From the NCBI GenBank assembly GCA_027491155.1, contig JAIXWR010000044.1:1-64000 (forward strand): DNA of 64,000 bases. Reading direction: 5' to 3'. Shown here piece after piece: positions 1-64,000 of this stretch. Position 1 is the stretch's first letter; every line of letters begins with the position of its first letter. Source of the DNA: Verrucomicrobiaceae bacterium (GTDB lineage: Bacteria; Verrucomicrobiota; Verrucomicrobiia; Verrucomicrobiales; Akkermansiaceae). The notes under the pieces are model-generated. The model saw nothing but the letters and a program-made list of their open reading frames with translations, ran no database searches and was not told the DNA's origin. The translations under genes were made by a program, and so were the position numbers.

Positions 1-1395
1 ATGTATGTGTGGAGCACGAACACCTACACGGTGAACGGCCAGGTGACGGGCGGCGGCAACCTGCGGAAGGAAGACGGCGGCGTGCTGCTGCTGACCAACA
101 CGACCAACAACTACACCGGCCTGACCCGCATCGCCCAGGGGACCATCCGCCTCGGCGCGGCGGGCGTCATCCCGGACGCTTCCGGCGTGGAAATCGCGGC
201 CGGCAACCTGGACCTCAATGCCAACAACGAATCGGTGGCCTCCTTGTTCGGGACCGGCGGCGCGGTCAACGGCGGCGGCACGCTCACGGTGCTGACCTCG
301 GGCAGCGCGGACTATTCCGGCTCGATCCAGAACGGCACCACGCTGCGGATGTCCGGCACCGGCACGCAGACGCTTTCCGGCACCGGCGACAACGCGAACG
401 GCTGGGCCCGGGTCGATTCCGGCACGCTGGTGCTGGCCAAGGCATCGAGCCTCACGGTCCACGCCGTCGGCCGGACCAACGACGTGGGCCTGACCATCGC
501 CGGCGGCACGGCGCGGCTGGCGGGCACGGGCAACGACCAGATCTACACCGAAGTCCACGTCAACCAGGCCGGCGGCGTGTTCGACTTCAACGGCACCAAC
601 GAAGGCTTCCGCGCGCTGACCGGGACCGGCGGCACCGTCCGCAACGACCTGGCGGCGACCTCCAGCACGATGACGCTCGGCGAAACTTCACTGGTCACCG
701 ACAGCTACACCTACTCCGGCGTCATCGCCAACGGCGCGGGCACGATGTCGCTGACCAAGGTCGGCGCGGGCACGCAGATCCTCAACGGAGCCAACACCTA
801 CACCGGCACCACCACCATCAGCGGCGGCACGCTGGCGCTCGGCAGTTCGGGTTCGATCGCTTCCTCCAGCATCATCGTCGGTGCCTCGACGACTTTGGAC
901 GTTTCAGCGGTCGGAACCTGGACCCTCGCATCCGGCCAGACGCTCGAAGGCAACGGCACGGTGGTCGGCAACGTCATGATCGACGGCGACCTCCGCCCCG
1001 GTACTTCTCCCGGCACCATCTCGATCACCGGCGACCTCGGCCTGGGTGCCGGCTCCGAAACCTTCATCGAACTCGGCGGCCTCACCGCCGGCAGCTTCGA
1101 CCAGCTGCTGGTCAGCGGCCAGTTGAACGCGAACGGGCTGATCCGCGTGTCCTTCGTCAACGCCTTCACCGCCGCCGCCAACGACAGCTTCCAGATCGCC
1201 ACCTTCGGTTCCTTCGCCGGCAGCGGCTACACCTTCGACTTCAGCGGCGCGGCGCTCGATCCCGGGCTGGTTTGGGACACCAGCACCTTCTCGACGAACG
1301 GCACGATCAGCGTCGCGATCCCGGAGCCCTCGGTCCCGCTGCTGGCGGGTGTGGCCACCCTGCTGCTCGCCTTCCGCCGCCGCCGGCAGGGCTGA
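1..1395 (+). CDS. PEP-CTERM protein of autotransporter-associated beta-strand repeats (5' end outside window)
   Basis: This is the C-terminal part of a large secreted surface protein. It is made of Gly/Thr/Asn-rich beta-strand repeats of the form GGTLxLG and GANTYTGTTTI, as in autotransporter-associated beta-strand repeat proteins. It ends in a PEP-CTERM sorting signal: IPEP, a hydrophobic stretch of about 16 residues, then RRRRQG. In PEP-CTERM systems this tail is cut by an exosortase and the protein is exported in step with exopolysaccharide production. There is no signal peptide at the first Met (base 1), so the real start must lie upstream of the window. No barrel-forming autotransporter domain follows, so this is not a type V secretion passenger. 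The sugar-nucleotide genes next door fit a link to extracellular polysaccharide, but that is inference. Confidence 0.85.
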   Translation: MYVWSTNTYTVNGQVTGGGNLRKEDGGVLLLTNTTNNYTGLTRIAQGTIRLGAAGVIPDASGVEIAAGNLDLNANNESVASLFGTGGAVNGGGTLTVLTSGSADYSGSIQNGTTLRMSGTGTQTLSGTGDNANGWARVDSGTLVLAKASSLTVHAVGRTNDVGLTIAGGTARLAGTGNDQIYTEVHVNQAGGVFDFNGTNEGFRALTGTGGTVRNDLAATSSTMTLGETSLVTDSYTYSGVIANGAGTMSLTKVGAGTQILNGANTYTGTTTISGGTLALGSSGSIASSSIIVGASTTLDVSAVGTWTLASGQTLEGNGTVVGNVMIDGDLRPGTSPGTISITGDLGLGAGSETFIELGGLTAGSFDQLLVSGQLNANGLIRVSFVNAFTAAANDSFQIATFGSFAGSGYTFDFSGAALDPGLVWDTSTFSTNGTISVAIPEPSVPLLAGVATLLLAFRRRRQG

Positions 1396-1405
1396 GGCCC
1401 GTTCC

Positions 1406-2488
1406 TTAGAGAAGCTCCGGCGGCAGTTTGTCGGAGAGCTTCTTGATCGCATCCGCCTGATGGCGGTTGGCGATCAACAGCGCGTCCTCGGTCTGCACGA
1501 TGATCAGGTCGTCCACGCCGAGCAGGGCGACGTGGCAGCCCTTGCGGGCGTTGAAGACGATGTTGTTCTCCGAATCGATCTCCGAGACCGGGACATTGAC
1601 GCGGTTGCCGCCGCCGGTCTTTTCCAGGTAGTTGGCGACCGAAAGCCAGGAGCCGACGTCGTCCCAATCGAAGGTGGCCTCGATGTTGAGGACGCGGCCG
1701 GCTTTCTCCATCAGGCCGTAGTCGATCGAGATCGGCGTGAGCTTCGGGAACTGCGCCGCGACGGTGGCGGCCAGGTCGGGCGAGCGGCGCAGCTCGGAGA
1801 TGAAGGAAGCGAGCTCCGGCTGATGCTTGCTCAGCTCGCGGATGACGTTCGGCAGCGACCAGACGAACATCCCGGCATTCCAGCAGAATCCGCCCTGGGC
1901 GAGGAATTGCTCGGCCAGCTCGGTGCTCGGCTTCTCACGGAAGCGTTTCACTTCGGCGGGCATCTGCTCGCAGTGGAGCCCGGGGATCGTGGCCCGGGAA
2001 CCGCGCTCGATGTAGCCGTAGGAGGGGCAGGGCCAGGTCGGCTTGATGCCGATGGTCACCAGGCCGTCGGACTTTTCCGCGGTGGCCAGGGCGTCGCGCA
2101 TCACCGACTGGAACGCGGCGGTGTCGGCGATCAACTGGTCGGCCGGCAGCACCATCATGATCGCGTCCGGGTTGCGGGCGGCGACCAGGCCGATGCCGAG
2201 CGCCACGGCCGGGGCGGTGTCGCGCTTGGCGGGTTCGGCGAAAATGTTGCCCGGCGGCAGCATCCGGGCGACCTCGCGCACCGCGGCTTCCTGCTGGGCG
2301 TTGGTCAGGATCAGGATGTTCTCCGGCGGGACGAGCCCGTCGAGGCGGGCGATCGTCTGCTCCAGCAGCGTGGAGTCGCCGAACAGGTTGAGAAGTTGCT
2401 TGGGCCGGGAGTTCCGGCTGAGTGGCCAGAAGCGGGTGCCGGAACCTCCGGCGAGGATCAGGGCGTAGGTGGAGGACGGGGCGGACAT
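1406..2488 (-). CDS. manC: Mannose-1-phosphate guanylyltransferase (GDP-mannose pyrophosphorylase)
   Basis: Cytoplasmic enzyme joining mannose-1-phosphate and GTP to give GDP-mannose for polysaccharides and glycosylation. The nucleotidyltransferase signature LAGGSGTRFWPLSR lies at residues 12-25 and is followed by RPKQ. The FREKP motif and the GGFCWNAGMFVW segment typical of this family are present downstream. At 360 residues it has only the pyrophosphorylase part and lacks the C-terminal mannose-6-phosphate isomerase domain of the roughly 470-residue bifunctional enzymes. It converges with the PEP-CTERM gene on its left (10 bases apart) and is divergent from the small membrane protein on its right. 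With the RmlD-like reductase it forms a small sugar-nucleotide group. Confidence 0.93.
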   Translation of the reverse strand: MSAPSSTYALILAGGSGTRFWPLSRNSRPKQLLNLFGDSTLLEQTIARLDGLVPPENILILTNAQQEAAVREVARMLPPGNIFAEPAKRDTAPAVALGIGLVAARNPDAIMMVLPADQLIADTAAFQSVMRDALATAEKSDGLVTIGIKPTWPCPSYGYIERGSRATIPGLHCEQMPAEVKRFREKPSTELAEQFLAQGGFCWNAGMFVWSLPNVIRELSKHQPELASFISELRRSPDLAATVAAQFPKLTPISIDYGLMEKAGRVLNIEATFDWDDVGSWLSVANYLEKTGGGNRVNVPVSEIDSENNIVFNARKGCHVALLGVDDLIIVQTEDALLIANRHQADAIKKLSDKLPPELL

Positions 2489-2598
2489 TGCTGGGCGGGA
2501 CTCTAACGAATGTGATTCCGGGGGGAAGGGGGAATCGAGGATGCGGGCGGGCAGTTTCCGGGATTGTCTGCCGCTGGAAGGGTGTTAGTCTCCGCCCC

Positions 2599-2910
2599 AT
2601 GAACCTCGACGATGACGGCGAACGGGACTGGACGGAATCGACGGCACTGGCGGCTCCCGCCTTGCTCGGTGCCGCGGCCGGCTTGATCCTCGGTGAAATG
2701 ATGCACGCCAGCGCGCGCCGCGGAGTGGCCCTCGGCCTCGCCGCGCTGGGCGTGGCCTCGCTGCTTCCGCTGGCCGTCGGCGGCGTGGTGAATCTCGTCA
2801 ACGGCCCGGAAAGCAAGTTCGGAGCCCGCCGCCGGCTGCGCAAGATCCGCGACGCCGGGGCCGGACACGGCTACGTCGACGACAGCCTCGACGAGGCCGG
2901 TGTGATCTGA
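2599..2910 (+). CDS. Small two-helix membrane protein, function unknown
   Basis: A 103-residue protein I do not recognise. Two hydrophobic Ala/Gly/Leu-rich helices (about residues 18-38 and 45-67) are separated by a short basic turn (SARRG), and a basic then acidic tail follows. A longer reading frame begins upstream at 2422. I chose the ATG at 2599 because the extra 59 residues are Arg/Gly-rich shadow sequence and lie over the manC start. The gene ends 8 bases before the RmlD-like reductase, so the two are probably cotranscribed. The region of about 110 bases to the divergent manC start must hold both promoters, but no clear boxes are visible. Confidence 0.6.
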   Translation: MNLDDDGERDWTESTALAAPALLGAAAGLILGEMMHASARRGVALGLAALGVASLLPLAVGGVVNLVNGPESKFGARRRLRKIRDAGAGHGYVDDSLDEAGVI

Positions 2911-2918
2911 TCCGGCCG

Positions 2919-3779
2919 ATGCGGATCGCGGTCACCGGCACGACGGGCAGGGTGGGGCGGGCGCTGGCCTGCTCGCTGGCGGGACGACACGAGGTGATCG
3001 AACTTCCCCGCGGGTGCTTCGACCTCGCTTCTGCGGACATCCGGGAAGCGCTCGGCGAACTGGATTTCGACATCCTGCTCAATCCGGCGGGCCTCACCGG
3101 CCTCGAGCAGTGTGAGGACGACCCGTGGCTCGCCCGGCAGGTCAATGCCGGTGCTCCGGCGGAGATGGCGCGGTTCTGCCGGGATCGCGGCAGGAAGCTG
3201 CTTCATTTCAGCACCGACTACGTGTTCGACGGGATCCGGCCCGGGCTGCGGACGGAGGATGAGGAAGCGGCACCGCTTTCGGTCTACGGCCGGACCAAGC
3301 TTGAAGGCGAGCAAGCGGTGATGGCCGCCGGTGGCACGGTGATGCGGGTCTCGTGGGTCTTCGGTCCGGAGAAGGCCGCCTTTCCGGACCAGATGCTCGA
3401 CCGCGCCCTCGCCGGCCAGGAGCTGTCGGCGGTGGCGGACAAGTACTCGCGTCCCACCTTCACCGCCGATCTCTCCCGCTGGGTCGCGGGCTGGCTGGAG
3501 GCCGGTGCGCCCGCCGGCTGCTTCCATGCCTGCAACGGCGGACCGCTCACGAGTTGGCATGGCATGGCCGTCGAGGTTCTCGGTTTCCTCGGGGACAAGG
3601 GCATCGCCACCCCGCCCTTGAAAGCGCTGCGCCTCGATGAAATGACCGCCTTCCGGGCCCCGCGCCCGCGGCACACCGGGATGGACACCCGGCGGCTTGC
3701 CCGCCTGTTAGGCGAGGAACCGAGGGACTGGCGGGAGGCCTTGCGCGAGCATCTCGAATCGCGCCTGATATCCCGTTGA
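2919..3779 (+). CDS. rmlD: dTDP-4-dehydrorhamnose reductase-like SDR protein (RmlD/RfbD family)
   Basis: Extended short-chain dehydrogenase of the RmlD type, which reduces dTDP-4-keto-L-rhamnose to dTDP-L-rhamnose with NAD(P)H. The nucleotide-binding TGTTGRVG is at residues 6-13, the STDYVFDG signature of this family is at 98-105, and the catalytic YGRTK pair (Tyr123, Lys127) is present. The 286-residue length is normal. The other rhamnose genes (rmlA, rmlB, rmlC) are not in the window, so the substrate rests on family similarity alone. The gene follows the small membrane protein by 8 bases and precedes the SH3 lipoprotein by 31 bases, so all three may form one transcript ending at the hairpin near 4440. 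Confidence 0.82.
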   Translation: MRIAVTGTTGRVGRALACSLAGRHEVIELPRGCFDLASADIREALGELDFDILLNPAGLTGLEQCEDDPWLARQVNAGAPAEMARFCRDRGRKLLHFSTDYVFDGIRPGLRTEDEEAAPLSVYGRTKLEGEQAVMAAGGTVMRVSWVFGPEKAAFPDQMLDRALAGQELSAVADKYSRPTFTADLSRWVAGWLEAGAPAGCFHACNGGPLTSWHGMAVEVLGFLGDKGIATPPLKALRLDEMTAFRAPRPRHTGMDTRRLARLLGEEPRDWREALREHLESRLISR

Positions 3780-3810
3780 CCCTCACCGGGCCGCGTGGCA
3801 GCTTTCGCCC

Positions 3811-4410
3811 ATGATCACGAAGGGTTCCTCCGCCGTCCTCGCCTCGCTCGCCCTTGCCTTGGTTTCGTGTGAAACCGGGGAGCTCAACAGCGGCGGGGAC
3901 TTTGATCCCTTGTCCGCCCCGGGATCCGGCCGGAGCATCCCCACCGCCCAGACCGGACTCCGCCCCGGCTCCTTCGCCCGGACGATCACCGACAACGCGG
4001 CCTTCTTCAACAAGCGGCCCAAGGGCGACGCCGAGGCGGATCGCCAGCTCCCGGCCAACACCGAGGTGAAGGTCATTTCCGACGACGGCAGCTTCGTCAA
4101 GGTGGAGCTCAACAGCGGCGAAGTGGGCTTCATCCCTTCGGTGTTGGTGTCCGACCAAAGCGCCGCGGCCCCCGTCACTTCGCCCGATGCGATCCAGGTC
4201 TATCCGCCGGTGCCGGGCACCCTGCCGACCGGGGTTCCCGACCCCTCCGTCCCGACCATCCCGCCGGTGATCGATCCGGATGCGCCGGCGATCCCGGACG
4301 TGCCGCCGGTACCGGTCGAAGAAGCGCCTCCCGTCCCGCCGCCGTCCACCCCGCTGCCGCCGGGCGTGGGGGAAGAGGAACTGCCGCCCGTGGAAAGCGG
4401 GAACTTCTGA
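3811..4410 (+). CDS. Lipoprotein with SH3-like domain and proline-rich tail
   Basis: A 199-residue exported protein. The N-terminus has a short signal peptide and the lipobox LVSC, with Cys20 as the probable lipidated residue. Residues of about 50-110 look like a bacterial SH3 domain: a DNAAFFNKRP start, then KVISDDGSFVKVELNSGEVG, then FIPSVLV. Such domains often bind cell-wall or peptide ligands. Residues of about 125-190 are a low-complexity Pro/Val/Asp linker (PPVPGTLPTGVP and similar), perhaps spanning the periplasm. The specific role is unknown. It is the last gene of the plus-strand group and is followed within 15 bases by a strong terminator hairpin. Confidence 0.75.
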   Translation: MITKGSSAVLASLALALVSCETGELNSGGDFDPLSAPGSGRSIPTAQTGLRPGSFARTITDNAAFFNKRPKGDAEADRQLPANTEVKVISDDGSFVKVELNSGEVGFIPSVLVSDQSAAAPVTSPDAIQVYPPVPGTLPTGVPDPSVPTIPPVIDPDAPAIPDVPPVPVEEAPPVPPPSTPLPPGVGEEELPPVESGNF

Positions 4411-4422
4411 GCCCATCTCACG

Positions 4423-4455
4423 AAAAAGGCCGCGGGTGATCCCCGCGGCCTTTTT
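4423..4455. terminator. Bidirectional intrinsic terminator
   Basis: A perfect 14-base stem (4423-4436 paired with 4442-4455) with a 5-base loop. The stem has a core of GGCCGCGGG, with five A on one side and five T on the other. The A/T flanks make it usable on both strands. It sits between the convergent ends of the SH3 lipoprotein and the peroxiredoxin genes. Confidence 0.92.
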
Positions 4456-4476
4456 CTTTGAATCGTTTGCTGAGGG

Positions 4477-4971
4477 TCAGCCGAGCGCCTTCAGCGCGGC
4501 CTTCACGGCTTCGAAGTCCGGCAGGTCCTTCGGGTGCTCCTGGACTTCGGCGTAGCGGACGATGCCGCCCTTATCGATCACGAACGCGGAGCGCTTCGGC
4601 ACGCCGCCCATGATCAGGTTCGCCTCGGGCAGGAACTGCTCGTAAGCCACGCCATAGGCCTTGGCAGCCGTGTGCTCGTAGTCGCTGAGCAGCGGCAGGG
4701 TGATGCCGGACTGCTTGGCCCAGGCTTCCTGCGCGAAGGGATTGTCGCCGGAGATGCCGAAGACCTTGGCGTCGAGCGCCTCGTATTCCGCGATGCCGCC
4801 GGAAATGTCGCACAGCTCGGTGGTGCAGACGCCGGTGAAGGCCATCGGCACGAAGAGCAGCACGATGTTCGACTTGCCGATTTGCTCCGACAGCTTCACG
4901 AGCTGCGGGCCATCGGCGGTTTTGGAAACGAGGGTGAAATCGGGAGCGGTATCGCCAACTTGGAGTGCCAT
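4477..4971 (-). CDS. Peroxiredoxin, PrxQ/BCP-like (atypical 2-Cys)
   Basis: Thiol peroxidase of the AhpC/TSA family that reduces hydroperoxides in the cytoplasm. The active-site segment PMAFTGVCTTELC carries the peroxidatic Cys49 and a second Cys54. This C-x4-C spacing is the one seen in PrxQ/BCP enzymes with a resolving cysteine in the same helix. The surrounding PMAFTGVC also resembles AhpE. At 164 residues it is a complete single-domain enzyme with no signal peptide. It is transcribed divergently from avtA across 73 bases that must contain both promoters. The two genes are not obviously linked in function. Confidence 0.9.
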   Translation of the reverse strand: MALQVGDTAPDFTLVSKTADGPQLVKLSEQIGKSNIVLLFVPMAFTGVCTTELCDISGGIAEYEALDAKVFGISGDNPFAQEAWAKQSGITLPLLSDYEHTAAKAYGVAYEQFLPEANLIMGGVPKRSAFVIDKGGIVRYAEVQEHPKDLPDFEAVKAALKALG

Positions 4972-5044
4972 GGGATTGAGAGGTTGTTCGGAGACGAGCG
5001 CCCACTATAGGGTGGAGGCCCCGCCGGTCAACGGCACCCGTGTC

Positions 5045-6334
5045 ATGAACCACGAATTCTCCATCTTCGGCCGGCAGCTCGCCGGCGGCAGCGGCATCGA
5101 GGAACTGATGGAAGACCTCGGCAACGCCCTGGCCAGCGGCGGTCCCGACATCTGCATGCTCGGCGGCGGCCAGCCCGCCCACATCCCGGAAGTCAACGCG
5201 CTGTGGCGCCGCCGGATGGAGGAAATCCTCGCCGAACCCGGCGCGATGGAGCGCGTGCTCGCCAACTACGACCCGCCGCGCGGCAACCCGAAGTTCATCG
5301 CCGCCCTCGCCGCCCTGTTCCGCCGAGAGTTCGGCTGGCCGCTCGGCCCGGAAAACGTCGCCATCACTTCGGGTGGCCAGACCGCGTTCTTCTTCCTCTT
5401 CAACCTGCTCGCCGGGCCGATGCCCGATGGCCGCCGCAAGAAGATCCTGCTGCCTTTGGTCCCCGAATACATCGGCTACGCCAACCAGGGTGCCGGCGGC
5501 GACCTGTTCCGCGCGGTACCGCCGAAGATCGAGAAGACCGGCCCGCACGAGTTCAAATACCGCGTCGACTTCGACGCGCTGGAAGTCACGGATGACATCG
5601 CGGCGATCTGCGTCTCCCGCCCGACCAATCCCACCGGCAACGTCCTCACCGACGAAGAGATCGCCCGCCTTTCCGATCTCGCGAAGTCCCACGGCATCCC
5701 GCTGATCATCGACAACGCGTACGGCGCGCCCTTCCCCAACATCATCTTCACGGATGCGAAGCCGGTCTGGGACGAGCACGTCATCCTGACCCTCAGCCTT
5801 TCCAAGATCGGCCTGCCCGGCACCCGCACCGGCATCGTGGTCGCGCATCCGAAGATCGCCGCCGCGATGGCCTCGATGAGCGCGGTGATCGGCCTCGCCA
5901 ACCCGAACATCGGCCAGGCGATCGCCCTGCCGCTGGTCGAAAGCGGCGAGATCCTGAAGCTCGCCAACGAAACGGTGCGGCCTTTCTACATCGGAAAGTC
6001 GCGCCAGGCCCGCGAGTGGGTGGCGGAGAGCTTCGGCGACGGCTTCGACTACTACGTTCATCGGAGCGAAGGCGCGCTGTTCCTCTGGCTCTGGTTCCCC
6101 GGCCTGCCGATCACCTCGCGCGAGCTCTACGAGCGGCTGAAGAAGCGCGGCGTGCTGATCATCTCCGGCCACTACTTCTTCTTCGGCCACGACGACGAGA
6201 CCTGGCGCCACCGCCACGAGTGCCTGCGGATGACCTTCACCATGGACGAGCGCACCGTCCGCCGCGGCATCCAGGCCATCGGCGAGGAAGTGCGGAAGGC
6301 GCATGAGGAAGCATGCCTTCCAGCGGCGCGCTGA
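5045..6334 (+). CDS. avtA: Valine-pyruvate aminotransferase (AvtA)
   Basis: PLP-dependent class I aminotransferase that transfers the amino group between valine/2-ketoisovalerate and alanine/pyruvate. The whole 429-residue protein follows the E. coli AvtA pattern: FSIFG near the start, MLGGGQPAHIPE, SGGQTAFFFLFNL, CVSRPTNPTGN, IIDNAYG, and PLP-binding SLSKIGLPGTRTG with Lys254. The end of the protein carries GALFLWLWFPGLPIT and the GHYFFFG loop. The reading frame is open upstream to 4700, but I chose the ATG at 5045 because it matches the family N-terminus and avoids overlapping the divergent peroxiredoxin gene. Confidence 0.93.
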   Translation: MNHEFSIFGRQLAGGSGIEELMEDLGNALASGGPDICMLGGGQPAHIPEVNALWRRRMEEILAEPGAMERVLANYDPPRGNPKFIAALAALFRREFGWPLGPENVAITSGGQTAFFFLFNLLAGPMPDGRRKKILLPLVPEYIGYANQGAGGDLFRAVPPKIEKTGPHEFKYRVDFDALEVTDDIAAICVSRPTNPTGNVLTDEEIARLSDLAKSHGIPLIIDNAYGAPFPNIIFTDAKPVWDEHVILTLSLSKIGLPGTRTGIVVAHPKIAAAMASMSAVIGLANPNIGQAIALPLVESGEILKLANETVRPFYIGKSRQAREWVAESFGDGFDYYVHRSEGALFLWLWFPGLPITSRELYERLKKRGVLIISGHYFFFGHDDETWRHRHECLRMTFTMDERTVRRGIQAIGEEVRKAHEEACLPAAR

Positions 6335-6341
6335 CTTCAGT

Positions 6342-6652
6342 CCAATGCCTTTAAGGATTGGAATTTCTGCGTCCCAACGGGACGATTGATCATAGCCCGG
6401 CACGGAGTGCCGGGTGGTCTCGCCCGCCATTCGGCGTCCCATCGGGACGCTTCATTGGGGGGCGGCCAGGATGACCCATCGGGGCCGCACTGATGACGAC
6501 GGCGTATCCCCGCATGATCCGTCCCTGTAGGACGGCGAAATGGCGTTGGATCGACCCGGCACTCCGTGCCGGGCTCTTATGAATGGTCCCGTTGGGACCA
6601 AAGCCACTTGAACGGAGACGGAAGGGTCGCGCCCAATCCTTAAAGGCATTGG
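6342..6652. repeat. Nested inverted-repeat element, about 310 bases
   Basis: Outer arms of 20 bases (6342-6361 and 6633-6652) are perfect inverted copies. Inside them lie two further complementary pairs in mirror order: 6371-6383 with 6586-6598 (GTCCCAACGGGAC), and 6396-6414 with 6555-6573 (GCCCGGCACGGAGTGCCGGG type). Several of these blocks are also palindromic by themselves. The whole could fold as one long hairpin. It has no coding capacity and resembles a miniature or REP-like dispersed element. Confidence 0.75.
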
Positions 6653-6669
6653 GCTTGAGTCGGCCCCTC

Positions 6670-6797
6670 GGGAGCGCCGGTCTGTGACCGGCCGCGTGAT
6701 TCCCGGCAGCCCGTCCCACCCCGAATTGCAGCACCATCCCTCACCGCCGGTCGAGAGACCCGCAGACCCGGATGCAGGTCGGAAGACCGGCGCTCCC
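6670..6797. repeat. Inverted-repeat hairpin element, copy 1
   Basis: The arms GGGAGCGCCGGTCTGTGACC (6670-6689) and its near complement (6777-6797) flank about 90 bases. The same right arm occurs without change at 29460-29480, where it is paired with a similar left arm, so this is a dispersed intergenic family with a variable loop. Confidence 0.7.
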
Positions 6798-6843
6798 GGG
6801 GCACGCGCCCGAATTCAGCGCTCCGCACGAAAGCCCCTCGACC

Positions 6844-7758
6844 TCAGAACCGCACTTCCTGCACCAGCCGCACGAAGCCGTCCCACGATTTCGCGGCATT
6901 GGCGACCCACTGGTTGCCGAATTCCTCGAAGCCCAGCGGCTGGGCCGTGGCGCAGAGCAGCACCGCCAGCACGACCTGGTTCGCCAGGTAGATGATTACC
7001 AGCGAGAGGAAGCGGCCGTTCTCTTTCAAGTCCGGCTGGTCGCGCGGGATCATCCACAGTGTCCACAGCAGGTGGAAGGCCCAGAAGAAGCCGACCCAGC
7101 CGAAGAGGATCTTGTCCGACACCGGCGGGAGATCGAAGGCGAGGCCTGCCAGCGCGTGGACGACAACCCCGACCGTCGCCCACAGCGGGAGGAAGTAAGG
7201 CGAGAGCGCGATGACGATGTTCGACTTGTCGGTGGTCACGTAGCCGCCCTCCAGGGTCGCGTCCCAATCGCTGACCCGGCCGCGGAAGGCCCAGATGGTG
7301 AGGATGTGCGTCAGCTCGTGGCCGAGCACGTAGAGGTAGAGGAACACCGGGCGCAGCAGCCCGGTGAAGAACCAGCCGGTCATCAGCAGCACGCCGGTCG
7401 CGAAATACCAGAACGCCGGCATTTTCCAGAAACCGTGGTCGATGGTCGCGTTGCTGAACTGGGCGAAGAAGGTCCACGAGGTGACCCAGCACAGCGGCAG
7501 CAGAATCAGCCCCAGCAGCCAGCGGCCCATCCGGATCATCAGTCCGGCCGGCGCATCTTCATAGCCGTAGGCCGTGCCGGCGATCGAGGCGCGGACGTGC
7601 TTCAAATCCCGCTGGCCGAGCCGGCGGTTGGTCCGCTCGTGGGCCCGCGCGCTCGCCCGGCGCAAGGCCTCCGACAGCGTCTGGCGCCGCCGACGGCGGT
7701 TGCCGCCGATCATCGTCGTCGAGCCGAGCTTGATCTGCTTCCTGCGGGTCCTCGCCAT
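6844..7758 (-). CDS. Integral membrane protein with HExxH motif (M50-like putative metalloprotease)
   Basis: A 304-residue membrane protein. The N-terminal 65 residues are strongly basic (RRRRRQ and similar). About five hydrophobic segments follow (near 77-97, 112-146, 180-208, 217-237 and 252-272). The sequence GHELTHILTIW puts His147, Glu148 and His151 at the end of a transmembrane helix, which is the zinc site layout of site-2-protease-like M50 enzymes. I could not identify the usual second motif with the third zinc-binding Asp, so protease activity is inference. It is 53 bases downstream of kdsD on the same strand and may be cotranscribed. Confidence 0.65.
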   Translation of the reverse strand: MARTRRKQIKLGSTTMIGGNRRRRRQTLSEALRRASARAHERTNRRLGQRDLKHVRASIAGTAYGYEDAPAGLMIRMGRWLLGLILLPLCWVTSWTFFAQFSNATIDHGFWKMPAFWYFATGVLLMTGWFFTGLLRPVFLYLYVLGHELTHILTIWAFRGRVSDWDATLEGGYVTTDKSNIVIALSPYFLPLWATVGVVVHALAGLAFDLPPVSDKILFGWVGFFWAFHLLWTLWMIPRDQPDLKENGRFLSLVIIYLANQVVLAVLLCATAQPLGFEEFGNQWVANAAKSWDGFVRLVQEVRF

Positions 7759-7811
7759 GCGCGGGGACCTGATACTTCGGGCTTCTTAAGGAATCAAGAC
7801 CGAAGAGGTGT

Positions 7812-8783
7812 TCAAACGATCTTCAGCCGGGCGAGATCCTGGGTGTCGACCAGGCCGACCGCGCGGCCTTCGGCATCCAGCACCACGACGTCGTCGACGC
7901 GATGCGAGCCGATCGTTTGGACCGCCTCGACCGCCAGCGAACCGGCCTCCACGCTGATCGGCTTGCGGGTCATGAAATCCGCCACCGCCCGGTCGCCGAC
8001 CAGCGGGTCCTGCTGGTAGCAGCGGGCGAAGTCCCCGTGGGTGAAGATCCCGGCCAGTTTTCCGTCCTGCGCAACCACCACACAGGCCCCGGAGCGGGCC
8101 TTGCTCATCGCCACCAGCGCGTCGCGGACGGTCGAGCCTTCGGGGATCGACGCCAGCTGGTCGCCGGAGCGCATGATGTCGGACACCCGGGTCAGCAGCG
8201 CCCGGCCGAGCGCGCCGCCGGGGTGGAAGCGCGCGAATTCCTTCTCGGTGAAACCGCGGGCTTCCAGCAGCACCATCGCCAGCGCGTCTCCCATCACCAG
8301 CATCGCGGTCGAGGAAGAGGTCGGCGCGAGGTTCATCGGGCAGGCCTCGCGGTCGACCGAGGTGTCCAGCGTCACGTCGCTGTGCTCGGCCAGGGTGGAG
8401 TTCGCCTTGCCGGTCAGCGCGATCAGGCTGACTTCGAAGCGCTTGATGTGCGGGAGCAGGTCGAGCAGCTCGGGCGTCTCGCCGGAGTAGGAAAGAAGCA
8501 GCACGGCATCGCCATCGGACAGGATCCCGAGGTCGCCGTGCAGGGCGTTCTGGGAATTGAGCACCACGGCAGTGGCACCGGTCGAGTTGAGCGTCGCGGC
8601 GATCTTGTGGCCGATGTTCCCCGACTTGCCGATCCCGACGACCACGATCTTGCCGCGGCGGTCGAGCGTTTCATGAAGCATCGTCACCGCCCGCGCGAAG
8701 CCCTCGTCGAGCCGCGCCGCCATCCGTTGCAGCGCCCCGGTTTCGATCTCGATCACGTGCCGTGCCTTCGCCAGGAAATCCAT
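7812..8783 (-). CDS. kdsD: D-arabinose-5-phosphate isomerase (KdsD/KpsF family)
   Basis: Interconverts ribulose-5-phosphate and arabinose-5-phosphate, the first step to KDO for lipopolysaccharide or capsule. An SIS domain covers about residues 30-185 with GIGKSGNIG (Lys53), LHGDLG, APTSSSTA and HPGGALGR (His187). Two CBS domains follow (about 202-258 and 267-323). The length of 323 residues matches E. coli KdsD (328). A reading frame extends 27 codons upstream, but the ATG at 8783 gives the family start (MDFLAKARHVIEIE). No KdsA, KdsB or KdsC gene is in the window. Confidence 0.93.
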   Translation of the reverse strand: MDFLAKARHVIEIETGALQRMAARLDEGFARAVTMLHETLDRRGKIVVVGIGKSGNIGHKIAATLNSTGATAVVLNSQNALHGDLGILSDGDAVLLLSYSGETPELLDLLPHIKRFEVSLIALTGKANSTLAEHSDVTLDTSVDREACPMNLAPTSSSTAMLVMGDALAMVLLEARGFTEKEFARFHPGGALGRALLTRVSDIMRSGDQLASIPEGSTVRDALVAMSKARSGACVVVAQDGKLAGIFTHGDFARCYQQDPLVGDRAVADFMTRKPISVEAGSLAVEAVQTIGSHRVDDVVVLDAEGRAVGLVDTQDLARLKIV

Positions 8784-8915
8784 GCGCGGAGCATGGCGGG
8801 CCGGGTCCGCCGCGGAAATGCGAAATTCTTCCCAAGTGGCGGAGCCGTCCCGCCGCCCACCCATCGGTCGCCGGGCACCTTCTCCCGGAGCGTGGGGTGG
8901 GTTGGGCTGCGGTCG

Positions 8916-11900
8916 TCAGTTTTCACGGACCCTGGCGCGGAAGAAGGCGGCGGGTCCGGGTTTGGGGCCGGTGAGGGTTTGCGTTCCGCCTTGGACGGGG
9001 AGGCCCTGGTTGCCGGGGATGTCCCAGGGCTGCCATTGCTGGAGGTTCTGCGAGTGTTCGATGATGACGGAGCGGTTGCGCGGGACCTCGAAGGTGAAGG
9101 ATGCCTGGGGGCCGTTGACGCTGACGGATGTGCGGGGGAATGAAGCCCCGGACAAGGGATCGGTGCCGGCGAGGAATTCGTCCTGGTTGTTGGAGCCATC
9201 GCCATCGGGGTCGGCGGTCGGCGCGCCTTGCGGGCTGCTGCCGGAGAGGAACTCGGCGGCGCGCCATTGGGCGTAGGTCTGGCGGTCGGGGAGCTCGTTC
9301 TGGATCCATTCTGTTAGAAGCGCGACGCCTGCGGGATCGACCACGTTGCTGCCGAGCGGCGGCATGCGGGTGAAGCCGTTGGAGGCGGCGGTGCGGTTGA
9401 GGAGGATGGAGTGAACGGTGGAACCGGGGACGACGAGTTTGTTGAGCGGGTTGCCGCCGTTGTTGCTGGCGTTGCCGAGGATGAGGCCGGTTTGGTCGAG
9501 CGTGAGTTCGTGGCGACCGTCCCACATCGAGGGCGCGGCGGTGCCGCCGTCCATGTGGCAGTAGGCGCAGTTCACGGCGATGTAGGATCGGACGCGGGCC
9601 TCGACGGGATATCCGGTTTCGTCCGGATGAAGGTGGCGTGGGAGCAGGTTGACGGATTCCGGATTGTTGGAGAAGTAACCGCCATTTCTCAGGACATCGA
9701 TCTGATTGCCTGCGAAGCCCGGGATGAGGCTGGTGAGGTTGTACTGGCGGGTGTTGGTGGAAAGCGCGAAGCCGGCCTGCGGGGTGTGGCAGGTCATGCA
9801 TTCGGAGCGGCTGGGAATGCGCCAACGCTGGATCTGCGGGACGCCGCCGACGGTGATGGAAAGGTCGAAGTCCTCGCCCGGTTCGCCGACGAGATTGGCC
9901 TCGGTGCCGGCTTCGTTCCATCGGTAGCTGACGCCGTAGGCACCGCTGGCGTTTTTCACGAGCAGGCGGGTTTCGAGGCGCTTGCGGGTGGCGGGATTGC
10001 CGCGGGTGGTTTCGATGTCGAAGTGTTTCACCCAGATCTGGCCGGTGGGGAAGGTCCACTCGTCGTCGCGCGACCAGGTCATTCTCGAGTTGGCGTCCGG
10101 GATGGTGAACCAGCGGCGCTTGATGGCGTGGTCGCTCCAGAAGGGCAGGTTGATCTGATAAGGCAGCAGGCCGGGCGCGGGTGAGAGATCGGTTAGATCG
10201 GAGAAAAGCCCGGTGGCGGTCAGAGTGGCGGGGTAGGTGCTGGTGTCGGTGACGGTGGTGATGCGGCGGACGAGGTTGTCGTTGAGGTCGGCCATCAGGA
10301 CATCGCCATTCGAGGGATCGCGGCCGAAGGCGACGATGCCGCCCTCGCCGAGGAGGCGGTTGACGGTGGGCGCGCTGCTGCCGTTGCGGACGAGCGACCA
10401 GACGTTCCCGGAGTTATAATCGGCAAAGATATAAGCACCGGTGAGCGAGGCCATGCGGGTGCCGCGATACACGATGCCGCCGGTGACGCTGGTGCCCTGG
10501 AGGGTGCCGTTGCCGCGCTGGTAGTCGTAGAGCGGATTGATGTGGGTGAAGCCGCCGGGTGCGCCGCCGACGGGTCCGGCGATCATGCCTTCGCGCCAGA
10601 CCCAGCCGTAGTTGCCGCCGCGGGTGATGAGGCTGATTTCCTCGCGCGCGCCGCCGCCGACGTCACCGCACCAGAGTTCGCCGGTGACGGGATCGAAGGA
10701 GAAGCGCCAGGGGTTGCGCAGTCCGGCGGCCCAGAACTCGGTTCGAACCGTCGAGGCGGTCACGGCGATGCCATTGAAGGAAGTGGCACCGACCCAGGGG
10801 TTGTCGGCCGGGATTTCATAGGCGGGCAGGCCGGAGTGGAGGAAGACGGCGGGGTGGCTGTTTGGCGGAATGTTGGCGTCGTCGGTGGCGGCGGGATTTC
10901 CCGCGATCTCGGTGCCTTCGAGGTCCACGTCGATGCGCAGCATGCCGGCGAAGAAGTCCTGGTTGATGCGCTGGCTGTTGGCGAACTGGTCGTTCTGACC
11001 GCCTTCGTCGCCGAGGGAGATGTAGAGATAGCCGTCGGGCCCGAAGTGGAGGTCGCCGCCGTTGTGGTTGTCGGCTTGGTCGGCCTGCTGTATGAGGACG
11101 CGTTCGGAAGCGAGGTTGGCGGTGGGCGTGGCGGAGTTCGGGTTGTTGAAGGTGATGCGGGAGACGCGTTGGTGGAGCGCGCCGCCGATGTTGACGGAGT
11201 AGAAGAGGAAGACGTGGCCGTTGCTGGCGTAGTTCGGGTGGAAGGCCATGCCAAGCAGGCCGCATTCGCTGTTGCTGTTGAGCGCTTCGGCGGGATTCCG
11301 GCCGTTGAAGAGCCCGCCGGTGTTGGCGTTCAGGGTGAGGACGGTCGAAGCGGTGGGCGTGGTGGCATTGACGTTCGGGATCACGCGCAGCAAGCCGCCT
11401 TTTTGACAGATGAAGAGGCGCTGGGTATCGCCGGGGGGCGAGGCGATGCAGACGGGTTGATCGAAGGAGAGACCGGGAAAGGCGTTGACTGCCGCGATCG
11501 AGACCGGTGGCGGATTGGCGGGGACCTGGAAGGAATTGTTCGGGATGCGGAGTTGATTCGAGAAGGTCAACGTGACGGTGGCCGGTTGGGACAGTCCGCC
11601 CGCGCCGTTGACGCGGTAGGTGAAGCTGTCGGTGGCCGGGCTGCCGGTGGTGTGGGTGTAGAGGATGCTGCCGTTCGGGCTGACGGCGGTGGTGCCGAAC
11701 TGGGGGGCTTGTACGATGCTTACCGTGGTGGGATCGAGGGTGCCGCTGTCGTTTGCGAGGACGGCGATGCGGACCTTCTGCAGGCGGTGAAGTGTGGCGG
11801 CATCGGCGACAGTGGTGGGCGGCGGGAAGCTCGGGTTGGGGCCGATGCTGATGCTGTTGAGGATTTCGTTCTGGCTGAGGGCGCGGCGGTGGATGCGGAC

Positions 11901-13496
11901 TTCGTCGTAGATGATGTTGCCGTTGGAGTCGCCGCTGTATTGCGAGCGGCCGAGCCAGTTGTTGACGTCCTCGATGGCGGAGAGCTTGAAGGGCAGGTCG
12001 CGGGTGGCGGCGAGGGTTCCGTTGAGATACCAGGCGAGCTGGCCGCCGGTGCTGCCGGAGGAACCGGCGCCATCGGTGTAGGTGATGGCGAAGTGATGGC
12101 GGGTGCCGGTGGCGAGGGTGAGGTTGGAGTCGGTGGCGAGTTCGCCGGCATCGTTGAGGCGTCCGACGAGCCGCTGCTGGTTGGCGGCGGTGCCGCGGTT
12201 GATGGCGAGCATCAGGTTGTCGCTGGAGGCGGTCCCTCCGGGGGCGGCGGTGGCGGTGTGGAGGATTTCCCCGGGAGCGGCGCCCGCGCCCTGTGCGGCG
12301 GTGTTTCCTGTTAGATTGGTGCGGCCGATATCGACGAGGCGCTGCCAGTTCCGCGCGGCGACCTGGGTGGCCCAGAGTTCGAAGGTGATGTTGGTTTTCG
12401 AGGAGATGATGCCGTTGGGGAGATCGACATAGGCGGAGATGTTGGCCGGGGTTTGGTTGCCATCCGTGGTGCCGGGAAGGGTGAGGGCGGTGCCGCTGAA
12501 GGTGGCCCCGTTTCCGCGGACGGTGGCGGTGGCGGTGCCGATGAGGTCGGGCACGGTGGTGCCGGAGGTGGCGTTGCCGGCCGCATTTCCGAAGGACCAG
12601 CGGTGGGCGATGTCGGAGAGCGGGAACGAGGGGTTGGCTCCGGAGTTGAAGCTGGCGGTGATTTCCGCCGGGGTCATGGCGTGGTCGTAGACGCGGACCT
12701 CGTTGTAGGCGGCGTGGGTGTTGCGGTCGCCGCTCCAGTGCGAGCGGCCGAGCCAGTTGTTCACGTCCTGGATCTGGTTGAGGCGGAAGCTGGTGTCGAG
12801 CGAGGCGACCAGCGTGCCGTTGCGATACCACGAGGCGCGGCCGCCGGTTGAGGCGAAGGCGCCGATGCCGCTCTGGAAGGTGAGGACGTAGTGGTATTCG
12901 GTGCCGGCGGTGGTGGCGAGGTTGGTGTCGGAGATGCCGTATTGGCCGGTGGTGTCCCCGGCCCCGATGCCGTTGATGCGGGTCTCGAAGCGCTGCTGGC
13001 CGAGGTTCCCGGCGGCATCGCGCGACAGGGTGAGCGTCAGACCGGCGGATGAACTGGTGGTGCCCGGCGCGGTGGTGGCGAGGCCGGTGATTTCTCCGGG
13101 TGCCCCGAGACCATCGCCAGCCTGGGTGATGCGGCCGAAATCGAGCAGGCGCTGGAAGTTTTGCTGGCTCAAAGGAGTGGCCCAGATTTCGACGGTGAGG
13201 TTCGTCTTGGATGAAATCAGGCCGTTCGGGAGATCGAGGTAGGCGGAGATGGACGAGGGAGGCTGGTTTCCGTTGGTGGTCCCGGGCAGGACGATGGAGG
13301 AGCCGTTGAAGGTCGCGCCGGTGCCGCGGACGATGACCGGCGCGTTTCCGATGCTGTCGGCAAGGGAAGTTCCCGAGGCCGCACTTCCGGCAGACTGATT
13401 GAAGGACCAGCGGTGGACGAGGTCGGCGTACAGCGCCGGGCTCGCGAGGAGCCCGAGAACTGCAATCGAGGCGGCGTGGATTCTGGATGCAGGCAT
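8916..13496 (-). CDS. Giant secreted LamG - quinoprotein dehydrogenase - cytochrome c protein
   Basis: A 1526-residue modular exported protein. After a signal peptide (to about residue 24) come two LamG/concanavalin-like domains, each opening with HRWSF (near 27 and 293). A cadherin- or Ig-like domain follows (about 530-620), then a six-bladed soluble glucose/sorbosone dehydrogenase-like propeller (about 660-1080, with FHPNYASNGHVFL, GDLHFGPDGYLYI and GLRNPWRFSFDP). Next is a cytochrome-like region with CMTCH (Cys1233) and CAYCH (Cys1310). The protein ends in a DPDGDGSNNQDEF calcium-binding-like motif plus a beta-sandwich. The likely role is periplasmic or surface oxidation of a sugar or alcohol, passing electrons to heme; this is inference. 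I chose the ATG at 13496 over a TTG at 13538 that overlaps the upstream gene. Confidence 0.8.
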   Translation of the reverse strand: MPASRIHAASIAVLGLLASPALYADLVHRWSFNQSAGSAASGTSLADSIGNAPVIVRGTGATFNGSSIVLPGTTNGNQPPSSISAYLDLPNGLISSKTNLTVEIWATPLSQQNFQRLLDFGRITQAGDGLGAPGEITGLATTAPGTTSSSAGLTLTLSRDAAGNLGQQRFETRINGIGAGDTTGQYGISDTNLATTAGTEYHYVLTFQSGIGAFASTGGRASWYRNGTLVASLDTSFRLNQIQDVNNWLGRSHWSGDRNTHAAYNEVRVYDHAMTPAEITASFNSGANPSFPLSDIAHRWSFGNAAGNATSGTTVPDLIGTATATVRGNGATFSGTALTLPGTTDGNQTPANISAYVDLPNGIISSKTNITFELWATQVAARNWQRLVDIGRTNLTGNTAAQGAGAAPGEILHTATAAPGGTASSDNLMLAINRGTAANQQRLVGRLNDAGELATDSNLTLATGTRHHFAITYTDGAGSSGSTGGQLAWYLNGTLAATRDLPFKLSAIEDVNNWLGRSQYSGDSNGNIIYDEVRIHRRALSQNEILNSISIGPNPSFPPPTTVADAATLHRLQKVRIAVLANDSGTLDPTTVSIVQAPQFGTTAVSPNGSILYTHTTGSPATDSFTYRVNGAGGLSQPATVTLTFSNQLRIPNNSFQVPANPPPVSIAAVNAFPGLSFDQPVCIASPPGDTQRLFICQKGGLLRVIPNVNATTPTASTVLTLNANTGGLFNGRNPAEALNSNSECGLLGMAFHPNYASNGHVFLFYSVNIGGALHQRVSRITFNNPNSATPTANLASERVLIQQADQADNHNGGDLHFGPDGYLYISLGDEGGQNDQFANSQRINQDFFAGMLRIDVDLEGTEIAGNPAATDDANIPPNSHPAVFLHSGLPAYEIPADNPWVGATSFNGIAVTASTVRTEFWAAGLRNPWRFSFDPVTGELWCGDVGGGAREEISLITRGGNYGWVWREGMIAGPVGGAPGGFTHINPLYDYQRGNGTLQGTSVTGGIVYRGTRMASLTGAYIFADYNSGNVWSLVRNGSSAPTVNRLLGEGGIVAFGRDPSNGDVLMADLNDNLVRRITTVTDTSTYPATLTATGLFSDLTDLSPAPGLLPYQINLPFWSDHAIKRRWFTIPDANSRMTWSRDDEWTFPTGQIWVKHFDIETTRGNPATRKRLETRLLVKNASGAYGVSYRWNEAGTEANLVGEPGEDFDLSITVGGVPQIQRWRIPSRSECMTCHTPQAGFALSTNTRQYNLTSLIPGFAGNQIDVLRNGGYFSNNPESVNLLPRHLHPDETGYPVEARVRSYIAVNCAYCHMDGGTAAPSMWDGRHELTLDQTGLILGNASNNGGNPLNKLVVPGSTVHSILLNRTAASNGFTRMPPLGSNVVDPAGVALLTEWIQNELPDRQTYAQWRAAEFLSGSSPQGAPTADPDGDGSNNQDEFLAGTDPLSGASFPRTSVSVNGPQASFTFEVPRNRSVIIEHSQNLQQWQPWDIPGNQGLPVQGGTQTLTGPKPGPAAFFRARVREN

Positions 13497-13534
13497 GAAT
13501 GACGGCGTGACCGTAGGCCGAAAAGCACCGGTTT

Positions 13535-15355
13535 TCAAACGACCCTTTTGCGGCGGATCAGGACGAGCATGCCGAGCCCGCCCAATAGCGCCGGGCCGGG
13601 CTCCGGAATCACCACCACTCGAAGGCTGCCCTCCTCGAAGTAGGCGGACCTGCCATCGCCGAGATCGAGGGCATTGGCCGCGCCGAAGTTCGAGACGTTG
13701 GTGAAATCGAAGTTCGATCCCTCGATCATCGTGTAAGTTCCGAGGCTGGCGGAATTCACGTCGAAGCCGATGAGGTTGCCGAATCCGAAGTTGTCGAAGG
13801 ATACCAGGCCTGCGACGGACAGGGTGCCGCCCGAGACGTCGAGCATGGCACCGGCATCGAAGTTCAGGGTTCCCGCGAGGGTTCCGTTGCCGCCGATGGT
13901 TGCTCCCGATCCCACGGTGACCGGGCTGCTTCCCAGCGAACCCGTGACAAACAGCGTGCCGGCGGAAACAAGGGTCGCACCGTCGTAGGTGCTGGCTCCG
14001 GACAGCGTGAGCGTGCCGGTTCCCTGCTTGGTCAGGCCGCCGGTGCCGCCATCGAGCAATGGCTGGGCGATCGTGATGTTGTAGCCGTTGCTATCGATGG
14101 TCGCGCCGCCGTTCTGGACGTTGGCCGCGCTCAGGCCTTGCATGAAGGTGGTCGAGCTTGTGGTGGCCTTCAGCGTGCCGCCGTTGAAATTGAAGGATCC
14201 ACTGGCTCCCGCGCTTGCCTTGGAAACGGAGGGAGCGGTCAGCGTGCCGCCGTTCAGGTTGTAAGCGTAGGTGCCGGTGCTTCCGCCGTTCCCGAGGTTC
14301 AGGCTCCCGGTGCCGCCGGCCGTGGTCCCGCCATCGCTGAAGAATGTAACCGTTCCGCCGTTCTGGATGAAGGTGGAGGTTCCGGTGTGATTGCCTCCCT
14401 GGCCAAAACCGATGCCGGCGTTGTTCTGAAGGTTCAAGCTGCCGGAATTGATCGTGAACACGTTGGTCGTTGCATCGAAGACCCCCATTTCCATCGTGCC
14501 CCCGCCCGACGTGTTGACGTTGATGGTGCCCCCGTTGTTGGTGACCGTCGCGACGTTGGCGGCGCTTCCGGCAAAGCCCAGCGTGAACCACTGGCGGGAG
14601 TTCAGGGTGCCGCCGCTGATCACCCCCGTGCCGGAGACGGCAGCCGCGTTGTTGCCACCTCGGGCGAAGGACACGATGTTGGCGGTCATGGTTCCGCCGC
14701 TCATGTTGAGTTGGCCGGTGCCGCCATTGTTGAAGAAGCTCCCGCCGATCTGCATTTCACCGGAAACATCCACCGTGCCGGCATCCATGTTGATGATGCC
14801 TGTCGATGCCCCGTTGGATCCGGCGAAGATGCCGCCCGCCTGGGCCGTGCCGGTAGTGTTGACGTTCCAGGTGGAGACGGTTCCGTTGTCGAGGCCGATC
14901 AGCATGTTGCCGTTGGGATTGGCCAATCCCCCGACCCTGAGGCTGCCGCTTCCCGTCTGGTCGTAGGTTGCCTGAGCACCTTGCCAGCCGAGAAAGAGCC
15001 AGTTCCCGTCGCCGGTTGCGACCGTTCCGGCGGACTGGGAGAGCCGGCCGTTGGCGCCACCGCCGATGATCAGGTCCCAGTCGCTCTGGTAGGTTCCGGC
15101 CGAGGTGATCGAGGGAAAGTTACCCGTCGCGGTATTGATGAAGGTGGTTCCTTGGGAGCCGTTCTCAACGGGCACGCCGTTGCTCCAGTTCGCCGCGTTG
15201 TTCCAATCCTGACTCGCGGATCCGTTCCATACGGTGTCGGCATGGGTGGATTCGCAGAAGCATGCGATAGGGATCCCCAGACTCAGGGCGAACGAGCTTT
15301 TCAAGTGGCGCGAGGCGAGCAGCGCCTGGTAGCGCGATTCCGGTTTTGCTTTCAT
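13535..15355 (-). CDS. PEP-CTERM beta-strand repeat protein (paralogue A)
   Basis: A 606-residue exported protein. Its signal peptide is long and weakly hydrophobic and ends near STHA-D. Residues of about 40-465 are repeats of GGTLxxxxx and LNLGNGGSTGTYAYNLNGG type, opening with the DTVWNGSASQDWNNAANWSNG motif of beta-strand repeat proteins. The end carries a full PEP-CTERM signal: IPEP, a hydrophobic segment, then RRKRVV. It is nearly identical over about 420 residues to the upstream neighbour (paralogue B), which lacks PEP-CTERM. It stops 38 bases before the ATG of the quinoprotein gene and starts 81 bases after paralogue B on the same strand. Confidence 0.85.
   Translation of the reverse strand: MKAKPESRYQALLASRHLKSSFALSLGIPIACFCESTHADTVWNGSASQDWNNAANWSNGVPVENGSQGTTFINTATGNFPSITSAGTYQSDWDLIIGGGANGRLSQSAGTVATGDGNWLFLGWQGAQATYDQTGSGSLRVGGLANPNGNMLIGLDNGTVSTWNVNTTGTAQAGGIFAGSNGASTGIINMDAGTVDVSGEMQIGGSFFNNGGTGQLNMSGGTMTANIVSFARGGNNAAAVSGTGVISGGTLNSRQWFTLGFAGSAANVATVTNNGGTINVNTSGGGTMEMGVFDATTNVFTINSGSLNLQNNAGIGFGQGGNHTGTSTFIQNGGTVTFFSDGGTTAGGTGSLNLGNGGSTGTYAYNLNGGTLTAPSVSKASAGASGSFNFNGGTLKATTSSTTFMQGLSAANVQNGGATIDSNGYNITIAQPLLDGGTGGLTKQGTGTLTLSGASTYDGATLVSAGTLFVTGSLGSSPVTVGSGATIGGNGTLAGTLNFDAGAMLDVSGGTLSVAGLVSFDNFGFGNLIGFDVNSASLGTYTMIEGSNFDFTNVSNFGAANALDLGDGRSAYFEEGSLRVVVIPEPGPALLGGLGMLVLIRRKRVV
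13978..15238 (-). repeat. Tandem gene-segment duplication, copy A
   Basis: This segment of paralogue A encodes about 420 residues (from DTVWNG to ASTYDG) that are almost the same as those encoded by 16164-17422. Both copies are in the same orientation. The flanking parts of the two genes are unrelated. Boundaries are approximate, taken from where the proteins stop aligning. Confidence 0.85.
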
Positions 15356-15436
15356 GGGTTTTTTCGCCGTTACCGGCGGATTCGAGGCTTGGTAGTGGAT
15401 GGATCTCCTGAAAAGGGTGATCGGCGGGGTTCGTGC

Positions 15437-18109
15437 TTAGGGCGCGAGGGTCACCCGGTAGAAGGCCTTGCCTGCGGGCACCGGGGCCGGATCGGTGAAG
15501 GTCCGCGGCCCGTCCGCAAGCGGGGTGACCGTGTGGATGACCGACCATGAACCGGTCGCGAGCGTCGCGGAGCGTTCGACCCTGAAAGTGAGCCCCGCCT
15601 TGCCTTGCCAACCGACGGTGTAGCCGTCCGCAAGGTTGCTGTCGCTGGAAGCGATGAAGAAGCGGCTGTTCGGGTTGGTCGGAACGAGGCCGAGCCGGAA
15701 CTCCGTGAGGTTGTCCGTGCCGTCGCCGTCGAAGTCGTCGACCGGAAGCACGTCGTTGATGGTGTTGATGCCGTCGCTTGGATTGGCGGCGATGATTCCC
15801 TGCTCGAAGGAGTCGCTCATGCCGTCGCCGTCGAGGTCGCCGCTGACGACCTGGAGAATCCCGGTGGCCTCCGTGAAGCGGTAAGGAGCAGCGGGTGAGA
15901 CCCAGACACCGGGTGAGGATTCGGTCCAACCGGACACCGTGAAGGTGCTGCCGTAGGTTTCGGCAAGGCTTCCGACATCCACCAGGGTCCAGGAATGCCC
16001 GGGAGTCGTGCTCGCGCCGGCGAGGTCGATGAAGAAGTCGCCGTCGAGTTGGACGGATCCGCTGCCGGTGATGCGGTTGTTCACGCCGGACGGGCCGGGG
16101 ACGAAGCGGAGGCTGGCATTGTCCGCAAGGGTGAGCTGGCCCCCCGGGCTGACGGTGGTGTTGCCGTCGTAGGTATTGGCTCCCGCCAGCGTGAGCGTGC
16201 CCGTGCCCTGCTTGGCAAGGCCGCCGGTGCCGGCGTCGAGCAATGGCTGCGCGATGGTGATGTCGTGGCCGTTGGTGTTGATGGTCGCGCCGCCGTTCTG
16301 GATGTTGGCGGCGGTCAGGCCTTGCATGAAGGTTGTGGAGCTTCCGGCCGCGATGAGAGTGCCGCCGTTGAAGTTGAAGGAGCCGTTCGCTCCCGCGCCT
16401 GCTTTCAAAACGGCCGGAGTCGTCAGGGTGCCGCCGTTCAGGTTGTAGGCGTAGGTGCCGGTGCTGCCGCCGTTGCCCAGGTTCAGGCTGCCGGTGCCGC
16501 CGACGGTGGATCCGCCATCGCTGAAGAAGGTGACCGAGCCGCCGTTCTGCACGAAGGTGGAGGTGCCGGTGTGGTTGCCACCCTGGCCGAAGCCGATGCC
16601 GGCGTTGTTCTGAAGGTTCAGGCTGCCGGAGTTGAGCGTGAAAAGGTTGGTCGTCGCATCGAAGACCCCCATCTCCATCACGCCGCCCCCGGCGGTGTTG
16701 ACGTTGATGGTGCCACCGTTGTTGGTGACCGAGGCGTTGTTGGTGGAGCTTCCGGCGAAGCCCAGCGTGAACCACTGGCGGGAACTGAGCGTGCCTCCGG
16801 AGATCACCCCTGTGCCGGAAACGGCCGCCACGTTGTTGGCGCCCCTTGCGAAGCTGACAATATTGGCCGTCATCGTGCCGCCGGTCATGTTGAGCTGGCC
16901 GGTTCCGCCGTTGTTGAAGAAGCTGCCTCCGACTTGCATCTCACCGGAGACATCGACGGTGCCGGCGGTCATGTTGATGATCCCCGTCGCCGCTCCGTTG
17001 CAACCGGCGAAGATGCCTCCGGCCTGGGCCGTGCCGGTGGTGTTGACGTTCCAGGTGGAGACGGTTCCGTTGTCCAGGCCGATGAGCATGTTCCCGGTCG
17101 GATTGGTCAGGCCTCCGACCCTGAGGCTGCCATTGCCCGTCTGGTTGTAGGTGCCCTGGGCGCCCTGCCATCCCAGGAAGAACCAGTTGCCGTTCCCGGT
17201 GGCGACCGTGCCGGCGGACTGGTCCAGACGGCCGTTGGTGCCGCCGCCGACGATGATGTCCCAGTCCGCCTGATAGGTGCCGGCCGAGGTGATCGATGGG
17301 AAATTCCCGGTGGCGGTGTTGATGAAGGCGGCCAACTGCGGGGCGTTCTCCTGGGGAACCCCGTTGCTCCAGTTGAAGGGGTTCTTCCAGTCCTGGCTCA
17401 CCGCCCCGGTCCACACGGTGTCGGCGACCGTGGCGTTGAGGGGGACCTGCACCGTGCCGGCGAATTTCAGCGTGCCGTTGCCGGTGAGGTTCACGTTGGT
17501 GGAGCCCGCGAGGAAGGTGTCGACGATGGTCACCGGGAGAGTGACCACCGTGTTGTAGATCCGGAAGTTTCCGGAATCGCCCGGGGAGGTCAGGGTCACC
17601 GTGCCGGTGCCGGTGCCAGCGCCGCTCGCCGGGTTCGCCGGGGAAAAGGATTCGTTGATGGTGTTGTTGCCGATCAGGCCGTTGGTCGAACCGTTGATGT
17701 TGCCTTGATCGATGTCGAAGGCGTGCTGGTTCCCGGCGAACTCGCCGTTGGCCGGGTTCACGATACCGGGCGGAAGGATCGTGTAGAGCGTGCTGGAGAG
17801 GTTGCTGACGGTGATGTTGTAGCCACCGAGCAAGAAGACGGACCGCGAGAAGGTCATGTTGGTCCCGTTCGCCCGCCCGTTGGAAAAGGAGAGCTCGGAT
17901 GCCGTGCCGGTCAGAGGATCGATGTTGAAGAGCGCGTCGACGGTTCCGGTCAGGGTCGTGACCTCGGTATCGGAGAGCCCGCTTCCCGGATCCACCGTGA
18001 CGGTCACCTGGTTGAAGCCGGGTTCGCTGACCAGGGAGAGCTGGCTGCTTGCGGGAGCGGCCATGACCGGCGTGATCATGGCGAGCCATAGGAGTGATTG
18101 GGTTCTCAT
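15437..18109 (-). CDS. Beta-strand repeat protein with DxDGDG C-terminal cassette (paralogue B)
   Basis: An 890-residue exported protein with a clear signal peptide (cleavage near PVMA-A) and a good ribosome site (AGGAAAG) upstream of the ATG. A region of about 200 residues that I do not recognise comes first. About 420 residues of beta-strand repeats shared with paralogue A follow, starting at ADTVWTG. A short laminin-like stretch comes next, then calcium-binding-like motifs DLDGDGMSD and DFDGDGTDNLTEF, and a final beta-sandwich of about 90 residues. There is no PEP-CTERM. It may therefore reach the same site as paralogue A by another sorting route. It begins 34 bases after the redoxin gene. 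Confidence 0.83.
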   Translation of the reverse strand: MRTQSLLWLAMITPVMAAPASSQLSLVSEPGFNQVTVTVDPGSGLSDTEVTTLTGTVDALFNIDPLTGTASELSFSNGRANGTNMTFSRSVFLLGGYNITVSNLSSTLYTILPPGIVNPANGEFAGNQHAFDIDQGNINGSTNGLIGNNTINESFSPANPASGAGTGTGTVTLTSPGDSGNFRIYNTVVTLPVTIVDTFLAGSTNVNLTGNGTLKFAGTVQVPLNATVADTVWTGAVSQDWKNPFNWSNGVPQENAPQLAAFINTATGNFPSITSAGTYQADWDIIVGGGTNGRLDQSAGTVATGNGNWFFLGWQGAQGTYNQTGNGSLRVGGLTNPTGNMLIGLDNGTVSTWNVNTTGTAQAGGIFAGCNGAATGIINMTAGTVDVSGEMQVGGSFFNNGGTGQLNMTGGTMTANIVSFARGANNVAAVSGTGVISGGTLSSRQWFTLGFAGSSTNNASVTNNGGTINVNTAGGGVMEMGVFDATTNLFTLNSGSLNLQNNAGIGFGQGGNHTGTSTFVQNGGSVTFFSDGGSTVGGTGSLNLGNGGSTGTYAYNLNGGTLTTPAVLKAGAGANGSFNFNGGTLIAAGSSTTFMQGLTAANIQNGGATINTNGHDITIAQPLLDAGTGGLAKQGTGTLTLAGANTYDGNTTVSPGGQLTLADNASLRFVPGPSGVNNRITGSGSVQLDGDFFIDLAGASTTPGHSWTLVDVGSLAETYGSTFTVSGWTESSPGVWVSPAAPYRFTEATGILQVVSGDLDGDGMSDSFEQGIIAANPSDGINTINDVLPVDDFDGDGTDNLTEFRLGLVPTNPNSRFFIASSDSNLADGYTVGWQGKAGLTFRVERSATLATGSWSVIHTVTPLADGPRTFTDPAPVPAGKAFYRVTLAP
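16164..17422 (-). repeat. Tandem gene-segment duplication, copy B
   Basis: Second copy of the segment at 13978-15238, inside paralogue B. Differences between the two copies appear mostly as conservative substitutions, so either the duplication is recent or gene conversion keeps the copies alike. Confidence 0.85.
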
Positions 18110-18143
18110 GGATTCTTTCCTGGGTATGGGTTTCTGGGTTTCC

Positions 18144-18743
18144 TCAATCGAGGGGAAGATAGCATCCGGCGGTTACCGGCTTGGGCGACGGGAGATTCTT
18201 GCCGGCCAACAGGGCCTCCAAGGCGTCGGACAGGTTCCGTTCCGCGGGAACCGGTTTGATGCGGCCGATTTTCACGGCCCGGTCGTCGATCCTGCCACGG
18301 TAAAGGGGAGTGCCGTCCGGACTGAAGATCGCGGCTTCGGGAACCCTGCGCGCTCCCGAGAGCTTCGCAAGCTGGCAGGCATCGTCCACCAGGCAGGGGA
18401 AGGCGATGCGGTAGTCCCCGATGTGGCGGAGGATGGACTGCGGATCCTGATCCGCAAACACCCCGTAGAAACGGATGCCGAGAGGTCCGTAGCGCTTCGC
18501 CATTTCGTTGAGGTCCGGGAGCATGGCGTTGGCGACGGGGCAGTCCGTCATGAGGAAGATGGCGACCGTGGCTTTGGTCCCGGAATCCGGAACGAAAAGC
18601 TGGTGCTCGCCACCGCCCGGGTCGGACAAGACGACCGGTGGCACTCCGTCGGCAGGGACCGGTTTCTGCGGTCGGCACGACAGGCAGAAGAGCGGCAGGG
18701 CCACCGAGAAGAGAAAGCCGGGTGATAGGTAGTGCCAACGCAT
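18144..18743 (-). CDS. Redoxin/thioredoxin-fold lipoprotein
   Basis: A 199-residue exported protein with a hydrophobic N-terminus and a possible lipobox ending at Cys23 (FCLSC). The rest is a thioredoxin-fold redoxin domain: VAIFLMTDCPVANAMLPDL, then YGVFADQDPQSI, and VPEAAIFSPDGTPLYRGRIDD. The active site has only one Cys (CPVAN), not CxxC, so it is unlikely to act as a classical disulfide reductase. This CPVxN type occurs in planctomycete and verrucomicrobial redoxins that are fused or adjacent to cytochrome/copper monooxygenase domains. Here it lies 14 bases after such a gene, so the two very likely work together. Confidence 0.8.
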   Translation of the reverse strand: MRWHYLSPGFLFSVALPLFCLSCRPQKPVPADGVPPVVLSDPGGGEHQLFVPDSGTKATVAIFLMTDCPVANAMLPDLNEMAKRYGPLGIRFYGVFADQDPQSILRHIGDYRIAFPCLVDDACQLAKLSGARRVPEAAIFSPDGTPLYRGRIDDRAVKIGRIKPVPAERNLSDALEALLAGKNLPSPKPVTAGCYLPLD

Positions 18744-18757
18744 CGGAAGCAGGTTCT

Positions 18758-20257
18758 TCAGTCGATCCCGATGGCTCCGACCCCGTTCATGTGGGGCGCG
18801 AGGATGGCGGCCCCGATGCCGGTCTCGAGCTCGCTCAGCTTGCCGTCGCGATCATGGTCCAGGCTCTTGGCGATCTCCTGCAGCTTCGCCGCGGTGCTGT
18901 CCGGAATACGGATCCCGCCCGCCCGCGCGTGCTGCAAGGTGGTCACGTCCCCGTTGAACGCCCGGGCAAGCGCCTGGGTGGCCATGAAGCGCTTCACCGA
19001 TTCATGAAGCTCGTCTTTCTGCTCCTGGGTATCGACCATGACCGAGAGGGTGATGGTTCCCATTTCGTCGTGCGATTGCGGGCCCCAGCGCACCGGCTTG
19101 GGCGGGTGATTGGCCTGGTGGGGATTGGTGGCGGAATTGTCCCACGAGATGAGGACGTCGATCTTGGTGCCGGCGGGCAGGCGGACGGGCTTCTTGAACT
19201 GGTAGTCTTCCTGCCAGGCGAAGTTCCAGTCGCTCATCTTGAGGAGCCACTCCTTGCGGCCGTCGGGGAAGGTCGCGGTCATTTCCATGCGCTTGCCGAG
19301 GTAGTGCGCGTGGGCGTTGACGCGGAAGGCGTCGAGGTCGGTGGGGACGGTGAAGGTGTTGCGCTTGATGTATTCCTTTTCACCGGCGGGAATGTCGATG
19401 CCGTCGAGGATGCCGAACATCGGCGGAACCGGCAGGATCGTCCACGGGCGGGCGGTGGGCTTGTCCGAGAAGTGGATGGCCAGCCTGGAGAGATCCTTGT
19501 ATTCGCGGCCTTTGGGGCTGTAGTGGACCTGGATGATCAGGTCGGCGCCCTTCGGCGCCTTCATCGCGAGATCGTACGGAAGCTTGGAGGACTGGGTGCC
19601 GAGATCCCATCCGCCGAGGTAGCGGAACTGGTTGACCACCGATCCGAAGCCGCTGAAGCCGGGCGCGGGGTCTTCGCTGTCTTTCTTGCGGGCCGTGCCT
19701 GAGGTGTCCAGGAAGTAGAGCACGTGGTGGACGACTTGCGGGGCACCCGGCTTGTATTCGATCGCGTTGATCCACTTGTCTTCTGTTAGATCGAGCGGGA
19801 TGACGAAGTTGCGGTAGATGTCGTGGCCCTGTGCCGGGACCGTGAAGGGTTCCGACATGGCGACCTCGAGGTCGGGCTTGCCGAGTTCCCAGCCTTCGGG
19901 GAAGACCGGGGCGGGCTTTTCATGGGCGCGGTCGCCTTCGGGAGTTCCGGCCTCGAACCATTGGCGGAGGAGTTCGATCTGGGCGTCCGGAAGGGACCGG
20001 TCGTTGGCGTATTCGACGACCCCGCGGTCGGCGTGCCAGGGAGGCATGATCCTTTCGCCGGTGACTTCCACGATCTGCCTAGCCCGCTTTTTCACCTGGG
20101 CGTAGCTGATCAGTGAGAACGGGGCGGCTTGCCCGGGCCGGTGGCAGGACGAGCAGTTCTCGTGGATGATCGGGGCGATGTCGCGATGGTACTCCGGAGC
20201 GGCGGCCGAGATCGTCGGAAGCAGGGCGAGAAGGAGCGCGGATCGTGGGCTGGGCAT
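18758..20257 (-). CDS. Cytochrome c - type II copper monooxygenase (PHM-like) fusion
   Basis: A 499-residue exported protein with a signal peptide ending near ISAA-AP. A heme c motif CSSCH (Cys35, Cys38, His39) lies in an N-terminal cytochrome domain. The rest matches the two copper domains of ascorbate-dependent monooxygenases (PHM and dopamine beta-hydroxylase type). Likely copper ligands are His177-His178 (VVHHVLYF), His245 (QVHYS), His316 and His318 (NAHAHYLGKRM) and Met399 (SHDEMG). All six have counterparts in PHM, so the enzyme should be active. A DHDRDGKLSELE EF-hand-like loop is near the C-terminus. The ATG at 20257 is preferred to an earlier frame start because it gives the signal peptide. 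The substrate is unknown; heme could replace ascorbate as electron donor (inference). Confidence 0.87.
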   Translation of the reverse strand: MPSPRSALLLALLPTISAAAPEYHRDIAPIIHENCSSCHRPGQAAPFSLISYAQVKKRARQIVEVTGERIMPPWHADRGVVEYANDRSLPDAQIELLRQWFEAGTPEGDRAHEKPAPVFPEGWELGKPDLEVAMSEPFTVPAQGHDIYRNFVIPLDLTEDKWINAIEYKPGAPQVVHHVLYFLDTSGTARKKDSEDPAPGFSGFGSVVNQFRYLGGWDLGTQSSKLPYDLAMKAPKGADLIIQVHYSPKGREYKDLSRLAIHFSDKPTARPWTILPVPPMFGILDGIDIPAGEKEYIKRNTFTVPTDLDAFRVNAHAHYLGKRMEMTATFPDGRKEWLLKMSDWNFAWQEDYQFKKPVRLPAGTKIDVLISWDNSATNPHQANHPPKPVRWGPQSHDEMGTITLSVMVDTQEQKDELHESVKRFMATQALARAFNGDVTTLQHARAGGIRIPDSTAAKLQEIAKSLDHDRDGKLSELETGIGAAILAPHMNGVGAIGID

Positions 20258-20302
20258 GGCCCTTAAGCTCCTTCCGCGCCGCCTGACAGGCAAACAGACA
20301 TT

Positions 20303-20333
20303 GGTCATGGAAAGGTCATGACCGGGCATGACC
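20303..20333. promoter_or_regulatory. Possible operator with repeated GGTCATG
   Basis: Within the 76 bases upstream of the copper monooxygenase ATG lie GGTCATG (20303-20309), the perfect palindrome GGTCATGACC (20314-20323) and GCATGACC (20326-20333). Regular repeats of TCATG/CATGA next to a response-regulator gene suggest a binding site for that regulator. No clear -35 or -10 boxes were seen. Confidence 0.35.
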
Positions 20334-20987
20334 CTAGGTGATGCCGAGTTCGCGGGCCTTCAGGGCCGCCTGGGTGCGGTCCTGGACCATCAGGCGGGAG
20401 AAGATGGAGGTCAGATGGTTTTTCACCGTGCCCTCGCTGATGTGGAGGGCGGTGGCGATTTCCTTGTTGGTGCGGCCGCGCGAGACCTGGCGGAGGACGT
20501 CGAGCTCGCGAACCGAAAACTGGTGGGTGTCGAGAATCGAGCGTTGGTCCGGCATCCCGGACAGCCGCGAGAACTCCTCGACCAAGCGGGAGGCCACGCC
20601 GGGTTCCAGGTAGCTTCCGCCTTGATCCACCGTGCGGATCGCATCGGCGAGCTGGTCGGCGGGGATGTCCTTGAGGAGGTAGCCGCAAGCGCCGGCCCGC
20701 AGGGCTTCGAAGATTTCCTCATCCTCGCGGAAGGTCGTCAGGACGATGACCTTGGTCTGAGGGCTGGTGCTGCGGACGCGGCGCGTCGCTTCGATTCCGC
20801 TCATTCCGGGCATCCGGAGGTCCATGAGGAGGACGTCGGGCCTGAGCCGGGAGGCGGCCTGCACGGCGGCGTCGCCGTTTTCCGCTTCGCCGACGATTTC
20901 CAGGTCGGGTTGCATGGAAAGGAGCATCCGCAGGCCGTCGCGGAAAAGGGCCTGATCGTCACAAAGCAAGACGCGGATGGTTTTCAT
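20334..20987 (-). CDS. NarL/FixJ-family response regulator
   Basis: A 217-residue DNA-binding regulator. The receiver domain covers about residues 4-120, with acidic Asp10-Asp11, phosphoacceptor Asp56 in LLMDLRMPGMSG, and the conserved Lys106. A LuxR-type helix-turn-helix follows (about 150-215: FSVRELDVLRQVSRGRTNKEIA, then HISEGTVKNHLTSI). It overlaps the kinase gene by 4 bases (ATGA), so the pair is translationally coupled. The stop lies 76 bases before the copper monooxygenase gene, making that gene and the downstream redoxin its most likely targets. Confidence 0.95.
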   Translation of the reverse strand: MKTIRVLLCDDQALFRDGLRMLLSMQPDLEIVGEAENGDAAVQAASRLRPDVLLMDLRMPGMSGIEATRRVRSTSPQTKVIVLTTFREDEEIFEALRAGACGYLLKDIPADQLADAIRTVDQGGSYLEPGVASRLVEEFSRLSGMPDQRSILDTHQFSVRELDVLRQVSRGRTNKEIATALHISEGTVKNHLTSIFSRLMVQDRTQAALKARELGIT

Positions 20988-22294
20988 GAGGGAATGGTGA
21001 GGGTGAAGGAGAATCCCGTGCCGGCTTCCTGCCCGACCACCAGCGAACCGCCGATGAGAGCCGCACGTTCGCGGAGGCCGGTCAAACCGAAACCGGGGCT
21101 GGAGCCGGCGAGGGGGCCGGGGCCGTCGTCGGAGGCCTTGAGGGTCACTTCGCCGCGGGCGTCGAAGTGGAGTTCGAGGGTGACCCGGGCGTCCGGTGCG
21201 TGCTTCCGGGCATTGGTCAGGGCTTCCTGGGAGGCACGGTAGAGCGTGAGGGCGGCCGCGCGGCCGACGGGTCTTTCTTGTCCCGTGACGACGAGGTGCA
21301 CGTTTTGTCCCGTGCGTTCGCTTTCGCTGACGAGGGCGAGCAGGGCTTCGCAGAGGGAGCGGTTCTCGAGCGGACCGGCGCGCAGGCTTTCCACCGAATT
21401 CCGGATCTCCCGGAGGCCTTCGCCGGCGCATTCGCGAGCGTTGCGGACCGCGTCGATCGCCTTCTCGGGCTGGCTTTGGTGCAGGCTCAAGGCGGCTTCG
21501 AGCTGCACCCGGACCACGGTGAGATAGTGTCCGATCAGGTCGTGGACTTCCCGCGCCATCCGGCTTCGTTCCCGGGCGGCGGCCAGTTCCTCCGCCTGCA
21601 AGGCATGGGCGGCCAGCTCCGAGTTGGCCTCCGCGAGCCGCAGGGCGATCCGGTGCGCCTTGGCGTGGCTCCGTTCCGTGGCGACGACCATTTGAACGCA
21701 GACGATCGTGAAGACGGCCTCCAGGAAGAAGTCCATGCCGGGACGGTTGAAGAGAGCGAAATGGAGGGTGAAGCACGCGACGACGGTTGTGGCGAGCCAA
21801 GGTCCGCGGAGCAAAAGCACGGCATGGGCGATCACGGGGAGCAGGAGCGCCTTGAGGATGCCGCCGGGATTGGCGGGCAGGACGAGTTGGATCACGAAGA
21901 CGACGAGGATGAGTTCCACCACGATGAATGGCATGCCGCGCCGCCACCAAGGGGCGCCGTTCGCGGGCGGTTCGATCCCGCTCGGATCGCGGATCATGCG
22001 ATCGAGCACCGGAACCACCCCCCACAGCATCCAGCCGAAGCAGAGGAAGAGCCCGAGTATCAAGAGCGGGATTTCCTCGCTTCTACCGGAGTTCAAGAGC
22101 GCCTTTCCGGTTGTGAGGCCGATCCAGCCGATCAGGGTGAAGAAGATGCCGTTGAAACCCCAGATGGCGACTTTCCGCCGTCGGAGTGGACCCTCCTCTT
22201 CGTTCTTCAGGGTCGGGAAGATCAAGCTCCAGAATCCTGCCGTCGAAGGCGTTTCGTTGCCGAAGGGTGAAGTGGATCGGCTGCCGGGCTCCAT
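20984..22294 (-). CDS. Membrane sensor histidine kinase (HisKA_3 type)
   Basis: A 436-residue kinase of the NarX/DesK class. About six hydrophobic helices in residues 40-205 form the sensor, with no large periplasmic domain. A coiled segment follows, then the phosphoacceptor region MAREVHDLIGHYLT with His251. The HATPase domain has ALTLYRASQEALTNARKHA (N box), ASDDGPG (G1) and GFGLTGLRERAALIGGSL. The ATG at 22294 was chosen; earlier starts in the same frame run into shadow sequence. The signal is unknown. A few-helix membrane sensor like this could sense membrane state, quinones or a small hydrophobic ligand. Confidence 0.93.
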   Translation of the reverse strand: MEPGSRSTSPFGNETPSTAGFWSLIFPTLKNEEEGPLRRRKVAIWGFNGIFFTLIGWIGLTTGKALLNSGRSEEIPLLILGLFLCFGWMLWGVVPVLDRMIRDPSGIEPPANGAPWWRRGMPFIVVELILVVFVIQLVLPANPGGILKALLLPVIAHAVLLLRGPWLATTVVACFTLHFALFNRPGMDFFLEAVFTIVCVQMVVATERSHAKAHRIALRLAEANSELAAHALQAEELAAARERSRMAREVHDLIGHYLTVVRVQLEAALSLHQSQPEKAIDAVRNARECAGEGLREIRNSVESLRAGPLENRSLCEALLALVSESERTGQNVHLVVTGQERPVGRAAALTLYRASQEALTNARKHAPDARVTLELHFDARGEVTLKASDDGPGPLAGSSPGFGLTGLRERAALIGGSLVVGQEAGTGFSFTLTIPS

Positions 22295-22359
22295 GGCCGG
22301 AGACTTAATCGTCGACCGTTCGGTTGGCAATTTGCATCTGGCTGCCGCATCGCCGCGGG

Positions 22360-22905
22360 TCACCCTCCCATCCGGTGCGCCTTTTTCAAGCACTCCAGGA
22401 GCACCCGGCAATCGGCCAGCGCGCGGTGGGCCCCGCCGCCATTTACCCGCAGCGCCGCCGCCAGCACCGGCAGGCCGTAGCCTTTCCGGCCGGGGATCAG
22501 GCGCTTGAAGACGGGGATTGAGCACTCCAGCGGAAAGCGGAAGGGCACGGCGGTGCGCTCGGCATGGGCATCGAGGAAGCCGCGGTCGAAGCGAGCGTTG
22601 TGGGCGAAGGACGGGGTGCCCTCGACGAATTGATACGTCTCTTCGAGCGCCCGCCGCAGCTCGATGCCTTTCGCGCGGAGCAGCGCGTCGGAGATCCCGG
22701 TCAACTGCGTGATGTGCCACGGCACCGGTTGGGTGGTGCGGACCAGCCGGGACATTTCGCTGACGATCCCGAAGCGCTCGTCGACCCGGATCGCCGCGAT
22801 TTCGGTGATCTCGTGGCCCTGCGGCGAGAGGCCGGTGGTCTCGATGTCGACCAGGCAAAAGCTACCGCTGCCGAAGGCGAAGGCACTTCCGGGAGCGGAC
22901 TTCAT
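22360..22905 (-). CDS. DEDDh 3'-5' exonuclease (DnaQ/PolC epsilon-like)
   Basis: A 181-residue single-domain exonuclease. Exo I is LVDIETTGL (Asp20, Glu22), exo II is in FAHNARFDRGFLDAH, and exo III is HRALADCRVL, giving the DEDDh set. The likely role is proofreading or trimming of DNA or RNA ends. No polymerase or other domain is attached. The ATG at 22905 is preferred over a start 31 codons upstream, which would add a Pro/Ser-rich stretch without conservation. It is the first gene of the long minus-strand run and is separated by 65 bases from the kinase gene. Confidence 0.85.
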   Translation of the reverse strand: MKSAPGSAFAFGSGSFCLVDIETTGLSPQGHEITEIAAIRVDERFGIVSEMSRLVRTTQPVPWHITQLTGISDALLRAKGIELRRALEETYQFVEGTPSFAHNARFDRGFLDAHAERTAVPFRFPLECSIPVFKRLIPGRKGYGLPVLAAALRVNGGGAHRALADCRVLLECLKKAHRMGG

Positions 22906-23205
22906 GAGTGGTGGATGGTGGCTTGGGTCACGCGGGGAAGTTGGCGGGACTGGGGAAGATCGGGAATGAGAAAATGGGAAGGACGCATTTGTCCGCACTG
23001 AAGTTCCTTAACCGCGAAAGAACGCGAAAGGGGCGCTAAATCTGAAAACCAGAAAATCGGAAATGCCTTTTGGCTGTTCCAAATTTAGCGCCTTTTCGCG
23101 CGATTTCGCGGTTGAAGATTCCCTTCTTCAATTCGTTAGGGTTCCGGTCTTCGAATCATGATTCTGACAGCGATTGCCCGACCTCACCGTTATCCGTGAC
23201 TGGCC
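22906..23205. other. Intergenic region between divergent genes
   Basis: About 300 bases between the exonuclease and the secreted toroid-like protein. It must contain both promoters. The only structure seen is the inverted repeat at 23010-23113. No credible short gene was found. Confidence 0.7.
23010..23113. repeat. Imperfect inverted repeat, arms about 31 bases
   Basis: The left arm (23010-23041) begins AACCGCGAAAGAACGCG and ends GGCGCTAAAT. The right arm (23083-23113) is its near-complete reverse complement. A spacer of about 41 AT-richer bases lies between. It could form a large cruciform or RNA hairpin. Confidence 0.75.
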
Positions 23206-25221
23206 ATGAAAACCCCATTGTTGCTCGTCCTAGCCCTGATCAATGCGACCACCTCCGCGGAACCGTGGAAAGACCTCGCGCAATTCACCGGCAAGGACGA
23301 CGCGGGCGAGCTGGTCTTCAAATCCCCGCCGGTCGAAGAGCGCTTCCGCAACCCGTGGCCGGCGTCTTGGGAACGCGAATTCCAGCAGCGGGCCCGCGGG
23401 ATCATCGCGGCGCAGATGGAGGTGAAGGCGAATGCCGGCAACACCTACTTCGAGAACGAGAAGCGTTCCTACGGCTACCTGATGGCGCACGCGATCGGCG
23501 GTCGGGGGATGGCGGCGGTGAAGGACTTGCAGGTCGAAGACGCGCAGAAGGACGAGTGGCATCGCGAGACCCGCGGGATCGACTACTACGCCTGCTTCAC
23601 GCTGAAGCACCAGATGCGGAAGTATTTCCTCTTCGGCGGGCTGTTAGAACCCGACTACCGCCAGCGGATGTTCGATGGCGCGAAGGCGTGGACGGCGCGG
23701 GATCCGCTCAGACGGCCTCACTACACCTTCACGAAGCCGAAGGAAGGCTGGGGACCGGACGCGAAGAACTCGTGGGTCGATGTCCGCTCGACCGAGAACC
23801 TCTACCTGATGCGCGTTACCAGCGTTTACCTGATGGCCGAGGAGACCGGCAACCGGGACACCGCCGCGATCTACAAGAAGCAACTGCTCGACTACACCCG
23901 GACGCTTTACCGGGTCGGCATGGGCGAGTGGGATTCCGAAAACTACCACGGCCATTCGCTGGCCCCGCTGGTGAACCTTTACGACTTCGCCAAGGACCCC
24001 GAAGTGAAATCCGCGGCCAAGGCCTGCCTCGATTTCATGGCGACGATCGGCGCGGTGAAATACTGGCGCGGCGGCTTCAACGGGCCGACCAAGCGCGACT
24101 ACAACCACCCGCAGCCCTTCGGCGGCAGCGCGGCGGGGATGCTGTGGGTGTGGTTCGGCGATTGCCCGCGGGCGAACACGCACTGGGAGTCCGACGAGGT
24201 CCACTTGATCACCAGCGCCTACCGCCCGCCGGCCGCGGTGGTGAAGCTGGCGCGCAAGGAATTCGCCAAGCCGCTGGAACTCTTCGCCGCGAAGCCTTCC
24301 TACGGCGCGACCACCGGCTATCAGGCGGAGACCAAGGCGGAATACCTGGAGACCCAGTATTTCGGACACAGCTTCCAGATGGGCTCTCTCACAAGCGGGA
24401 CCTCCGTCGACGGCGGCGATGTGAACGGCTTCAAGATCCTGGTCCATGACTCGAAGGAGGGCGCGCGGGCCTTGCAAGCGGTGCCCGGCCCGGATCCGGC
24501 CTTTCCGGGCTCGCCGCTCTATCAGAAGGGCAACGTTTCCGCCGAGAACCGGGTCGCCCAGCACGGCAACCTCGCCGTCTGGCTGGTGCGCGACGGGGCT
24601 TCGCCGTGGAGCTGGGTGGTCCCGGAGTCGGTGAAGGTTTCGGAGAGGAGCGGCGTGACCTTCCTCGAATGCGAGCGGACCTGGGTCGCGCTCCGGCCGC
24701 TCGGGGCTTCCGTGTTCGAGCGCGATGCGGACCTGAGCGCGAAGATCGCGGCGGGTGAGAAGCCGTCCTTTCCCGGTCACCAGGTGCTGGTCGCCCGCGG
24801 CAGCGGCGGGGCCTTCTGCGGCGTGGCGGTCGAGGTCGGCGAAAAAGAATCGCACGGCAGCTTCGAAGCCTTCGAGGCCGCGGTGCTGAAGGCGGAAGTC
24901 GACCTTTCCAAACTGGCCGAGGGCGTGGCCCAGTACAAAGCCGCCGACGGCAAGTGGCTGGGCATCCATTGGAACGACGACCCGCTCCAGCTCGGCGTCT
25001 GGCGCAACGGCAAGCGCCGCGACCTCGCCCGCGATGCCGGATTTCTCTACCGGGCGGGGGAGGGCGAGGGTGGACCGGCACCGGTCCATGCGAAATGGGG
25101 CAGCGGGTCGATCTACGTGGAGGCCGGGGGTGAAGCCTATGGCGCCAAGGTCGATGACACGGGCCGCGTGGATTTCGCCAACGGCCGGCCGGCCGAGGTC
25201 CGCCCGCGCTTCGCCCCCTGA
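23206..25221 (+). CDS. Secreted protein, probably alpha/alpha-toroid (lyase-like), function unknown
   Basis: A 671-residue exported protein with signal peptide MKTPLLLVLALINATTSA. The central part (about residues 60-360) is helix-rich with aromatic/His/Asn patches such as GEWDSENYHGHSLAP, RSTENLYLMR and ETGNRDTAAIYKKQ. This looks like the (alpha/alpha) toroid of polysaccharide lyases and heparinase-like enzymes. The C-terminal part (about 400-671) is beta-rich, as expected of a sandwich domain behind such a toroid. I recognise no family-specific catalytic motif, so a polysaccharide substrate is a guess. The gene stands 90 bases upstream of the ThuA-PVC dehydrogenase on the same strand. Confidence 0.6.
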   Translation: MKTPLLLVLALINATTSAEPWKDLAQFTGKDDAGELVFKSPPVEERFRNPWPASWEREFQQRARGIIAAQMEVKANAGNTYFENEKRSYGYLMAHAIGGRGMAAVKDLQVEDAQKDEWHRETRGIDYYACFTLKHQMRKYFLFGGLLEPDYRQRMFDGAKAWTARDPLRRPHYTFTKPKEGWGPDAKNSWVDVRSTENLYLMRVTSVYLMAEETGNRDTAAIYKKQLLDYTRTLYRVGMGEWDSENYHGHSLAPLVNLYDFAKDPEVKSAAKACLDFMATIGAVKYWRGGFNGPTKRDYNHPQPFGGSAAGMLWVWFGDCPRANTHWESDEVHLITSAYRPPAAVVKLARKEFAKPLELFAAKPSYGATTGYQAETKAEYLETQYFGHSFQMGSLTSGTSVDGGDVNGFKILVHDSKEGARALQAVPGPDPAFPGSPLYQKGNVSAENRVAQHGNLAVWLVRDGASPWSWVVPESVKVSERSGVTFLECERTWVALRPLGASVFERDADLSAKIAAGEKPSFPGHQVLVARGSGGAFCGVAVEVGEKESHGSFEAFEAAVLKAEVDLSKLAEGVAQYKAADGKWLGIHWNDDPLQLGVWRNGKRRDLARDAGFLYRAGEGEGGPAPVHAKWGSGSIYVEAGGEAYGAKVDDTGRVDFANGRPAEVRPRFAP

Positions 25222-25311
25222 AATGAGCCGGATTTTCCCGCTCCCCGGGCTTCCCGTCCGGCCGGGCACCCGCTAGAAGTCCGCCGATCCCATCGTATCG
25301 CCCGCCTTGTC

Positions 25312-28300
25312 ATGATCCGCAAACCCGCTCCGGGCCTGGCCCGCCTCCTCCTCGCCTGCACGCTCCTGCTGTCGCAGGCCGGTGCCGCCACCAAAATCGT
25401 CTTCCTCGCCGGCGGCCGCAGCCACGGCCCGGGCGAACACGAATTCCGCGCCGGCTGCATGCTGCTGGCCAAGGCCCTCAATGAATGCGGGCTCGACATC
25501 CAGGCGGAGGTCCACAACGGCTGGCCCTCGGACGAGTCGGTGCTCGATGGCACCAAGGCGCTGGTCATTTACGCCGACGGCACCAGCGTCGTGGGCAAGG
25601 GCTGGGACAAGGTCGACCAGATGGCGAAAAGCGGCGTCGGCCTGATGTTCATGCACTACGCCGTCCATCCCTCGAAGGAGCAGGGCGACAAGTACTACCG
25701 CCCTTGGATCGGCGGGGCTTTCGAAGACGGCTTTTCGGTGAACCCGCACTGGGTCGCCGATTTGGAAGTGCTGCCGAACCACCCCGTGTCGCGCGGCGTC
25801 GGCTCGCTGGTCGAGGCCTACGACGAGTTCTACTACAACATGCGCTTCATGGCCGAGCGCGCCAAGGTCGCCGATCTGGTGACCGCGGTGCCGGACCGCG
25901 AGCGGATGAAGAAATACATCAACCTCTGGAACCAGCACGGCGTCGAAGGCCTCGGCAAGAAGCAGACGCTGATGTGGGGCATCGAGCGGCCCGACGGCGG
26001 CCGCGGCGTCGGCTTCACCGGCGGGCACTATCACCGGAACTGGTCGGTCGACGGCTTCCGCACCATCGTGCTCAACGCGATCGCCTGGACCGCGGGCGTC
26101 GAAGTCCCCGCCACCGGCGTGAAATCCAAGCCGCTCACCGAGGACGAGCTGAACGCCAACCTCGACGACAAGGGCAAGCCGGTCCGCCTCAAGCTGGTCG
26201 AGCCCGGCGAGTTCAAGAAGATCCCCGCGGCCCCCATCCAGACCGAGCGCGAGGCGGGCTTCGTGAAAACCGGGCCGCAGAAATTCGAGAACGGCGGACG
26301 CAAGCCGGCCGCCGCCAAGGGTGGTCCGGTCAAGCCGGCCGCCGAGACCGGATCGATGAATCCGAAGTCCCCGCGACTGCAGGAAATCAAGGCGCGGATC
26401 GAAGGCGCCAAGGAGCTTTATCTGGTCGTCTCCGACAACGGGGACATGTCCTTCGACTGGGCGAACTGGATCGAGCCGACGCTGCATTTCAAGGACGGTT
26501 CCACCAAGGACCTCACCGAGCTGGCCTGGGCCTCCGCCACCGCCGGTTGGGGCGAGCCCAAGGTGGGCAAGAACGCCGGCGGCCAGGCGCTGACCATCGA
26601 CAAGAAGACCTACCAGAAGGGGATCGGCACCCACGCCGCCTCGACCATCGTTTACAAGCTGCCGGACAACGTCCGCGGATTCACGGCCAAGGTCGGGATC
26701 GACGACGGCGGGATGTTCCAGCAGGGCAAGACCCAGGCCTCCGACGCCAAATTCCTCGTCTACACCGCGAAACCGCCGGAACCCGGTGAGGAAGGCGACA
26801 CGCTGGTGCCGGAGGATCTTTTCACCATCGCCGACCAGGACCTCGAGATCACGGTCTGGGCCACCACGCCGATGCTGAAGAACCCGACGAACATCGACTT
26901 CGACGCCGAAGGCCGTTTGTGGGTCGCGGAAGGCGTGAACTACCGCCATGCCAAGAACACCCAGCCGGAAGGCGACCGCGTGGTCATCCTTTCCGACAGC
27001 GACGGCAACGGCCAGGCCGACACTTCCGAGGTCTTCACCCAGGACAAGAACCTCGAATCGCCGCTCGGCATCGCGGTCATCGGCAACCAGATCGTCGTCT
27101 CGCAGCCGCCGGACCTAATCGTTTACACCGACGTCAACGGCGACCGGAAGTTCGACCCCGCCACCGACAAGCGCGAGGTGCTGCTCACCGGCTTCAACGC
27201 CCGCCAGCACGACCACTCGCTGCACAGCGTGACCGTCGGGCCCGACGGCCAGTGGAACTTCAACAACGGCAACTGCGGCGCCGTCTTCACCGACAAATCC
27301 GGCAAGACCTTCCGCATCGGCAGCGGCTACTACCAGAGCGGCGGCGGCACCTGGTACCAGGACACCCGCGCGATCGCCGGCCAGCCCAGCGACGACGGCA
27401 ACGTGTGGGTCGGCGGTTTTTCGGTCCGCATGAATCCGGACGGCACGAACGCCCGGATCGTCGGCCACAACTACCGCAACTCGTACGAGCAGGCGCTGAC
27501 CTCCTTCGGCGACATGTTCCAGAGCGACAACGACGACCCGCCGGCCTGCCGCGTGGCCGAGGTGATCGAGGGCGGCAATGCCGGCTTCTCCTCCGCCGAC
27601 GGCCAGCGCTCGTGGGGCGCCGACAAGCGCCCGGGCCAGGACACGCCGACCGCCGAGTGGCGGCAGGAAGACCCGGGCACCATGCCCTCCGGCGACGTCT
27701 ACGGCGGCGGCTCGCCGACCGGTGTGGCCTTCTATGAAAACGGCGCGCTCGGCGACAAGTGGCAGGGCCTCCTGCTCGCCTGCGAGGCCGGCAAGAACGT
27801 GGTCTTCGGCTACCTGCCGGTGCCCGACGGCGCGGGCTTCAAGCTCGAACGCATCGACTTCCTCACATCCAACAAGGAGAAGGAATTCGCCGGCTCCGAC
27901 TTCATCGGCGGGACGGGCCGGGATCTGAAAACCCGCTTCCGCCCGGCCGACGTGACCGTCGGTCCCGATGGCGCGCTTTACGTCGCGGACTGGTTCGACC
28001 CCCGCGTCGGCGGCCACGGCACCCAGGACAAGGGCGGCTCCGGAACGATCTACCGGATCGCGCCGAAGGGCTTCAAACCCGTCGTGCCGAAGATCGACCT
28101 CAACACCACCGAGGGCCAGATCCTCGCGCTGAAGAGCCCGTCGGTGAACGTCCGCGACAGCGGCTTCACCCGCCTCAAGGCCCAGGGCGAAAAGGCGGTG
28201 CCCGCGGTGGCGGAGCTGCTGAAGGACAAGAACCCCTACCTCGCCGCCCGCGCGGTTTGGCTGCTGGCCCAGATGGGCGATGCCGGCCAGTCGATCGTCC

Positions 28301-29391
28301 TCGGCCTGCTCGATGCACCGGAGCCCCGCACCCGCCTCGTCGCCACCCGCGCGATCCGCGCCGCGGGAGGCGACGTGATCAAGCTCGCGACCAAGATGGC
28401 CGGCGACGCGTCCCCGATGGTCCGCCGCGAGATCGCCCTCAGCCTGCGCGACGTCCCGGTGGAAAAGTCGCTGCCCTTCCTCGTGACCATCGCGGAGAAG
28501 TTCGACGGCAAGGACCGCGCCTACCTCGATGCCTTCGGCCTCGGCTGCACCGGCAAGGAAGCGAAGGTCTACGATGCCCTTCGTAGCAAGGTCAACGCCG
28601 CGCCGGACGCCTGGACGGACTCCTTCGCCTGGCTCGCCTGGCGCCTTCACGCGCCGCAGGCCGTCGCCGACCAGAAGGCCCGCGCGCTTTCGTCCAAGGT
28701 GAGCCCCGAGCAGTCGAAGCTCTCGCTGACCGCGCTCGGCTTCACCCGGAGCGCCGCCGCCGCGACCGCGGTGATCCAGCTCGCGAACACCGAGGGCTTC
28801 GTCCACAAGGATCTCGCCAAGTGGTGGGTGAACAACCGCAAGGGGAACCTTTGGAAGTCCTTCAACGTCGACGGCATCCTCAAGGCGATGGGCCAGGATC
28901 CCGCCGCCGCCAAGCTGGTCGCGGTCGAAATGCCGCCCGAACCCGCGAATGCCCCGAAGCTTCCTTCCGCCGCCGAGATCCTCAAGCTCCAGGGCGACGC
29001 GAACCGCGGCAAGGCGGCGATCGCCACCTGCTACATGTGCCACAAGATCGGCGACACCGGCGTGGACTACGGTCCGGACCTGACCAGCTTCGGCAAGCAG
29101 CAGCCGGCCGAGGTGATCGTGGAGGCGATCCTCAATCCCTCCGCCGACGTTTCGCACGGTTACGAGGGCACCGAGATCAAGACCACGGACGGCATCACGA
29201 TCGTCGGCATGGTCCTGAGCGAGGGCGACCCGGTCATCGTGAAGTGCCTCGGCGGCCAGACCCAGACCATCGCGAAGTCGCGCGTCGCCAGCATGAAGCG
29301 GATGGACAAGTCGCTGATGTACACGCCCGCCCAGCTCGGCCTGAATGCCCAGGGCATCGCCGACATGGCGGCGTATCTGAAGGGGCTGTGA
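25312..29391 (+). CDS. ThuA - NPCBM - PVC-type dehydrogenase - HEAT - cytochrome c multidomain protein
   Basis: A 1359-residue exported protein with a signal peptide ending near QAGA-AT. Domains in order: ThuA-like (about 24-260, KIVFLAGGRSHG and FTGGHYHRNW), a linker, NPCBM-like carbohydrate-binding (about 365-490, ending in KGIGTHAAS and IDDGG), a PVC-type membrane-bound dehydrogenase propeller (about 505-925, with FDAEGRLWVAEG and TVGPDGALYVADW), HEAT repeats (about 930-1190), and the Pirellula/Verrucomicrobium-type heme domain with CYMCH (Cys1240, Cys1243, His1244). Such proteins are expanded in this phylum and are thought to oxidise carbohydrates in the periplasm. The substrate is not known. 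Confidence 0.88.
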   Translation: MIRKPAPGLARLLLACTLLLSQAGAATKIVFLAGGRSHGPGEHEFRAGCMLLAKALNECGLDIQAEVHNGWPSDESVLDGTKALVIYADGTSVVGKGWDKVDQMAKSGVGLMFMHYAVHPSKEQGDKYYRPWIGGAFEDGFSVNPHWVADLEVLPNHPVSRGVGSLVEAYDEFYYNMRFMAERAKVADLVTAVPDRERMKKYINLWNQHGVEGLGKKQTLMWGIERPDGGRGVGFTGGHYHRNWSVDGFRTIVLNAIAWTAGVEVPATGVKSKPLTEDELNANLDDKGKPVRLKLVEPGEFKKIPAAPIQTEREAGFVKTGPQKFENGGRKPAAAKGGPVKPAAETGSMNPKSPRLQEIKARIEGAKELYLVVSDNGDMSFDWANWIEPTLHFKDGSTKDLTELAWASATAGWGEPKVGKNAGGQALTIDKKTYQKGIGTHAASTIVYKLPDNVRGFTAKVGIDDGGMFQQGKTQASDAKFLVYTAKPPEPGEEGDTLVPEDLFTIADQDLEITVWATTPMLKNPTNIDFDAEGRLWVAEGVNYRHAKNTQPEGDRVVILSDSDGNGQADTSEVFTQDKNLESPLGIAVIGNQIVVSQPPDLIVYTDVNGDRKFDPATDKREVLLTGFNARQHDHSLHSVTVGPDGQWNFNNGNCGAVFTDKSGKTFRIGSGYYQSGGGTWYQDTRAIAGQPSDDGNVWVGGFSVRMNPDGTNARIVGHNYRNSYEQALTSFGDMFQSDNDDPPACRVAEVIEGGNAGFSSADGQRSWGADKRPGQDTPTAEWRQEDPGTMPSGDVYGGGSPTGVAFYENGALGDKWQGLLLACEAGKNVVFGYLPVPDGAGFKLERIDFLTSNKEKEFAGSDFIGGTGRDLKTRFRPADVTVGPDGALYVADWFDPRVGGHGTQDKGGSGTIYRIAPKGFKPVVPKIDLNTTEGQILALKSPSVNVRDSGFTRLKAQGEKAVPAVAELLKDKNPYLAARAVWLLAQMGDAGQSIVLGLLDAPEPRTRLVATRAIRAAGGDVIKLATKMAGDASPMVRREIALSLRDVPVEKSLPFLVTIAEKFDGKDRAYLDAFGLGCTGKEAKVYDALRSKVNAAPDAWTDSFAWLAWRLHAPQAVADQKARALSSKVSPEQSKLSLTALGFTRSAAAATAVIQLANTEGFVHKDLAKWWVNNRKGNLWKSFNVDGILKAMGQDPAAAKLVAVEMPPEPANAPKLPSAAEILKLQGDANRGKAAIATCYMCHKIGDTGVDYGPDLTSFGKQQPAEVIVEAILNPSADVSHGYEGTEIKTTDGITIVGMVLSEGDPVIVKCLGGQTQTIAKSRVASMKRMDKSLMYTPAQLGLNAQGIADMAAYLKGL

Positions 29392-29414
29392 GGGATTGGA
29401 TCGGGTCATGCTCC

Positions 29415-29480
29415 GGGACCGCCGGTCTTCGGACCGGCCCGGATCATGCCCGGTGGGCCGGTCGGAAGACCGGCGCTCCC
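29415..29480. repeat. Inverted-repeat hairpin element, copy 2
   Basis: Arms 29415-29435 and 29460-29480 pair with two mismatches around a 24-base loop. The right arm is the same as that of the element at 6670-6797. It lies just after the PVC dehydrogenase stop, between convergent genes, and could also act as a transcription barrier. Confidence 0.7.
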
Positions 29481-29506
29481 GGACGGCTGCAAGCGCGCGG
29501 GGCGGG

Positions 29507-30268
29507 TTAGCCCCGTCGTGCGACCACCGTGATGATCTGGGCTTCCTCGTCGACCGGGATCTCCGGATCGAAATCGGCGACGGCGTGGAGCGGCTCGAAG
29601 CCTGCCTTCTGGAGCAGTCCGCGGAGCTGGCGGGCGGTGAACCAGCGGAGGGTCTGCGTGCTTTCGTGCGACGCCTCCTCGCTGCCGTCGGCGCGGGTGA
29701 GGCGGTAGCGGTGCTCGCGGGTGAGGATCCGCGCCTTGCGGTCGAGGCTGTGGCGGGTCTCGACGGCGGCCGTACGTCCGTCGGGCAGGGTGGTACGATG
29801 GTCGTCGTACCATTCGCCCTCCGGCAGCTCGCGGTGGAGCTCGGCGAAGGGGATGAAGACGCTGAGGTAGAGCAGGCCGCCGGGCGCGAGCAGCGAGTGG
29901 AAATGCCCGAGCGCCGCGGCGGGATCCGGCGCGAGCTGGAGGGTGAAGGCGGGCAGCAGCAGGGAGGCGTAGGTTTTCCCGGGCTGGAAGAGGGTCATGT
30001 CGGCCTCGTGCAGGACGGGGTCGAGCGAAAGATCGGCGGCGGCGCGTCGGCACAGGGCGAGCATGTCCGGCGAGAGGTCGAGGCCTTCCACCTCGTGGCC
30101 CTTTTGCAGCAGGGGAAGGAGCAGCCGGCCGGAGCCGCAGCCGATTTCAAGCGAGGGGCCCGGATGCTCCCGCAGCAGCTCGTCGAGCAGGGCGAGTTCC
30201 GCGGGCTCGCCTTCCTCGGCCCAGAAGGCGTCGTGCAGCAGGGCTTCGAGCGAGCTGTAAGGGGTCAC
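29507..30268 (-). CDS. Class I SAM-dependent methyltransferase
   Basis: A 253-residue cytoplasmic methyltransferase. The SAM-binding motif I is LEIGCGSGRLLLPLL (residues 40-54). An acidic residue in EGLDLSPDMLA follows, and the post-I/II segments FTLQLAPDP and LLAPGGLLYLSVF match the Methyltransf_25/11 type. The C-terminal third (about 150-253) holds HSLDRKARILTREHRYRL and a RWFTARQLRGLLQKAGFEP end common to small-molecule methyltransferases. The substrate cannot be told from sequence. It converges with the PVC dehydrogenase gene and follows the beta-strand protein after its terminator. Confidence 0.85.
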   Translation of the reverse strand: MTPYSSLEALLHDAFWAEEGEPAELALLDELLREHPGPSLEIGCGSGRLLLPLLQKGHEVEGLDLSPDMLALCRRAAADLSLDPVLHEADMTLFQPGKTYASLLLPAFTLQLAPDPAAALGHFHSLLAPGGLLYLSVFIPFAELHRELPEGEWYDDHRTTLPDGRTAAVETRHSLDRKARILTREHRYRLTRADGSEEASHESTQTLRWFTARQLRGLLQKAGFEPLHAVADFDPEIPVDEEAQIITVVARRG

Positions 30269-30340
30269 GGGGGGAGGAAATCACCAATCATCCATCTGCC
30301 AATCATCAATCGGGGTGGCTGCGCGGGTTGGGGCGGAGGG

Positions 30341-30380
30341 AAAAGAAAAACCCGCATCGCCCGTGGGGACGATGCGGGTG
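30341..30380 (-). terminator. Intrinsic terminator of the 1389-residue beta-strand gene
   Basis: Stem 30350-30359 with 30370-30379 (ACCCGCATCG and its complement) and a 10-base loop. Read on the minus strand it is followed at once by a T-rich run (TTTTTCTTTT) at 30350-30341. It lies 22 bases beyond the stop of the upstream gene. Confidence 0.9.
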
Positions 30381-30401
30381 GGAAACGGCGGGTGCGGGAA
30401 C

Positions 30402-33400
30402 TCAGGGAGCCGGATCGATGACGGCGCGGATGAACTCCTTCGGATCGGCGCTGACCGGGCCCGGGGTGCGGAAGGTCCGGTAGGTCCAGCCGGTGGAAAG
30501 GGCCGGCAGGCCGGTTTGGATGGCGGTCGCGTCGCCGCCGGTGACCTCGCTCACGGCCAGTGCCCAGCTTCCCAGGTTGTTGCCGCCCTGGATGCGGTAG
30601 ACGACGCCGTCCACGGTGGACGACTGTTCGGTCGCACCGGCGAAAACGGCCCCGCTGCGGACGGGCAGCGTCAGGGTCAGGGCCTGATCGGCACCAACGG
30701 TGGCGATCTTGCCGACCACCTTGCCGGAGGCGGCCCCGGACAGCGGTTCGCCGTCGAGGGCGAACTCGGTGAGGTTCGACTGGCCGTCGCCATCGGGATC
30801 CTGCGCGGGACCGTTGTTGGTTCCGTTGAGTCCTTTGCCCGCCGCCCAAGTGCTGAAGGGGCTGCCGGCAGCCGGGGTGTAGACGGCTTCCAACGTGTTG
30901 CCGGTTTGCTGCACCGCCCAGGTGCCGCCGCCGGAGAAGCCGGTCGCGTCGATCTGGATGGCCGAGGCGTCGAAGCCGGTGATCGGGTTCACGGAGGTGG
31001 CGATGATCAGGGTTTTGGCGGTCTCGGTGAAGCCGGCGGGTGTGCCGGTGACGCGCAGGGTCAGCTTGTTGGACGGCGTGGCGGTGAGCGCCAGGGTGTT
31101 CACCGCGAGGAGGTCCCAGTCCGTGCCCGGGGTGGTTCCGGCCCAGTTGCCGACGTCGAGCACGAAGCTGGAGTCGGGGCCGAGGGTGACCGTCGAGCTG
31201 GAGGTCAACTGGCCGACCGTCTGGCCCGGGTCGATGGCACCGTTGACGGTCGTGGCTCCGGACAAGCTGCCGCTGCCGGTGAGGGTGCCGGCCGCGTTCA
31301 CCTGGACGGTGCCGGAGAGCGGTCCGTTCACCTGCAATCTGCCGGCATCGACAGTGGTTCCACCGGTGTGGTTGGCGGCGCAGAGCGTGCCGAGGACCAG
31401 CGTGCCGGTGCCGCTCTTCACGAGGGTGCCGGGCACCACCGCGAGTTCGGGGGTGATGAAGTCGGCGAGATCGGGCGCGACCGTGGTGGTGGTGGCGGCT
31501 CCGATGTTGAAGGTGCGGCTGCCGTTGAGGCGGATTTGGTTCGCGTTCGGGCCGTTGTAGCCGGCGTTGGTGATGTCGAGGTTGCCGGTGGTGGTCAGGT
31601 TGCCGGACAGGTTGAGGATGGCGTCCTGGTCGTTGGTGTTGAATTTCACTTCGATCCTGCCGCCGCTCGCGGTGATGCCTCCGCTGCCGACGTTCAGCGT
31701 GGAAGCCGCGCTGTTGCCGGCGATGCGAACCCACGCGGTCGGCGTGTTCAGCACGATGCCGCCCACCGTGCCGGTCTGGCCGCTGCCGACGCCGATAATG
31801 CCGTGGGTGACATTCGCGGTACCGGTGATGGTCTGGCCGGCGCGGAGGATGAGCTGGGTGGAGGGAGTGACCAGTTCCACGCCGAAGCCCGAGCCGCTCA
31901 GATTGGCATTGGCGAAGGTCTCCATCGCGTTGCTGCCGAACATCGAGTCCGTCGAGCTGCCGAGGACGTTGATGGTGGCGGTGTCGGGGATCTGCTCGCC
32001 GCCGATGACGGCGAGGTTGCCGGTGCCGGTGATGGTGATGTCGCCGGCCACCGCGTTGACGCCGAGGGGCTTGTTGAGCTGGAGTGTGCCGGCGCTGACG
32101 GTGGTGAGTCCGGTCTGGGTATTGGGGTCGGTGCCCTGCAGCACCACCGTGCCGCCCGCGGCCTCCAGTTCGGCGCTGCCGCTGACCACGCCGTTGAGAG
32201 TCGCGCCCGCGGTGAAGCGGAGGCGGCCGCCGCTGAGGACCACCGGGCCGTTGATCGCCGGACCGGCCGTCATGCTGACCACGGAGGCCTGGGCTTTCTC
32301 CAGGGTGCCGGTGCCGCTGACCGGGTTGGAGAAGACATGGTCGTCCGGCCGATTGAGGACCAGGGTGCCGCTGTTGGCGATGGTGCCGCCGACGAGCCCG
32401 GCGCCGGGAGTGGTGCCATCGCCGAGTTTCAAGGTGCCCGCGGTGATGATCGTGCCGCCGCTGTAATCGTGGGCGGTGGTGTTGGCGAGGGTCAGCGTGC
32501 CGGTGCCGAGTTTCTCGAGGCCGGTGAAGCCGGAGATCTTGCCGCTTCCGCCGAAGAGGTAGTCCTTGGTGGAATTGTTCACGGTCAGCGCCAGGGGCGA
32601 GAGCGTGGTGGTCAGGTTCACCGTGCCGCTGCCGCTCGCGGAGTCGTCGAACAGCACGACATCGGTGCCGGCGCTGCCCTGGAGGTAGCGGGTGGAAGCC
32701 GCGGTGACGGTGGTGAGCCAGTTCGGGGTTCCGGTGACACCGAGGCCGTCGGGATCGGCGTCCCAGTCGTTCGAGACGTTGCCATTCCACTTCACCTGCT
32801 CGGTCGAGGAGATCGTGACGTTGATGCCGGTCCCGGTGTTGGTGAGGGAGCCGTTGGTGCGGGTGGGCAGCGCCAGATCGAGTCCCGCGAAGCCGCTGCT
32901 GCCGGAAATCGGGTTGGTATATTGCAGGACGGGGAAGGTGCCGGTGGTCAGGTTCTTCCCGATCAGCCGGATCACCGAGTCGCCGTTCACGACGAGGTCG
33001 GTGACGGCGACCGGCGGAATGGTCGGATTGGCAAGGGTGCCGAAGTCCACCTGGAGCGTGCCGCCGGTGGTGCCGCCGAGGGTCAGGGTGCTGGCGGTGA
33101 AGCTGGTATCGACCGTGTTGAGGCCGACGCCGAAGGTGGCTCCGTCGGCGACCGAAACGCTACCGGCTCCCGTTTGCTGCGGGCCGGTGATCAGGATGCC
33201 CTGATCGACGACGGTGGCGCCGGTGTAGGTGTTGGCACCGGAGAGCACCAGATTCCCGGGGCCGACCTTGGTCAGGCCGGTGGGTTGGGAGGCGCCGTTG
33301 GTGATCAGCCCGGGAAACTGTCCGGCCCCGACGCTGACGGTGGCGGCGGCGGCGGTGCTGGAGTTGGTGATGGTGCCGGTGCCGGCGATGGTGCCGAGCT

Positions 33401-34571
33401 GGACCGCGACGCCATCGACCTGGAGGGTGTTGCCCGCCCCGATGTTCCAGGTGGCCGCGGCGCTGCCGGCGGTGGCGCTGGAAAGGCGCAGGATCCGGTT
33501 GTTGCTGGCACCGGCGAGGCTCAGGGTGCCGGTGTAGCCGCTGTTGTCACCGGAGAGGCGGATGAAGCCGTTGGTGTTGGTGGCGGTGTTGAGGTAGTTG
33601 ATGTTGCCGGACCCGCTGAGGTTGCCGCTGATGGTGCTGAAATTGGCCACGAGTCCGGCGCCGGAGGCCAGGATGGTGGTGTTGCCCACGACATTGACGG
33701 GACCTGAAACGGTGCTGTTGGCCGCACCGGTGTAGGTAAAGTTCAGGGTGCTGCCGGCATTCAGGGTGATCCCCCCGCTCTGGGTCACGGCCTGGGTGGG
33801 ATTGTTGACCAGAAGGAGCAGGGTCGCGGCACCCACCGTGGTCGGTGCGGCGGAGCTGACCGGACCGCTGTTGCTTTGCAGTCGAAGCGTGCCGGCATTG
33901 ACGTTGATGCTGGCCGTGCTGGCGATCGAGGTGGCCGTGCTGCCGCCGCCCTGGATGACAAGCAGGTTGTTGCCGACATTCAGGGTCCCGTTGCTGATCT
34001 GGTAGCCGGAAGTGATGGTGATCTGGCCGGTGCCGGAGGTGGTCACCGTGTTGCCGCCGAGGTTGAAGGCGGCGTTGAGCGCCCGCGCCTGGAAGCCCAG
34101 GTCCTCACCGTTGTTGAAGCCCTGGGGATTGGCGGCGGTGTTGACGTTGGGAATCGTCCAGTTCTGGTTGCCGGTGAGCGAAACCTTGCCTTCGAGGTGC
34201 AGGGCCTGGGTCGCGACCGACAGGTCGATGCCGCCGGTTCCGATGCTCAGCGTGTTGGCGGAGGCGGCGTTCTGATAGCCGACCATCGAGTTCGTGGCGT
34301 TGATGGTGCCGCCCACGCTGGTGACCTTGATGCCTTGGAAATTCAGGTCGCCGCCCATGATCGGCTGGTTGGCGGCGGTGTTCGGAAAGGGTCCGGTGCT
34401 GTCCCAGAGTGCGACGTCGGACGCGCCTGGAACGACCCCGCCGTTCCAGGCGGTTCCGAGGTTCAAGGCGTTGTTGTTGGGGAGTTTCGCAATCTCGGCG
34501 GCTTGGACCTGCTGGAGGCACAAAATCAGGCAGTAGCTGAACCGCGAAATCGGGTTGGCTTGGGTTTTCAT
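30402..34571 (-). CDS. Giant autotransporter-associated beta-strand repeat protein with DxDGDG cassette
   Basis: A 1389-residue exported protein; the signal peptide ends near VQA-AE. Most of it is repeats such as KVGPGNLVLSGANTYTGAT, KLGTGTLTLANTTAHDYSGG and KSGTGTLVLG. These are the canonical autotransporter-associated beta-strand repeats, forming a right-handed beta-helix-like stalk. The C-terminus has DPDGDGQSNLTEF followed by about 100 residues of beta-sandwich ending in PKEFIRAVIDPAP. It has neither PEP-CTERM nor a barrel domain. It is a single-gene unit with its own terminator. It is divergent from the RNase Z gene across 183 bases that contain no clear promoter boxes. Confidence 0.85.
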   Translation of the reverse strand: MKTQANPISRFSYCLILCLQQVQAAEIAKLPNNNALNLGTAWNGGVVPGASDVALWDSTGPFPNTAANQPIMGGDLNFQGIKVTSVGGTINATNSMVGYQNAASANTLSIGTGGIDLSVATQALHLEGKVSLTGNQNWTIPNVNTAANPQGFNNGEDLGFQARALNAAFNLGGNTVTTSGTGQITITSGYQISNGTLNVGNNLLVIQGGGSTATSIASTASINVNAGTLRLQSNSGPVSSAAPTTVGAATLLLLVNNPTQAVTQSGGITLNAGSTLNFTYTGAANSTVSGPVNVVGNTTILASGAGLVANFSTISGNLSGSGNINYLNTATNTNGFIRLSGDNSGYTGTLSLAGASNNRILRLSSATAGSAAATWNIGAGNTLQVDGVAVQLGTIAGTGTITNSSTAAAATVSVGAGQFPGLITNGASQPTGLTKVGPGNLVLSGANTYTGATVVDQGILITGPQQTGAGSVSVADGATFGVGLNTVDTSFTASTLTLGGTTGGTLQVDFGTLANPTIPPVAVTDLVVNGDSVIRLIGKNLTTGTFPVLQYTNPISGSSGFAGLDLALPTRTNGSLTNTGTGINVTISSTEQVKWNGNVSNDWDADPDGLGVTGTPNWLTTVTAASTRYLQGSAGTDVVLFDDSASGSGTVNLTTTLSPLALTVNNSTKDYLFGGSGKISGFTGLEKLGTGTLTLANTTAHDYSGGTIITAGTLKLGDGTTPGAGLVGGTIANSGTLVLNRPDDHVFSNPVSGTGTLEKAQASVVSMTAGPAINGPVVLSGGRLRFTAGATLNGVVSGSAELEAAGGTVVLQGTDPNTQTGLTTVSAGTLQLNKPLGVNAVAGDITITGTGNLAVIGGEQIPDTATINVLGSSTDSMFGSNAMETFANANLSGSGFGVELVTPSTQLILRAGQTITGTANVTHGIIGVGSGQTGTVGGIVLNTPTAWVRIAGNSAASTLNVGSGGITASGGRIEVKFNTNDQDAILNLSGNLTTTGNLDITNAGYNGPNANQIRLNGSRTFNIGAATTTTVAPDLADFITPELAVVPGTLVKSGTGTLVLGTLCAANHTGGTTVDAGRLQVNGPLSGTVQVNAAGTLTGSGSLSGATTVNGAIDPGQTVGQLTSSSTVTLGPDSSFVLDVGNWAGTTPGTDWDLLAVNTLALTATPSNKLTLRVTGTPAGFTETAKTLIIATSVNPITGFDASAIQIDATGFSGGGTWAVQQTGNTLEAVYTPAAGSPFSTWAAGKGLNGTNNGPAQDPDGDGQSNLTEFALDGEPLSGAASGKVVGKIATVGADQALTLTLPVRSGAVFAGATEQSSTVDGVVYRIQGGNNLGSWALAVSEVTGGDATAIQTGLPALSTGWTYRTFRTPGPVSADPKEFIRAVIDPAP

Positions 34572-34754
34572 GGGTTGTTTGGGTTTTTGACGAAGCGGAC
34601 GTGTTTAGCCCACGCGTCCCTAGCAAAGTCCAGATTCAGTCCGGAGATGTCTAGGCAAAACTCGGAGGCTGTATGACAGGAAGGCGGCGCCCCTCGCCTG
34701 GCGGGCAATTTCCGCGTCGCTTGACAGTTCCATGCCTGCTTCCTTGGTTCGGCC

Positions 34755-35750
34755 ATGGCGATCCGTTTCAAAGTGCTCGGCGGGGCGGGACAGGACAACG
34801 CGCTGTGGGTCGAGCTGGACAGCGGGCAGGGGATCCGCCGGCTGTTGTTCGACTGCGGCGAAGGCTGTCTTTCCGGGCTGGCTTTCGCCGACGTGCAGTC
34901 GACCGACCACTTGTTCTTCTCGCACTTCCACATGGACCACGTGTCGGGCTTCGACTCGTTCTTCCGCGCGAATTTCAACCGCGAGGACCGGGCGAACCGG
35001 ATCTGGGGACCGCCGGGGAGCGGGCGGATCCTGCAACACCGTTTCCAGAGCTACTTGTGGAACCTGCACGAAGGCTTGAACGCGGTGTGGCGGGTTTCGG
35101 ACATCGGCGAGACGGGGATCAAGACCTGGCGCTACGAACTGCCGGACGCTTTCGAGACCGCGCACGAGGAGGCGGCGGTGGTGCGGGACGGTGCGCTGGT
35201 GCTCGACGAGGACGACTTCACGGTGGAGGCGATGACGATGGATCACCGCACGCCGAGCATGGCCTACCGGGTAACGGAAAAGACCCGATGGAACATCGAT
35301 CCCGCGGCCTTGGAGGCGCTGGGCTTGCGGCCGGGACCGTGGCTCAAGGCGCTGAAGGATCCGGTGGAATTGCCGGACGAGGCGATGGTCGAGGGCCGGC
35401 GGGCGGGAGAGCTGCGGGAGAAGCTGCTGGTGCCGACGCCGGGGGATTCGATCGCCTACCTCACCGACTTCCTGATGGACGAGGCGGCGGCGGCGAGGCT
35501 GGAACCGTGGCTGGCCGGCTGCAAGACGGTGGTTTGCGAATCGCAGTACCGCGCGGCGGATGTCGATCTCGCGTTGAAGAACTACCACATGACTTCCGTG
35601 CAAAGCGCCTCACTGGCGAAGCGGGCGGGGGTGGAGGATCTGGTGCTGATCCACGTTTCGTCGCGCTACACCTGGGACGAGTGGGCGGCGCTGCTGGAGG
35701 AGGCGCGGACGGTGTTCGCGGGCGCGAGGTTTCCGGAGGGGTGGGGATAA
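34755..35750 (+). CDS. rnz: Ribonuclease Z-like metallo-beta-lactamase-fold protein
   Basis: A 331-residue cytoplasmic MBL-fold nuclease. Metal-binding motif HFHMDH covers residues 57-62. Further ligand candidates lie in MTMDHRTPSMAY, in YLTDFLMDE (Asp) and in NYHMTS (His), the usual order of RNase Z/ElaC. The family cuts the 3' trailer of tRNA precursors or acts on other RNA. It is longer than typical bacterial RNase Z (about 305) because of insertions around residues 90-130. No start ambiguity: the ATG at 34755 gives the beta-strand MAIRFKVLG that opens the fold. It is convergent with the DUF4407 gene, 27 bases apart. Confidence 0.85.
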   Translation: MAIRFKVLGGAGQDNALWVELDSGQGIRRLLFDCGEGCLSGLAFADVQSTDHLFFSHFHMDHVSGFDSFFRANFNREDRANRIWGPPGSGRILQHRFQSYLWNLHEGLNAVWRVSDIGETGIKTWRYELPDAFETAHEEAAVVRDGALVLDEDDFTVEAMTMDHRTPSMAYRVTEKTRWNIDPAALEALGLRPGPWLKALKDPVELPDEAMVEGRRAGELREKLLVPTPGDSIAYLTDFLMDEAAAARLEPWLAGCKTVVCESQYRAADVDLALKNYHMTSVQSASLAKRAGVEDLVLIHVSSRYTWDEWAALLEEARTVFAGARFPEGWG

Positions 35751-35777
35751 GGAGTCCCGGCTCTTGGCCGCCGCCCG

Positions 35778-37466
35778 TCACGCCCTCTGCCCCGTGAAGA
35801 AGGTCTCCATGCGGTGCTGCATGTCCTCGTAGAAGCGCTTCTTGATCGCTTCCAGCGCGGCGAGTTTTTCCGGCCCGGCGTGGAAGGCTTCCTCCTGCTC
35901 GAGGCGCATTTTTTCGGCGAAGGACTTTTCCATCTGGATCAGCGAGTCGAGGAACTCCTGGGCGGCGCGGCTGTGTTCGACGCCGTCGAGCAGGGCGTTC
36001 TCGAGCCGCTTGTTGCGGGTGACGCCCATCAGGTTGCCGGAGGCCAGGGTTTCCATGTAGCGGGCGTGGCTGGCGCGGAAGGCGCGGTGCTCGCCGTCGA
36101 AGCTGATCTCGTCGCGGTCGAGCAGGGTGTCGTAGGGGCCCGGCTTGGTGAAGAACTTCACGATCAGCGGGATGGTGTCCACCAGCATGAAGAGCAGGGT
36201 CAGCACGACGTAGGTGGCGAAAGCGAACTGGCCGCCCTCGTTGCCGGCGCGGAACAGGCCGTGAAGGGCGAGGGTCTGGGTGAGGATGTCCTTGCGGGGC
36301 TCCGCGATCATGGCGTCGATGCGCGTGCGCTCCTCGCTGGCGACGGCGGCGAGCTCGTTCTGGGCGCGGTCGAGTTCCTCGAGGCGGGTGTCGATCTGCT
36401 GCTTGATGGTGTCGCGCAGGGCGTTCTGCTGGACGACGAAGGTTTCGGCCTGGTTTTCCTCGACCTGGCGCTTGAGGGCGGCGACGCGGTCGGACTCGGC
36501 CTTGTTGGCGGCCTCGATCTCGGCGAGGCGGGTTTCGAAGGCGGCGATGGCGCCCTTTTCCGCCTCGCGGGCCTGGGTCTGGAGGGTGGCTTTCTCGGCG
36601 GTGAGGTGTTCGAGCAGGGCGCCGAGGCGCTTCGATTCCTCGCGGCGGGGTTCGAGCTGGTCGGAGCGGATCGAGCGGGCGCGCGGGCCTTCGCCGCGGA
36701 GGCCGGAGCGCTGGCCGTTGAGCTCGCGTTCGAACTCGGCCTGCCAGAAGCCGAGCTCGGTCTGGAGCTTGGCGTACTGCGGGGAAAGCTCGTCGGACTG
36801 CTTGTTGATCACGTCCAGCCGGGCGCGGAACGGCGCGGTGGCCTCGTCGGTGGCGGACTTGAGTTCGGCCTGCTGCTCGGCGGTCAGGCCGGGGATGGCG
36901 GCGTCGGCGTCCTCCTTTTCCTGGATGATGAACTTGGCCTGGAAGGTCTCGTTCCACTTCTCGCGCTGGGCGGCGATGGTTTCCTCGAGCTTGGTGATCT
37001 CGGTGCGGACCTTTTCCTTGGCGACCGCGAACTTGCCGCGCTCCTGGGCGATCTCGGTGGCGCGCTCTTCCTCGATCACCGTGTTGATGGTGTCGCGGAA
37101 AAGCAGCAGGACCAGCGGGTGGGCGATGGTGAGGCCCATCAGGATGGCGACGATGAGGCGCAGCGAGAACTGCGACAATTTCCGCCACCACGACAGGAAG
37201 GGGCGGTAGCCGGCGAGCAGGGCGCGGTCGATGGTCAGGATGATGAAGGCCCAGACCGCGGCGACGCCGTAGATGACGCGCGGATTGTCGGTGAGGGTCG
37301 AGAGGGCGTAGGCGCAGGCGATGAAGGCGAAGGCGCAGGGGACCAGCACGGTGGCGCCGAAGGCGACGTATTTGCGCTGCTCCCAGTTCGGGCACTGTTC
37401 GAGGGTCTCGGTGCCGGCGCCGGACAGCCAGAAGAAGAGGCGCTTGAAGAATGGGGACCGGTTCAT
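35778..37466 (-). CDS. DUF4407 membrane protein with long coiled coil
   Basis: A 562-residue membrane protein of the DUF4407 family. Residues of about 1-130 contain a cluster of transmembrane helices (FGATVLVPCAFAFIACAYAL, YGVAAVWAFIILTI and LRLIVAILMGLTIAH). Residues of about 145-400 are a charged, Glu/Arg/Gln-rich coiled coil. A further hydrophobic segment (about 415-440, VVLTLLFMLVDTIPL) precedes a helical cytoplasmic tail. The family has no established function. The frame is open upstream to 37886, but that part comes from the inverted repeat, so I chose the ATG at 37466. It is divergent from the dGTPase-like gene. Confidence 0.85.
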   Translation of the reverse strand: MNRSPFFKRLFFWLSGAGTETLEQCPNWEQRKYVAFGATVLVPCAFAFIACAYALSTLTDNPRVIYGVAAVWAFIILTIDRALLAGYRPFLSWWRKLSQFSLRLIVAILMGLTIAHPLVLLLFRDTINTVIEEERATEIAQERGKFAVAKEKVRTEITKLEETIAAQREKWNETFQAKFIIQEKEDADAAIPGLTAEQQAELKSATDEATAPFRARLDVINKQSDELSPQYAKLQTELGFWQAEFERELNGQRSGLRGEGPRARSIRSDQLEPRREESKRLGALLEHLTAEKATLQTQAREAEKGAIAAFETRLAEIEAANKAESDRVAALKRQVEENQAETFVVQQNALRDTIKQQIDTRLEELDRAQNELAAVASEERTRIDAMIAEPRKDILTQTLALHGLFRAGNEGGQFAFATYVVLTLLFMLVDTIPLIVKFFTKPGPYDTLLDRDEISFDGEHRAFRASHARYMETLASGNLMGVTRNKRLENALLDGVEHSRAAQEFLDSLIQMEKSFAEKMRLEQEEAFHAGPEKLAALEAIKKRFYEDMQHRMETFFTGQRA

Positions 37467-37878
37467 GGTTTGCGGGAGGAAAGCGGGGATTTTGGCGGAA
37501 GGCGAGAATCTTGCGGGATTCAGGCGGAAACGCTTTTGGAAATGGGGATCTCTCAGGAGCAGGGAGTTCTTTTTGCAGGATCGAACGCCTCCTTCGCCAA
37601 AGCTACGGAGGGCAGGCCGCGGAGGCGCGGAGGCCGCAAAGGTGAGAGCGGAGACCGAAGGGGAAAAGGGAGGTGACGATACTGAGGTGATTGACCTTGG
37701 TGACCTTTTTGAATGGGACAGAGGCCCGGACTCAGCGGCTGTTTCTTCCTTCGCGTTCACCTTCGCGACCTTAGCGCCTCCGCGGCCTGCCCTCCGTAGC
37801 TTTGGCGAAGGAGGCGTTCGTTCCCGCCCCCACCTTGGCGCTCGCCATGCCCGGTCCCGCCCGCTAGGGACAGCCGCG
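37467..37878. other. Intergenic region between divergent genes, holding an inverted repeat
   Basis: About 410 bases between the DUF4407 and dGTPase-like starts. Frames pass through it on both strands but consist of repeat-derived, low-conservation sequence. Apart from the repeat at 37583-37819 I see no gene and no convincing promoter boxes. Confidence 0.7.
37583..37819. repeat. Perfect 46-base inverted repeat with 145-base spacer
   Basis: Arms 37583-37628 and 37774-37819 are exact reverse complements, beginning GAACGCCTCCTTCGCCAAAG. Complementarity continues imperfectly inward. The arms contain no reading frame of their own. Fully conserved arms this long suggest a mobile or actively homogenised element. 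Confidence 0.9.
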
Positions 37879-39165
37879 ATGCCCAACCGCTTCTACGGCG
37901 CCTTCGACACCGAGCGATTTTCCGGGAAATCCGACGCCGGGGATTTCCGCACGCCGTTCCAGATCGACCGCGACCGGGTGCTGCACACGCCGGCCTTCCG
38001 GCGCTTGCAGAACAAGACCCAGGTGTTCTGGAGCGGGGAGTATGATTTCTACCGGACGCGGCTGACCCATTCGCTGGAAGTCGCGCAGATCGGGCGCTCG
38101 ATCTGCCACTGGCTGAAAGCGCCGGGCGGGATGCTGGAGGAGGACTTTTTCATCGATCCCGACCTGGTCGAGGCCGCCTGCCTGTCGCACGACCTCGGAC
38201 ACCCGCCATTCGGTCACGCCGGGGAGCGGACGCTGAATCACCTGATGGCTCCCTACGGCGGCTTCGAGGGGAATGCGCAGACGCTGCGGCTGCTGACCGA
38301 GCGGATCTTCTCCGCCAAGCGGACCGGGATGGACCCGTCGCGCGCCTTCCTCGACGCGGTGCTGAAATACAAGTCGCTGTGGAGCGAGCTTAGGGCCGGC
38401 GGCAAGCTGCCGGAGCACCATTTCCTCTACGACTTCCAGCACGCGTGGCTCGATTGGGCGATGGGCGGCCACGACTTCCCGGCCGAACTGCCGCCGGGCA
38501 AGGAGCGCGATTCCTTCAAATCGATCGAGTGCCAGGTGATGGACTGGGCGGACGACACCGCCTACTCGCTGAACGACTTGGCGGACAGCGTGCGCGCCGG
38601 ATTCTTGCGCATCGAGCGGATCGAGGCCTGGGCGGAAAAGCACGGCGAGTCCGTGGGCGAGGGGACGCCGCTGGGAGAGCTGATCGCGTCGATCCGCAAG
38701 CGCCGGGTCGACCCCTTCGTCGGTTCGCGGATCGGCAAATACATCCGCGCGACCACGCTGGTGCAGGACGTGAATTTCCTCAGCGGCGCCAGCAACCGCT
38801 ACCGCTTCCGGCTGGCCATCGATCCGGCGTTCAAGGCGGAGTCGAAGGTTTTCAAGAAGCTGGCCTTCGAGGTGGTCTTCCATTCCCCGCAGCTCAAGCA
38901 GCTCGAGCACAAGGGCAACCACCTGCTGCACGGCTTGTGGGATGTTTTGGCGAAGCGCTATGTCACCGGCGACAGCATCGACGGACAGACTTTCCAACTG
39001 CTGCCCGAGGATGCCGCGGCAGAGATCGCGCAGGCGGACAGCGAGGAGAAGAAGGCGCGGCTGGTCTGCGACTTCCTGGCGGGCATGACCGACGGCTACG
39101 CGGCGAGGATGTACAAGCGGCTGTTCACCCCGGACTTCGGGTCGATCGGGGATTTGATCGGGTGA
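37879..39165 (+). CDS. dgt: Deoxyguanosinetriphosphate triphosphohydrolase-like HD protein
   Basis: A 428-residue HD-domain phosphohydrolase that removes triphosphate from dNTPs. Metal ligands are His64 (TRLTHSLEVAQ), His104 and Asp105 (LSHDLGHPPFGHAGE) and a later Asp in MDWADDTAYSLND. The FEGNAQTLRLL motif, which in this family helps bind the nucleotide, is present near residue 134. The length fits the short dGTPase-like (SAMHD1-related) subfamily. The frame is open upstream to 37321, but the ATG at 37879 gives the proper start and lies after the inverted repeat. RecQ follows 61 bases downstream on the same strand. Confidence 0.9.
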   Translation: MPNRFYGAFDTERFSGKSDAGDFRTPFQIDRDRVLHTPAFRRLQNKTQVFWSGEYDFYRTRLTHSLEVAQIGRSICHWLKAPGGMLEEDFFIDPDLVEAACLSHDLGHPPFGHAGERTLNHLMAPYGGFEGNAQTLRLLTERIFSAKRTGMDPSRAFLDAVLKYKSLWSELRAGGKLPEHHFLYDFQHAWLDWAMGGHDFPAELPPGKERDSFKSIECQVMDWADDTAYSLNDLADSVRAGFLRIERIEAWAEKHGESVGEGTPLGELIASIRKRRVDPFVGSRIGKYIRATTLVQDVNFLSGASNRYRFRLAIDPAFKAESKVFKKLAFEVVFHSPQLKQLEHKGNHLLHGLWDVLAKRYVTGDSIDGQTFQLLPEDAAAEIAQADSEEKKARLVCDFLAGMTDGYAARMYKRLFTPDFGSIGDLIG

Positions 39166-39226
39166 GGGTTTCCCTTCCAACCCCGGCTTGACCGGTGGGC
39201 ATGGATCCGTTCATCTGAACAAGTTC

Positions 39227-41335
39227 ATGCCGTCCGCCGCGCCGAAACTTCTGACCCAGACCCCGCTCGAAGCGCTGAAGAAGCACTTCGGGCACGGCGG
39301 ATTTCTCGACGGGCAGGACCGGGTGATCGAGCAGATCACCAGCGGCCGCGACGGGCTGGTGGTGATGCCGACCGGCGGCGGGAAGTCGCTGTGCTACCAG
39401 TTGCCGGCCTTGTGTTTCGAAGGCGTGACGCTCGTCGTGTCGCCGTTGATCGCGCTGATGAAGGATCAGGTGGACGCGCTGGTGGCGAAGGGCATCCCGG
39501 CGACGCTGATCAACTCGACGGTGGCGTGGGAGGACCAGAAGGAGCGCCTGGATGGCATGCGGACCGGCCGCTACAAGCTGGTCTACGTCGCGCCGGAGCG
39601 CTTCCGGGCGGAGTCTTTCCTGAGCGCGCTGAAGGGCGTGGAGGTCTCGCTGTTCGCGGTCGACGAGGCGCACTGCCTGAGCCAGTGGGGCCATGATTTC
39701 CGCCCCGACTACATGCGGCTGGGCAAGGCGCTGGACAAGATCGGCCGGCCGCAGTGCGTGGCGCTGACCGCGACGGCCACGCCGGTGGTGCGGGCGGACA
39801 TTCTCGACGTGCTCAAGCTGCGCGAACCCTTCGAGGTGGTCAGCGGCTTCGCCCGGCCGAACCTTTCGCTGGGGATCACCGCGGTCGAAAAGAAGCAGCA
39901 GAAGTACGACCGGATCCGCGAGATCATCGCGGCGAACAAGACCGGCATTGTCTACTGCGCGACCCGCAAGAAGGTGGAGGAAGTCGCGGAGACCCTGGCG
40001 GCGTGGCGGATCAAGGCGATCGCCTACCACGGCGGCATGAGCGACGTCGAACGGGAGAGCGCGCAGAACATCTTCCTCCAGCGCAAGGCCGACGTGGCGG
40101 TGGCGACCAACGCGTTCGGGATGGGGATCGACCGCTCCGATGTCCGCTTCGTGATCCATTTCGAGGTGCCGGGCAGCGTGGAGGCCTACTACCAGGAAGC
40201 GGGCCGCGCGGGCCGCGACGGCGAGGCGGCGACCTGCGAGCTGCTGTTCAACTACGCCGACACCCGGACCCAGGAGTTTTTCATCGAGGGTGCCAACCCC
40301 GGCGCGCACACCATCCGCGACGTGTATCAGTACCTCCTCGGCCACGCCGACAAGGAGTACGAGATCCACCGTAGCATCGAGGAAATCACGGACGGCGCGG
40401 GGGTGAAGAATTCCATGTCGGTGAGCAGCGCGCTGGCGACCCTGGCGCGCGCCGGCTACATCGAGCGCTTCGACGTTCCGGGCAAGCGGATGCGCGGGAC
40501 GAGGTTGAAAAAGCCTGACGTCTTCGCCCGGGCGCTGGAGCTGGACGAGGCGGCGCTGGAGGAAAAGGAGCGGCGCGACCGCGACAAGCTGAAGTCGATG
40601 GTCGAGCTGTGCTACGCCCGGACCTGCCGCCAGCAGTGGATCCTCGGCTATTTCGGCGAGGAGGATGCGGAGGTCTGCGGCAACTGCGACATCTGCCGCA
40701 GCGGGGAGAGCCAGGACCGGCGCGCGCCGAGCGCCGAGGAGGAGCTGGTGGTGCGCAAGGCCTTGAGTGGCGTCGCGCGGATGTCGCGCAAGACGGCGAA
40801 CGGCTGGGAGGGCAAGTTCGGCCGCGGGAAGATCGTGCAGATGCTGTGCGGCAGCCGTTCGCAGGAGATCCTGGCCGGCGGGCTGGACCAGCTCAGCACC
40901 TACGGGATTTTGAAAGAGCAGGGCACCGGCTACCTGAACGCGCTGATGCGGTCGATGGCCGACGCCGGGCTGGTGCGCACGGATGCCGGGGAATACCCGC
41001 TGCTCACCTTGACCGAACTCGGCGAGAAGGTGATGCGCGGCGTTGCGAAGTTCCGCCTCGCCTGGCCGGCGGCCGCTTCCGCGGGTCAGGTCGATTCGCT
41101 GGCCGACCAGGGCTTCGACGGCGCGCTGTATTCCGCCCTGCGCGATCTGCGCGGGCGGCTGGCCAAGCGCGACGAGGTGCCGCCTTACGTCATCTTCAGC
41201 AACAAGACGTTGGAGGCGCTGTGCCGCTACCGGCCGCGGACGCTTCAGGAGGGCTTGGCGGTGCCGGGGATCGGCGAGGCCAAGGCGCAGCGCTACCTGC
41301 CGGTGTTCCTGGAGGTGCTGAAGGAGTGGAAGTAG
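39227..41335 (+). CDS. recQ: ATP-dependent DNA helicase RecQ
   Basis: A 702-residue superfamily 2 helicase unwinding DNA 3' to 5' in recombinational repair. Motif I MPTGGGKSLCYQLP has Lys53, motif II DEAH is at 146-149 followed by the RecQ-specific CLSQWGHDFRPDY, and motif VI is QEAGRAGRDG. The RQC zinc cluster is near residues 460-490 (CYARTC, then CGNCDIC). The winged-helix region and a C-terminal HRDC domain (about 625-700, with GIGEAKAQRYLP) follow. An upstream TTG at 39188 is open, but the ATG at 39227 is the better start. It converges with the SRAP gene, 9 bases apart. Confidence 0.95.
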   Translation: MPSAAPKLLTQTPLEALKKHFGHGGFLDGQDRVIEQITSGRDGLVVMPTGGGKSLCYQLPALCFEGVTLVVSPLIALMKDQVDALVAKGIPATLINSTVAWEDQKERLDGMRTGRYKLVYVAPERFRAESFLSALKGVEVSLFAVDEAHCLSQWGHDFRPDYMRLGKALDKIGRPQCVALTATATPVVRADILDVLKLREPFEVVSGFARPNLSLGITAVEKKQQKYDRIREIIAANKTGIVYCATRKKVEEVAETLAAWRIKAIAYHGGMSDVERESAQNIFLQRKADVAVATNAFGMGIDRSDVRFVIHFEVPGSVEAYYQEAGRAGRDGEAATCELLFNYADTRTQEFFIEGANPGAHTIRDVYQYLLGHADKEYEIHRSIEEITDGAGVKNSMSVSSALATLARAGYIERFDVPGKRMRGTRLKKPDVFARALELDEAALEEKERRDRDKLKSMVELCYARTCRQQWILGYFGEEDAEVCGNCDICRSGESQDRRAPSAEEELVVRKALSGVARMSRKTANGWEGKFGRGKIVQMLCGSRSQEILAGGLDQLSTYGILKEQGTGYLNALMRSMADAGLVRTDAGEYPLLTLTELGEKVMRGVAKFRLAWPAAASAGQVDSLADQGFDGALYSALRDLRGRLAKRDEVPPYVIFSNKTLEALCRYRPRTLQEGLAVPGIGEAKAQRYLPVFLEVLKEWK

Positions 41336-41344
41336 CGGGTGATT

Positions 41345-41965
41345 TCAGAACAGCTCGCCTTGGGCCGGCGGGGCTTTGAGGAAGTTCGGCGCTTCCAGGA
41401 ATTCGAGCGGCACGGGCGAGGGTCCGAAGGCGTGGAGCTCGCCGCGGAGGTAGGGGAGCACGGCCTCTTCCGGCAGAACGGCCGGCATCCGGTCGTGGAC
41501 GGGGGCGATCGCGGCGGTCGGTTCGGTGGTGATCATCGAGTGGCAGCGGCCGTGCTCCGGGTGCTCCTCCCAGATGCCGGCGATCCAGATCATCCGGTCG
41601 CCGGGGCGGGTGAAGCGCAGCGGGACGTTGCGGCCGGCGCGGTCGATCCACTCGAAGAAGGCGCTCGCGGGAATCAGGCAGCGGCGGTTTTGGAACGCGT
41701 CCCGCCACATCGGTCCGGCCAGCTTGTCCTCGCGGGAGTTGACGATGGTCCGGCGCAGCGGCGGGCGGCCCTTTACCTTGGGCGCGAATTGCCGGCGGAA
41801 GCCCCAGCTCATCATTTCGAGGCGGCCGTCGGGCATCATCACCGGGGCGTCGAGGGTCGGCCGCACGAGCCGCTCCGGCAGTTCGGCCAGGGCGGCGATG
41901 AAGTCGGCCACCGCGGGGAATTCCGAGCGGCTGGCGTCGGTGCCGATCTTGTAGGCGGTGCACAT
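41345..41965 (-). CDS. yedK: SRAP-domain protein (YedK/HMCES family)
   Basis: A 206-residue SOS-response-associated peptidase-like protein that forms a covalent link with abasic sites in single-stranded DNA and so protects them. The active-site Cys2 follows the initiator Met in MCTAYKIG. Asn76 (TIVNSRED), Glu105 (SAFFEW) and His142 (CHSMITTEP) match the YedK catalytic set. The start at 41965 is fixed because Cys2 must become the N-terminus. The upstream extension of the frame is therefore not used. Its position next to recQ makes a small DNA-damage pair, although they are transcribed toward each other. Confidence 0.94.
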   Translation of the reverse strand: MCTAYKIGTDASRSEFPAVADFIAALAELPERLVRPTLDAPVMMPDGRLEMMSWGFRRQFAPKVKGRPPLRRTIVNSREDKLAGPMWRDAFQNRRCLIPASAFFEWIDRAGRNVPLRFTRPGDRMIWIAGIWEEHPEHGRCHSMITTEPTAAIAPVHDRMPAVLPEEAVLPYLRGELHAFGPSPVPLEFLEAPNFLKAPPAQGELF

Positions 41966-42210
41966 GGGGCGCTTCGTCGGGGGGCAGTCTGACTTCCGTC
42001 GCCATGGACGGCAGCTGGAAATTTCGCCGCTCCCGATGCCCGGCGCGGGCCGGGTGGCGATTTTGTAACGGGCGATCGATCCGGGCGTGGCAGCGGGTGC
42101 CTTCCGCCTTGATGCCAAGGATGTTGCAACGCGCTAGGCAAGGCGGGCGAGGCCGCTTCAAGAGGCATGGAAGCTCAGGAATTGCTTTGATTCACGCTGC
42201 GGATGTCCTT

Positions 42211-42216
42211 AGGAGA
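42211..42216 (+). promoter_or_regulatory. Ribosome binding site that fixes the start of the giant quinoprotein
   Basis: AGGAGA lies 6 bases before the ATG at 42223. The same frame is open back to 42004, but this site and the signal peptide right after it show that 42223 is the start. Confidence 0.8.
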
Positions 42217-42222
42217 TTTCCC

Positions 42223-45200
42223 ATGATCCCGGTAAAACCCAAGTTCCGGGGATGGTCTCGCGCCCGCGCCTTGCTGCTGTCGTGCCTGGCTCTCTCCTAC
42301 CACGCCGCCGGCCAGACGGGCGGACTGGATGCTCCCGTCGCGGTGGGAGCTTTCTTCAACGGAGTCTTTCCGGCATCGGCACCCGGACAGGCGACGGGTT
42401 GGGAGACTCAGAACGCCTTTCCCAACCTGACCTTCGTCGACCCGCTGTGGCTGACGGAAATCCCCGGCACGACCCAGTTGCTTCTGGTCGGCAAGAACGG
42501 CCAGCTCTGGCGCTTCGAGAACAATCCGGCGGTGACGCAGGGTCAGGTGACCAAGGTGCTGGAGTGGGTGGCGAACACCCAGTCGTCGGAGGACCAGGGC
42601 TTCTACAGCATCGCCTTCCATCCGCAGTTCGGCCAGCCCGGCTCGCCGAACGCGAACTACGCCTACGTCTGCTACAATCACAGGCCGGCGCTCGTCGGGG
42701 CGGACTCGAACCACTCCTTCTGGCGGGTCTCGCGCTTCACCTGGCAGCCGGCGACCGGCACGCTCGATCCCGCCAGCGAGTTCGTGCTGATGAACCAGTA
42801 CGACCGCTGCCGCTGGCACAACGGCGGCGCGATGTTCTTCGGCAACGACGGCTTCCTTTACATCAACTGCGGCGACGGCGGCGACAGCGCGGAAGGCGGA
42901 GGTCTGCAGGGCGCGGACGGGGCGCTCAGCCGCACCCAGCGGCTCAATTGGGGTTTGTTCAGCGGCGTGTTCCGGATCGACGTCGACAACGACCCGGCGA
43001 AGTCGCACCCGATCCGCCGCCAGCCGCAAAGCCCGACCAACAAGCCGGCCGGTTGGCCCGCGAGCTTCACCCAGGGCTACGGCATCCCGAACGATAACCC
43101 GTGGCAGGACGTCAACGGCGGGATCCTCGAGGAATACTGGTCGCTCGGCCTCCGCAGCCCGCACACGATGCACTACGACGCGGTCACCGGCGACATCTGG
43201 ATCGGCGACGTGGGGGAAGGGGCGCGGGAGGAAATGACGCTCGCACCGAAGGGCAGCAACGCCCAGTGGGGATTCATGGAAGGCGGCATTGGCGGACCGG
43301 GGACCATGCCGGCACCGCTGATCGGGACCAGCCTCGCACCGGTGCTCGATTACAACCGGACCACCGGCACCTGCATCATCGGCGGCATGCGCTACCGGGG
43401 CGCGAAATGGGACAGCCTGCTCGGCGGGAAGCTGCTCTACGGCGACCACGTCCGCGGCCGGATCTGGACCGCCACCTTGGACGGCGGCGGCCCGCCGGTG
43501 ATCCAGGAAATCGTCGCCGGCTTCCCCACCGGCAACAAGGCGGGGCTGGCGAACTTCTGCACCGACTCCAGCGGCGAGATCTTCCTGCTCAACGTCAACG
43601 GCACCAACCAGCCGGGCGGCACCATCCGCAAGCTGGTCGCCGCCGGCGTGTCCACCGAGCCGCCGCAGTTCCTTTCGCAGACCGGCGTTTTCACCAACCT
43701 GAGCACCCTCGCCACCGCACCCGGGGTGATTCCCTACGACGTGGCGAACCCGCTCTGGTCCGACGCCGCGGCGAAGCAACGCTGGATCATCCTGCCCAAC
43801 GACGGCACCCACAACACCGCGGCGGAAGACATCGTCTTCGACGAGGAGGGCAACTGGACCTTCCCCGCGGGCACGGTGTTCGTGAAGCACTTCGAGGTCG
43901 GGCTCGACGAGAACAACCCGGCGGCGGTGAAGCGGCTTGAAACCCGTTTCCTGGTCTGCACCACCGGCGGCGGGAAGTACGGCTTCACCTATCGCTGGAA
44001 CCCGGCGGGGACCGATGCCGAGTTGCTCGCCACCGGGCTGGCCGAAAGCTACACCGTAAGCCTCGCCGGCGGCGGCACGGAGACCCGCAACTGGGATTAC
44101 CCCTCGCGCGCCGATTGCCTGCTCTGCCACAACAACGCGTCCGGCCAGGCGCTCGGCTTCCGCACGCATTCGCTCAACCTGACCCGCCATTACGCGGAGA
44201 CGGGCCGCGACGCGAACCAGCTGGCGACCTTCAACGCGCTGGGGATGTTCAACACCACGCTCACGGCGGCGCAGCTCGAGGACTACATCGAAGCGCGGGC
44301 GATCGACGACGAAAGCGCGCCGATCGAGCACCGCGTGCGTTCCTACCTGGATTCGAACTGCTCGCACTGCCACCGCCCCGGCGGGACGGTCGATGCCTTC
44401 GACGCGCGGCTCGGGACGCCGCTGCATGTCCAGGGGCTGATCAACGGCATGATCCAGGGCCACTTCAGCCTCGGCCCCGACGGCCGCTACCTGAAGCCCG
44501 GCGATCCTTCGCTTTCGGCGGTGCACGTCCGGCTCGCCAACGTCGGCAACGGGGCCGCGATGCCTCCGCTGGCGAAGAACGTGGTGGACCAGGAAGCGGT
44601 GGACCTGCTGCAGGAGTATCTCGAAAGCCTGACCGAAGCCGAGTTCCAGACCACGCCCTCGCCGACGGCCCGCTACGTGCGGTTGACCGCGCTGTCCGAA
44701 GTCAACGGCGCGGCTTGGACCGCGGTCGGGGAGTTCTCGGTGCTCGACGGCAACGGCTCGCCGGTCCCGATCTCGGAGCTTTCGATCCATGACTACGACA
44801 GCGAGGAGCTGGTCGACGAGTTCTCGCCGGTGGTCCGCGTGATCGACGGCAATCCCGACACCTTCTGGCACACCGAGTGGGGCGCGGTGAATCCGCCGCC
44901 GCCGCACTTTGTCACCATCGACCTCGGATCGCTGCGGCCGGTCGGCGGCTTCGTTTACACGCCGCGGCAGGCGGGGGTGAACGGCCGCATCGCGAACTAC
45001 CAGGTCCACTACAGCAGCGACGCGGTGAACTGGACGCTGATGACCTCGGGCACCTGGCCGAACGACGCGGTGCCGAAGCGCTTCGACGGGCTGGCGGGCC
45101 AGCGCAAGGCCCGCTGCCAGATCGCGGGGCCGGCGTCTCCGGTGGGCGGGAGTTTCGACGTGACGGTGGTCTTCGACATGGACGTCACCGATTTCGATGC

Positions 45201-47808
45201 GTCGGACGTGCAGGTGAGCGGTGGCAGTGTCAGCGGCTTCCGCGGCAAGGGCTACTACTACGTGGCTCGTATCAACCCGACGGCTTCGAACGTCACCGTG
45301 TCGGTCCCCGCCGATGCCGCCAACAGCGGCGGGCTCGGCAGCCGCGCCTCGTCCTCGCTGGCGCTTTCCTTCACCGACAGCCTGCCGCCGGTGCCGGAGT
45401 TCACCGGCGTGCCCGCGCAAGTCGCCGGGCCCTTCCAGATCGGGTTGAGCTTCGGCGAGCCGGTCACCGGCCTGACGTCCGGAGATTTCACCGTGACGAA
45501 TGCCACGCTGGATGCGGTGCTACCTTCCGGGGACGACTACATCCTATCGCTCACGCCGCTGGCGGAAGGCACGGTGGGGATTTCCATCGCGGCCGGCGCG
45601 GTGACGGACGGCGCGGGATTGACGATGGGGGCCGGGACTTCGGTGTCCTTGAACCACGTCTTGCAGATCCTGGCCCGCAACGCTTCTGAGGCCTCGTACC
45701 TCGGCGGCGGCATGGTGCTGGTGAACGATCCCGCCGCGCCGAACGGCAGCTACCTGTGGCTGCCCGACGCGGCGTATCCCGGCAATTTCAACCTGCCGGT
45801 GAAGACCCAGCACCGGGCGGAGTTCACCTTCGTGGTGCCCTACGCCGGCCAGTGGATGCTGAGGGGCCTGTTGCGGGCGCCGGACGCTTCGAGCGATTCC
45901 TTCTGGGTGGAAGTCGACGGCAACCAGGCGCTGGGGAGCGTGAATCTTTGGGACACCGGGCCGGTCGGGACGACCTATGTCTGGGACTTCCTGAACAACC
46001 GCAACGTCGCCGATCCGGTGATCCTCAATCTTGCGGCCGGAAGCCACACGGTGACGGTCTTCGCCCGCGACGACGGCACGCGGCTCGCCCGTCTGGAACT
46101 GCAGGCGCTGAACCAGCCGCCGGCCTTCACGTCGGATCCGGTGGCCGGTGCGCCGGGCGCGGCAGGCGCGGCCTACGCGGGAACCCTCGCCGGCAGCGCG
46201 GTCGATCCCGATGCCGGTGACACGGTCACCTACTCGAAGCTCTCCGGACCCTCGTGGCTGGCGATCGCCGCGGGCGGCGGCCTGAGCGGCACGCCGGGTG
46301 GCGGCGACGCGGGGATGAACCATTTCCTCATCCGGGCGACCGATGCGGCGGGGCTCCACGACGACGCGGTGCTTTCGATCCAGGTGACCGGAGCCGCCGG
46401 GAGTCCGCCGGCCTTCCTGTCCGATCCGATCACCGCGGCGCCGGCGACCGAGGACCAGCCCTACTCTGCTTCGATCGCCGCCACGGCATCCGATCCCGAT
46501 CCCGGCGATGTCCTCGTCTTCTCCAAGGTCTCGGGCCCGGGCTGGCTGTCGGTGGCACCGGATGGCGGGCTTTCCGGAACTCCCGGCAACGGCAACACGG
46601 GCGCCAACCTGTTCGTCGTCCGGGTGACGGACGGGGCCGGGTGGACCGACGACGCGCAGATGTCGGTCGAGGTGGCGAACGTCAACGACGCACCCTTCTT
46701 CACTTCGGATCCGGTCGCGGGAAGCCCGGCGACGGAAGACCAGCCCTACTCGGGAACGCTGGCCACCTCGGCCGGGGATCCCGATGGCGGGGATGTGCTC
46801 GTGTTCTCCAAGCAGTCCGGCCCCGGCTGGCTCTCTGTGGCTCCCAACGGTGCCCTTTCGGGCATTCCGGGCAATGCCGACGTGGGCCCGAACCTTTTCG
46901 TGGTCCGTGTCACCGACGGCGGCGGATTCAGCGACGACGCCCAGCTCTCGGTGACGGTGGTGAATGTCAACGACGCCCCGGTCTTCACCGTGGATCCGAT
47001 CCTCCGCGCGGCCGGCAGCGAGGGCCAGGCCTATGCGGGAGCCTCGCTGGCCGGCACGGCGACCGATGCCGATGCGGGGGACAGTGTCAGTTATTCGAAG
47101 TCGGCTGGACCGTCGTGGCTATTGGTGGCGGCGAACGGGTCGCTTTCCGGGACTCCACCGTCGGGCAGCGGGGGAAGCAACGTGTTCACGGTTCTTGCGA
47201 CCGACGGCTCCGGTGGCACTGCGGAAGCCACCTTGATCATCGAGGTGGAAAGCACGGCCTTGCCCTTGCCGTGGGATAGCCTGGGCGTTGGCAGCGGGAA
47301 TCTCGCCGGCTCCGCCTTCCACACGGCGGGGACCTTCACGGTCGCCGGCTCCGGCAGGCTGGAGGGACGCAGCGACGCCTTCCATTTCGCCTGGCAGACG
47401 ATCAGCGGGGACGGGCAGATCACCGCGCGGATCAACGCCTTGCAGGACACCGGAGACGCGGCGCGGGTGGGCGTGATGATCCGCGACACGCTCGCCTCGA
47501 ACTCCCGCCACGTGTTCATCGGGCTCGCCGGAAACGGCGGCTACCGCTGGGTCCGCCGGACGGGCACGAACTTCAACACCACCACCAACCGCAGCGGCAG
47601 CGCCACGGTCCCGGCGGCGTGGGTCCGGCTGGTCCGCAGCGGCGACACCATCGTCACTTACAAGAGCGCCGACGGGATCGCGTGGACGCAGGTCGGCTCG
47701 CTGACGGCATCCTTCCCGGCCAACTGCTACTTCGGGCTCGCGGTGGCAAGCGGCAGCAACACGACCCTCAACACCTCGCAGTTCAGCAACGTTTCCATCA
47801 CCCCCTGA
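42223..47808 (+). CDS. Giant secreted quinoprotein dehydrogenase - cytochrome c - F5/8C - Ig-like protein
   Basis: An 1861-residue exported protein with a signal peptide ending near YHAAG-QT. Domains in order: soluble sugar dehydrogenase-like propeller (about 55-465, with NGGAMFFGNDGFLYINCGDGG and LGLRSPHTMHYD), a region shared with the protein at 8916-13496 carrying CLLCH (Cys632) and CSHCH (Cys713), an F5/8 type C carbohydrate-binding domain (about 818-955), Ig- or cadherin-like strands, four tandem putative-Ig repeats each containing GxxWLSVAPxGxLSGxPG (about 1299-1670), and a C-terminal DUF1349-like sandwich (about 1690-1861). It probably anchors to glycans and oxidises sugars. It lacks the DxDGDG tail of its relative. 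Confidence 0.82.
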   Translation: MIPVKPKFRGWSRARALLLSCLALSYHAAGQTGGLDAPVAVGAFFNGVFPASAPGQATGWETQNAFPNLTFVDPLWLTEIPGTTQLLLVGKNGQLWRFENNPAVTQGQVTKVLEWVANTQSSEDQGFYSIAFHPQFGQPGSPNANYAYVCYNHRPALVGADSNHSFWRVSRFTWQPATGTLDPASEFVLMNQYDRCRWHNGGAMFFGNDGFLYINCGDGGDSAEGGGLQGADGALSRTQRLNWGLFSGVFRIDVDNDPAKSHPIRRQPQSPTNKPAGWPASFTQGYGIPNDNPWQDVNGGILEEYWSLGLRSPHTMHYDAVTGDIWIGDVGEGAREEMTLAPKGSNAQWGFMEGGIGGPGTMPAPLIGTSLAPVLDYNRTTGTCIIGGMRYRGAKWDSLLGGKLLYGDHVRGRIWTATLDGGGPPVIQEIVAGFPTGNKAGLANFCTDSSGEIFLLNVNGTNQPGGTIRKLVAAGVSTEPPQFLSQTGVFTNLSTLATAPGVIPYDVANPLWSDAAAKQRWIILPNDGTHNTAAEDIVFDEEGNWTFPAGTVFVKHFEVGLDENNPAAVKRLETRFLVCTTGGGKYGFTYRWNPAGTDAELLATGLAESYTVSLAGGGTETRNWDYPSRADCLLCHNNASGQALGFRTHSLNLTRHYAETGRDANQLATFNALGMFNTTLTAAQLEDYIEARAIDDESAPIEHRVRSYLDSNCSHCHRPGGTVDAFDARLGTPLHVQGLINGMIQGHFSLGPDGRYLKPGDPSLSAVHVRLANVGNGAAMPPLAKNVVDQEAVDLLQEYLESLTEAEFQTTPSPTARYVRLTALSEVNGAAWTAVGEFSVLDGNGSPVPISELSIHDYDSEELVDEFSPVVRVIDGNPDTFWHTEWGAVNPPPPHFVTIDLGSLRPVGGFVYTPRQAGVNGRIANYQVHYSSDAVNWTLMTSGTWPNDAVPKRFDGLAGQRKARCQIAGPASPVGGSFDVTVVFDMDVTDFDASDVQVSGGSVSGFRGKGYYYVARINPTASNVTVSVPADAANSGGLGSRASSSLALSFTDSLPPVPEFTGVPAQVAGPFQIGLSFGEPVTGLTSGDFTVTNATLDAVLPSGDDYILSLTPLAEGTVGISIAAGAVTDGAGLTMGAGTSVSLNHVLQILARNASEASYLGGGMVLVNDPAAPNGSYLWLPDAAYPGNFNLPVKTQHRAEFTFVVPYAGQWMLRGLLRAPDASSDSFWVEVDGNQALGSVNLWDTGPVGTTYVWDFLNNRNVADPVILNLAAGSHTVTVFARDDGTRLARLELQALNQPPAFTSDPVAGAPGAAGAAYAGTLAGSAVDPDAGDTVTYSKLSGPSWLAIAAGGGLSGTPGGGDAGMNHFLIRATDAAGLHDDAVLSIQVTGAAGSPPAFLSDPITAAPATEDQPYSASIAATASDPDPGDVLVFSKVSGPGWLSVAPDGGLSGTPGNGNTGANLFVVRVTDGAGWTDDAQMSVEVANVNDAPFFTSDPVAGSPATEDQPYSGTLATSAGDPDGGDVLVFSKQSGPGWLSVAPNGALSGIPGNADVGPNLFVVRVTDGGGFSDDAQLSVTVVNVNDAPVFTVDPILRAAGSEGQAYAGASLAGTATDADAGDSVSYSKSAGPSWLLVAANGSLSGTPPSGSGGSNVFTVLATDGSGGTAEATLIIEVESTALPLPWDSLGVGSGNLAGSAFHTAGTFTVAGSGRLEGRSDAFHFAWQTISGDGQITARINALQDTGDAARVGVMIRDTLASNSRHVFIGLAGNGGYRWVRRTGTNFNTTTNRSGSATVPAAWVRLVRSGDTIVTYKSADGIAWTQVGSLTASFPANCYFGLAVASGSNTTLNTSQFSNVSITP

Positions 47809-47872
47809 TCGCCGGCGGCGGCACCGCATGCCCGCCTTGACCGGCGGTGCTCCCGCCGGCATGGTTCGCACG

Positions 47873-48364
47873 ATGTCGGCCACCAAAACGGTTCTATTCG
47901 TCTGCACGGGAAACACCTGCCGCAGCCCGATGGCCGAGGGCTTGTTCCGCAAGGCGGTGGAGGGCCGCGGCGACTTCGAGGTGGCCTCCGCCGGCGTGGC
48001 GGCCTATCCCGGCGACACGGCGAATCCGGAGACCGTGAAGTTCCTCGCCGGCCGCGGGATCGAGCTCGCCGGCTTTTCCAGCCAGCCGGTGTCGCCGGAA
48101 CTGCTGGAGAACGCGACCCATGTCTTCGCGATGACCTCCGGCCATCTGGAAGCGCTGGAGAGCCTGTTCCCCGAGTATTCGGACAAGTTTTTCCTGGTCT
48201 GCGAGTTCGTCGAGATCCCGGGCCGCGGCGTGGCGGCCGACGTGCCGGACCCCATCGGCATGGGCCGCAAGGCCTACGAGGAAACCGGCAAGACGCTGGA
48301 CCTCGCGATCCCGACCCTGGTCGCCTTCATCGACCAGACCTGGCAGGGGGGAAGTGCCAAGTAG
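47873..48364 (+). CDS. ywlE: YwlE-type low-molecular-weight phosphatase (probable protein-arginine phosphatase)
   Basis: A 163-residue LMW-PTP-fold enzyme with the CX5R loop CTGNTCRSP (nucleophile Cys11, Arg17) and the general-acid Asp in DVPDPIG. In ordinary LMW tyrosine phosphatases the fifth loop position is Ile (CLGNICRSP). Here it is Thr15, as in Bacillus YwlE, where this Thr is known to favour phospho-arginine. That makes arginine phosphatase activity likely but not proven; no McsB kinase is in the window. Starts at 47828 and 47861 are possible, but 47873 gives the usual MSATKTVLFV. The last residues and stop are formed by an inverted repeat (48350-48460). Confidence 0.85.
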   Translation: MSATKTVLFVCTGNTCRSPMAEGLFRKAVEGRGDFEVASAGVAAYPGDTANPETVKFLAGRGIELAGFSSQPVSPELLENATHVFAMTSGHLEALESLFPEYSDKFFLVCEFVEIPGRGVAADVPDPIGMGRKAYEETGKTLDLAIPTLVAFIDQTWQGGSAK

Positions 48365-48460
48365 GAAGTTCCAAGTGCCAAGGGAACCGCCGCTGAATCG
48401 AGGCGATCCGGGATTTTTCGCGCCTTTTTCGGCACCCGGCACTTCTGACTTGGCACTTCC
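48350..48460. repeat. Inverted repeat overlapping the end of ywlE
   Basis: The left arm 48350-48372 (GGAAGTGCCAAGTAGGAAG...) and right arm 48438-48460 are imperfect complements built of the short unit GAAGTGCCAAG, which also recurs between them. The left arm supplies the last four residues and the TAG of ywlE. Confidence 0.75.
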
Positions 48461-48499
48461 GGCCTCCGAGCCAATTTCCGTGCGCCCCAAGCCATCACC

Positions 48500-50173
48500 A
48501 TGAGCCAGAAGTCCCTGCGAATTGCCCTCGGCGCCGATCACGGCGGAGTTGCCCTCAAAGACGCCCTTGTCGCCCATCTCACGGCTGCCGGGCACGAGGT
48601 GACGGACTTCGGCACCCACGGCACGGAATCGGTGGACTACGCCGACTACGCGAATCTGGTCGCACGGGCGGTTTCCGACGGCACCCGGGACTTCGGCATC
48701 GTCTGCTGCACTTCCGGCGTCGGCGTCTGCATCGCCGCCAACCGCCACCGCCACGTCCGGGCGGCGAACGTGCGGACCGTTGAAGAAGCGGTGGTCACCC
48801 GCCAGCACAACGACGCCAACGTGCTCTGCCTGGGCGGCAAGTCGCTGGATGCCGCGACGGCCGCGGCGATGGCCGATGCCTTCCTTTCCACCGCCTTCGA
48901 GGGCGGCCGTCACGAGCTCCGCGTCTGCAAGTCATCCGGCTCCCGGATCGCGGAGACCGATCCCGACCTCTACGCCGCCATCGTCGCCGAAGAACGCCGC
49001 CAGCGGAACAACATCGAGCTGATCGCCTCCGAGAACTTCGCCTCGCCGGCGGTGATGGAAGCGCAGGGTTCGGTGCTGACCAACAAATACGCCGAGGGTT
49101 ACCCCGGCCGCCGCTGGTACGGCGGCTGCGAGAACGTCGACGTGGTCGAGCAGCTCGCCATCGACCGCGCCAAGAAGCTGTTCGGTGCCGAGCACGCCAA
49201 CGTGCAGCCGCATTCCGGCTCGCAGGCGAACACGGCGGTCTATTTCTCCGTCCTCAAGCCCGGCGACAAGATCCTGACCATGGACCTGGCGCACGGCGGC
49301 CACCTGACCCACGGTCACAAGGCGAACTTCTCCGGCAAGTTTTACGACGTGGTCCACTACGGCGTGAGCCCGGATGACGAGCGGATCGACTACGATGCCC
49401 TCGCCGAACTCGCCCGCGAGTGCAAGCCGGCCCTGATCACCTGCGGGGCCAGCGCCTACTCCCGCGTGATCGATTTCGAACGGATGTCGAAGATCGCCCG
49501 CGAGGTCGGTGCCTACCTCTTCGTCGACATGGCGCACATCGCCGGCCTCGTCGCCGCCGGGGTGCACCCGAACCCGGTTCCGCACGCCGACTTCGTCACC
49601 TCCACCACCCACAAGTCGCTGCGCGGCCCGCGCGGCGGGATCATCCTGTGCAAGGAGGAGTTCGCGAAGAAGATCGACGCCCAGGTCTTCCCGGGCATCC
49701 AGGGTGGCCCGCTGATGCACGTCATCGCGGCCAAGGCGATCTGCTTCGGGGAGGCGCTCAAGCCGGACTTCCGGGGCTATCAGGAGCAGGTGATCAAGAA
49801 CTCTCAGGCCCTCGCCGCGCGGCTCACGCAGCACGGCTTCCGCATCGTTTCCGGCGGCTCGGACAACCACGTGATGATGGTCGACCTGCGGCCGAAGGGC
49901 CTCAACGGCGCCGATGCCTCCCACGCTTTGGACGAGGCCGGCATCACGGTGAACAAGAACTCGATCCCCTTCGACACCGGCACCCCGATGAAGCCGAGCG
50001 GCATCCGCATCGGCACCCCGGCGGTCACGACCCGCGGGATGAAAGAGAAGGACGTCGAGCAGGTGGCCGACTTCATCGCCGAGGCGCTGGGCGCGATCGG
50101 CGACGAGCCGAAGCTGCACGCGATCCGCGAGAAGGTCTTCGCCTTCAACCGGGCGTTCCCGATGCCGTGGTGA
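48500..50173 (+). CDS. rpiB-glyA: Fused ribose-5-phosphate isomerase B - serine hydroxymethyltransferase
   Basis: A single 557-residue reading frame with two complete enzymes. Residues 1 to about 143 are RpiB: GADHGG (Asp13, His14), [14 protein letters not shown] with Cys70 aligned to the E. coli catalytic Cys66, RQHNDANVL and EGGRHELRV. Residues of about 150-557 are serine hydroxymethyltransferase: [38 protein letters not shown] and the PLP lysine in [13 protein letters not shown] (Lys372). SHMT makes glycine and methylene-THF from serine; RpiB interconverts ribulose- and ribose-5-phosphate. No start codon, stop or ribosome site interrupts the joint of about 8 residues. The gene follows the YwlE-type phosphatase by 135 bases. 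Confidence 0.95.
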
Positions 50174-50185
50174 GCGGCCCGCCGC

Positions 50186-50689
50186 TCAAGGCGTGTCGAG
50201 CGGCGGCAGGACGCCGGAGGAGCCGTCGTCGTAGATGGTCGGTTCCTCCTCGACCTTGAGCGGGCGGAACTGGCCGTCGTAGGTATCGACCTGGAATCTC
50301 AGCTCCTGCAAGTCGCGGTTGGTGCCGGCGATCTGGTCGCGGAGTTCCTGGTTCTGCTCCACGGTGCTTTCGAGCAGGGTGAGGAGTTTTTCCATCCGGC
50401 TGTCGGCATCGCTTGCCGGAGCGGCCGCATGGGAGGGCTTGGCCGGGCGATCCGGCGCGACGTGTTCGCGGCGGGTTTCGGCGACGAAGTGCTTCGCCTC
50501 CTTGACCAGGCTATCGTCGGGCAGGGCCGCCGGCGGTCGCGCGGACGGTGCTGCCGGAGTTTGCAGATTCTCGGGCAGCAAGGCGGCCAGGGCGGTCATG
50601 CTGCGGACGGAATGCCAATGGGAACCGGCGGCGCCCGCCATCAGGGCAAGGGCGGTGCCGCAGGCGATCGGAACAAGGCTGGATTTCAT
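50186..50689 (-). CDS. Exported/membrane-anchored coiled-coil protein of the pilus-like locus
   Basis: A 167-residue protein I do not recognise. It has a hydrophobic N-terminal segment (about 5-22) that could be a signal or anchor and an Ala/Pro-rich linker. A coiled coil follows (about 97-130: MEKLLTLLESTVEQNQELRDQI), then an acidic Asp/Glu-rich tail. It is the last gene of the long minus-strand pilus/secretion operon and overlaps the previous gene by 4 bases (ATGA), so it is translationally coupled. An accessory scaffolding role is inference from position only. Confidence 0.65.
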   Translation of the reverse strand: MKSSLVPIACGTALALMAGAAGSHWHSVRSMTALAALLPENLQTPAAPSARPPAALPDDSLVKEAKHFVAETRREHVAPDRPAKPSHAAAPASDADSRMEKLLTLLESTVEQNQELRDQIAGTNRDLQELRFQVDTYDGQFRPLKVEEEPTIYDDGSSGVLPPLDTP

Positions 50690-51510
50690 CGCTGCTTTTT
50701 GACGGGTGAAGGCTCCGGGGCGGGTTTCGCTTTGGGGGGCGCTTCGGGGGCAGCGGGAAGGGAACCGAGAAGTTGGCCGAGGCGGTCGAGGGCTTCGCTC
50801 ATCCGGCGGGAATCTTCTTCCATGCGCTCGACCGAAGAACTGAGGACCGCGCTCATGGTGCCGGTCTGGGCATAGCGGAGGGCCGGGTCATAGCCGGGCT
50901 CGTTCACGGCGACCACGTTCTCGCCGTCGGCATCGGGCACCAGCACGTGGGGGCGGATGGAAAGGGAGATCGAGGTGCCGTTGGCGAGCGGGACCTGCTC
51001 GACGAAAGCCGGCACGTCCTCGGGGTGCTCGAGGCGCCAGCCGGCGGGCGCTTCGAACAGCGGCTTGGCGGGGAAGGGGGCGAGCAGTTTCACGGACGTG
51101 GCATCGACCTTCGCCGATCCGTCGCGGCCGGGTTCCACGCGGATCGTGACTCCTTCGGGCTCGGGCGGAGCGGGTTCTTCCTCGGGAGGTGCGGCCTCGG
51201 CGTCGGGCTCCATCTCTTCTGCGGAAAGAGGCTCTTCTGCGTCCTCTTCGTCCTCGTTCCCGTCCTTTTCTGCAGACGGTTCGGATTCCTCGGATTCCTC
51301 GTCCTTCTTGTCCGGGGCATCCGGCTCGTCTTCCGTCAGCGAGGATCCGGTCGCGCTGATGTCGACGGTGACCGAGGGAATCTCCTCGTCCTCCAAGCCT
51401 TCGGTGAGCGCGGAAAGCAGGGGATCGCGCTCCGAGTCCTTCGGCGCGATGTCCTGGGCGCCGGCGGCGAGGAGGGTGAGGGCGAAGCAGGTGGAAAGCG
51501 GGCGGATCAT
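50686..51510 (-). CDS. Exported acidic protein of the pilus-like locus
   Basis: A 274-residue protein with a signal peptide (MIRPLSTCFALTLLAAGA). It is followed by a very acidic, low-complexity stretch of Glu/Asp/Ser (about residues 45-115). A compact region (about 120-225: VTIRVEPGRDGS, KLLAPFPAKPLFEAP and GTSISLSIRPHVLVPDADG) may be a beta-rich domain. The C-terminus is a short helix (SSSVERMEEDSRRM) and a Pro/Lys tail. No family was recognised. I chose the ATG at 51510 rather than an upstream frame start. It overlaps both neighbours (TGATG at the start, ATGA at the end). Confidence 0.65.
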   Translation of the reverse strand: MIRPLSTCFALTLLAAGAQDIAPKDSERDPLLSALTEGLEDEEIPSVTVDISATGSSLTEDEPDAPDKKDEESEESEPSAEKDGNEDEEDAEEPLSAEEMEPDAEAAPPEEEPAPPEPEGVTIRVEPGRDGSAKVDATSVKLLAPFPAKPLFEAPAGWRLEHPEDVPAFVEQVPLANGTSISLSIRPHVLVPDADGENVVAVNEPGYDPALRYAQTGTMSAVLSSSVERMEEDSRRMSEALDRLGQLLGSLPAAPEAPPKAKPAPEPSPVKKQR

Positions 51511-52316
51511 CACTTCTGGATTTCGATGGCTTGGGTGCTGTCGAGTCCCCCGTTGCCGGCGGCCGGCTGGGAATTGCCCGTGAGCGTGGGGCTGTCGGCC
51601 CGCAGGGCGGAGGATGGAATGGACTCGCCGACGAGTGCGTTCCATTCGGCAAGCAAGGTGCCGCCTTGCTCCCGGAGGTAGCGTGAAGCTTCCTGGTAGT
51701 CGCTGATGCGCTTCATCAGGTCCCGGGCCCGGGCGATCTCGTCCGGAGTCCAGCGGAGGGCGCGGCTTTGGTAGAGCACCGGCACCTTGAGGTCGATCTT
51801 CCCAAGGTCCTGCCCGTCCGGCCCCTGGGCCTTGAGCACGTGCTGGATCTGGAGGTTGGTTTCCTCGAAAGCGGTTTCCGGACCGGCCTGGGCGGAGGCG
51901 AGCCGCCGCGGATCGGCCGGCTGGGGCTTGCTCACGTCGCCGGGGAGCGCGCCTGTCCGAGGCAGCAGCGAATCGGATTCCGCCATGACCGGCGCGGCCG
52001 CGGCGAAGACGGGAGCCGGTGCGGTGGCGGTGGCGGCCGGACCGGGTCCGCTGCCGGATACGATGACCGGCTTGGTCATGTAGAGTCCGCAGAAAAGGGC
52101 GGCGAGGGCCGTGCTGGAGACCAGCAGCCAGGGATAGGCGCGCTGGACGGGACAGGAGGTGGCGCGCCGGTTCGGTGCCGGGGAAGGAGAACTGCTCAGC
52201 GGGCCCAGCTCGAGGGTCTGGGGAGCCGGCAGCACCGGGGCCGGCTTGGTCGCCAGCGGGGAAACCTGGTTCGTGGTGGGAAGGGGACGCATGAGTTCAA
52301 GGTGCGGGCGATCCAT
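51510..52316 (-). CDS. Single-pass membrane protein of the pilus-like locus
   Basis: A 268-residue protein from the start I favour. It has a Pro-rich cytoplasmic N-terminus and one transmembrane helix (about 62-82: PWLLVSSTALAALFCGLYM). An Ala/Pro-rich linker follows, then a periplasmic region with an amphipathic helix (LMKRISDYQEASRYLREQ). It is unlike any pilus protein I know, but the single-pass layout resembles inner-membrane assembly factors such as GspC. The start is uncertain: the frame is open to 52388, but that would overlap the previous gene by 92 bases. 52343, 52316 and 52292 are alternatives and none has a clear ribosome site. Confidence 0.6.
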   Translation of the reverse strand: MDRPHLELMRPLPTTNQVSPLATKPAPVLPAPQTLELGPLSSSPSPAPNRRATSCPVQRAYPWLLVSSTALAALFCGLYMTKPVIVSGSGPGPAATATAPAPVFAAAAPVMAESDSLLPRTGALPGDVSKPQPADPRRLASAQAGPETAFEETNLQIQHVLKAQGPDGQDLGKIDLKVPVLYQSRALRWTPDEIARARDLMKRISDYQEASRYLREQGGTLLAEWNALVGESIPSSALRADSPTLTGNSQPAAGNGGLDSTQAIEIQK

Positions 52317-52800
52317 CGGGGGAACCGGCGGCGGGCTGCTCATCGGCGGCGGGCTGCTCATCGGGAGAGGGAGGGGCAAGGACGGCATGGGTGACCAGGG
52401 TCTGGTCGGAGACGCCCGGGAATACCGTCAGGGTCAAGGTGTCGCGGGTCAGACGGAGGTGCTTGTGCACGCCGCCATGGTCGCTGGTGGCCTGGACTCC
52501 GGGAACGACCTCCAGCGGTCCGCCGGGGACGTTCTGGCGGCCGATGCCATCGGACCGGTAGATCGTGAAAGTCGACCAGCCGTCGGTCTGGCTGGCGGTC
52601 GAGATCCGGACGGTCACGCCGTCGGTCGACACCGAGAGTTTGAGCGGCTTGATCGGAACCTGGACGGCCTTTCCCTGGCCGTTGATCTTCGTCTGGCTGC
52701 GGATCACGAACTCGCCCACCGGGTCGAAGTCGCCCTCTTCGGCCCGCGCACCGAGGGCGAGGACCAAGGCAAGGATCGCAGCTCTGGACGGGAGGTTCAT
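52297..52800 (-). CDS. Exported protein of the pilus-like locus, function unknown
   Basis: A 167-residue protein with a clear signal peptide (MNLPSRAAILALVLALGARA). About 115 residues of likely beta structure follow (FVIRSQTKINGQGKAVQVPI, VTVRISTASQTDGWSTFTIYRS). The tail is repetitive (DEQPAADEQPAAGSPDGSPAP) and is encoded by two direct 18-base repeats. The family was not recognised. The ATG at 52800 overlaps the pilin gene by 4 bases, so translation is coupled. An earlier frame start would include shadow sequence of the pilin gene. Confidence 0.65.
   Translation of the reverse strand: MNLPSRAAILALVLALGARAEEGDFDPVGEFVIRSQTKINGQGKAVQVPIKPLKLSVSTDGVTVRISTASQTDGWSTFTIYRSDGIGRQNVPGGPLEVVPGVQATSDHGGVHKHLRLTRDTLTLTVFPGVSDQTLVTHAVLAPPSPDEQPAADEQPAAGSPDGSPAP
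52327..52362. repeat. Two tandem 18-base direct repeats
   Basis: The unit GGCGGCGGGCTGCTCATC occurs exactly twice, at 52327-52344 and 52345-52362. On the minus strand it encodes the DEQPAA repeat of the upstream gene. In the other frame it would encode MSSPPP at the disputed start of the next gene. Confidence 0.9.
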
Positions 52801-53219
52801 TCGCCGACGTCCCACAGGGTGTCCGTGGTGGTTTGGGAGGGATCGTAACGGACTCCCGATACGCCCCCGGAAGTGGTGGTCCAGTAGGGTGGGGAGACGT
52901 TGACCCGGGCAAAGAGGGTCGAGTTGGTCAGCGAACTGGCGGTTGGAAAGGTCGCCGGATTGTTCGGGAGATAGGGAAGCAGCATCGGCTGGGTCAGCGA
53001 GGACACCGCGACCGTCGGGTTGTCGGCCAGATAGGTCCGCTGGGCGACATAGACGTCGCGCAGCGATTCGGACGCATCGCGCGCGAGCTTCCATTCGCCC
53101 ACGATGTTCGAGACGAAGAAGCCCGTGGTTAGCAGCGCGAGCAGCACGAAAATCACGATCGACATTTCGATCAGCGTGAAGCCCCGGGTGGCGGGCCGGT
53201 TGGACGGCGTGGAGTTCAT
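52797..53219 (-). CDS. Type IV pilin/pseudopilin
   Basis: A 140-residue prepilin. The leader ends RPATRG and is followed by the cleavage site G|FTLIEMSIVIFVLLALL, with the Glu at +5 required for assembly. The mature N-terminal helix leads into a small globular part containing NPTVAVSSLTQPMLLPYLP. At this size it resembles a minor pseudopilin more than the major pilin. No prepilin peptidase is in the window, so it must be supplied elsewhere. Its stop overlaps the next gene (ATGA). There is a gap of 94 bases to the next gene upstream. Confidence 0.9.
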   Translation of the reverse strand: MNSTPSNRPATRGFTLIEMSIVIFVLLALLTTGFFVSNIVGEWKLARDASESLRDVYVAQRTYLADNPTVAVSSLTQPMLLPYLPNNPATFPTASSLTNSTLFARVNVSPPYWTTTSGGVSGVRYDPSQTTTDTLWDVGE

Positions 53220-53313
53220 GGGAACGGTTTGGAAGTTAGGATGACAAACGAGAATTGAAAAGACGGAAATCCAAAGCTTTTCGGCAACGGTTTCCCCGGG
53301 GCGGGCGGGGGCT

Positions 53314-53727
53314 TCAGCCTTTGAGGATCTCGATGGCTTCGAGGACGTTCTTGCGCAGCTCGTCGTTGGCCCAGGCGGTCCTGCCCAGGTGGACCAGGGT
53401 GAAGACGACGACCAGGGTGATCGCGAGCCAGATGAACCACCAGGTGATCGATTTCCCCTGGGGAGCGATCAGCGGGACGTACCAGGCCTCGCGGTCGACC
53501 ACCCGGGTGGTGAACATCTGGTTGCCGTCGCGGAGCTGCTCGATCAGCGCGGCGACGGCGCTGTCGCTGCGCAGGATGAAGCGGTGCCTGAATTTCCTGC
53601 CCGGGGACTCCGGGAGCTCTTCCGCGATCACTCCCGTGGGGATGCTTTCCGGAAGCCTCAGGGTGTAGATGTGGGTTTCGTAGACGAAACGCTCTCTGAG
53701 CCAGCGGTCGAGTCGGGTCAGTTGCAT
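53314..53727 (-). CDS. Small single-pass membrane protein of the pilus-like locus
   Basis: A 137-residue protein with a predicted cytoplasmic domain (residues 1 to about 90, LRERFVYETHIYTLRLPESIPTG and KFRHRFILRSD). One transmembrane helix follows (about 94-112, WFIWLAITLVVVFTLVHLG), then a short tail. I recognise no family. The gene is 30 bases downstream of gspF on the same strand. Its topology, with most of the protein facing the cytoplasm, would let it contact the ATPase or the GspF-like platform; that is inference. Confidence 0.6.
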   Translation of the reverse strand: MQLTRLDRWLRERFVYETHIYTLRLPESIPTGVIAEELPESPGRKFRHRFILRSDSAVAALIEQLRDGNQMFTTRVVDREAWYVPLIAPQGKSITWWFIWLAITLVVVFTLVHLGRTAWANDELRKNVLEAIEILKG

Positions 53728-53757
53728 GGCGGTGGCGAGGTTCGGGCTGCGGTTGGA

Positions 53758-54903
53758 TCAGATCCCGCTGTTCATCATCTTCGGACCCATGAGGAAGATG
53801 GGCAGGAAGGTTCCGATGAAGACGGCGGCGATGAGGCCGACGGCGATCAGCAGGACGAGGAAATTCACGGTGGCGGTGAAGGCGGCCATGTAGTTTTCCG
53901 AGTCCTCCTCATACATCTGGGAGAGCATGGCGAGCTGGTTGTCGAGCGACGCCGATTTCTCCCCGATGGAGAGCATGTGGACCACCTGGGAGTCGACCGA
54001 GGTGTACTTGGCGAAGGCGGTCGAGAGCGGCACGCCGGAGTTTTCGTACTTGTCCGCCGCGTCGCGCAGCTCCTGGTAGAAAGGGGTTCCCTTGACGCTG
54101 TTGGCGGAGACCCGGATCGACTTCGCGAGGTTGATGCCGTTGGAGTGCAGCATCTTGATGGTCGAGAGGAAGGTCATCTGGCGGAGGCTGAGGATCATCA
54201 TCCGTAGCAGGCGCCATTTCGACATGGCGAGACCCAGCAGGAGGTTGCGCACCTTGTCGGAGCGCCAGATCGTGATGCCCGCGGCGATGATACTGGCGAT
54301 CACATACGGGTAGAGGGCCTTGGTCATGGCGCTCACCTTGAAGGCGATGGCGGTCATGCCGTCGGGGCTCTGGTTGACCTGCTTGAGCATGTCCTGGACC
54401 TGCGGGACGATGCTGATCTGGGAGAAGATGAAGGCGCCGCCGAGGACGGAGATGATCACGCCCGGCATGACCGTGGCCTTCTTGATCGCCTTGTTGAAAT
54501 GCAACTCGCTGGTGAAGCGGGAAGCGAGCGAAGTGAAGGCCTCGTGGAGCTGGCCGGCGTCGCTGCCTGCCTGGATGAGGCCGATGACCATGTCGCTGAA
54601 GCGTCCGGTCCGCTTGAAGGCCTCGTGGACGCTGACGCCGGCGTTGATGTCCTCGCGGATCTTGTTGAGGGCATCGGCCATCACCTTGTCCTGAAGGCCC
54701 TGGCCGTAATACTTCATCGCGTCGGCCGTGTTGATCTGGGCGCGCAGCATCGAGCCGAGGCCCCGGAACAGCGAGATCAGCTGCTTCTTGTTGAACTGCT
54801 TGACCTTCGCCTGCTTGAGGAAGCTGAACGAGCCCTGGGCGGCGGCGGGCTGGGCGGCGGCTCCGGAGTTGCCCGGCTTGGCGGTGACGGTGGCGCTACT
54901 CAT
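53758..54903 (-). CDS. gspF: GspF/PilC-like inner-membrane platform protein
   Basis: A 381-residue polytopic protein of the T2SS F family. It has two repeated F domains: the first around residues 45-165 (LFRGLGSMLRAQINTADAMKYY), the second around 245-365 (LSTIKMLHSNGINLAKSIRV). Hydrophobic helices are near 165-190, 215-235 and 345-370 (FLVLLIAVGLIAAVFIG). The protein forms the membrane platform that couples ATPase motion to pilin insertion. The Ala/Pro-rich N-terminus (about 1-30) is variable in the family. It overlaps the gspE-like gene by 8 bases. Confidence 0.93.
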   Translation of the reverse strand: MSSATVTAKPGNSGAAAQPAAAQGSFSFLKQAKVKQFNKKQLISLFRGLGSMLRAQINTADAMKYYGQGLQDKVMADALNKIREDINAGVSVHEAFKRTGRFSDMVIGLIQAGSDAGQLHEAFTSLASRFTSELHFNKAIKKATVMPGVIISVLGGAFIFSQISIVPQVQDMLKQVNQSPDGMTAIAFKVSAMTKALYPYVIASIIAAGITIWRSDKVRNLLLGLAMSKWRLLRMMILSLRQMTFLSTIKMLHSNGINLAKSIRVSANSVKGTPFYQELRDAADKYENSGVPLSTAFAKYTSVDSQVVHMLSIGEKSASLDNQLAMLSQMYEEDSENYMAAFTATVNFLVLLIAVGLIAAVFIGTFLPIFLMGPKMMNSGI

Positions 54904-56590
54904 CGGTGTATGTCATGTCGATGACCTTGGAGACGGCGTCGATGTCGGTTTTCCCCTCGCGCAGCAGGCGCAGGCCGCTGCGGCGGAGGTTGGGGAGCTT
55001 TCCTTCCTCCTGGATCTTGAGTTCCAGGTCGTAGGGAGAGATCTCGCCCTTGGACAGCATGTCCGAGGTCTTCGGGGTGATGGGGATGATTTCGAGGATG
55101 GCGGTGCGGCCGCTGTAGCCGGAGTTCCGGCATTCCGAGCAACCGCCCGGCTTGGCGGAAAAGACGGGAACGTTGGCCCAGCTGTCGTCGAGGTTGTAGG
55201 TCCTGCGGTCGTTCTCCGAGATCCCGGAGCAGGCTTCCTTGCAGTAGGGGCAGAGCAGCTTCACGAGCCGCTGGGCGCAGGCGGCCTTGAGGGTCTGGGC
55301 GATTTTCCAGCGCTCGACGCCGAGCTGCTCGAAGCGCTCGATGATCTGGGACGCGCGCGGGGTGTGGATGGTCGTGAGCACCTTGTGCCCCGTCACGGCG
55401 GCCTCGATGGCGAGCTCGGCCGACTCGATGTCGCGGACCTCGCCCATCAGGATGATGTCCGGGTCCGAACGCATGAAGGAGGAAATCATCGGCTTGAACT
55501 CCTTTGGGGATTTCAAGTCGCAGTGGGTGATGCCGGGGACCTCGTCCTCGACCGGGTTCTCGAGCGTCAGGATGTTGACGTCGGGCCGGTTCAGCTCGCG
55601 CAGGATCGCGTTGAGGGTGGTCGACTTGCCGGATCCGGTGGGTCCGGACATGACGATGATCCCGGCGGGAACCTTCATCACCTTGTTGAGCTCGAACAGG
55701 GTTTCCTCGTCGAAGGCCAGGGTTCCCTTGCCGAGGGTCACGTTGATGTTGCTCTTGTCGAGCAAGCGCATGGTGACGTGGTAGCCGCGGTAGGTGCGGT
55801 GGCGCTCGTAGCGGATGTCGATGGGCCGGTGGAAGTAGGAGATGGTGAAGCGGCCGGAGATGCCGGGCGCGGTGGCGCGGATCTCGGTGGGGAGCTTCAT
55901 CAGGTTGAGCAGGAAGGCGTCGAGCCGGTCCTTGAGCTTCATCGGGATCTCCACCTTGTCGCCGATGTCGCCGTCGACCCGGTAGGCGTAGTAGAAGGAT
56001 TCCTTCTCGACCTTGAAGTGGATGTCGGAGGCGCGGGTTTTCACCGCGTCGGCCATCACGGTGGCCACCAGCTGGGCCATCGGTTCGGTGTAGTCGGTGG
56101 TGACGTCGAAATCGCGGATGCCTTCGTCGTTGTCCTCGACGTCGATGGCCTCGAGTTCGGAGCGGCTGGGGCCGGAGTTGGTGGCGACGGACTCGATCGC
56201 GCGGGCGATTTCCGAGGCGAGAGTGACGATCTTGACGATCTCCAGGTCCGGGAAACGGGGTGCCAGGTATTCGTCGGGAAGCGGGCTCCACGGGTTGGCG
56301 ACAGCGACGAGCAGCTTGTCTCCGGTAATGGAAAGCGGGCTGAACAGGCCGCGGGTGAGCACCGTCGGGTCGCAGTAGGTGTGGAGCGAGCCGTCGCAGA
56401 ACTCGGCGACCTTGGGGAAGAAGGCGAGGCCGTTGATCTTGGCCACCGCGCCCATGAAGCAAAAGCGGGTGACGCGGTTGGCCACCTGGTCGTGCGACAG
56501 TTCGCCGAACTGCGGGTCGTGGTTGGCCAGCGCGCGCATGATCTGCCCGCTGATCAGCTCGTTGAACGACATGGAATCGAAGTCGATCAC
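54896..56590 (-). CDS. gspE: GspE/PilB-type assembly ATPase
   Basis: A 564-residue secretion/pilus extension ATPase. The N-terminal N1E-type domain (about 1-130) is followed by the GspE N2 region. Walker A GPTGSGKST covers residues 316-324. An Asp box is seen in TLENPVEDE, Walker B in DIILMGEVRD (378-387) and the His box in TGHKVLTTIHT. A zinc-binding tetracysteine (Cys447, Cys450, Cys484, Cys487) is present as in GspE/PilB and absent from PilT. It powers addition of pilin subunits. The gene overlaps gspF by 8 bases and the 191-residue gene by 4. Confidence 0.95.
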   Translation of the reverse strand: MIDFDSMSFNELISGQIMRALANHDPQFGELSHDQVANRVTRFCFMGAVAKINGLAFFPKVAEFCDGSLHTYCDPTVLTRGLFSPLSITGDKLLVAVANPWSPLPDEYLAPRFPDLEIVKIVTLASEIARAIESVATNSGPSRSELEAIDVEDNDEGIRDFDVTTDYTEPMAQLVATVMADAVKTRASDIHFKVEKESFYYAYRVDGDIGDKVEIPMKLKDRLDAFLLNLMKLPTEIRATAPGISGRFTISYFHRPIDIRYERHRTYRGYHVTMRLLDKSNINVTLGKGTLAFDEETLFELNKVMKVPAGIIVMSGPTGSGKSTTLNAILRELNRPDVNILTLENPVEDEVPGITHCDLKSPKEFKPMISSFMRSDPDIILMGEVRDIESAELAIEAAVTGHKVLTTIHTPRASQIIERFEQLGVERWKIAQTLKAACAQRLVKLLCPYCKEACSGISENDRRTYNLDDSWANVPVFSAKPGGCSECRNSGYSGRTAILEIIPITPKTSDMLSKGEISPYDLELKIQEEGKLPNLRRSGLRLLREGKTDIDAVSKVIDMTYTDE

Positions 56591-57162
56591 AATCCGAAGT
56601 GTTTGCGTGAAAGGAAGGTCCAGCTCTCGTAGTCCATGCGGACTGCGGTGACGAAGGGCTTGATGCCGAAGCGGCGGTCGACGGTGGCGAGGATCTCCTC
56701 GGCCATGATGCGGGCGGCGATCGGGTTCAGGGCCCCGGTGCCGATCGCGTCGGTGTCTTCGGCGTAGATCACCGGGGAGAGCAGCGCGCGGGACGACTTG
56801 TGGAGCTGGTCGAAGGATTCGTAGAAGGCCGACGGTGCGATGAGCTTGCCGGCGAAGGGAACCATCGGCGGCGAGGGGTGGATCACCATCGAGACCGCGT
56901 GGGTGATCCGCGCGACCTCGTTGCCGACGTGTTCCTCCTCGGCGCCTTGCACGCGCGCGAGGATCTCGAGGAGGTCCATGGGAGCGCCCTGGGAGACCGA
57001 CCGTTCGAAGACCACCCGCGTACGGGCGATCTCCGTGTCGGTGGCAATCCCGGTGGCCTGCAGGGCCTGGACGGTCTGTTCCATGCAGTCCTTGAGGAGG
57101 CGCAGTGTGTCGCCGGGCTTGCGCACCGTGGGTTCGTGGAGTGAATGGACGGGGGATGACAT
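56587..57162 (-). CDS. Hypothetical cytoplasmic protein between secretin and ATPase
   Basis: A 191-residue protein with no signal peptide or membrane segment. It looks mainly helical: DTLRLLKDCMEQTVQALQA, TRVVFERSVSQGAPMDLLEIL, ARITHAVSMVIH and RIMAEEILATVDRRFG. I do not recognise the family. It overlaps the gspE-like start by 4 bases and lies just after a hairpin downstream of the secretin gene's neighbour region. It is likely a regulator or adaptor for the ATPase; this is guesswork from position. Confidence 0.6.
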   Translation of the reverse strand: MSSPVHSLHEPTVRKPGDTLRLLKDCMEQTVQALQATGIATDTEIARTRVVFERSVSQGAPMDLLEILARVQGAEEEHVGNEVARITHAVSMVIHPSPPMVPFAGKLIAPSAFYESFDQLHKSSRALLSPVIYAEDTDAIGTGALNPIAARIMAEEILATVDRRFGIKPFVTAVRMDYESWTFLSRKHFGL

Positions 57163-57189
57163 GGCTGAAGGAATCAGGGGGTGATAGGG

Positions 57190-57210
57190 GCGGGGAGGAT
57201 GTCTCCCCGC
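57190..57210. other. Short GC-rich hairpin between the 191-residue gene and the secretin end
   Basis: An 8-base stem (57190-57197 with 57203-57210) and a 5-base loop, in the 55-base gap between the secretin stop and the start of the 191-residue gene. No T-run follows, so it may be a weak attenuator or a processing site rather than a terminator. Confidence 0.4.
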
Positions 57211-57217
57211 CGGCCGG

Positions 57218-59107
57218 TCACTTCCGCGCGCGGCTGAAGCGTTCCTTCGGAGCGGACGCAGGTGCCGGGGCGGGCGTGGAGGCCCGGTTGAGTTCGGCCT
57301 GGGTCGGGTAATAGGGTGCCTCCTGGACCTGGATTCCGCGGACTCCGCGGCGCAGGTTCGGCTCGTGGGCCGGACCGGGGTTGCAGGTGGGGTCGATCCA
57401 GTCGTGGTCCTGGGTAAGCGAGACGTTGCGGTGGATGCGGCTCGACTGGCTGCCGGTGGCGGATCGGCTCGCCGGATCGTAGGAAGTCGGCGTCACGATG
57501 AAGACCAGGCTGGCGTTTTCCTTCACCGTGTCCTTGCTCTTGAAGAAGAAGTTGATGAGGGGAAGGTCGCCGAGCAGCGGGACCTTGGTGCGGTCCTTGT
57601 TCTCGACCTCGCCGTAGAAGCCTCCGACCACCAGCGAGTGGCCGTCCGGGACGCGGGCGAGCGATTCGATCATCGATTCGGTGACGCGCGGGTAGACGTT
57701 GCCGGACTGACCGGTGATCTGCTCGACGATCTGGGAAGAGCGAGGGCGGAGGCGCATGCGGACGGTGCCGTCCGGCAGCAGGGTCGGGGTGACCACCAGC
57801 GAGATGCCGATTTCCCGGTGCTTTTCCGGATCTTCCGAGATAGTTTTATCGCCGGAGTCGATCTTGTAGCGGACTTCCTCGGTGATGTTGCTGACGCCCT
57901 CGGCCTGGTTGACCGTGGCGGTGATGATCGGCACGCGGTCGATGATCGAGATGGCCCCTTGTTCGTTGTCCTCGGTGATGAGGGTGGGGTTGGAGACCTG
58001 GGTGGCGTAGTTGCCTTCGGCAAGGGCGCGGAGGACGCCGCTGAGCTGGATCGGGGAGAGCACCACGTTGCTGGCGGCGGCGGATTCCTTGGCGGCAAGG
58101 CCGGGGCCGCCGGAAATGCCCGTGGCTTCATAGACCGAGTCGATCCCGAACATGCTGTTGAGGCTGCGGGCGACGCTGATCGAGGTGCCGGTTTCGCCGA
58201 GGGAGGCGGACCAGTTGATGCCGGTGCGTTCGGCCGCGGTGCTGTTGACCCGGAGGATCTTGGTTTCCACGACGATCTGGCCCTTCACCTGGTCGATGCT
58301 GTGGAGGAGTCCGCGGGCCTGCTCGATGCGGTGGGCGGTGTCGATGATGATGACCGTGTTGGTCTTCGGCTCGAAGTTCACGATACCGGTGCCCGGCGTG
58401 AGAATCGGCTGGATGAGGGCTTTGATGTTCTCGATGTCGCTCGGGCGCAGGTATTTGAGCTGGTAGGTGAACTCGGCGCTGGGGAGCTGGCTGAGCTGTG
58501 CGGAGCTCAGGGCGTAGATGGTGTTGCCCTTGGTGTAGAGCGTCAGGCCGTACATGAATGCCAGTTCCTCCATCTGCGCCAGGGGATCCCCGTCGTTGAG
58601 GTGACCGGTGACGCGGTATTCCGGCGTCATGATCTTGGCGTTGTGGAAATACTGCCGGCCGGCCTGTTTGGCGAGGAACTGGAAGATGTCGTTGATCGGG
58701 GCGTCCTTGATCAGGTAGCCCTCTTCGGATTCCTGGATTTCCTGGTTGGCGGCCGCAGCGGCCGGGTCCGCGGGAGCGGCAGGATCCGCGGGAGCCCCGG
58801 GCTGGGTCGCAGGGGCCACCGGTTCGACCGGTGGAGCGGCGGGAAGGTCGGGAGCGGCGGGAACCGTCGGGGCCCCGGGGGCTGCCGGGATCTCGGCGAC
58901 GGGCGCGGGTGGGATCTCGGCGACGGGCGCGGGTGGGATCTCGGCGACGGGTGCCGGCGGTGGTTCGGGTGCCGGCGGGGGAAGTTCCGCGACGACGGTG
59001 CTATCGGCCGTTTCGGCGGGTCCGATGGCGAGTGGTGCGTCTTCCTGGGAGAAGGCGCTCGGTAAGGGCAGGGCCAGCAGCGTGGCGACGGCGATTGCAG
59101 GCTTCAT
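57218..59107 (-). CDS. gspD: Secretin (GspD/PilQ family)
   Basis: A 629-residue outer-membrane secretin. It has a signal peptide (MKPAIAVATLLALPLPSAFS) and a long Pro/Ala linker with three 8-residue repeats (PPAPVAEI). An N0/STN-like domain follows (about 128-200, IKDAPINDIFQFLAKQAGRQY), then an N1 domain (about 205-285, FTYQLKYLRPSDIENIKALI and TNTVIIIDTAHRIEQ). The secretin channel covers about 290-565 and includes VPDGHSLVVGGFYGE and VPLLGDLPLINFFF. It lies directly upstream of the ATPase group and 48 bases after the PilP-like gene. No separate pilotin was found. Confidence 0.94.
   Translation of the reverse strand: MKPAIAVATLLALPLPSAFSQEDAPLAIGPAETADSTVVAELPPPAPEPPPAPVAEIPPAPVAEIPPAPVAEIPAAPGAPTVPAAPDLPAAPPVEPVAPATQPGAPADPAAPADPAAAAANQEIQESEEGYLIKDAPINDIFQFLAKQAGRQYFHNAKIMTPEYRVTGHLNDGDPLAQMEELAFMYGLTLYTKGNTIYALSSAQLSQLPSAEFTYQLKYLRPSDIENIKALIQPILTPGTGIVNFEPKTNTVIIIDTAHRIEQARGLLHSIDQVKGQIVVETKILRVNSTAAERTGINWSASLGETGTSISVARSLNSMFGIDSVYEATGISGGPGLAAKESAAASNVVLSPIQLSGVLRALAEGNYATQVSNPTLITEDNEQGAISIIDRVPIITATVNQAEGVSNITEEVRYKIDSGDKTISEDPEKHREIGISLVVTPTLLPDGTVRMRLRPRSSQIVEQITGQSGNVYPRVTESMIESLARVPDGHSLVVGGFYGEVENKDRTKVPLLGDLPLINFFFKSKDTVKENASLVFIVTPTSYDPASRSATGSQSSRIHRNVSLTQDHDWIDPTCNPGPAHEPNLRRGVRGIQVQEAPYYPTQAELNRASTPAPAPASAPKERFSRARK
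58887..58958. repeat. Three tandem 24-base repeats in the secretin linker
   Basis: Units at 58887-58910, 58911-58934 and 58935-58958. The first two are identical and the third has a few changes. They encode the PPAPVAEI repeats in the linker after the signal peptide. In-frame length changes here would alter linker length without harming the channel. Confidence 0.9.
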
Positions 59108-59155
59108 GACGGGTGTGTGGGCAGGTGTTGTGGGACAGGTGGGTGAGCGGTGGTT

Positions 59156-59863
59156 TCAGGGGTTGTCTGAAACGGGAGTGACAGGCTGGATCATCAGCGG
59201 GGCGTCGGTGCCGGTGGGTTGGACGCCGGGAGTGGCGAGCGGGCCGATACCCCGGATCATGCCGGCGGGGAGCATTTCAAGTCGCAGGGGTGCGGTTTCG
59301 CCGCTTTCGACGTTCTTGAAGTCGATGCGGGTGGCGGAGACCGCCATCACCTGGACTTTCAACATCTTGCCGCTGGGGAGCTGCATCGTGATGAGGTCCT
59401 TGGCGCGGTAGGGACGGTCCCGGCCCTCGATGATGAAGTGGTCCTTGTTGGCCATGTTCACCTTGATACCGGCGATGATGTCGGAGAAGGCGGTCGGCGG
59501 AGCGGGTTTGTAGGGCACGTTCGGGTTCTTGGCCAGCTGGCGGGGCGGTTCCGGCGCCTTGTAGTCGGGATCCTGGTAACGGCCGAAGGGGTCGGTGGTC
59601 CGCTGGCGGATCGAAAAGCGCCCGGAGAGGGCGAGCACGTAGGCCTGGATGTCCTCGCCGGCGTAGCGGGACGGACCGAAGTCGGTTCCCGACGGGGGCG
59701 GGGTTGCCGGCACTTCCGGTTTCGGTGCCGGTGCGGGTTCGGCGGGCACGAGTCCGGACGTGTCGAAGCCTTCCGCGGACTGGGCCGGGGAAGGCAGGGA
59801 ACCGAGCAGGAGCAGGGCGGCGACCGTTGCCTGCAGGATGGGTGTCGAGGGGTGAGGCTTCAT
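59156..59863 (-). CDS. PilP/GspC-like periplasmic protein
   Basis: A 235-residue exported protein with a signal peptide (about 1-29, ATVAALLLLGSLPSPAQSA), a Pro-rich linker (about 35-65), and a helical then beta region. The later segment IKVNMANKDHFIIEGRDRPYRAKDLITMQLPSGKMLKVQVM looks like a beta-rich domain comparable to the C-terminal domain of PilP or the HR domain of GspC. These connect inner-membrane proteins to the secretin. The assignment rests mostly on its place between the PilO-like gene and secretin. The start at 59863 overlaps the PilO-like stop by 4 bases. Confidence 0.65.
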   Translation of the reverse strand: MKPHPSTPILQATVAALLLLGSLPSPAQSAEGFDTSGLVPAEPAPAPKPEVPATPPPSGTDFGPSRYAGEDIQAYVLALSGRFSIRQRTTDPFGRYQDPDYKAPEPPRQLAKNPNVPYKPAPPTAFSDIIAGIKVNMANKDHFIIEGRDRPYRAKDLITMQLPSGKMLKVQVMAVSATRIDFKNVESGETAPLRLEMLPAGMIRGIGPLATPGVQPTGTDAPLMIQPVTPVSDNP

Positions 59864-60393
59864 TTTTCCCAAGCGGTGTAGGTGACCTGGAAGTTCAGGG
59901 TGGAGGTCGAGGAGGAGCTGGGGTCGATCTTGAGCTCCTGGAGCTGGAGCTGGGGCATCCGGGTTTCCAGCTCGATGAAGGCTTTCTGGACGGAGCGGAA
60001 GGTGCCGCGGAAGGCGAGCTTGACCTGGGAGGAGTTCTGCGCCGAAGCGGTGGCGAAGCCGGCGCTGCCGGAGGGGCGCTCGAACATCGTCTGGGTGAAC
60101 TCCTTGGCCGGGAGCATGTCGCCGATTTCCTTCAGGTGGGAAGTGATGGAGTTCGCGGTTTCCTGCGACATCTGGCTGGTCCAGCGCTCGACGTGCGGGC
60201 GCTTCTTGCTGACCTGGGCCTCGATGCCGAGGGCGCCGATCCGGTTGTTCTCGGCGCTCTTGTAGAGCGTTTGCTTCTGCTGGAACGAGGCGGCGGCCTT
60301 CGATTTGACAGCGATCCCGATGCCGACGATCGCGGCGCATGCCACGAACGGCAGGACGAAACCGAAAAGGACGATGGATTGGCGGTAGAACAT
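59860..60393 (-). CDS. PilO/GspM-like inner-membrane protein
   Basis: A 177-residue protein with one N-terminal transmembrane helix (about 8-28, VLFGFVLPFVACAAIVGIGIAV), a coiled-coil-like stretch (about 30-85), and a small periplasmic alpha/beta domain ending in LNFQVTYTAWEK. This layout matches PilO and GspM. The periplasmic part has the pattern KLAFRGTFRSVQKAFIELETRMPQLQLQELKI, as in the ferredoxin-like domain of PilO. It overlaps the PilP-like gene by 4 bases and begins 25 bases after the GspL-like gene. Sequence identity to named PilO is too weak to see directly. Confidence 0.75.
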   Translation of the reverse strand: MFYRQSIVLFGFVLPFVACAAIVGIGIAVKSKAAASFQQKQTLYKSAENNRIGALGIEAQVSKKRPHVERWTSQMSQETANSITSHLKEIGDMLPAKEFTQTMFERPSGSAGFATASAQNSSQVKLAFRGTFRSVQKAFIELETRMPQLQLQELKIDPSSSSTSTLNFQVTYTAWEK

Positions 60394-60418
60394 GGCGGGA
60401 AGGGGGTTTCGACGGAAC

Positions 60419-62206
60419 TCAGGGGGCCTTGGCGGAGGTCACCGCCATCGCGTCGGAGGATTCGAAGCGCTGCTGGATGGTGAGGTCGAAGGAGTAGGGA
60501 TAGGTCGATTCGTCCAAGCGCGAGCTTTCGTCGATCGGCGCGGGACGATAGTTGCCGTTTTCCAAGGTGCGGACGTTGACCACCAGGCTGCGGCTCGGGA
60601 GATCGGTCCGGAAGGAGGCGTTGCCGGTCAGGCTCGCCACGCCGTTGAAGATCGACGAGATGCCATCCCGGCTGTTGAGGATCGCGAGGCGCTCCAGCGC
60701 TTCCTCGCGGGCCAGTCCGGTGATTTTCCATTCGCGGACGAAGCCGACCTTTGCCTGCCCGGGAGCGCTGTCGGGGCGCGCCGTGTGGTTGAAGGTCTTG
60801 GCGAGGAATCCGCTCTTGTCCGGGAAAAGTCCACCGAGCAGTTCCATCGATGCCCAGGCCTTGGAGCGGTCTTCAAGGAGGTTGTCCCAGTGATCGAGAC
60901 GCGCCCGTTCGGTGGCCAGGAAGGCGAGGCGCTGCTGCTGCGACTGGGCGGTTTTCGCGTCGAAGGCCCACTCGGGCTTGCGGATCATGTCGACCATCTG
61001 CAAGCCGGTCCACGCCAGCGCCAGCACACCCGCGGAAGCGAAAGCGAGCCGGGCATAGCGCGCCGAACGGAGCAGCTTCATTTCGCCGCGGGTCGGATAG
61101 ACTTCGGCGGCTTCCTTGGCCACGGGCAGGAAGTCCTGGACCGCCCAGCCGTCCCCGCGAAGCACGGTGAAGGTGTGGGAAGAAGCCAGCGGGCTCGACG
61201 GTGTCGTGGCGAGGGCCGTCGCGATCATCGGCTCCGGGCAACCTTCGCCGGAGGATGCGGCATGGTAGGGAGTGCCCGACCAATCGATCTCGTGGATCGA
61301 TGCGGCGGGGAACACCAGCTGGAGATCGGCCGCAAGCTGGGGATCGGCCTGGTCGCCGATGGTCAGAAGGAAGACCTCTGGATCCGAAAGCTCCAGTGCG
61401 GCGGCGGTGGTGGATGCCGCGTGGCGGAGATTGGTGGGGCGGCGCTGGCCGCGATGCTGGAGGGTGCGGAGGAGCCGGAGATCGCCGTGCTCGTTGAAGA
61501 AGGCCAGCAGGGTGAAGCGGGGATAGGGCAGCACCGCGATCAGCGGGCGGGTGATCTCGTCCTGCTTGAGATCGGGCAGTGCGAGCAGGGTCACCATCGG
61601 CGCGCTGATGCCGCGCGTGACGATCGGAAAGTTGCGGGCTTCGCCGTGTTTGCGGAGTTCGTCGATGAAGCCGGCCCAATGGCGGCTGATGCACACGGTG
61701 GTCGCGATCGCCTCGCTGCCGGCGGCAGGATATGGGACCAGCCGCCAGCTGGATTCGGTCGCGGAGACCGAGGAGTCGTCGAGGATCGACTTGGGATCGG
61801 ATTCGATCGTATGGCGGAGTTCGGCCAGGGCGCCCGGGTTGTCGAGTTCGGGCTTGAGTTCGGAAGTGGCGAACTCGTCGGCGATGTGGAGGATGACCCC
61901 GATGGCCTGGGTTCCCGATTTCCGGGCGGAGTCAATCACCTGGTCCGCGAAGGCCGGCACCTGCGCCAGGTCGGTGGCGATGGATTCGTGCAGCACCGGA
62001 CCGGCGGTCCACTGGCTGGAGCGGCGGTCGAAAAGGAAAGAGTCGAGGCGGTTGCCATCGACGCGGAGGTGGAGCTGGAGGTCCAGCTCAAGGGCGCTCT
62101 GGTACCAGGCGGGATTCGCGGCACGGCTGGTGCCGCGCAGGATCGAGCCTGCCTGGCGGAAGCGCTGGAGGGGGTTGAGACCCGCGGGATGTTGGTAGGC
62201 GACCAA
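60419..62206 (-). CDS. GspL-like protein: PilM-like cytoplasmic domain fused to PilN-like domain
   Basis: A 595-residue protein with one transmembrane helix near residues 384-404 (RLAFASAGVLALAWTGLQM). The part before it (about 380 residues) lies in the cytoplasm and resembles the actin-like PilM/GspL fold (LTIGDQADPQLAADL, LDLQLHLRVD). The part after it is periplasmic with a coiled start and a PilN-like domain (FVREWKITGLAREEALERLAIL and SRSLVVNVRTLEN). It thus combines roles of PilM and PilN as in GspL of type II systems. The start is a TTG at 62206; no ATG is available in frame before a stop. It lies 141 bases after the pilin stop. Confidence 0.75.
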   Translation of the reverse strand: MVAYQHPAGLNPLQRFRQAGSILRGTSRAANPAWYQSALELDLQLHLRVDGNRLDSFLFDRRSSQWTAGPVLHESIATDLAQVPAFADQVIDSARKSGTQAIGVILHIADEFATSELKPELDNPGALAELRHTIESDPKSILDDSSVSATESSWRLVPYPAAGSEAIATTVCISRHWAGFIDELRKHGEARNFPIVTRGISAPMVTLLALPDLKQDEITRPLIAVLPYPRFTLLAFFNEHGDLRLLRTLQHRGQRRPTNLRHAASTTAAALELSDPEVFLLTIGDQADPQLAADLQLVFPAASIHEIDWSGTPYHAASSGEGCPEPMIATALATTPSSPLASSHTFTVLRGDGWAVQDFLPVAKEAAEVYPTRGEMKLLRSARYARLAFASAGVLALAWTGLQMVDMIRKPEWAFDAKTAQSQQQRLAFLATERARLDHWDNLLEDRSKAWASMELLGGLFPDKSGFLAKTFNHTARPDSAPGQAKVGFVREWKITGLAREEALERLAILNSRDGISSIFNGVASLTGNASFRTDLPSRSLVVNVRTLENGNYRPAPIDESSRLDESTYPYSFDLTIQQRFESSDAMAVTSAKAP

Positions 62207-62266
62207 GGGATGAAGGGTGTAAGGGTGCGAACATCGGCGGGGGGAGAAAGGGGTGGGGGAGAGGGA

Positions 62267-62298
62267 GGTCTCCCGCCCGCCGGAGCGGGCGGGAGACC
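62267..62298 (-). other. Perfect 14-base-pair hairpin between pilin and gspL-like genes
   Basis: Arms 62267-62280 (GGTCTCCCGCCCGC) and 62285-62298 are exact complements with a 4-base loop. On the minus strand it lies about 50 bases after the pilin stop and is followed by a C/T-rich tract with no T-run. It could stop some transcripts or protect the 3' end of the pilin message, giving more pilin than downstream proteins. Confidence 0.75.
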
Positions 62299-62347
62299 GA
62301 GGCTGGATCCGGAGCTCAACCTTGCGGGACGCTCCGGAAAGAGCGGA

Positions 62348-62788
62348 TTACCAGTCGTCGGTGGTGCCGGCGGTCGGCATGTAGTCGGCGGCGTCGGTGC
62401 CGGTGACGGTGAGGTAGAGGGTGCCCACGGCGGGGATCACGGTCGGAGCGGTGATCGTGTAGGCGTAACCGGTGCCGGCGGGGTGGTTGCTGCCGGTGGC
62501 GGGCACGATGGTCGGGTCGTTCTCGATGAACTTGCCGGCACCGAAGATGTCGGCCTGGAGCGTGCCAACGGTGTCGCCGGCGTTCTTGCCGTTCATGTTC
62601 GCGTACGAGCGCACGGCCTGCTGGACGTTGCGGATCGTCAGGATCGAAGCGGCACGGTCGGAACCCTTCTTCCAGGCGCGGGCGCCGATGAAGAGGATCG
62701 AGATCAGGGAGAGCAAGACGAGGATGACGACCGTCAGTTCGAGGAGGGTCATGCCGCTTGCGCGCTTGGTGTTACGTGTCAGTTTCAT
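62348..62788 (-). CDS. Type IV pilin/pseudopilin, probable major subunit
   Basis: A 146-residue prepilin with leader MKLTRNTKRASG and cleavage site G|MTLLELTVVILVLLSLISIL, including Glu5. The first residue after cleavage is Met, not Phe, as in many type IVb and some GspG proteins. The globular part has a small amount of Tyr/Thr/Gly-rich beta structure (TGYAYTITAPTVIPAVGTLYLTVTGTD). It is the first gene of the core assembly part and is followed by a strong hairpin that may raise its expression. These points suggest it is the major subunit. The ATG at 62788 is the only sensible start. Confidence 0.9.
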   Translation of the reverse strand: MKLTRNTKRASGMTLLELTVVILVLLSLISILFIGARAWKKGSDRAASILTIRNVQQAVRSYANMNGKNAGDTVGTLQADIFGAGKFIENDPTIVPATGSNHPAGTGYAYTITAPTVIPAVGTLYLTVTGTDAADYMPTAGTTDDW

Positions 62789-62853
62789 GTGTGGTGTGTT
62801 GTATCTGGGTGTGTTTCTTGTTTGTCTTGTCGGATGGAGAGCGCCCGGATGAA

Positions 62854-64000
62854 TCAGAGAATCTCGGATTCGTCGCGGTTCATTCGTGCGTTCTCGAAAG
62901 TGTGTTCGGTGATGAGGCCCTGGCGCATCAGGCGGCGCAGGTTTGCGTCCCACTCGATGTTGCCGGCGCGGCGGATGACGTCCTCCAGCGAGCGGGCGCC
63001 GCCGTCGTAGTTGGCGATCGCGGAAGCCACGGCGTCGTCGTTGTTCTGGAGGAACTCGTAGGTGAGGACCCGGCGGTTGATGCCGTTGAGGAGTCCCTGG
63101 GAGTGGATGAAGATCAGGATCTCGGAGAGGCGGGAAAGGATCGAAAGATGGTTCTCCTTCGGGTAGAGTTCGAGGATACGGCCGATGGTTTTGACCGCGC
63201 CGGTGGTGTGCAGCGTGGAGAGCACGAGGTGACCGGTCTGGGCGGCTTCCATGCAGGTTTCCATCGCCTCGCGGTCGCGGATTTCCCCGAGCAGGATGAC
63301 GTGGGGCGCCTTGCGGAGCACGTCCTTGAGACCCTGCCGGTAGGAGTGGACGTCGCGGCCGACTTCCTGCTGGGTGACCACGCTCGGGCACGGAATCCGG
63401 CGTCCCGGATACTCGGGATCCTCCATGTCGTCCGGATACTGGTATTCGATCGGATCCTCGACGGTGACGATGTGCTTGCCGTGGTTCCGGCGCAGCCAGT
63501 CGATGAGGGCGGCGAGGGTGGTGGACTTGCCTGAGCCGGTGGGCCCGGTGACGAGGCATAGTCCCGCCCGCTTCTGGACGGCCATCCGGAGCACCGAATT
63601 GGTATCGGGGTCGATGCCGAGGCTTTCGAGCTCCGGGATGTAATCGTTGAGGATACGGCAGGTGACGCCGAGGCCGGACGAGCTGAGGTGGGCCTGGATA
63701 CGGAGGCGACCGGAGCGTTCACCGTTGGCGCCCATCGGGATGCCGTCGCAGGAGAAGTCCGCCACCTTGCGCTCCGCAAAGTCGCGGATGGCGTTGGCGA
63801 TCTTGTCCTCGACGCGCTGGGTGAGGTTGCTGTCTTCCCCGAAGCCGTGGCTGGCGCTTTCGCGGTGGGTGATGAGTTCCTTGAGGATCTCATCCATGTG
63901 GCGGCTGCTGAGGGTGCCGAGGAAATCGAGCTTCTCCACGCCCTTGTTGGTGTGGATGTAGACCGGACGGCCGGAGCGCATCTGGATGTCCGAAACGCGG
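62854..64000 (-). CDS. pilT: PilT-like ATPase (5' end outside window)
   Basis: The C-terminal and central part (at least 382 residues) of a twitching-type ATPase. Visible parts: a PAS-like N-terminal region (SDIQMRSGRPVYIH), Walker A GPTGSGKSTT, an Asp box (VEDPIEYQY), Walker B ILLGEIRD and a His box (TGHLVLSTLHTTGAVKT), as in PilT. It lacks the tetracysteine of GspE. The frame is open to the right edge, so the start is beyond base 64000. A PilT partner for the GspE-type ATPase would allow a retractable fiber. It lies 65 bases before the pilin gene. Confidence 0.9.
   Translation of the reverse strand, partial: RVSDIQMRSGRPVYIHTNKGVEKLDFLGTLSSRHMDEILKELITHRESASHGFGEDSNLTQRVEDKIANAIRDFAERKVADFSCDGIPMGANGERSGRLRIQAHLSSSGLGVTCRILNDYIPELESLGIDPDTNSVLRMAVQKRAGLCLVTGPTGSGKSTTLAALIDWLRRNHGKHIVTVEDPIEYQYPDDMEDPEYPGRRIPCPSVVTQQEVGRDVHSYRQGLKDVLRKAPHVILLGEIRDREAMETCMEAAQTGHLVLSTLHTTGAVKTIGRILELYPKENHLSILSRLSEILIFIHSQGLLNGINRRVLTYEFLQNNDDAVASAIANYDGGARSLEDVIRRAGNIEWDANLRRLMRQGLITEHTFENARMNRDESEIL

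Follow-up and report, generated by a model that had tools for sequence, protein, structure and literature searches.

The window, a stretch of 64,000 nucleotides of verrucomicrobial DNA, contains a single open frame that joins RpiB to SHMT, two proteins usually treated as independent housekeeping enzymes, and that lies directly behind a phosphatase gene. The locus thus raises the question of whether the join is real and, if so, what the composite protein does and why its parts have been kept together. In our analysis the product is very probably a genuine bifunctional housekeeping RpiB-SHMT, derived from an ancient phosphatase-rpiB-glyA gene order by loss of a stop codon in a verrucomicrobial ancestor. 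The fusion gene and its parts are as follows:

48500..50173, + strand: rpiB-glyA fusion gene, a single open frame of 557 aa, predicted bifunctional RpiB-SHMT
48521..48928, + strand: RpiB domain PF02502 (LacAB_rpiB), residues 8-143, E 1.1e-48
48707..48709, + strand: codon of Cys70, invariant across a 31-row alignment
48929..48949, + strand: RpiB/SHMT joint, residues 144-150, without an in-frame start codon
48950..50077, + strand: SHMT domain PF00464, residues 151-526, E 4.9e-171, with homology on to about residue 555
49613..49615, + strand: codon of Lys372, the PLP-binding lysine (TTHKSLRG), conserved as Lys in all 192 aligned SHMT rows

The initial annotation had described RpiB and SHMT, each complete and with intact catalytic residues, in 48500-50173, and this description holds: both domains match Pfam and NCBIfam models above cut-off, and Cys70 and Lys372 are in place. 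The fusion scores 144.1 bits against a cut-off of 138.65 with TIGR01120 (the NCBIfam RpiB equivalog), 159.1 against 135 with PRK05571, and 642.8 bits against 335 with NF000586 (an NCBIfam SHMT subfamily), the last match covering positions 1-403 of the 404 in the model. The RpiB active-site set (D13, H14, C70, H103, N104, R137 and R141) is present in full and invariant in the 31 rows; we take Cys70 to be the equivalent of the RpiB catalytic base, and the remaining members presumably fill the roles of the Asp-His pair, the His-Asn pair and the two Arg. In a wider alignment, 13 key RpiB positions are all standard in 170 of 178 rows, the window's included, while two rows carry one substitution and six have lost several (the window's locus is present three times in this set, which runs over loci up to L194, and likewise in the 192-row SHMT set). 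An AlphaFold2 model of the fusion built on the 31-row alignment reached a mean pLDDT of 85.7 and a pTM of 0.81. The 50 Foldseek matches listed are all SHMT structures (TM, target, 0.89-0.96), and are therefore uninformative on the RpiB part. Both domains are under purifying selection, with pN/pS values across five pairwise comparisons of 0.14-0.25 in RpiB and 0.06-0.11 in SHMT.

The joint itself was said to bear no sign of a start or stop, and an in-frame codon scan bears this out for the window: within residues 120-200 of the fusion, ATG, GTG or TTG occur solely at positions 124, 185, 186 and 192, so that the joint contains no separate SHMT start. Among the relatives, a codon of this kind falls within the joint in 123 of the 196 fused loci, which makes internal initiation possible there and means that the start-less joint is true of the window and not of the family. 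In the AlphaFold model, the last RpiB helix (residues 137-145) is followed after three residues by the first SHMT helix (149-153); across the fused loci, the linker between the two domains ranges from 9 to 40 residues.

An error of assembly or sequencing at about 48935-48955, joining two separate genes, had been named as one threat to this reading. The probability of such an error is negligible: the same joint recurs in 192 distinct fused sequences, those of the single-contig genomes G002, G009, G039 and G076 included, and the unbroken frame in the genomes of relatives rules the error out, so the fusion stands. The gene is matched over its full length, in a single frame without stops, in 51 of 57 genomes (that of the window plus 56 relatives), the remaining six comprising four without a match, one with a weak match and one with a fragment; G019, which is 99% complete, is one of these six, and neither G019 nor G159 (genus code g3; 99% and 98% complete) gave an RpiB-SHMT match at 1e-6. 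Of 586 confirmed stretches the best 80 were kept, and in every one of these (80/80) the joint is read through without a stop; in L081 and L096 the frame reaches the contig end beyond the joint, L065 spans 557 aa without a stop, and the best titled match, from Haloferula sp. BvORR071, is 90% identical.

Extending the search across Verrucomicrobiota, as the initial annotation had proposed, revealed that the fusion is widespread in the phylum and its joint unbroken. Matches at 1e-10 were obtained in 280 of 288 sampled genomes, with eight lacking one, and most of the matches listed are full-length. Of the genomes fetched outside the class, 57 of 62 carry the fusion, a share that is biased upward because selection was limited to genomes with matches, a good number of which were strong. 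Of the remaining five, G242 has rpiB and glyA in overlapping different frames, perhaps through a frame error, G316 has a locus cut by a contig end, and three members of family f38 (G245, G261 and G282) have a distant SHMT. Separate rpiB and glyA genes in close relatives would also have spoken against the fusion; none occur among the close relatives examined, whereas the two genes are separate in more distant members of the class, families f13 and f16. The fusion is genuine and long established in the phylum.

To describe how the neighbourhood varies, 234 loci (230 distinct) were classed by profile HMMs, with L denoting the phosphatase, R the RpiB, S the SHMT and "=" a shared frame. A single open frame holds both R and S in 196 loci, of which 192 are distinct, and the architectures are distributed as follows:

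L R=S, the window's type: 76 loci
R=S, no phosphatase detected in the 1.3 kb before the fusion (a contig or stretch end truncates some of these loci): 63 loci
L=R=S, triple fusion: 56 loci, one with a second L
L R R=S, frame-broken: 1 locus
L=S, no RpiB between: 7 loci (L138-L141, L143, L144 and L221)
L S: 7 loci
S: 11 loci, among them four same-genus paralogues, one frame-broken locus and one truncated at a contig end
S=S, distant SHMT: 5 loci
R S, 4 loci; L R S, 3 loci; L L R S, 1 locus; these include four plasmid outgroup loci

The four same-genus paralogues (L227-L230, in G003, G009, G015 and G011) are second, stand-alone SHMT genes, 80-82% identical to the fused SHMT domain; they form one clade on the SHMT tree, so a single duplication without the RpiB part is likely.

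The initial annotation had left it open whether such a fusion was already described. A larger version was reported in 2008: Hou et al. 2008 (PMC2474590) described a protein of Methylacidiphilum infernorum V4, Minf_1669, that fuses phosphatase, RpiB and SHMT, and suggested a tight connection between serine and pentose-phosphate metabolism for that organism. This kind of fusion has been known since that date. Like the window's product, Minf_1669 combines RpiB and SHMT in a single polypeptide of a verrucomicrobial organism; unlike it, Minf_1669 also includes the phosphatase, which the window encodes separately, 135 bp before the fusion and not in the same frame. The triple fusion, of which there was a single description from 2008, proves to be frequent in the class, with 56 loci. 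Among the papers brought up by our literature searches, PMC2474590 is the sole one that we saw describe such a protein, and we found no account of the phylum-wide spread, the two-domain form, the RpiB decay described below or the phosphatase-SHMT form.

The same genes also occur side by side without being joined. The order ywlE-rpiB-glyA, which had been given for Bacillus, was recovered in an annotated Bacillaceae record (Priestia), where phosphatase, rpiB, a TIGR01440 protein, glyA and upp follow one another; the order of phosphatase, RpiB and SHMT is that of the window, but all genes are separate and the TIGR01440 protein stands between rpiB and glyA. In a Sphingomonas record, where the order is rpiB, glyA, a small ORF and nrdR, rpiB directly precedes glyA as in the window, but as a separate gene 18 bp away, and no phosphatase is annotated in the stretch. 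In a plasmid collection the query was covered to at least 80% by four records, each of which encodes rpiB and glyA in separate frames.

The architectures were compared on SHMT trees of 172 and 135 rows, rooted on Bacillota and Alphaproteobacteria plasmid loci. By parsimony, the R=S joint requires three changes, one joining and two separations, and the joining falls at the ancestor of the sampled phylum, a placement favoured by a single step over the alternative. The L joint requires about 13 changes on the same tree and is thus labile. All four cost schemes applied favour an L-joined state for the class ancestor (the node leaves aside four triple-fusion rows of f67 and f69 that fall elsewhere); for the window's family, the ancestral state of the L joint is a tie under equal costs, so its separate phosphatase may be a fission product or may never have been joined. 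The separate RpiB genes of f13 and f16 group with alphaproteobacterial RpiB with a support of 81, a placement that is not firm. Pairwise R and S distances across 102 fused proteins correlate with r 0.61, the highest value among 500 permutations being 0.12, so the divergence of the two domains is correlated. The fusion was probably inherited for the most part vertically.

The scheme that we favour is the following. The stop between rpiB and glyA would have been lost in the ancestor of the sampled Verrucomicrobiota, and the phosphatase would also have been joined in many lineages and, in the window's family, have separated again or never been joined. The N-terminal RpiB would interconvert ribulose-5-phosphate and ribose-5-phosphate, and the C-terminal PLP-dependent SHMT would interconvert serine plus THF with glycine plus 5,10-methylene-THF; we infer that both activities are exerted in vivo. 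What is known of the pathways suggests that the tether would fix production of the two activities at 1:1 for one demand, probably nucleotide synthesis, which draws on ribose-5-phosphate/PRPP, glycine and one-carbon units. Since the RpiB and SHMT reactions have no metabolite in common, direct channelling is improbable, and two domains working independently at a fixed stoichiometry are the most likely arrangement. RpiB and SHMT are both dimers, so the fused protein could form a homodimer or a larger assembly.

Why the joint has persisted is a further question, and the answers to it discussed here, neutral or regulatory, are compatible with a bifunctional enzyme. The loss of a stop codon between adjacent co-transcribed genes may have been fixed by drift, the joint then being kept solely because fission needs a new start site; we put this at slightly below an even chance. 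The unfused occurrence of the same gene order elsewhere agrees with such a history, as do the roughly 13 changes at the phosphatase joint, the lack of a metabolite common to both reactions, and the class families f7, f9, f13, f14, f16 and f17, which live with separate genes or without an RpiB domain. The trees argue in the other direction, since the R=S joint has changed three times where the neighbouring L joint has changed 13 times.

Lineages in which the fused RpiB has degenerated offer a second view of the tether. Decayed middle RpiB domains are found in the phosphatase-RpiB-SHMT frames of six loci (L133-L137 and L142; L137 is also frame-broken), with Cys70 replaced in four of the six; these loci form one clade of the SHMT tree, and all six genomes possess a stand-alone RpiB. 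Across 63 genomes of the class, the fused RpiB is intact in 36, decayed in 8, lost in 16 and separate in 3 (unfetched genomes, the decayed G109 and G310 among them, were sorted by open frame and Pfam score only). Where it is intact, 23 genomes show no other RpiB or RpiA, while another RpiB-family gene is present in 12, including the window's, and RpiA in one; where it is decayed or lost (24 genomes), a stand-alone RpiB is present in 22, RpiA in G302 and neither in G323. Fisher's test on 42 genomes gives p 1e-5 for this association with a replacement, although a sign test corrected for kinship, which comprises 3-4 independent contrasts, is not significant. The pattern fits a working isomerase that was let go only once it had been replaced.

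These same loci bear on the possibility that the joint is a selected regulatory device, in which SHMT, RpiB and, where fused, the phosphatase modulate one another allosterically or by phosphorylation and so link pentose phosphate and serine/folate flux. The stability of the R-S joint on the tree, the persistence of phosphatase-SHMT frames without RpiB in seven loci and the retention of an RpiB without catalytic residues as the middle domain in six would all be expected of such a device. A linker that varies from 9 to 40 residues, a triple-fusion model whose domain placement is of low overall confidence (pTM 0.57) and the several lineages that dispense with the link speak against it, and we consider it unlikely. 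A bolder, speculative reading, to which we give only a small chance, is that the phylum built a multi-enzyme polypeptide and then dismantled it, with selection keeping the phosphatase in contact with SHMT, which it may control. The series would run from adjacent genes to RpiB-SHMT, phosphatase-RpiB-SHMT, a dead middle RpiB, phosphatase-SHMT and finally separate genes; if so, a phosphatase that is still attached to SHMT after RpiB loss would imply that this contact, and not the pentose-phosphate link, is what is selected.

For the bifunctional enzyme that we favour, the decayed and lost RpiB cases provide a test of the tether's purpose, and the fusion itself hints at a joint balancing of ribose-5-phosphate and one-carbon supply. 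Being phylum-wide, it can serve as a lineage marker, and in annotation one gene should be read as both rpiB and glyA in Akkermansia and its kin.

In the window's own genome (5.73 Mb in 46 contigs, 99.67% complete with 4.56% contamination) the fusion is the sole SHMT. A search of this genome for RpiA found none, and two RpiB-family matches were obtained, the fusion itself and a free-standing gene on contig C4:

G000:C4:42562-42990 (in L003): stand-alone second RpiB, 39% identical to the fused domain

This gene scores over the RpiB subfamily model and under the equivalog cut-off. Its presence means that the fused domain may not be the main isomerase of this organism.

The gene upstream of the fusion had been described as a low-molecular-weight phosphatase with the Thr of arginine phosphatases, a description with which its profile match and P-loop agree:

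47873..48364, + strand: low-molecular-weight phosphatase gene with a YwlE-type P-loop, CTGNTCRS; PF01451 (LMWPc) E 3.7e-31, over cut-off

The gene starts at 47873 or at an alternative upstream ATG at 47828, and its stop codon (48362-48364) is separated from the fusion start at 48500 by the 135 bp gap. The specificity position of the P-loop (PX5) is Thr, as in YwlE and PtpB. None of the NCBIfam phosphatase equivalogs scored over its cut-off, the best being a phosphotyrosine phosphatase model with 62.5 bits against 247.

The initial annotation further proposed a selected link between pentose phosphate and serine/glycine/folate flux, perhaps under arginine-phosphate control, and suggested a look for McsB. 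The window's genome does contain McsB, over cut-off, with a McsA-like gene just upstream of it that scores below the McsA cut-off. McsB occurs in 78 of 80 genomes, irrespective of their architecture; the query was the window genome's own McsB, as a PF00217 search matched 0 of 14 controls, including Bacillus subtilis, which has McsB. The specificity residue of the 56 phosphatases fused to RpiB is Ile in 28, Val in 12, Thr in 9, Ser in 4, Ala in 1 and unreadable in 2, which amounts to Ile or Val in 40 of the 54 readable cases. Among separate phosphatases, it is Thr in 38 of 40 of a set like the window's family, with two unreadable (L004-L083 and L232-L234, a few duplicates included), Val or Ile in three that fall just outside this set, and mixed outside the class (16 Thr, 8 Ile, 7 Val and 2 Ser of 33). 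In ten triple-fusion genomes (G340, G333, G341, G359, G363, G334, G346, G366, G063 and G097), the fused phosphatase is the sole phosphatase match at E up to 1e-6, and no separate YwlE was seen taking over at that threshold; this result is compatible both with arginine-phosphatase activity of the Ile/Val forms and with its absence.

The exchange of Thr for Ile at this position has been characterized in B. subtilis YwlE and S. aureus PtpB, whose specificity Thr the window's phosphatase shares: PMC8001253 reports that the change raises pNPP hydrolysis by PtpB about 6-fold, and cites earlier work in which it moved the preference of YwlE away from phosphoarginine and towards phosphotyrosine. The fused homologues differ from these enzymes in being mostly Ile/Val, and an arginine-phosphatase role of the window's protein is putative. 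A phosphatase-RpiB-SHMT unit acting in an arginine-phosphorylation circuit, with McsB as the kinase and a YwlE-type phosphatase, would accord with the McsB and McsA-like genes of the window's genome, with the near-ubiquity of McsB in the 80 genomes, with Thr in the window and the family-like set, and with the lone fused phosphatase of the ten triple-fusion genomes. We nonetheless hold it to be very improbable: McsB occurs independently of architecture, the residues that predominate in the fused phosphatases favour phosphotyrosine in YwlE/PtpB (PMC8001253), and fewer than half of the separate phosphatases outside the class carry Thr. The fusion is thus not tied to the arginine-phosphatase residue. 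The proposed link survives in so far as the fusion is maintained, as its spread through the phylum and the purifying selection on it indicate; the idea that the genes are linked because of arginine phosphate is not supported, being weakened by the Ile/Val residues and by the indifference of McsB to architecture, and the lability of the phosphatase joint and the 63 of 196 fused loci in which no nearby upstream phosphatase was detected point the same way.

Two further features flank the phosphatase gene. On its upstream side, 42004-47808 is occupied by a 1934-codon ORF that, by eye, looks secreted and repeat-rich, with a start resembling a sugar dehydrogenase. On the other side, the gap before the fusion is flanked by an inverted repeat:

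48351..48459, no strand assigned: inverted repeat GAAGTGCCAAG ... CTTGGCACTTC on either side of the phosphatase/RpiB gap, fold z -3.05

The left arm is directly followed by the phosphatase stop codon, and the motif is found, whole or in part, in three of the 12 phosphatase-RpiB gaps compared, those of the window, L012 and L005 (one arm, partial).
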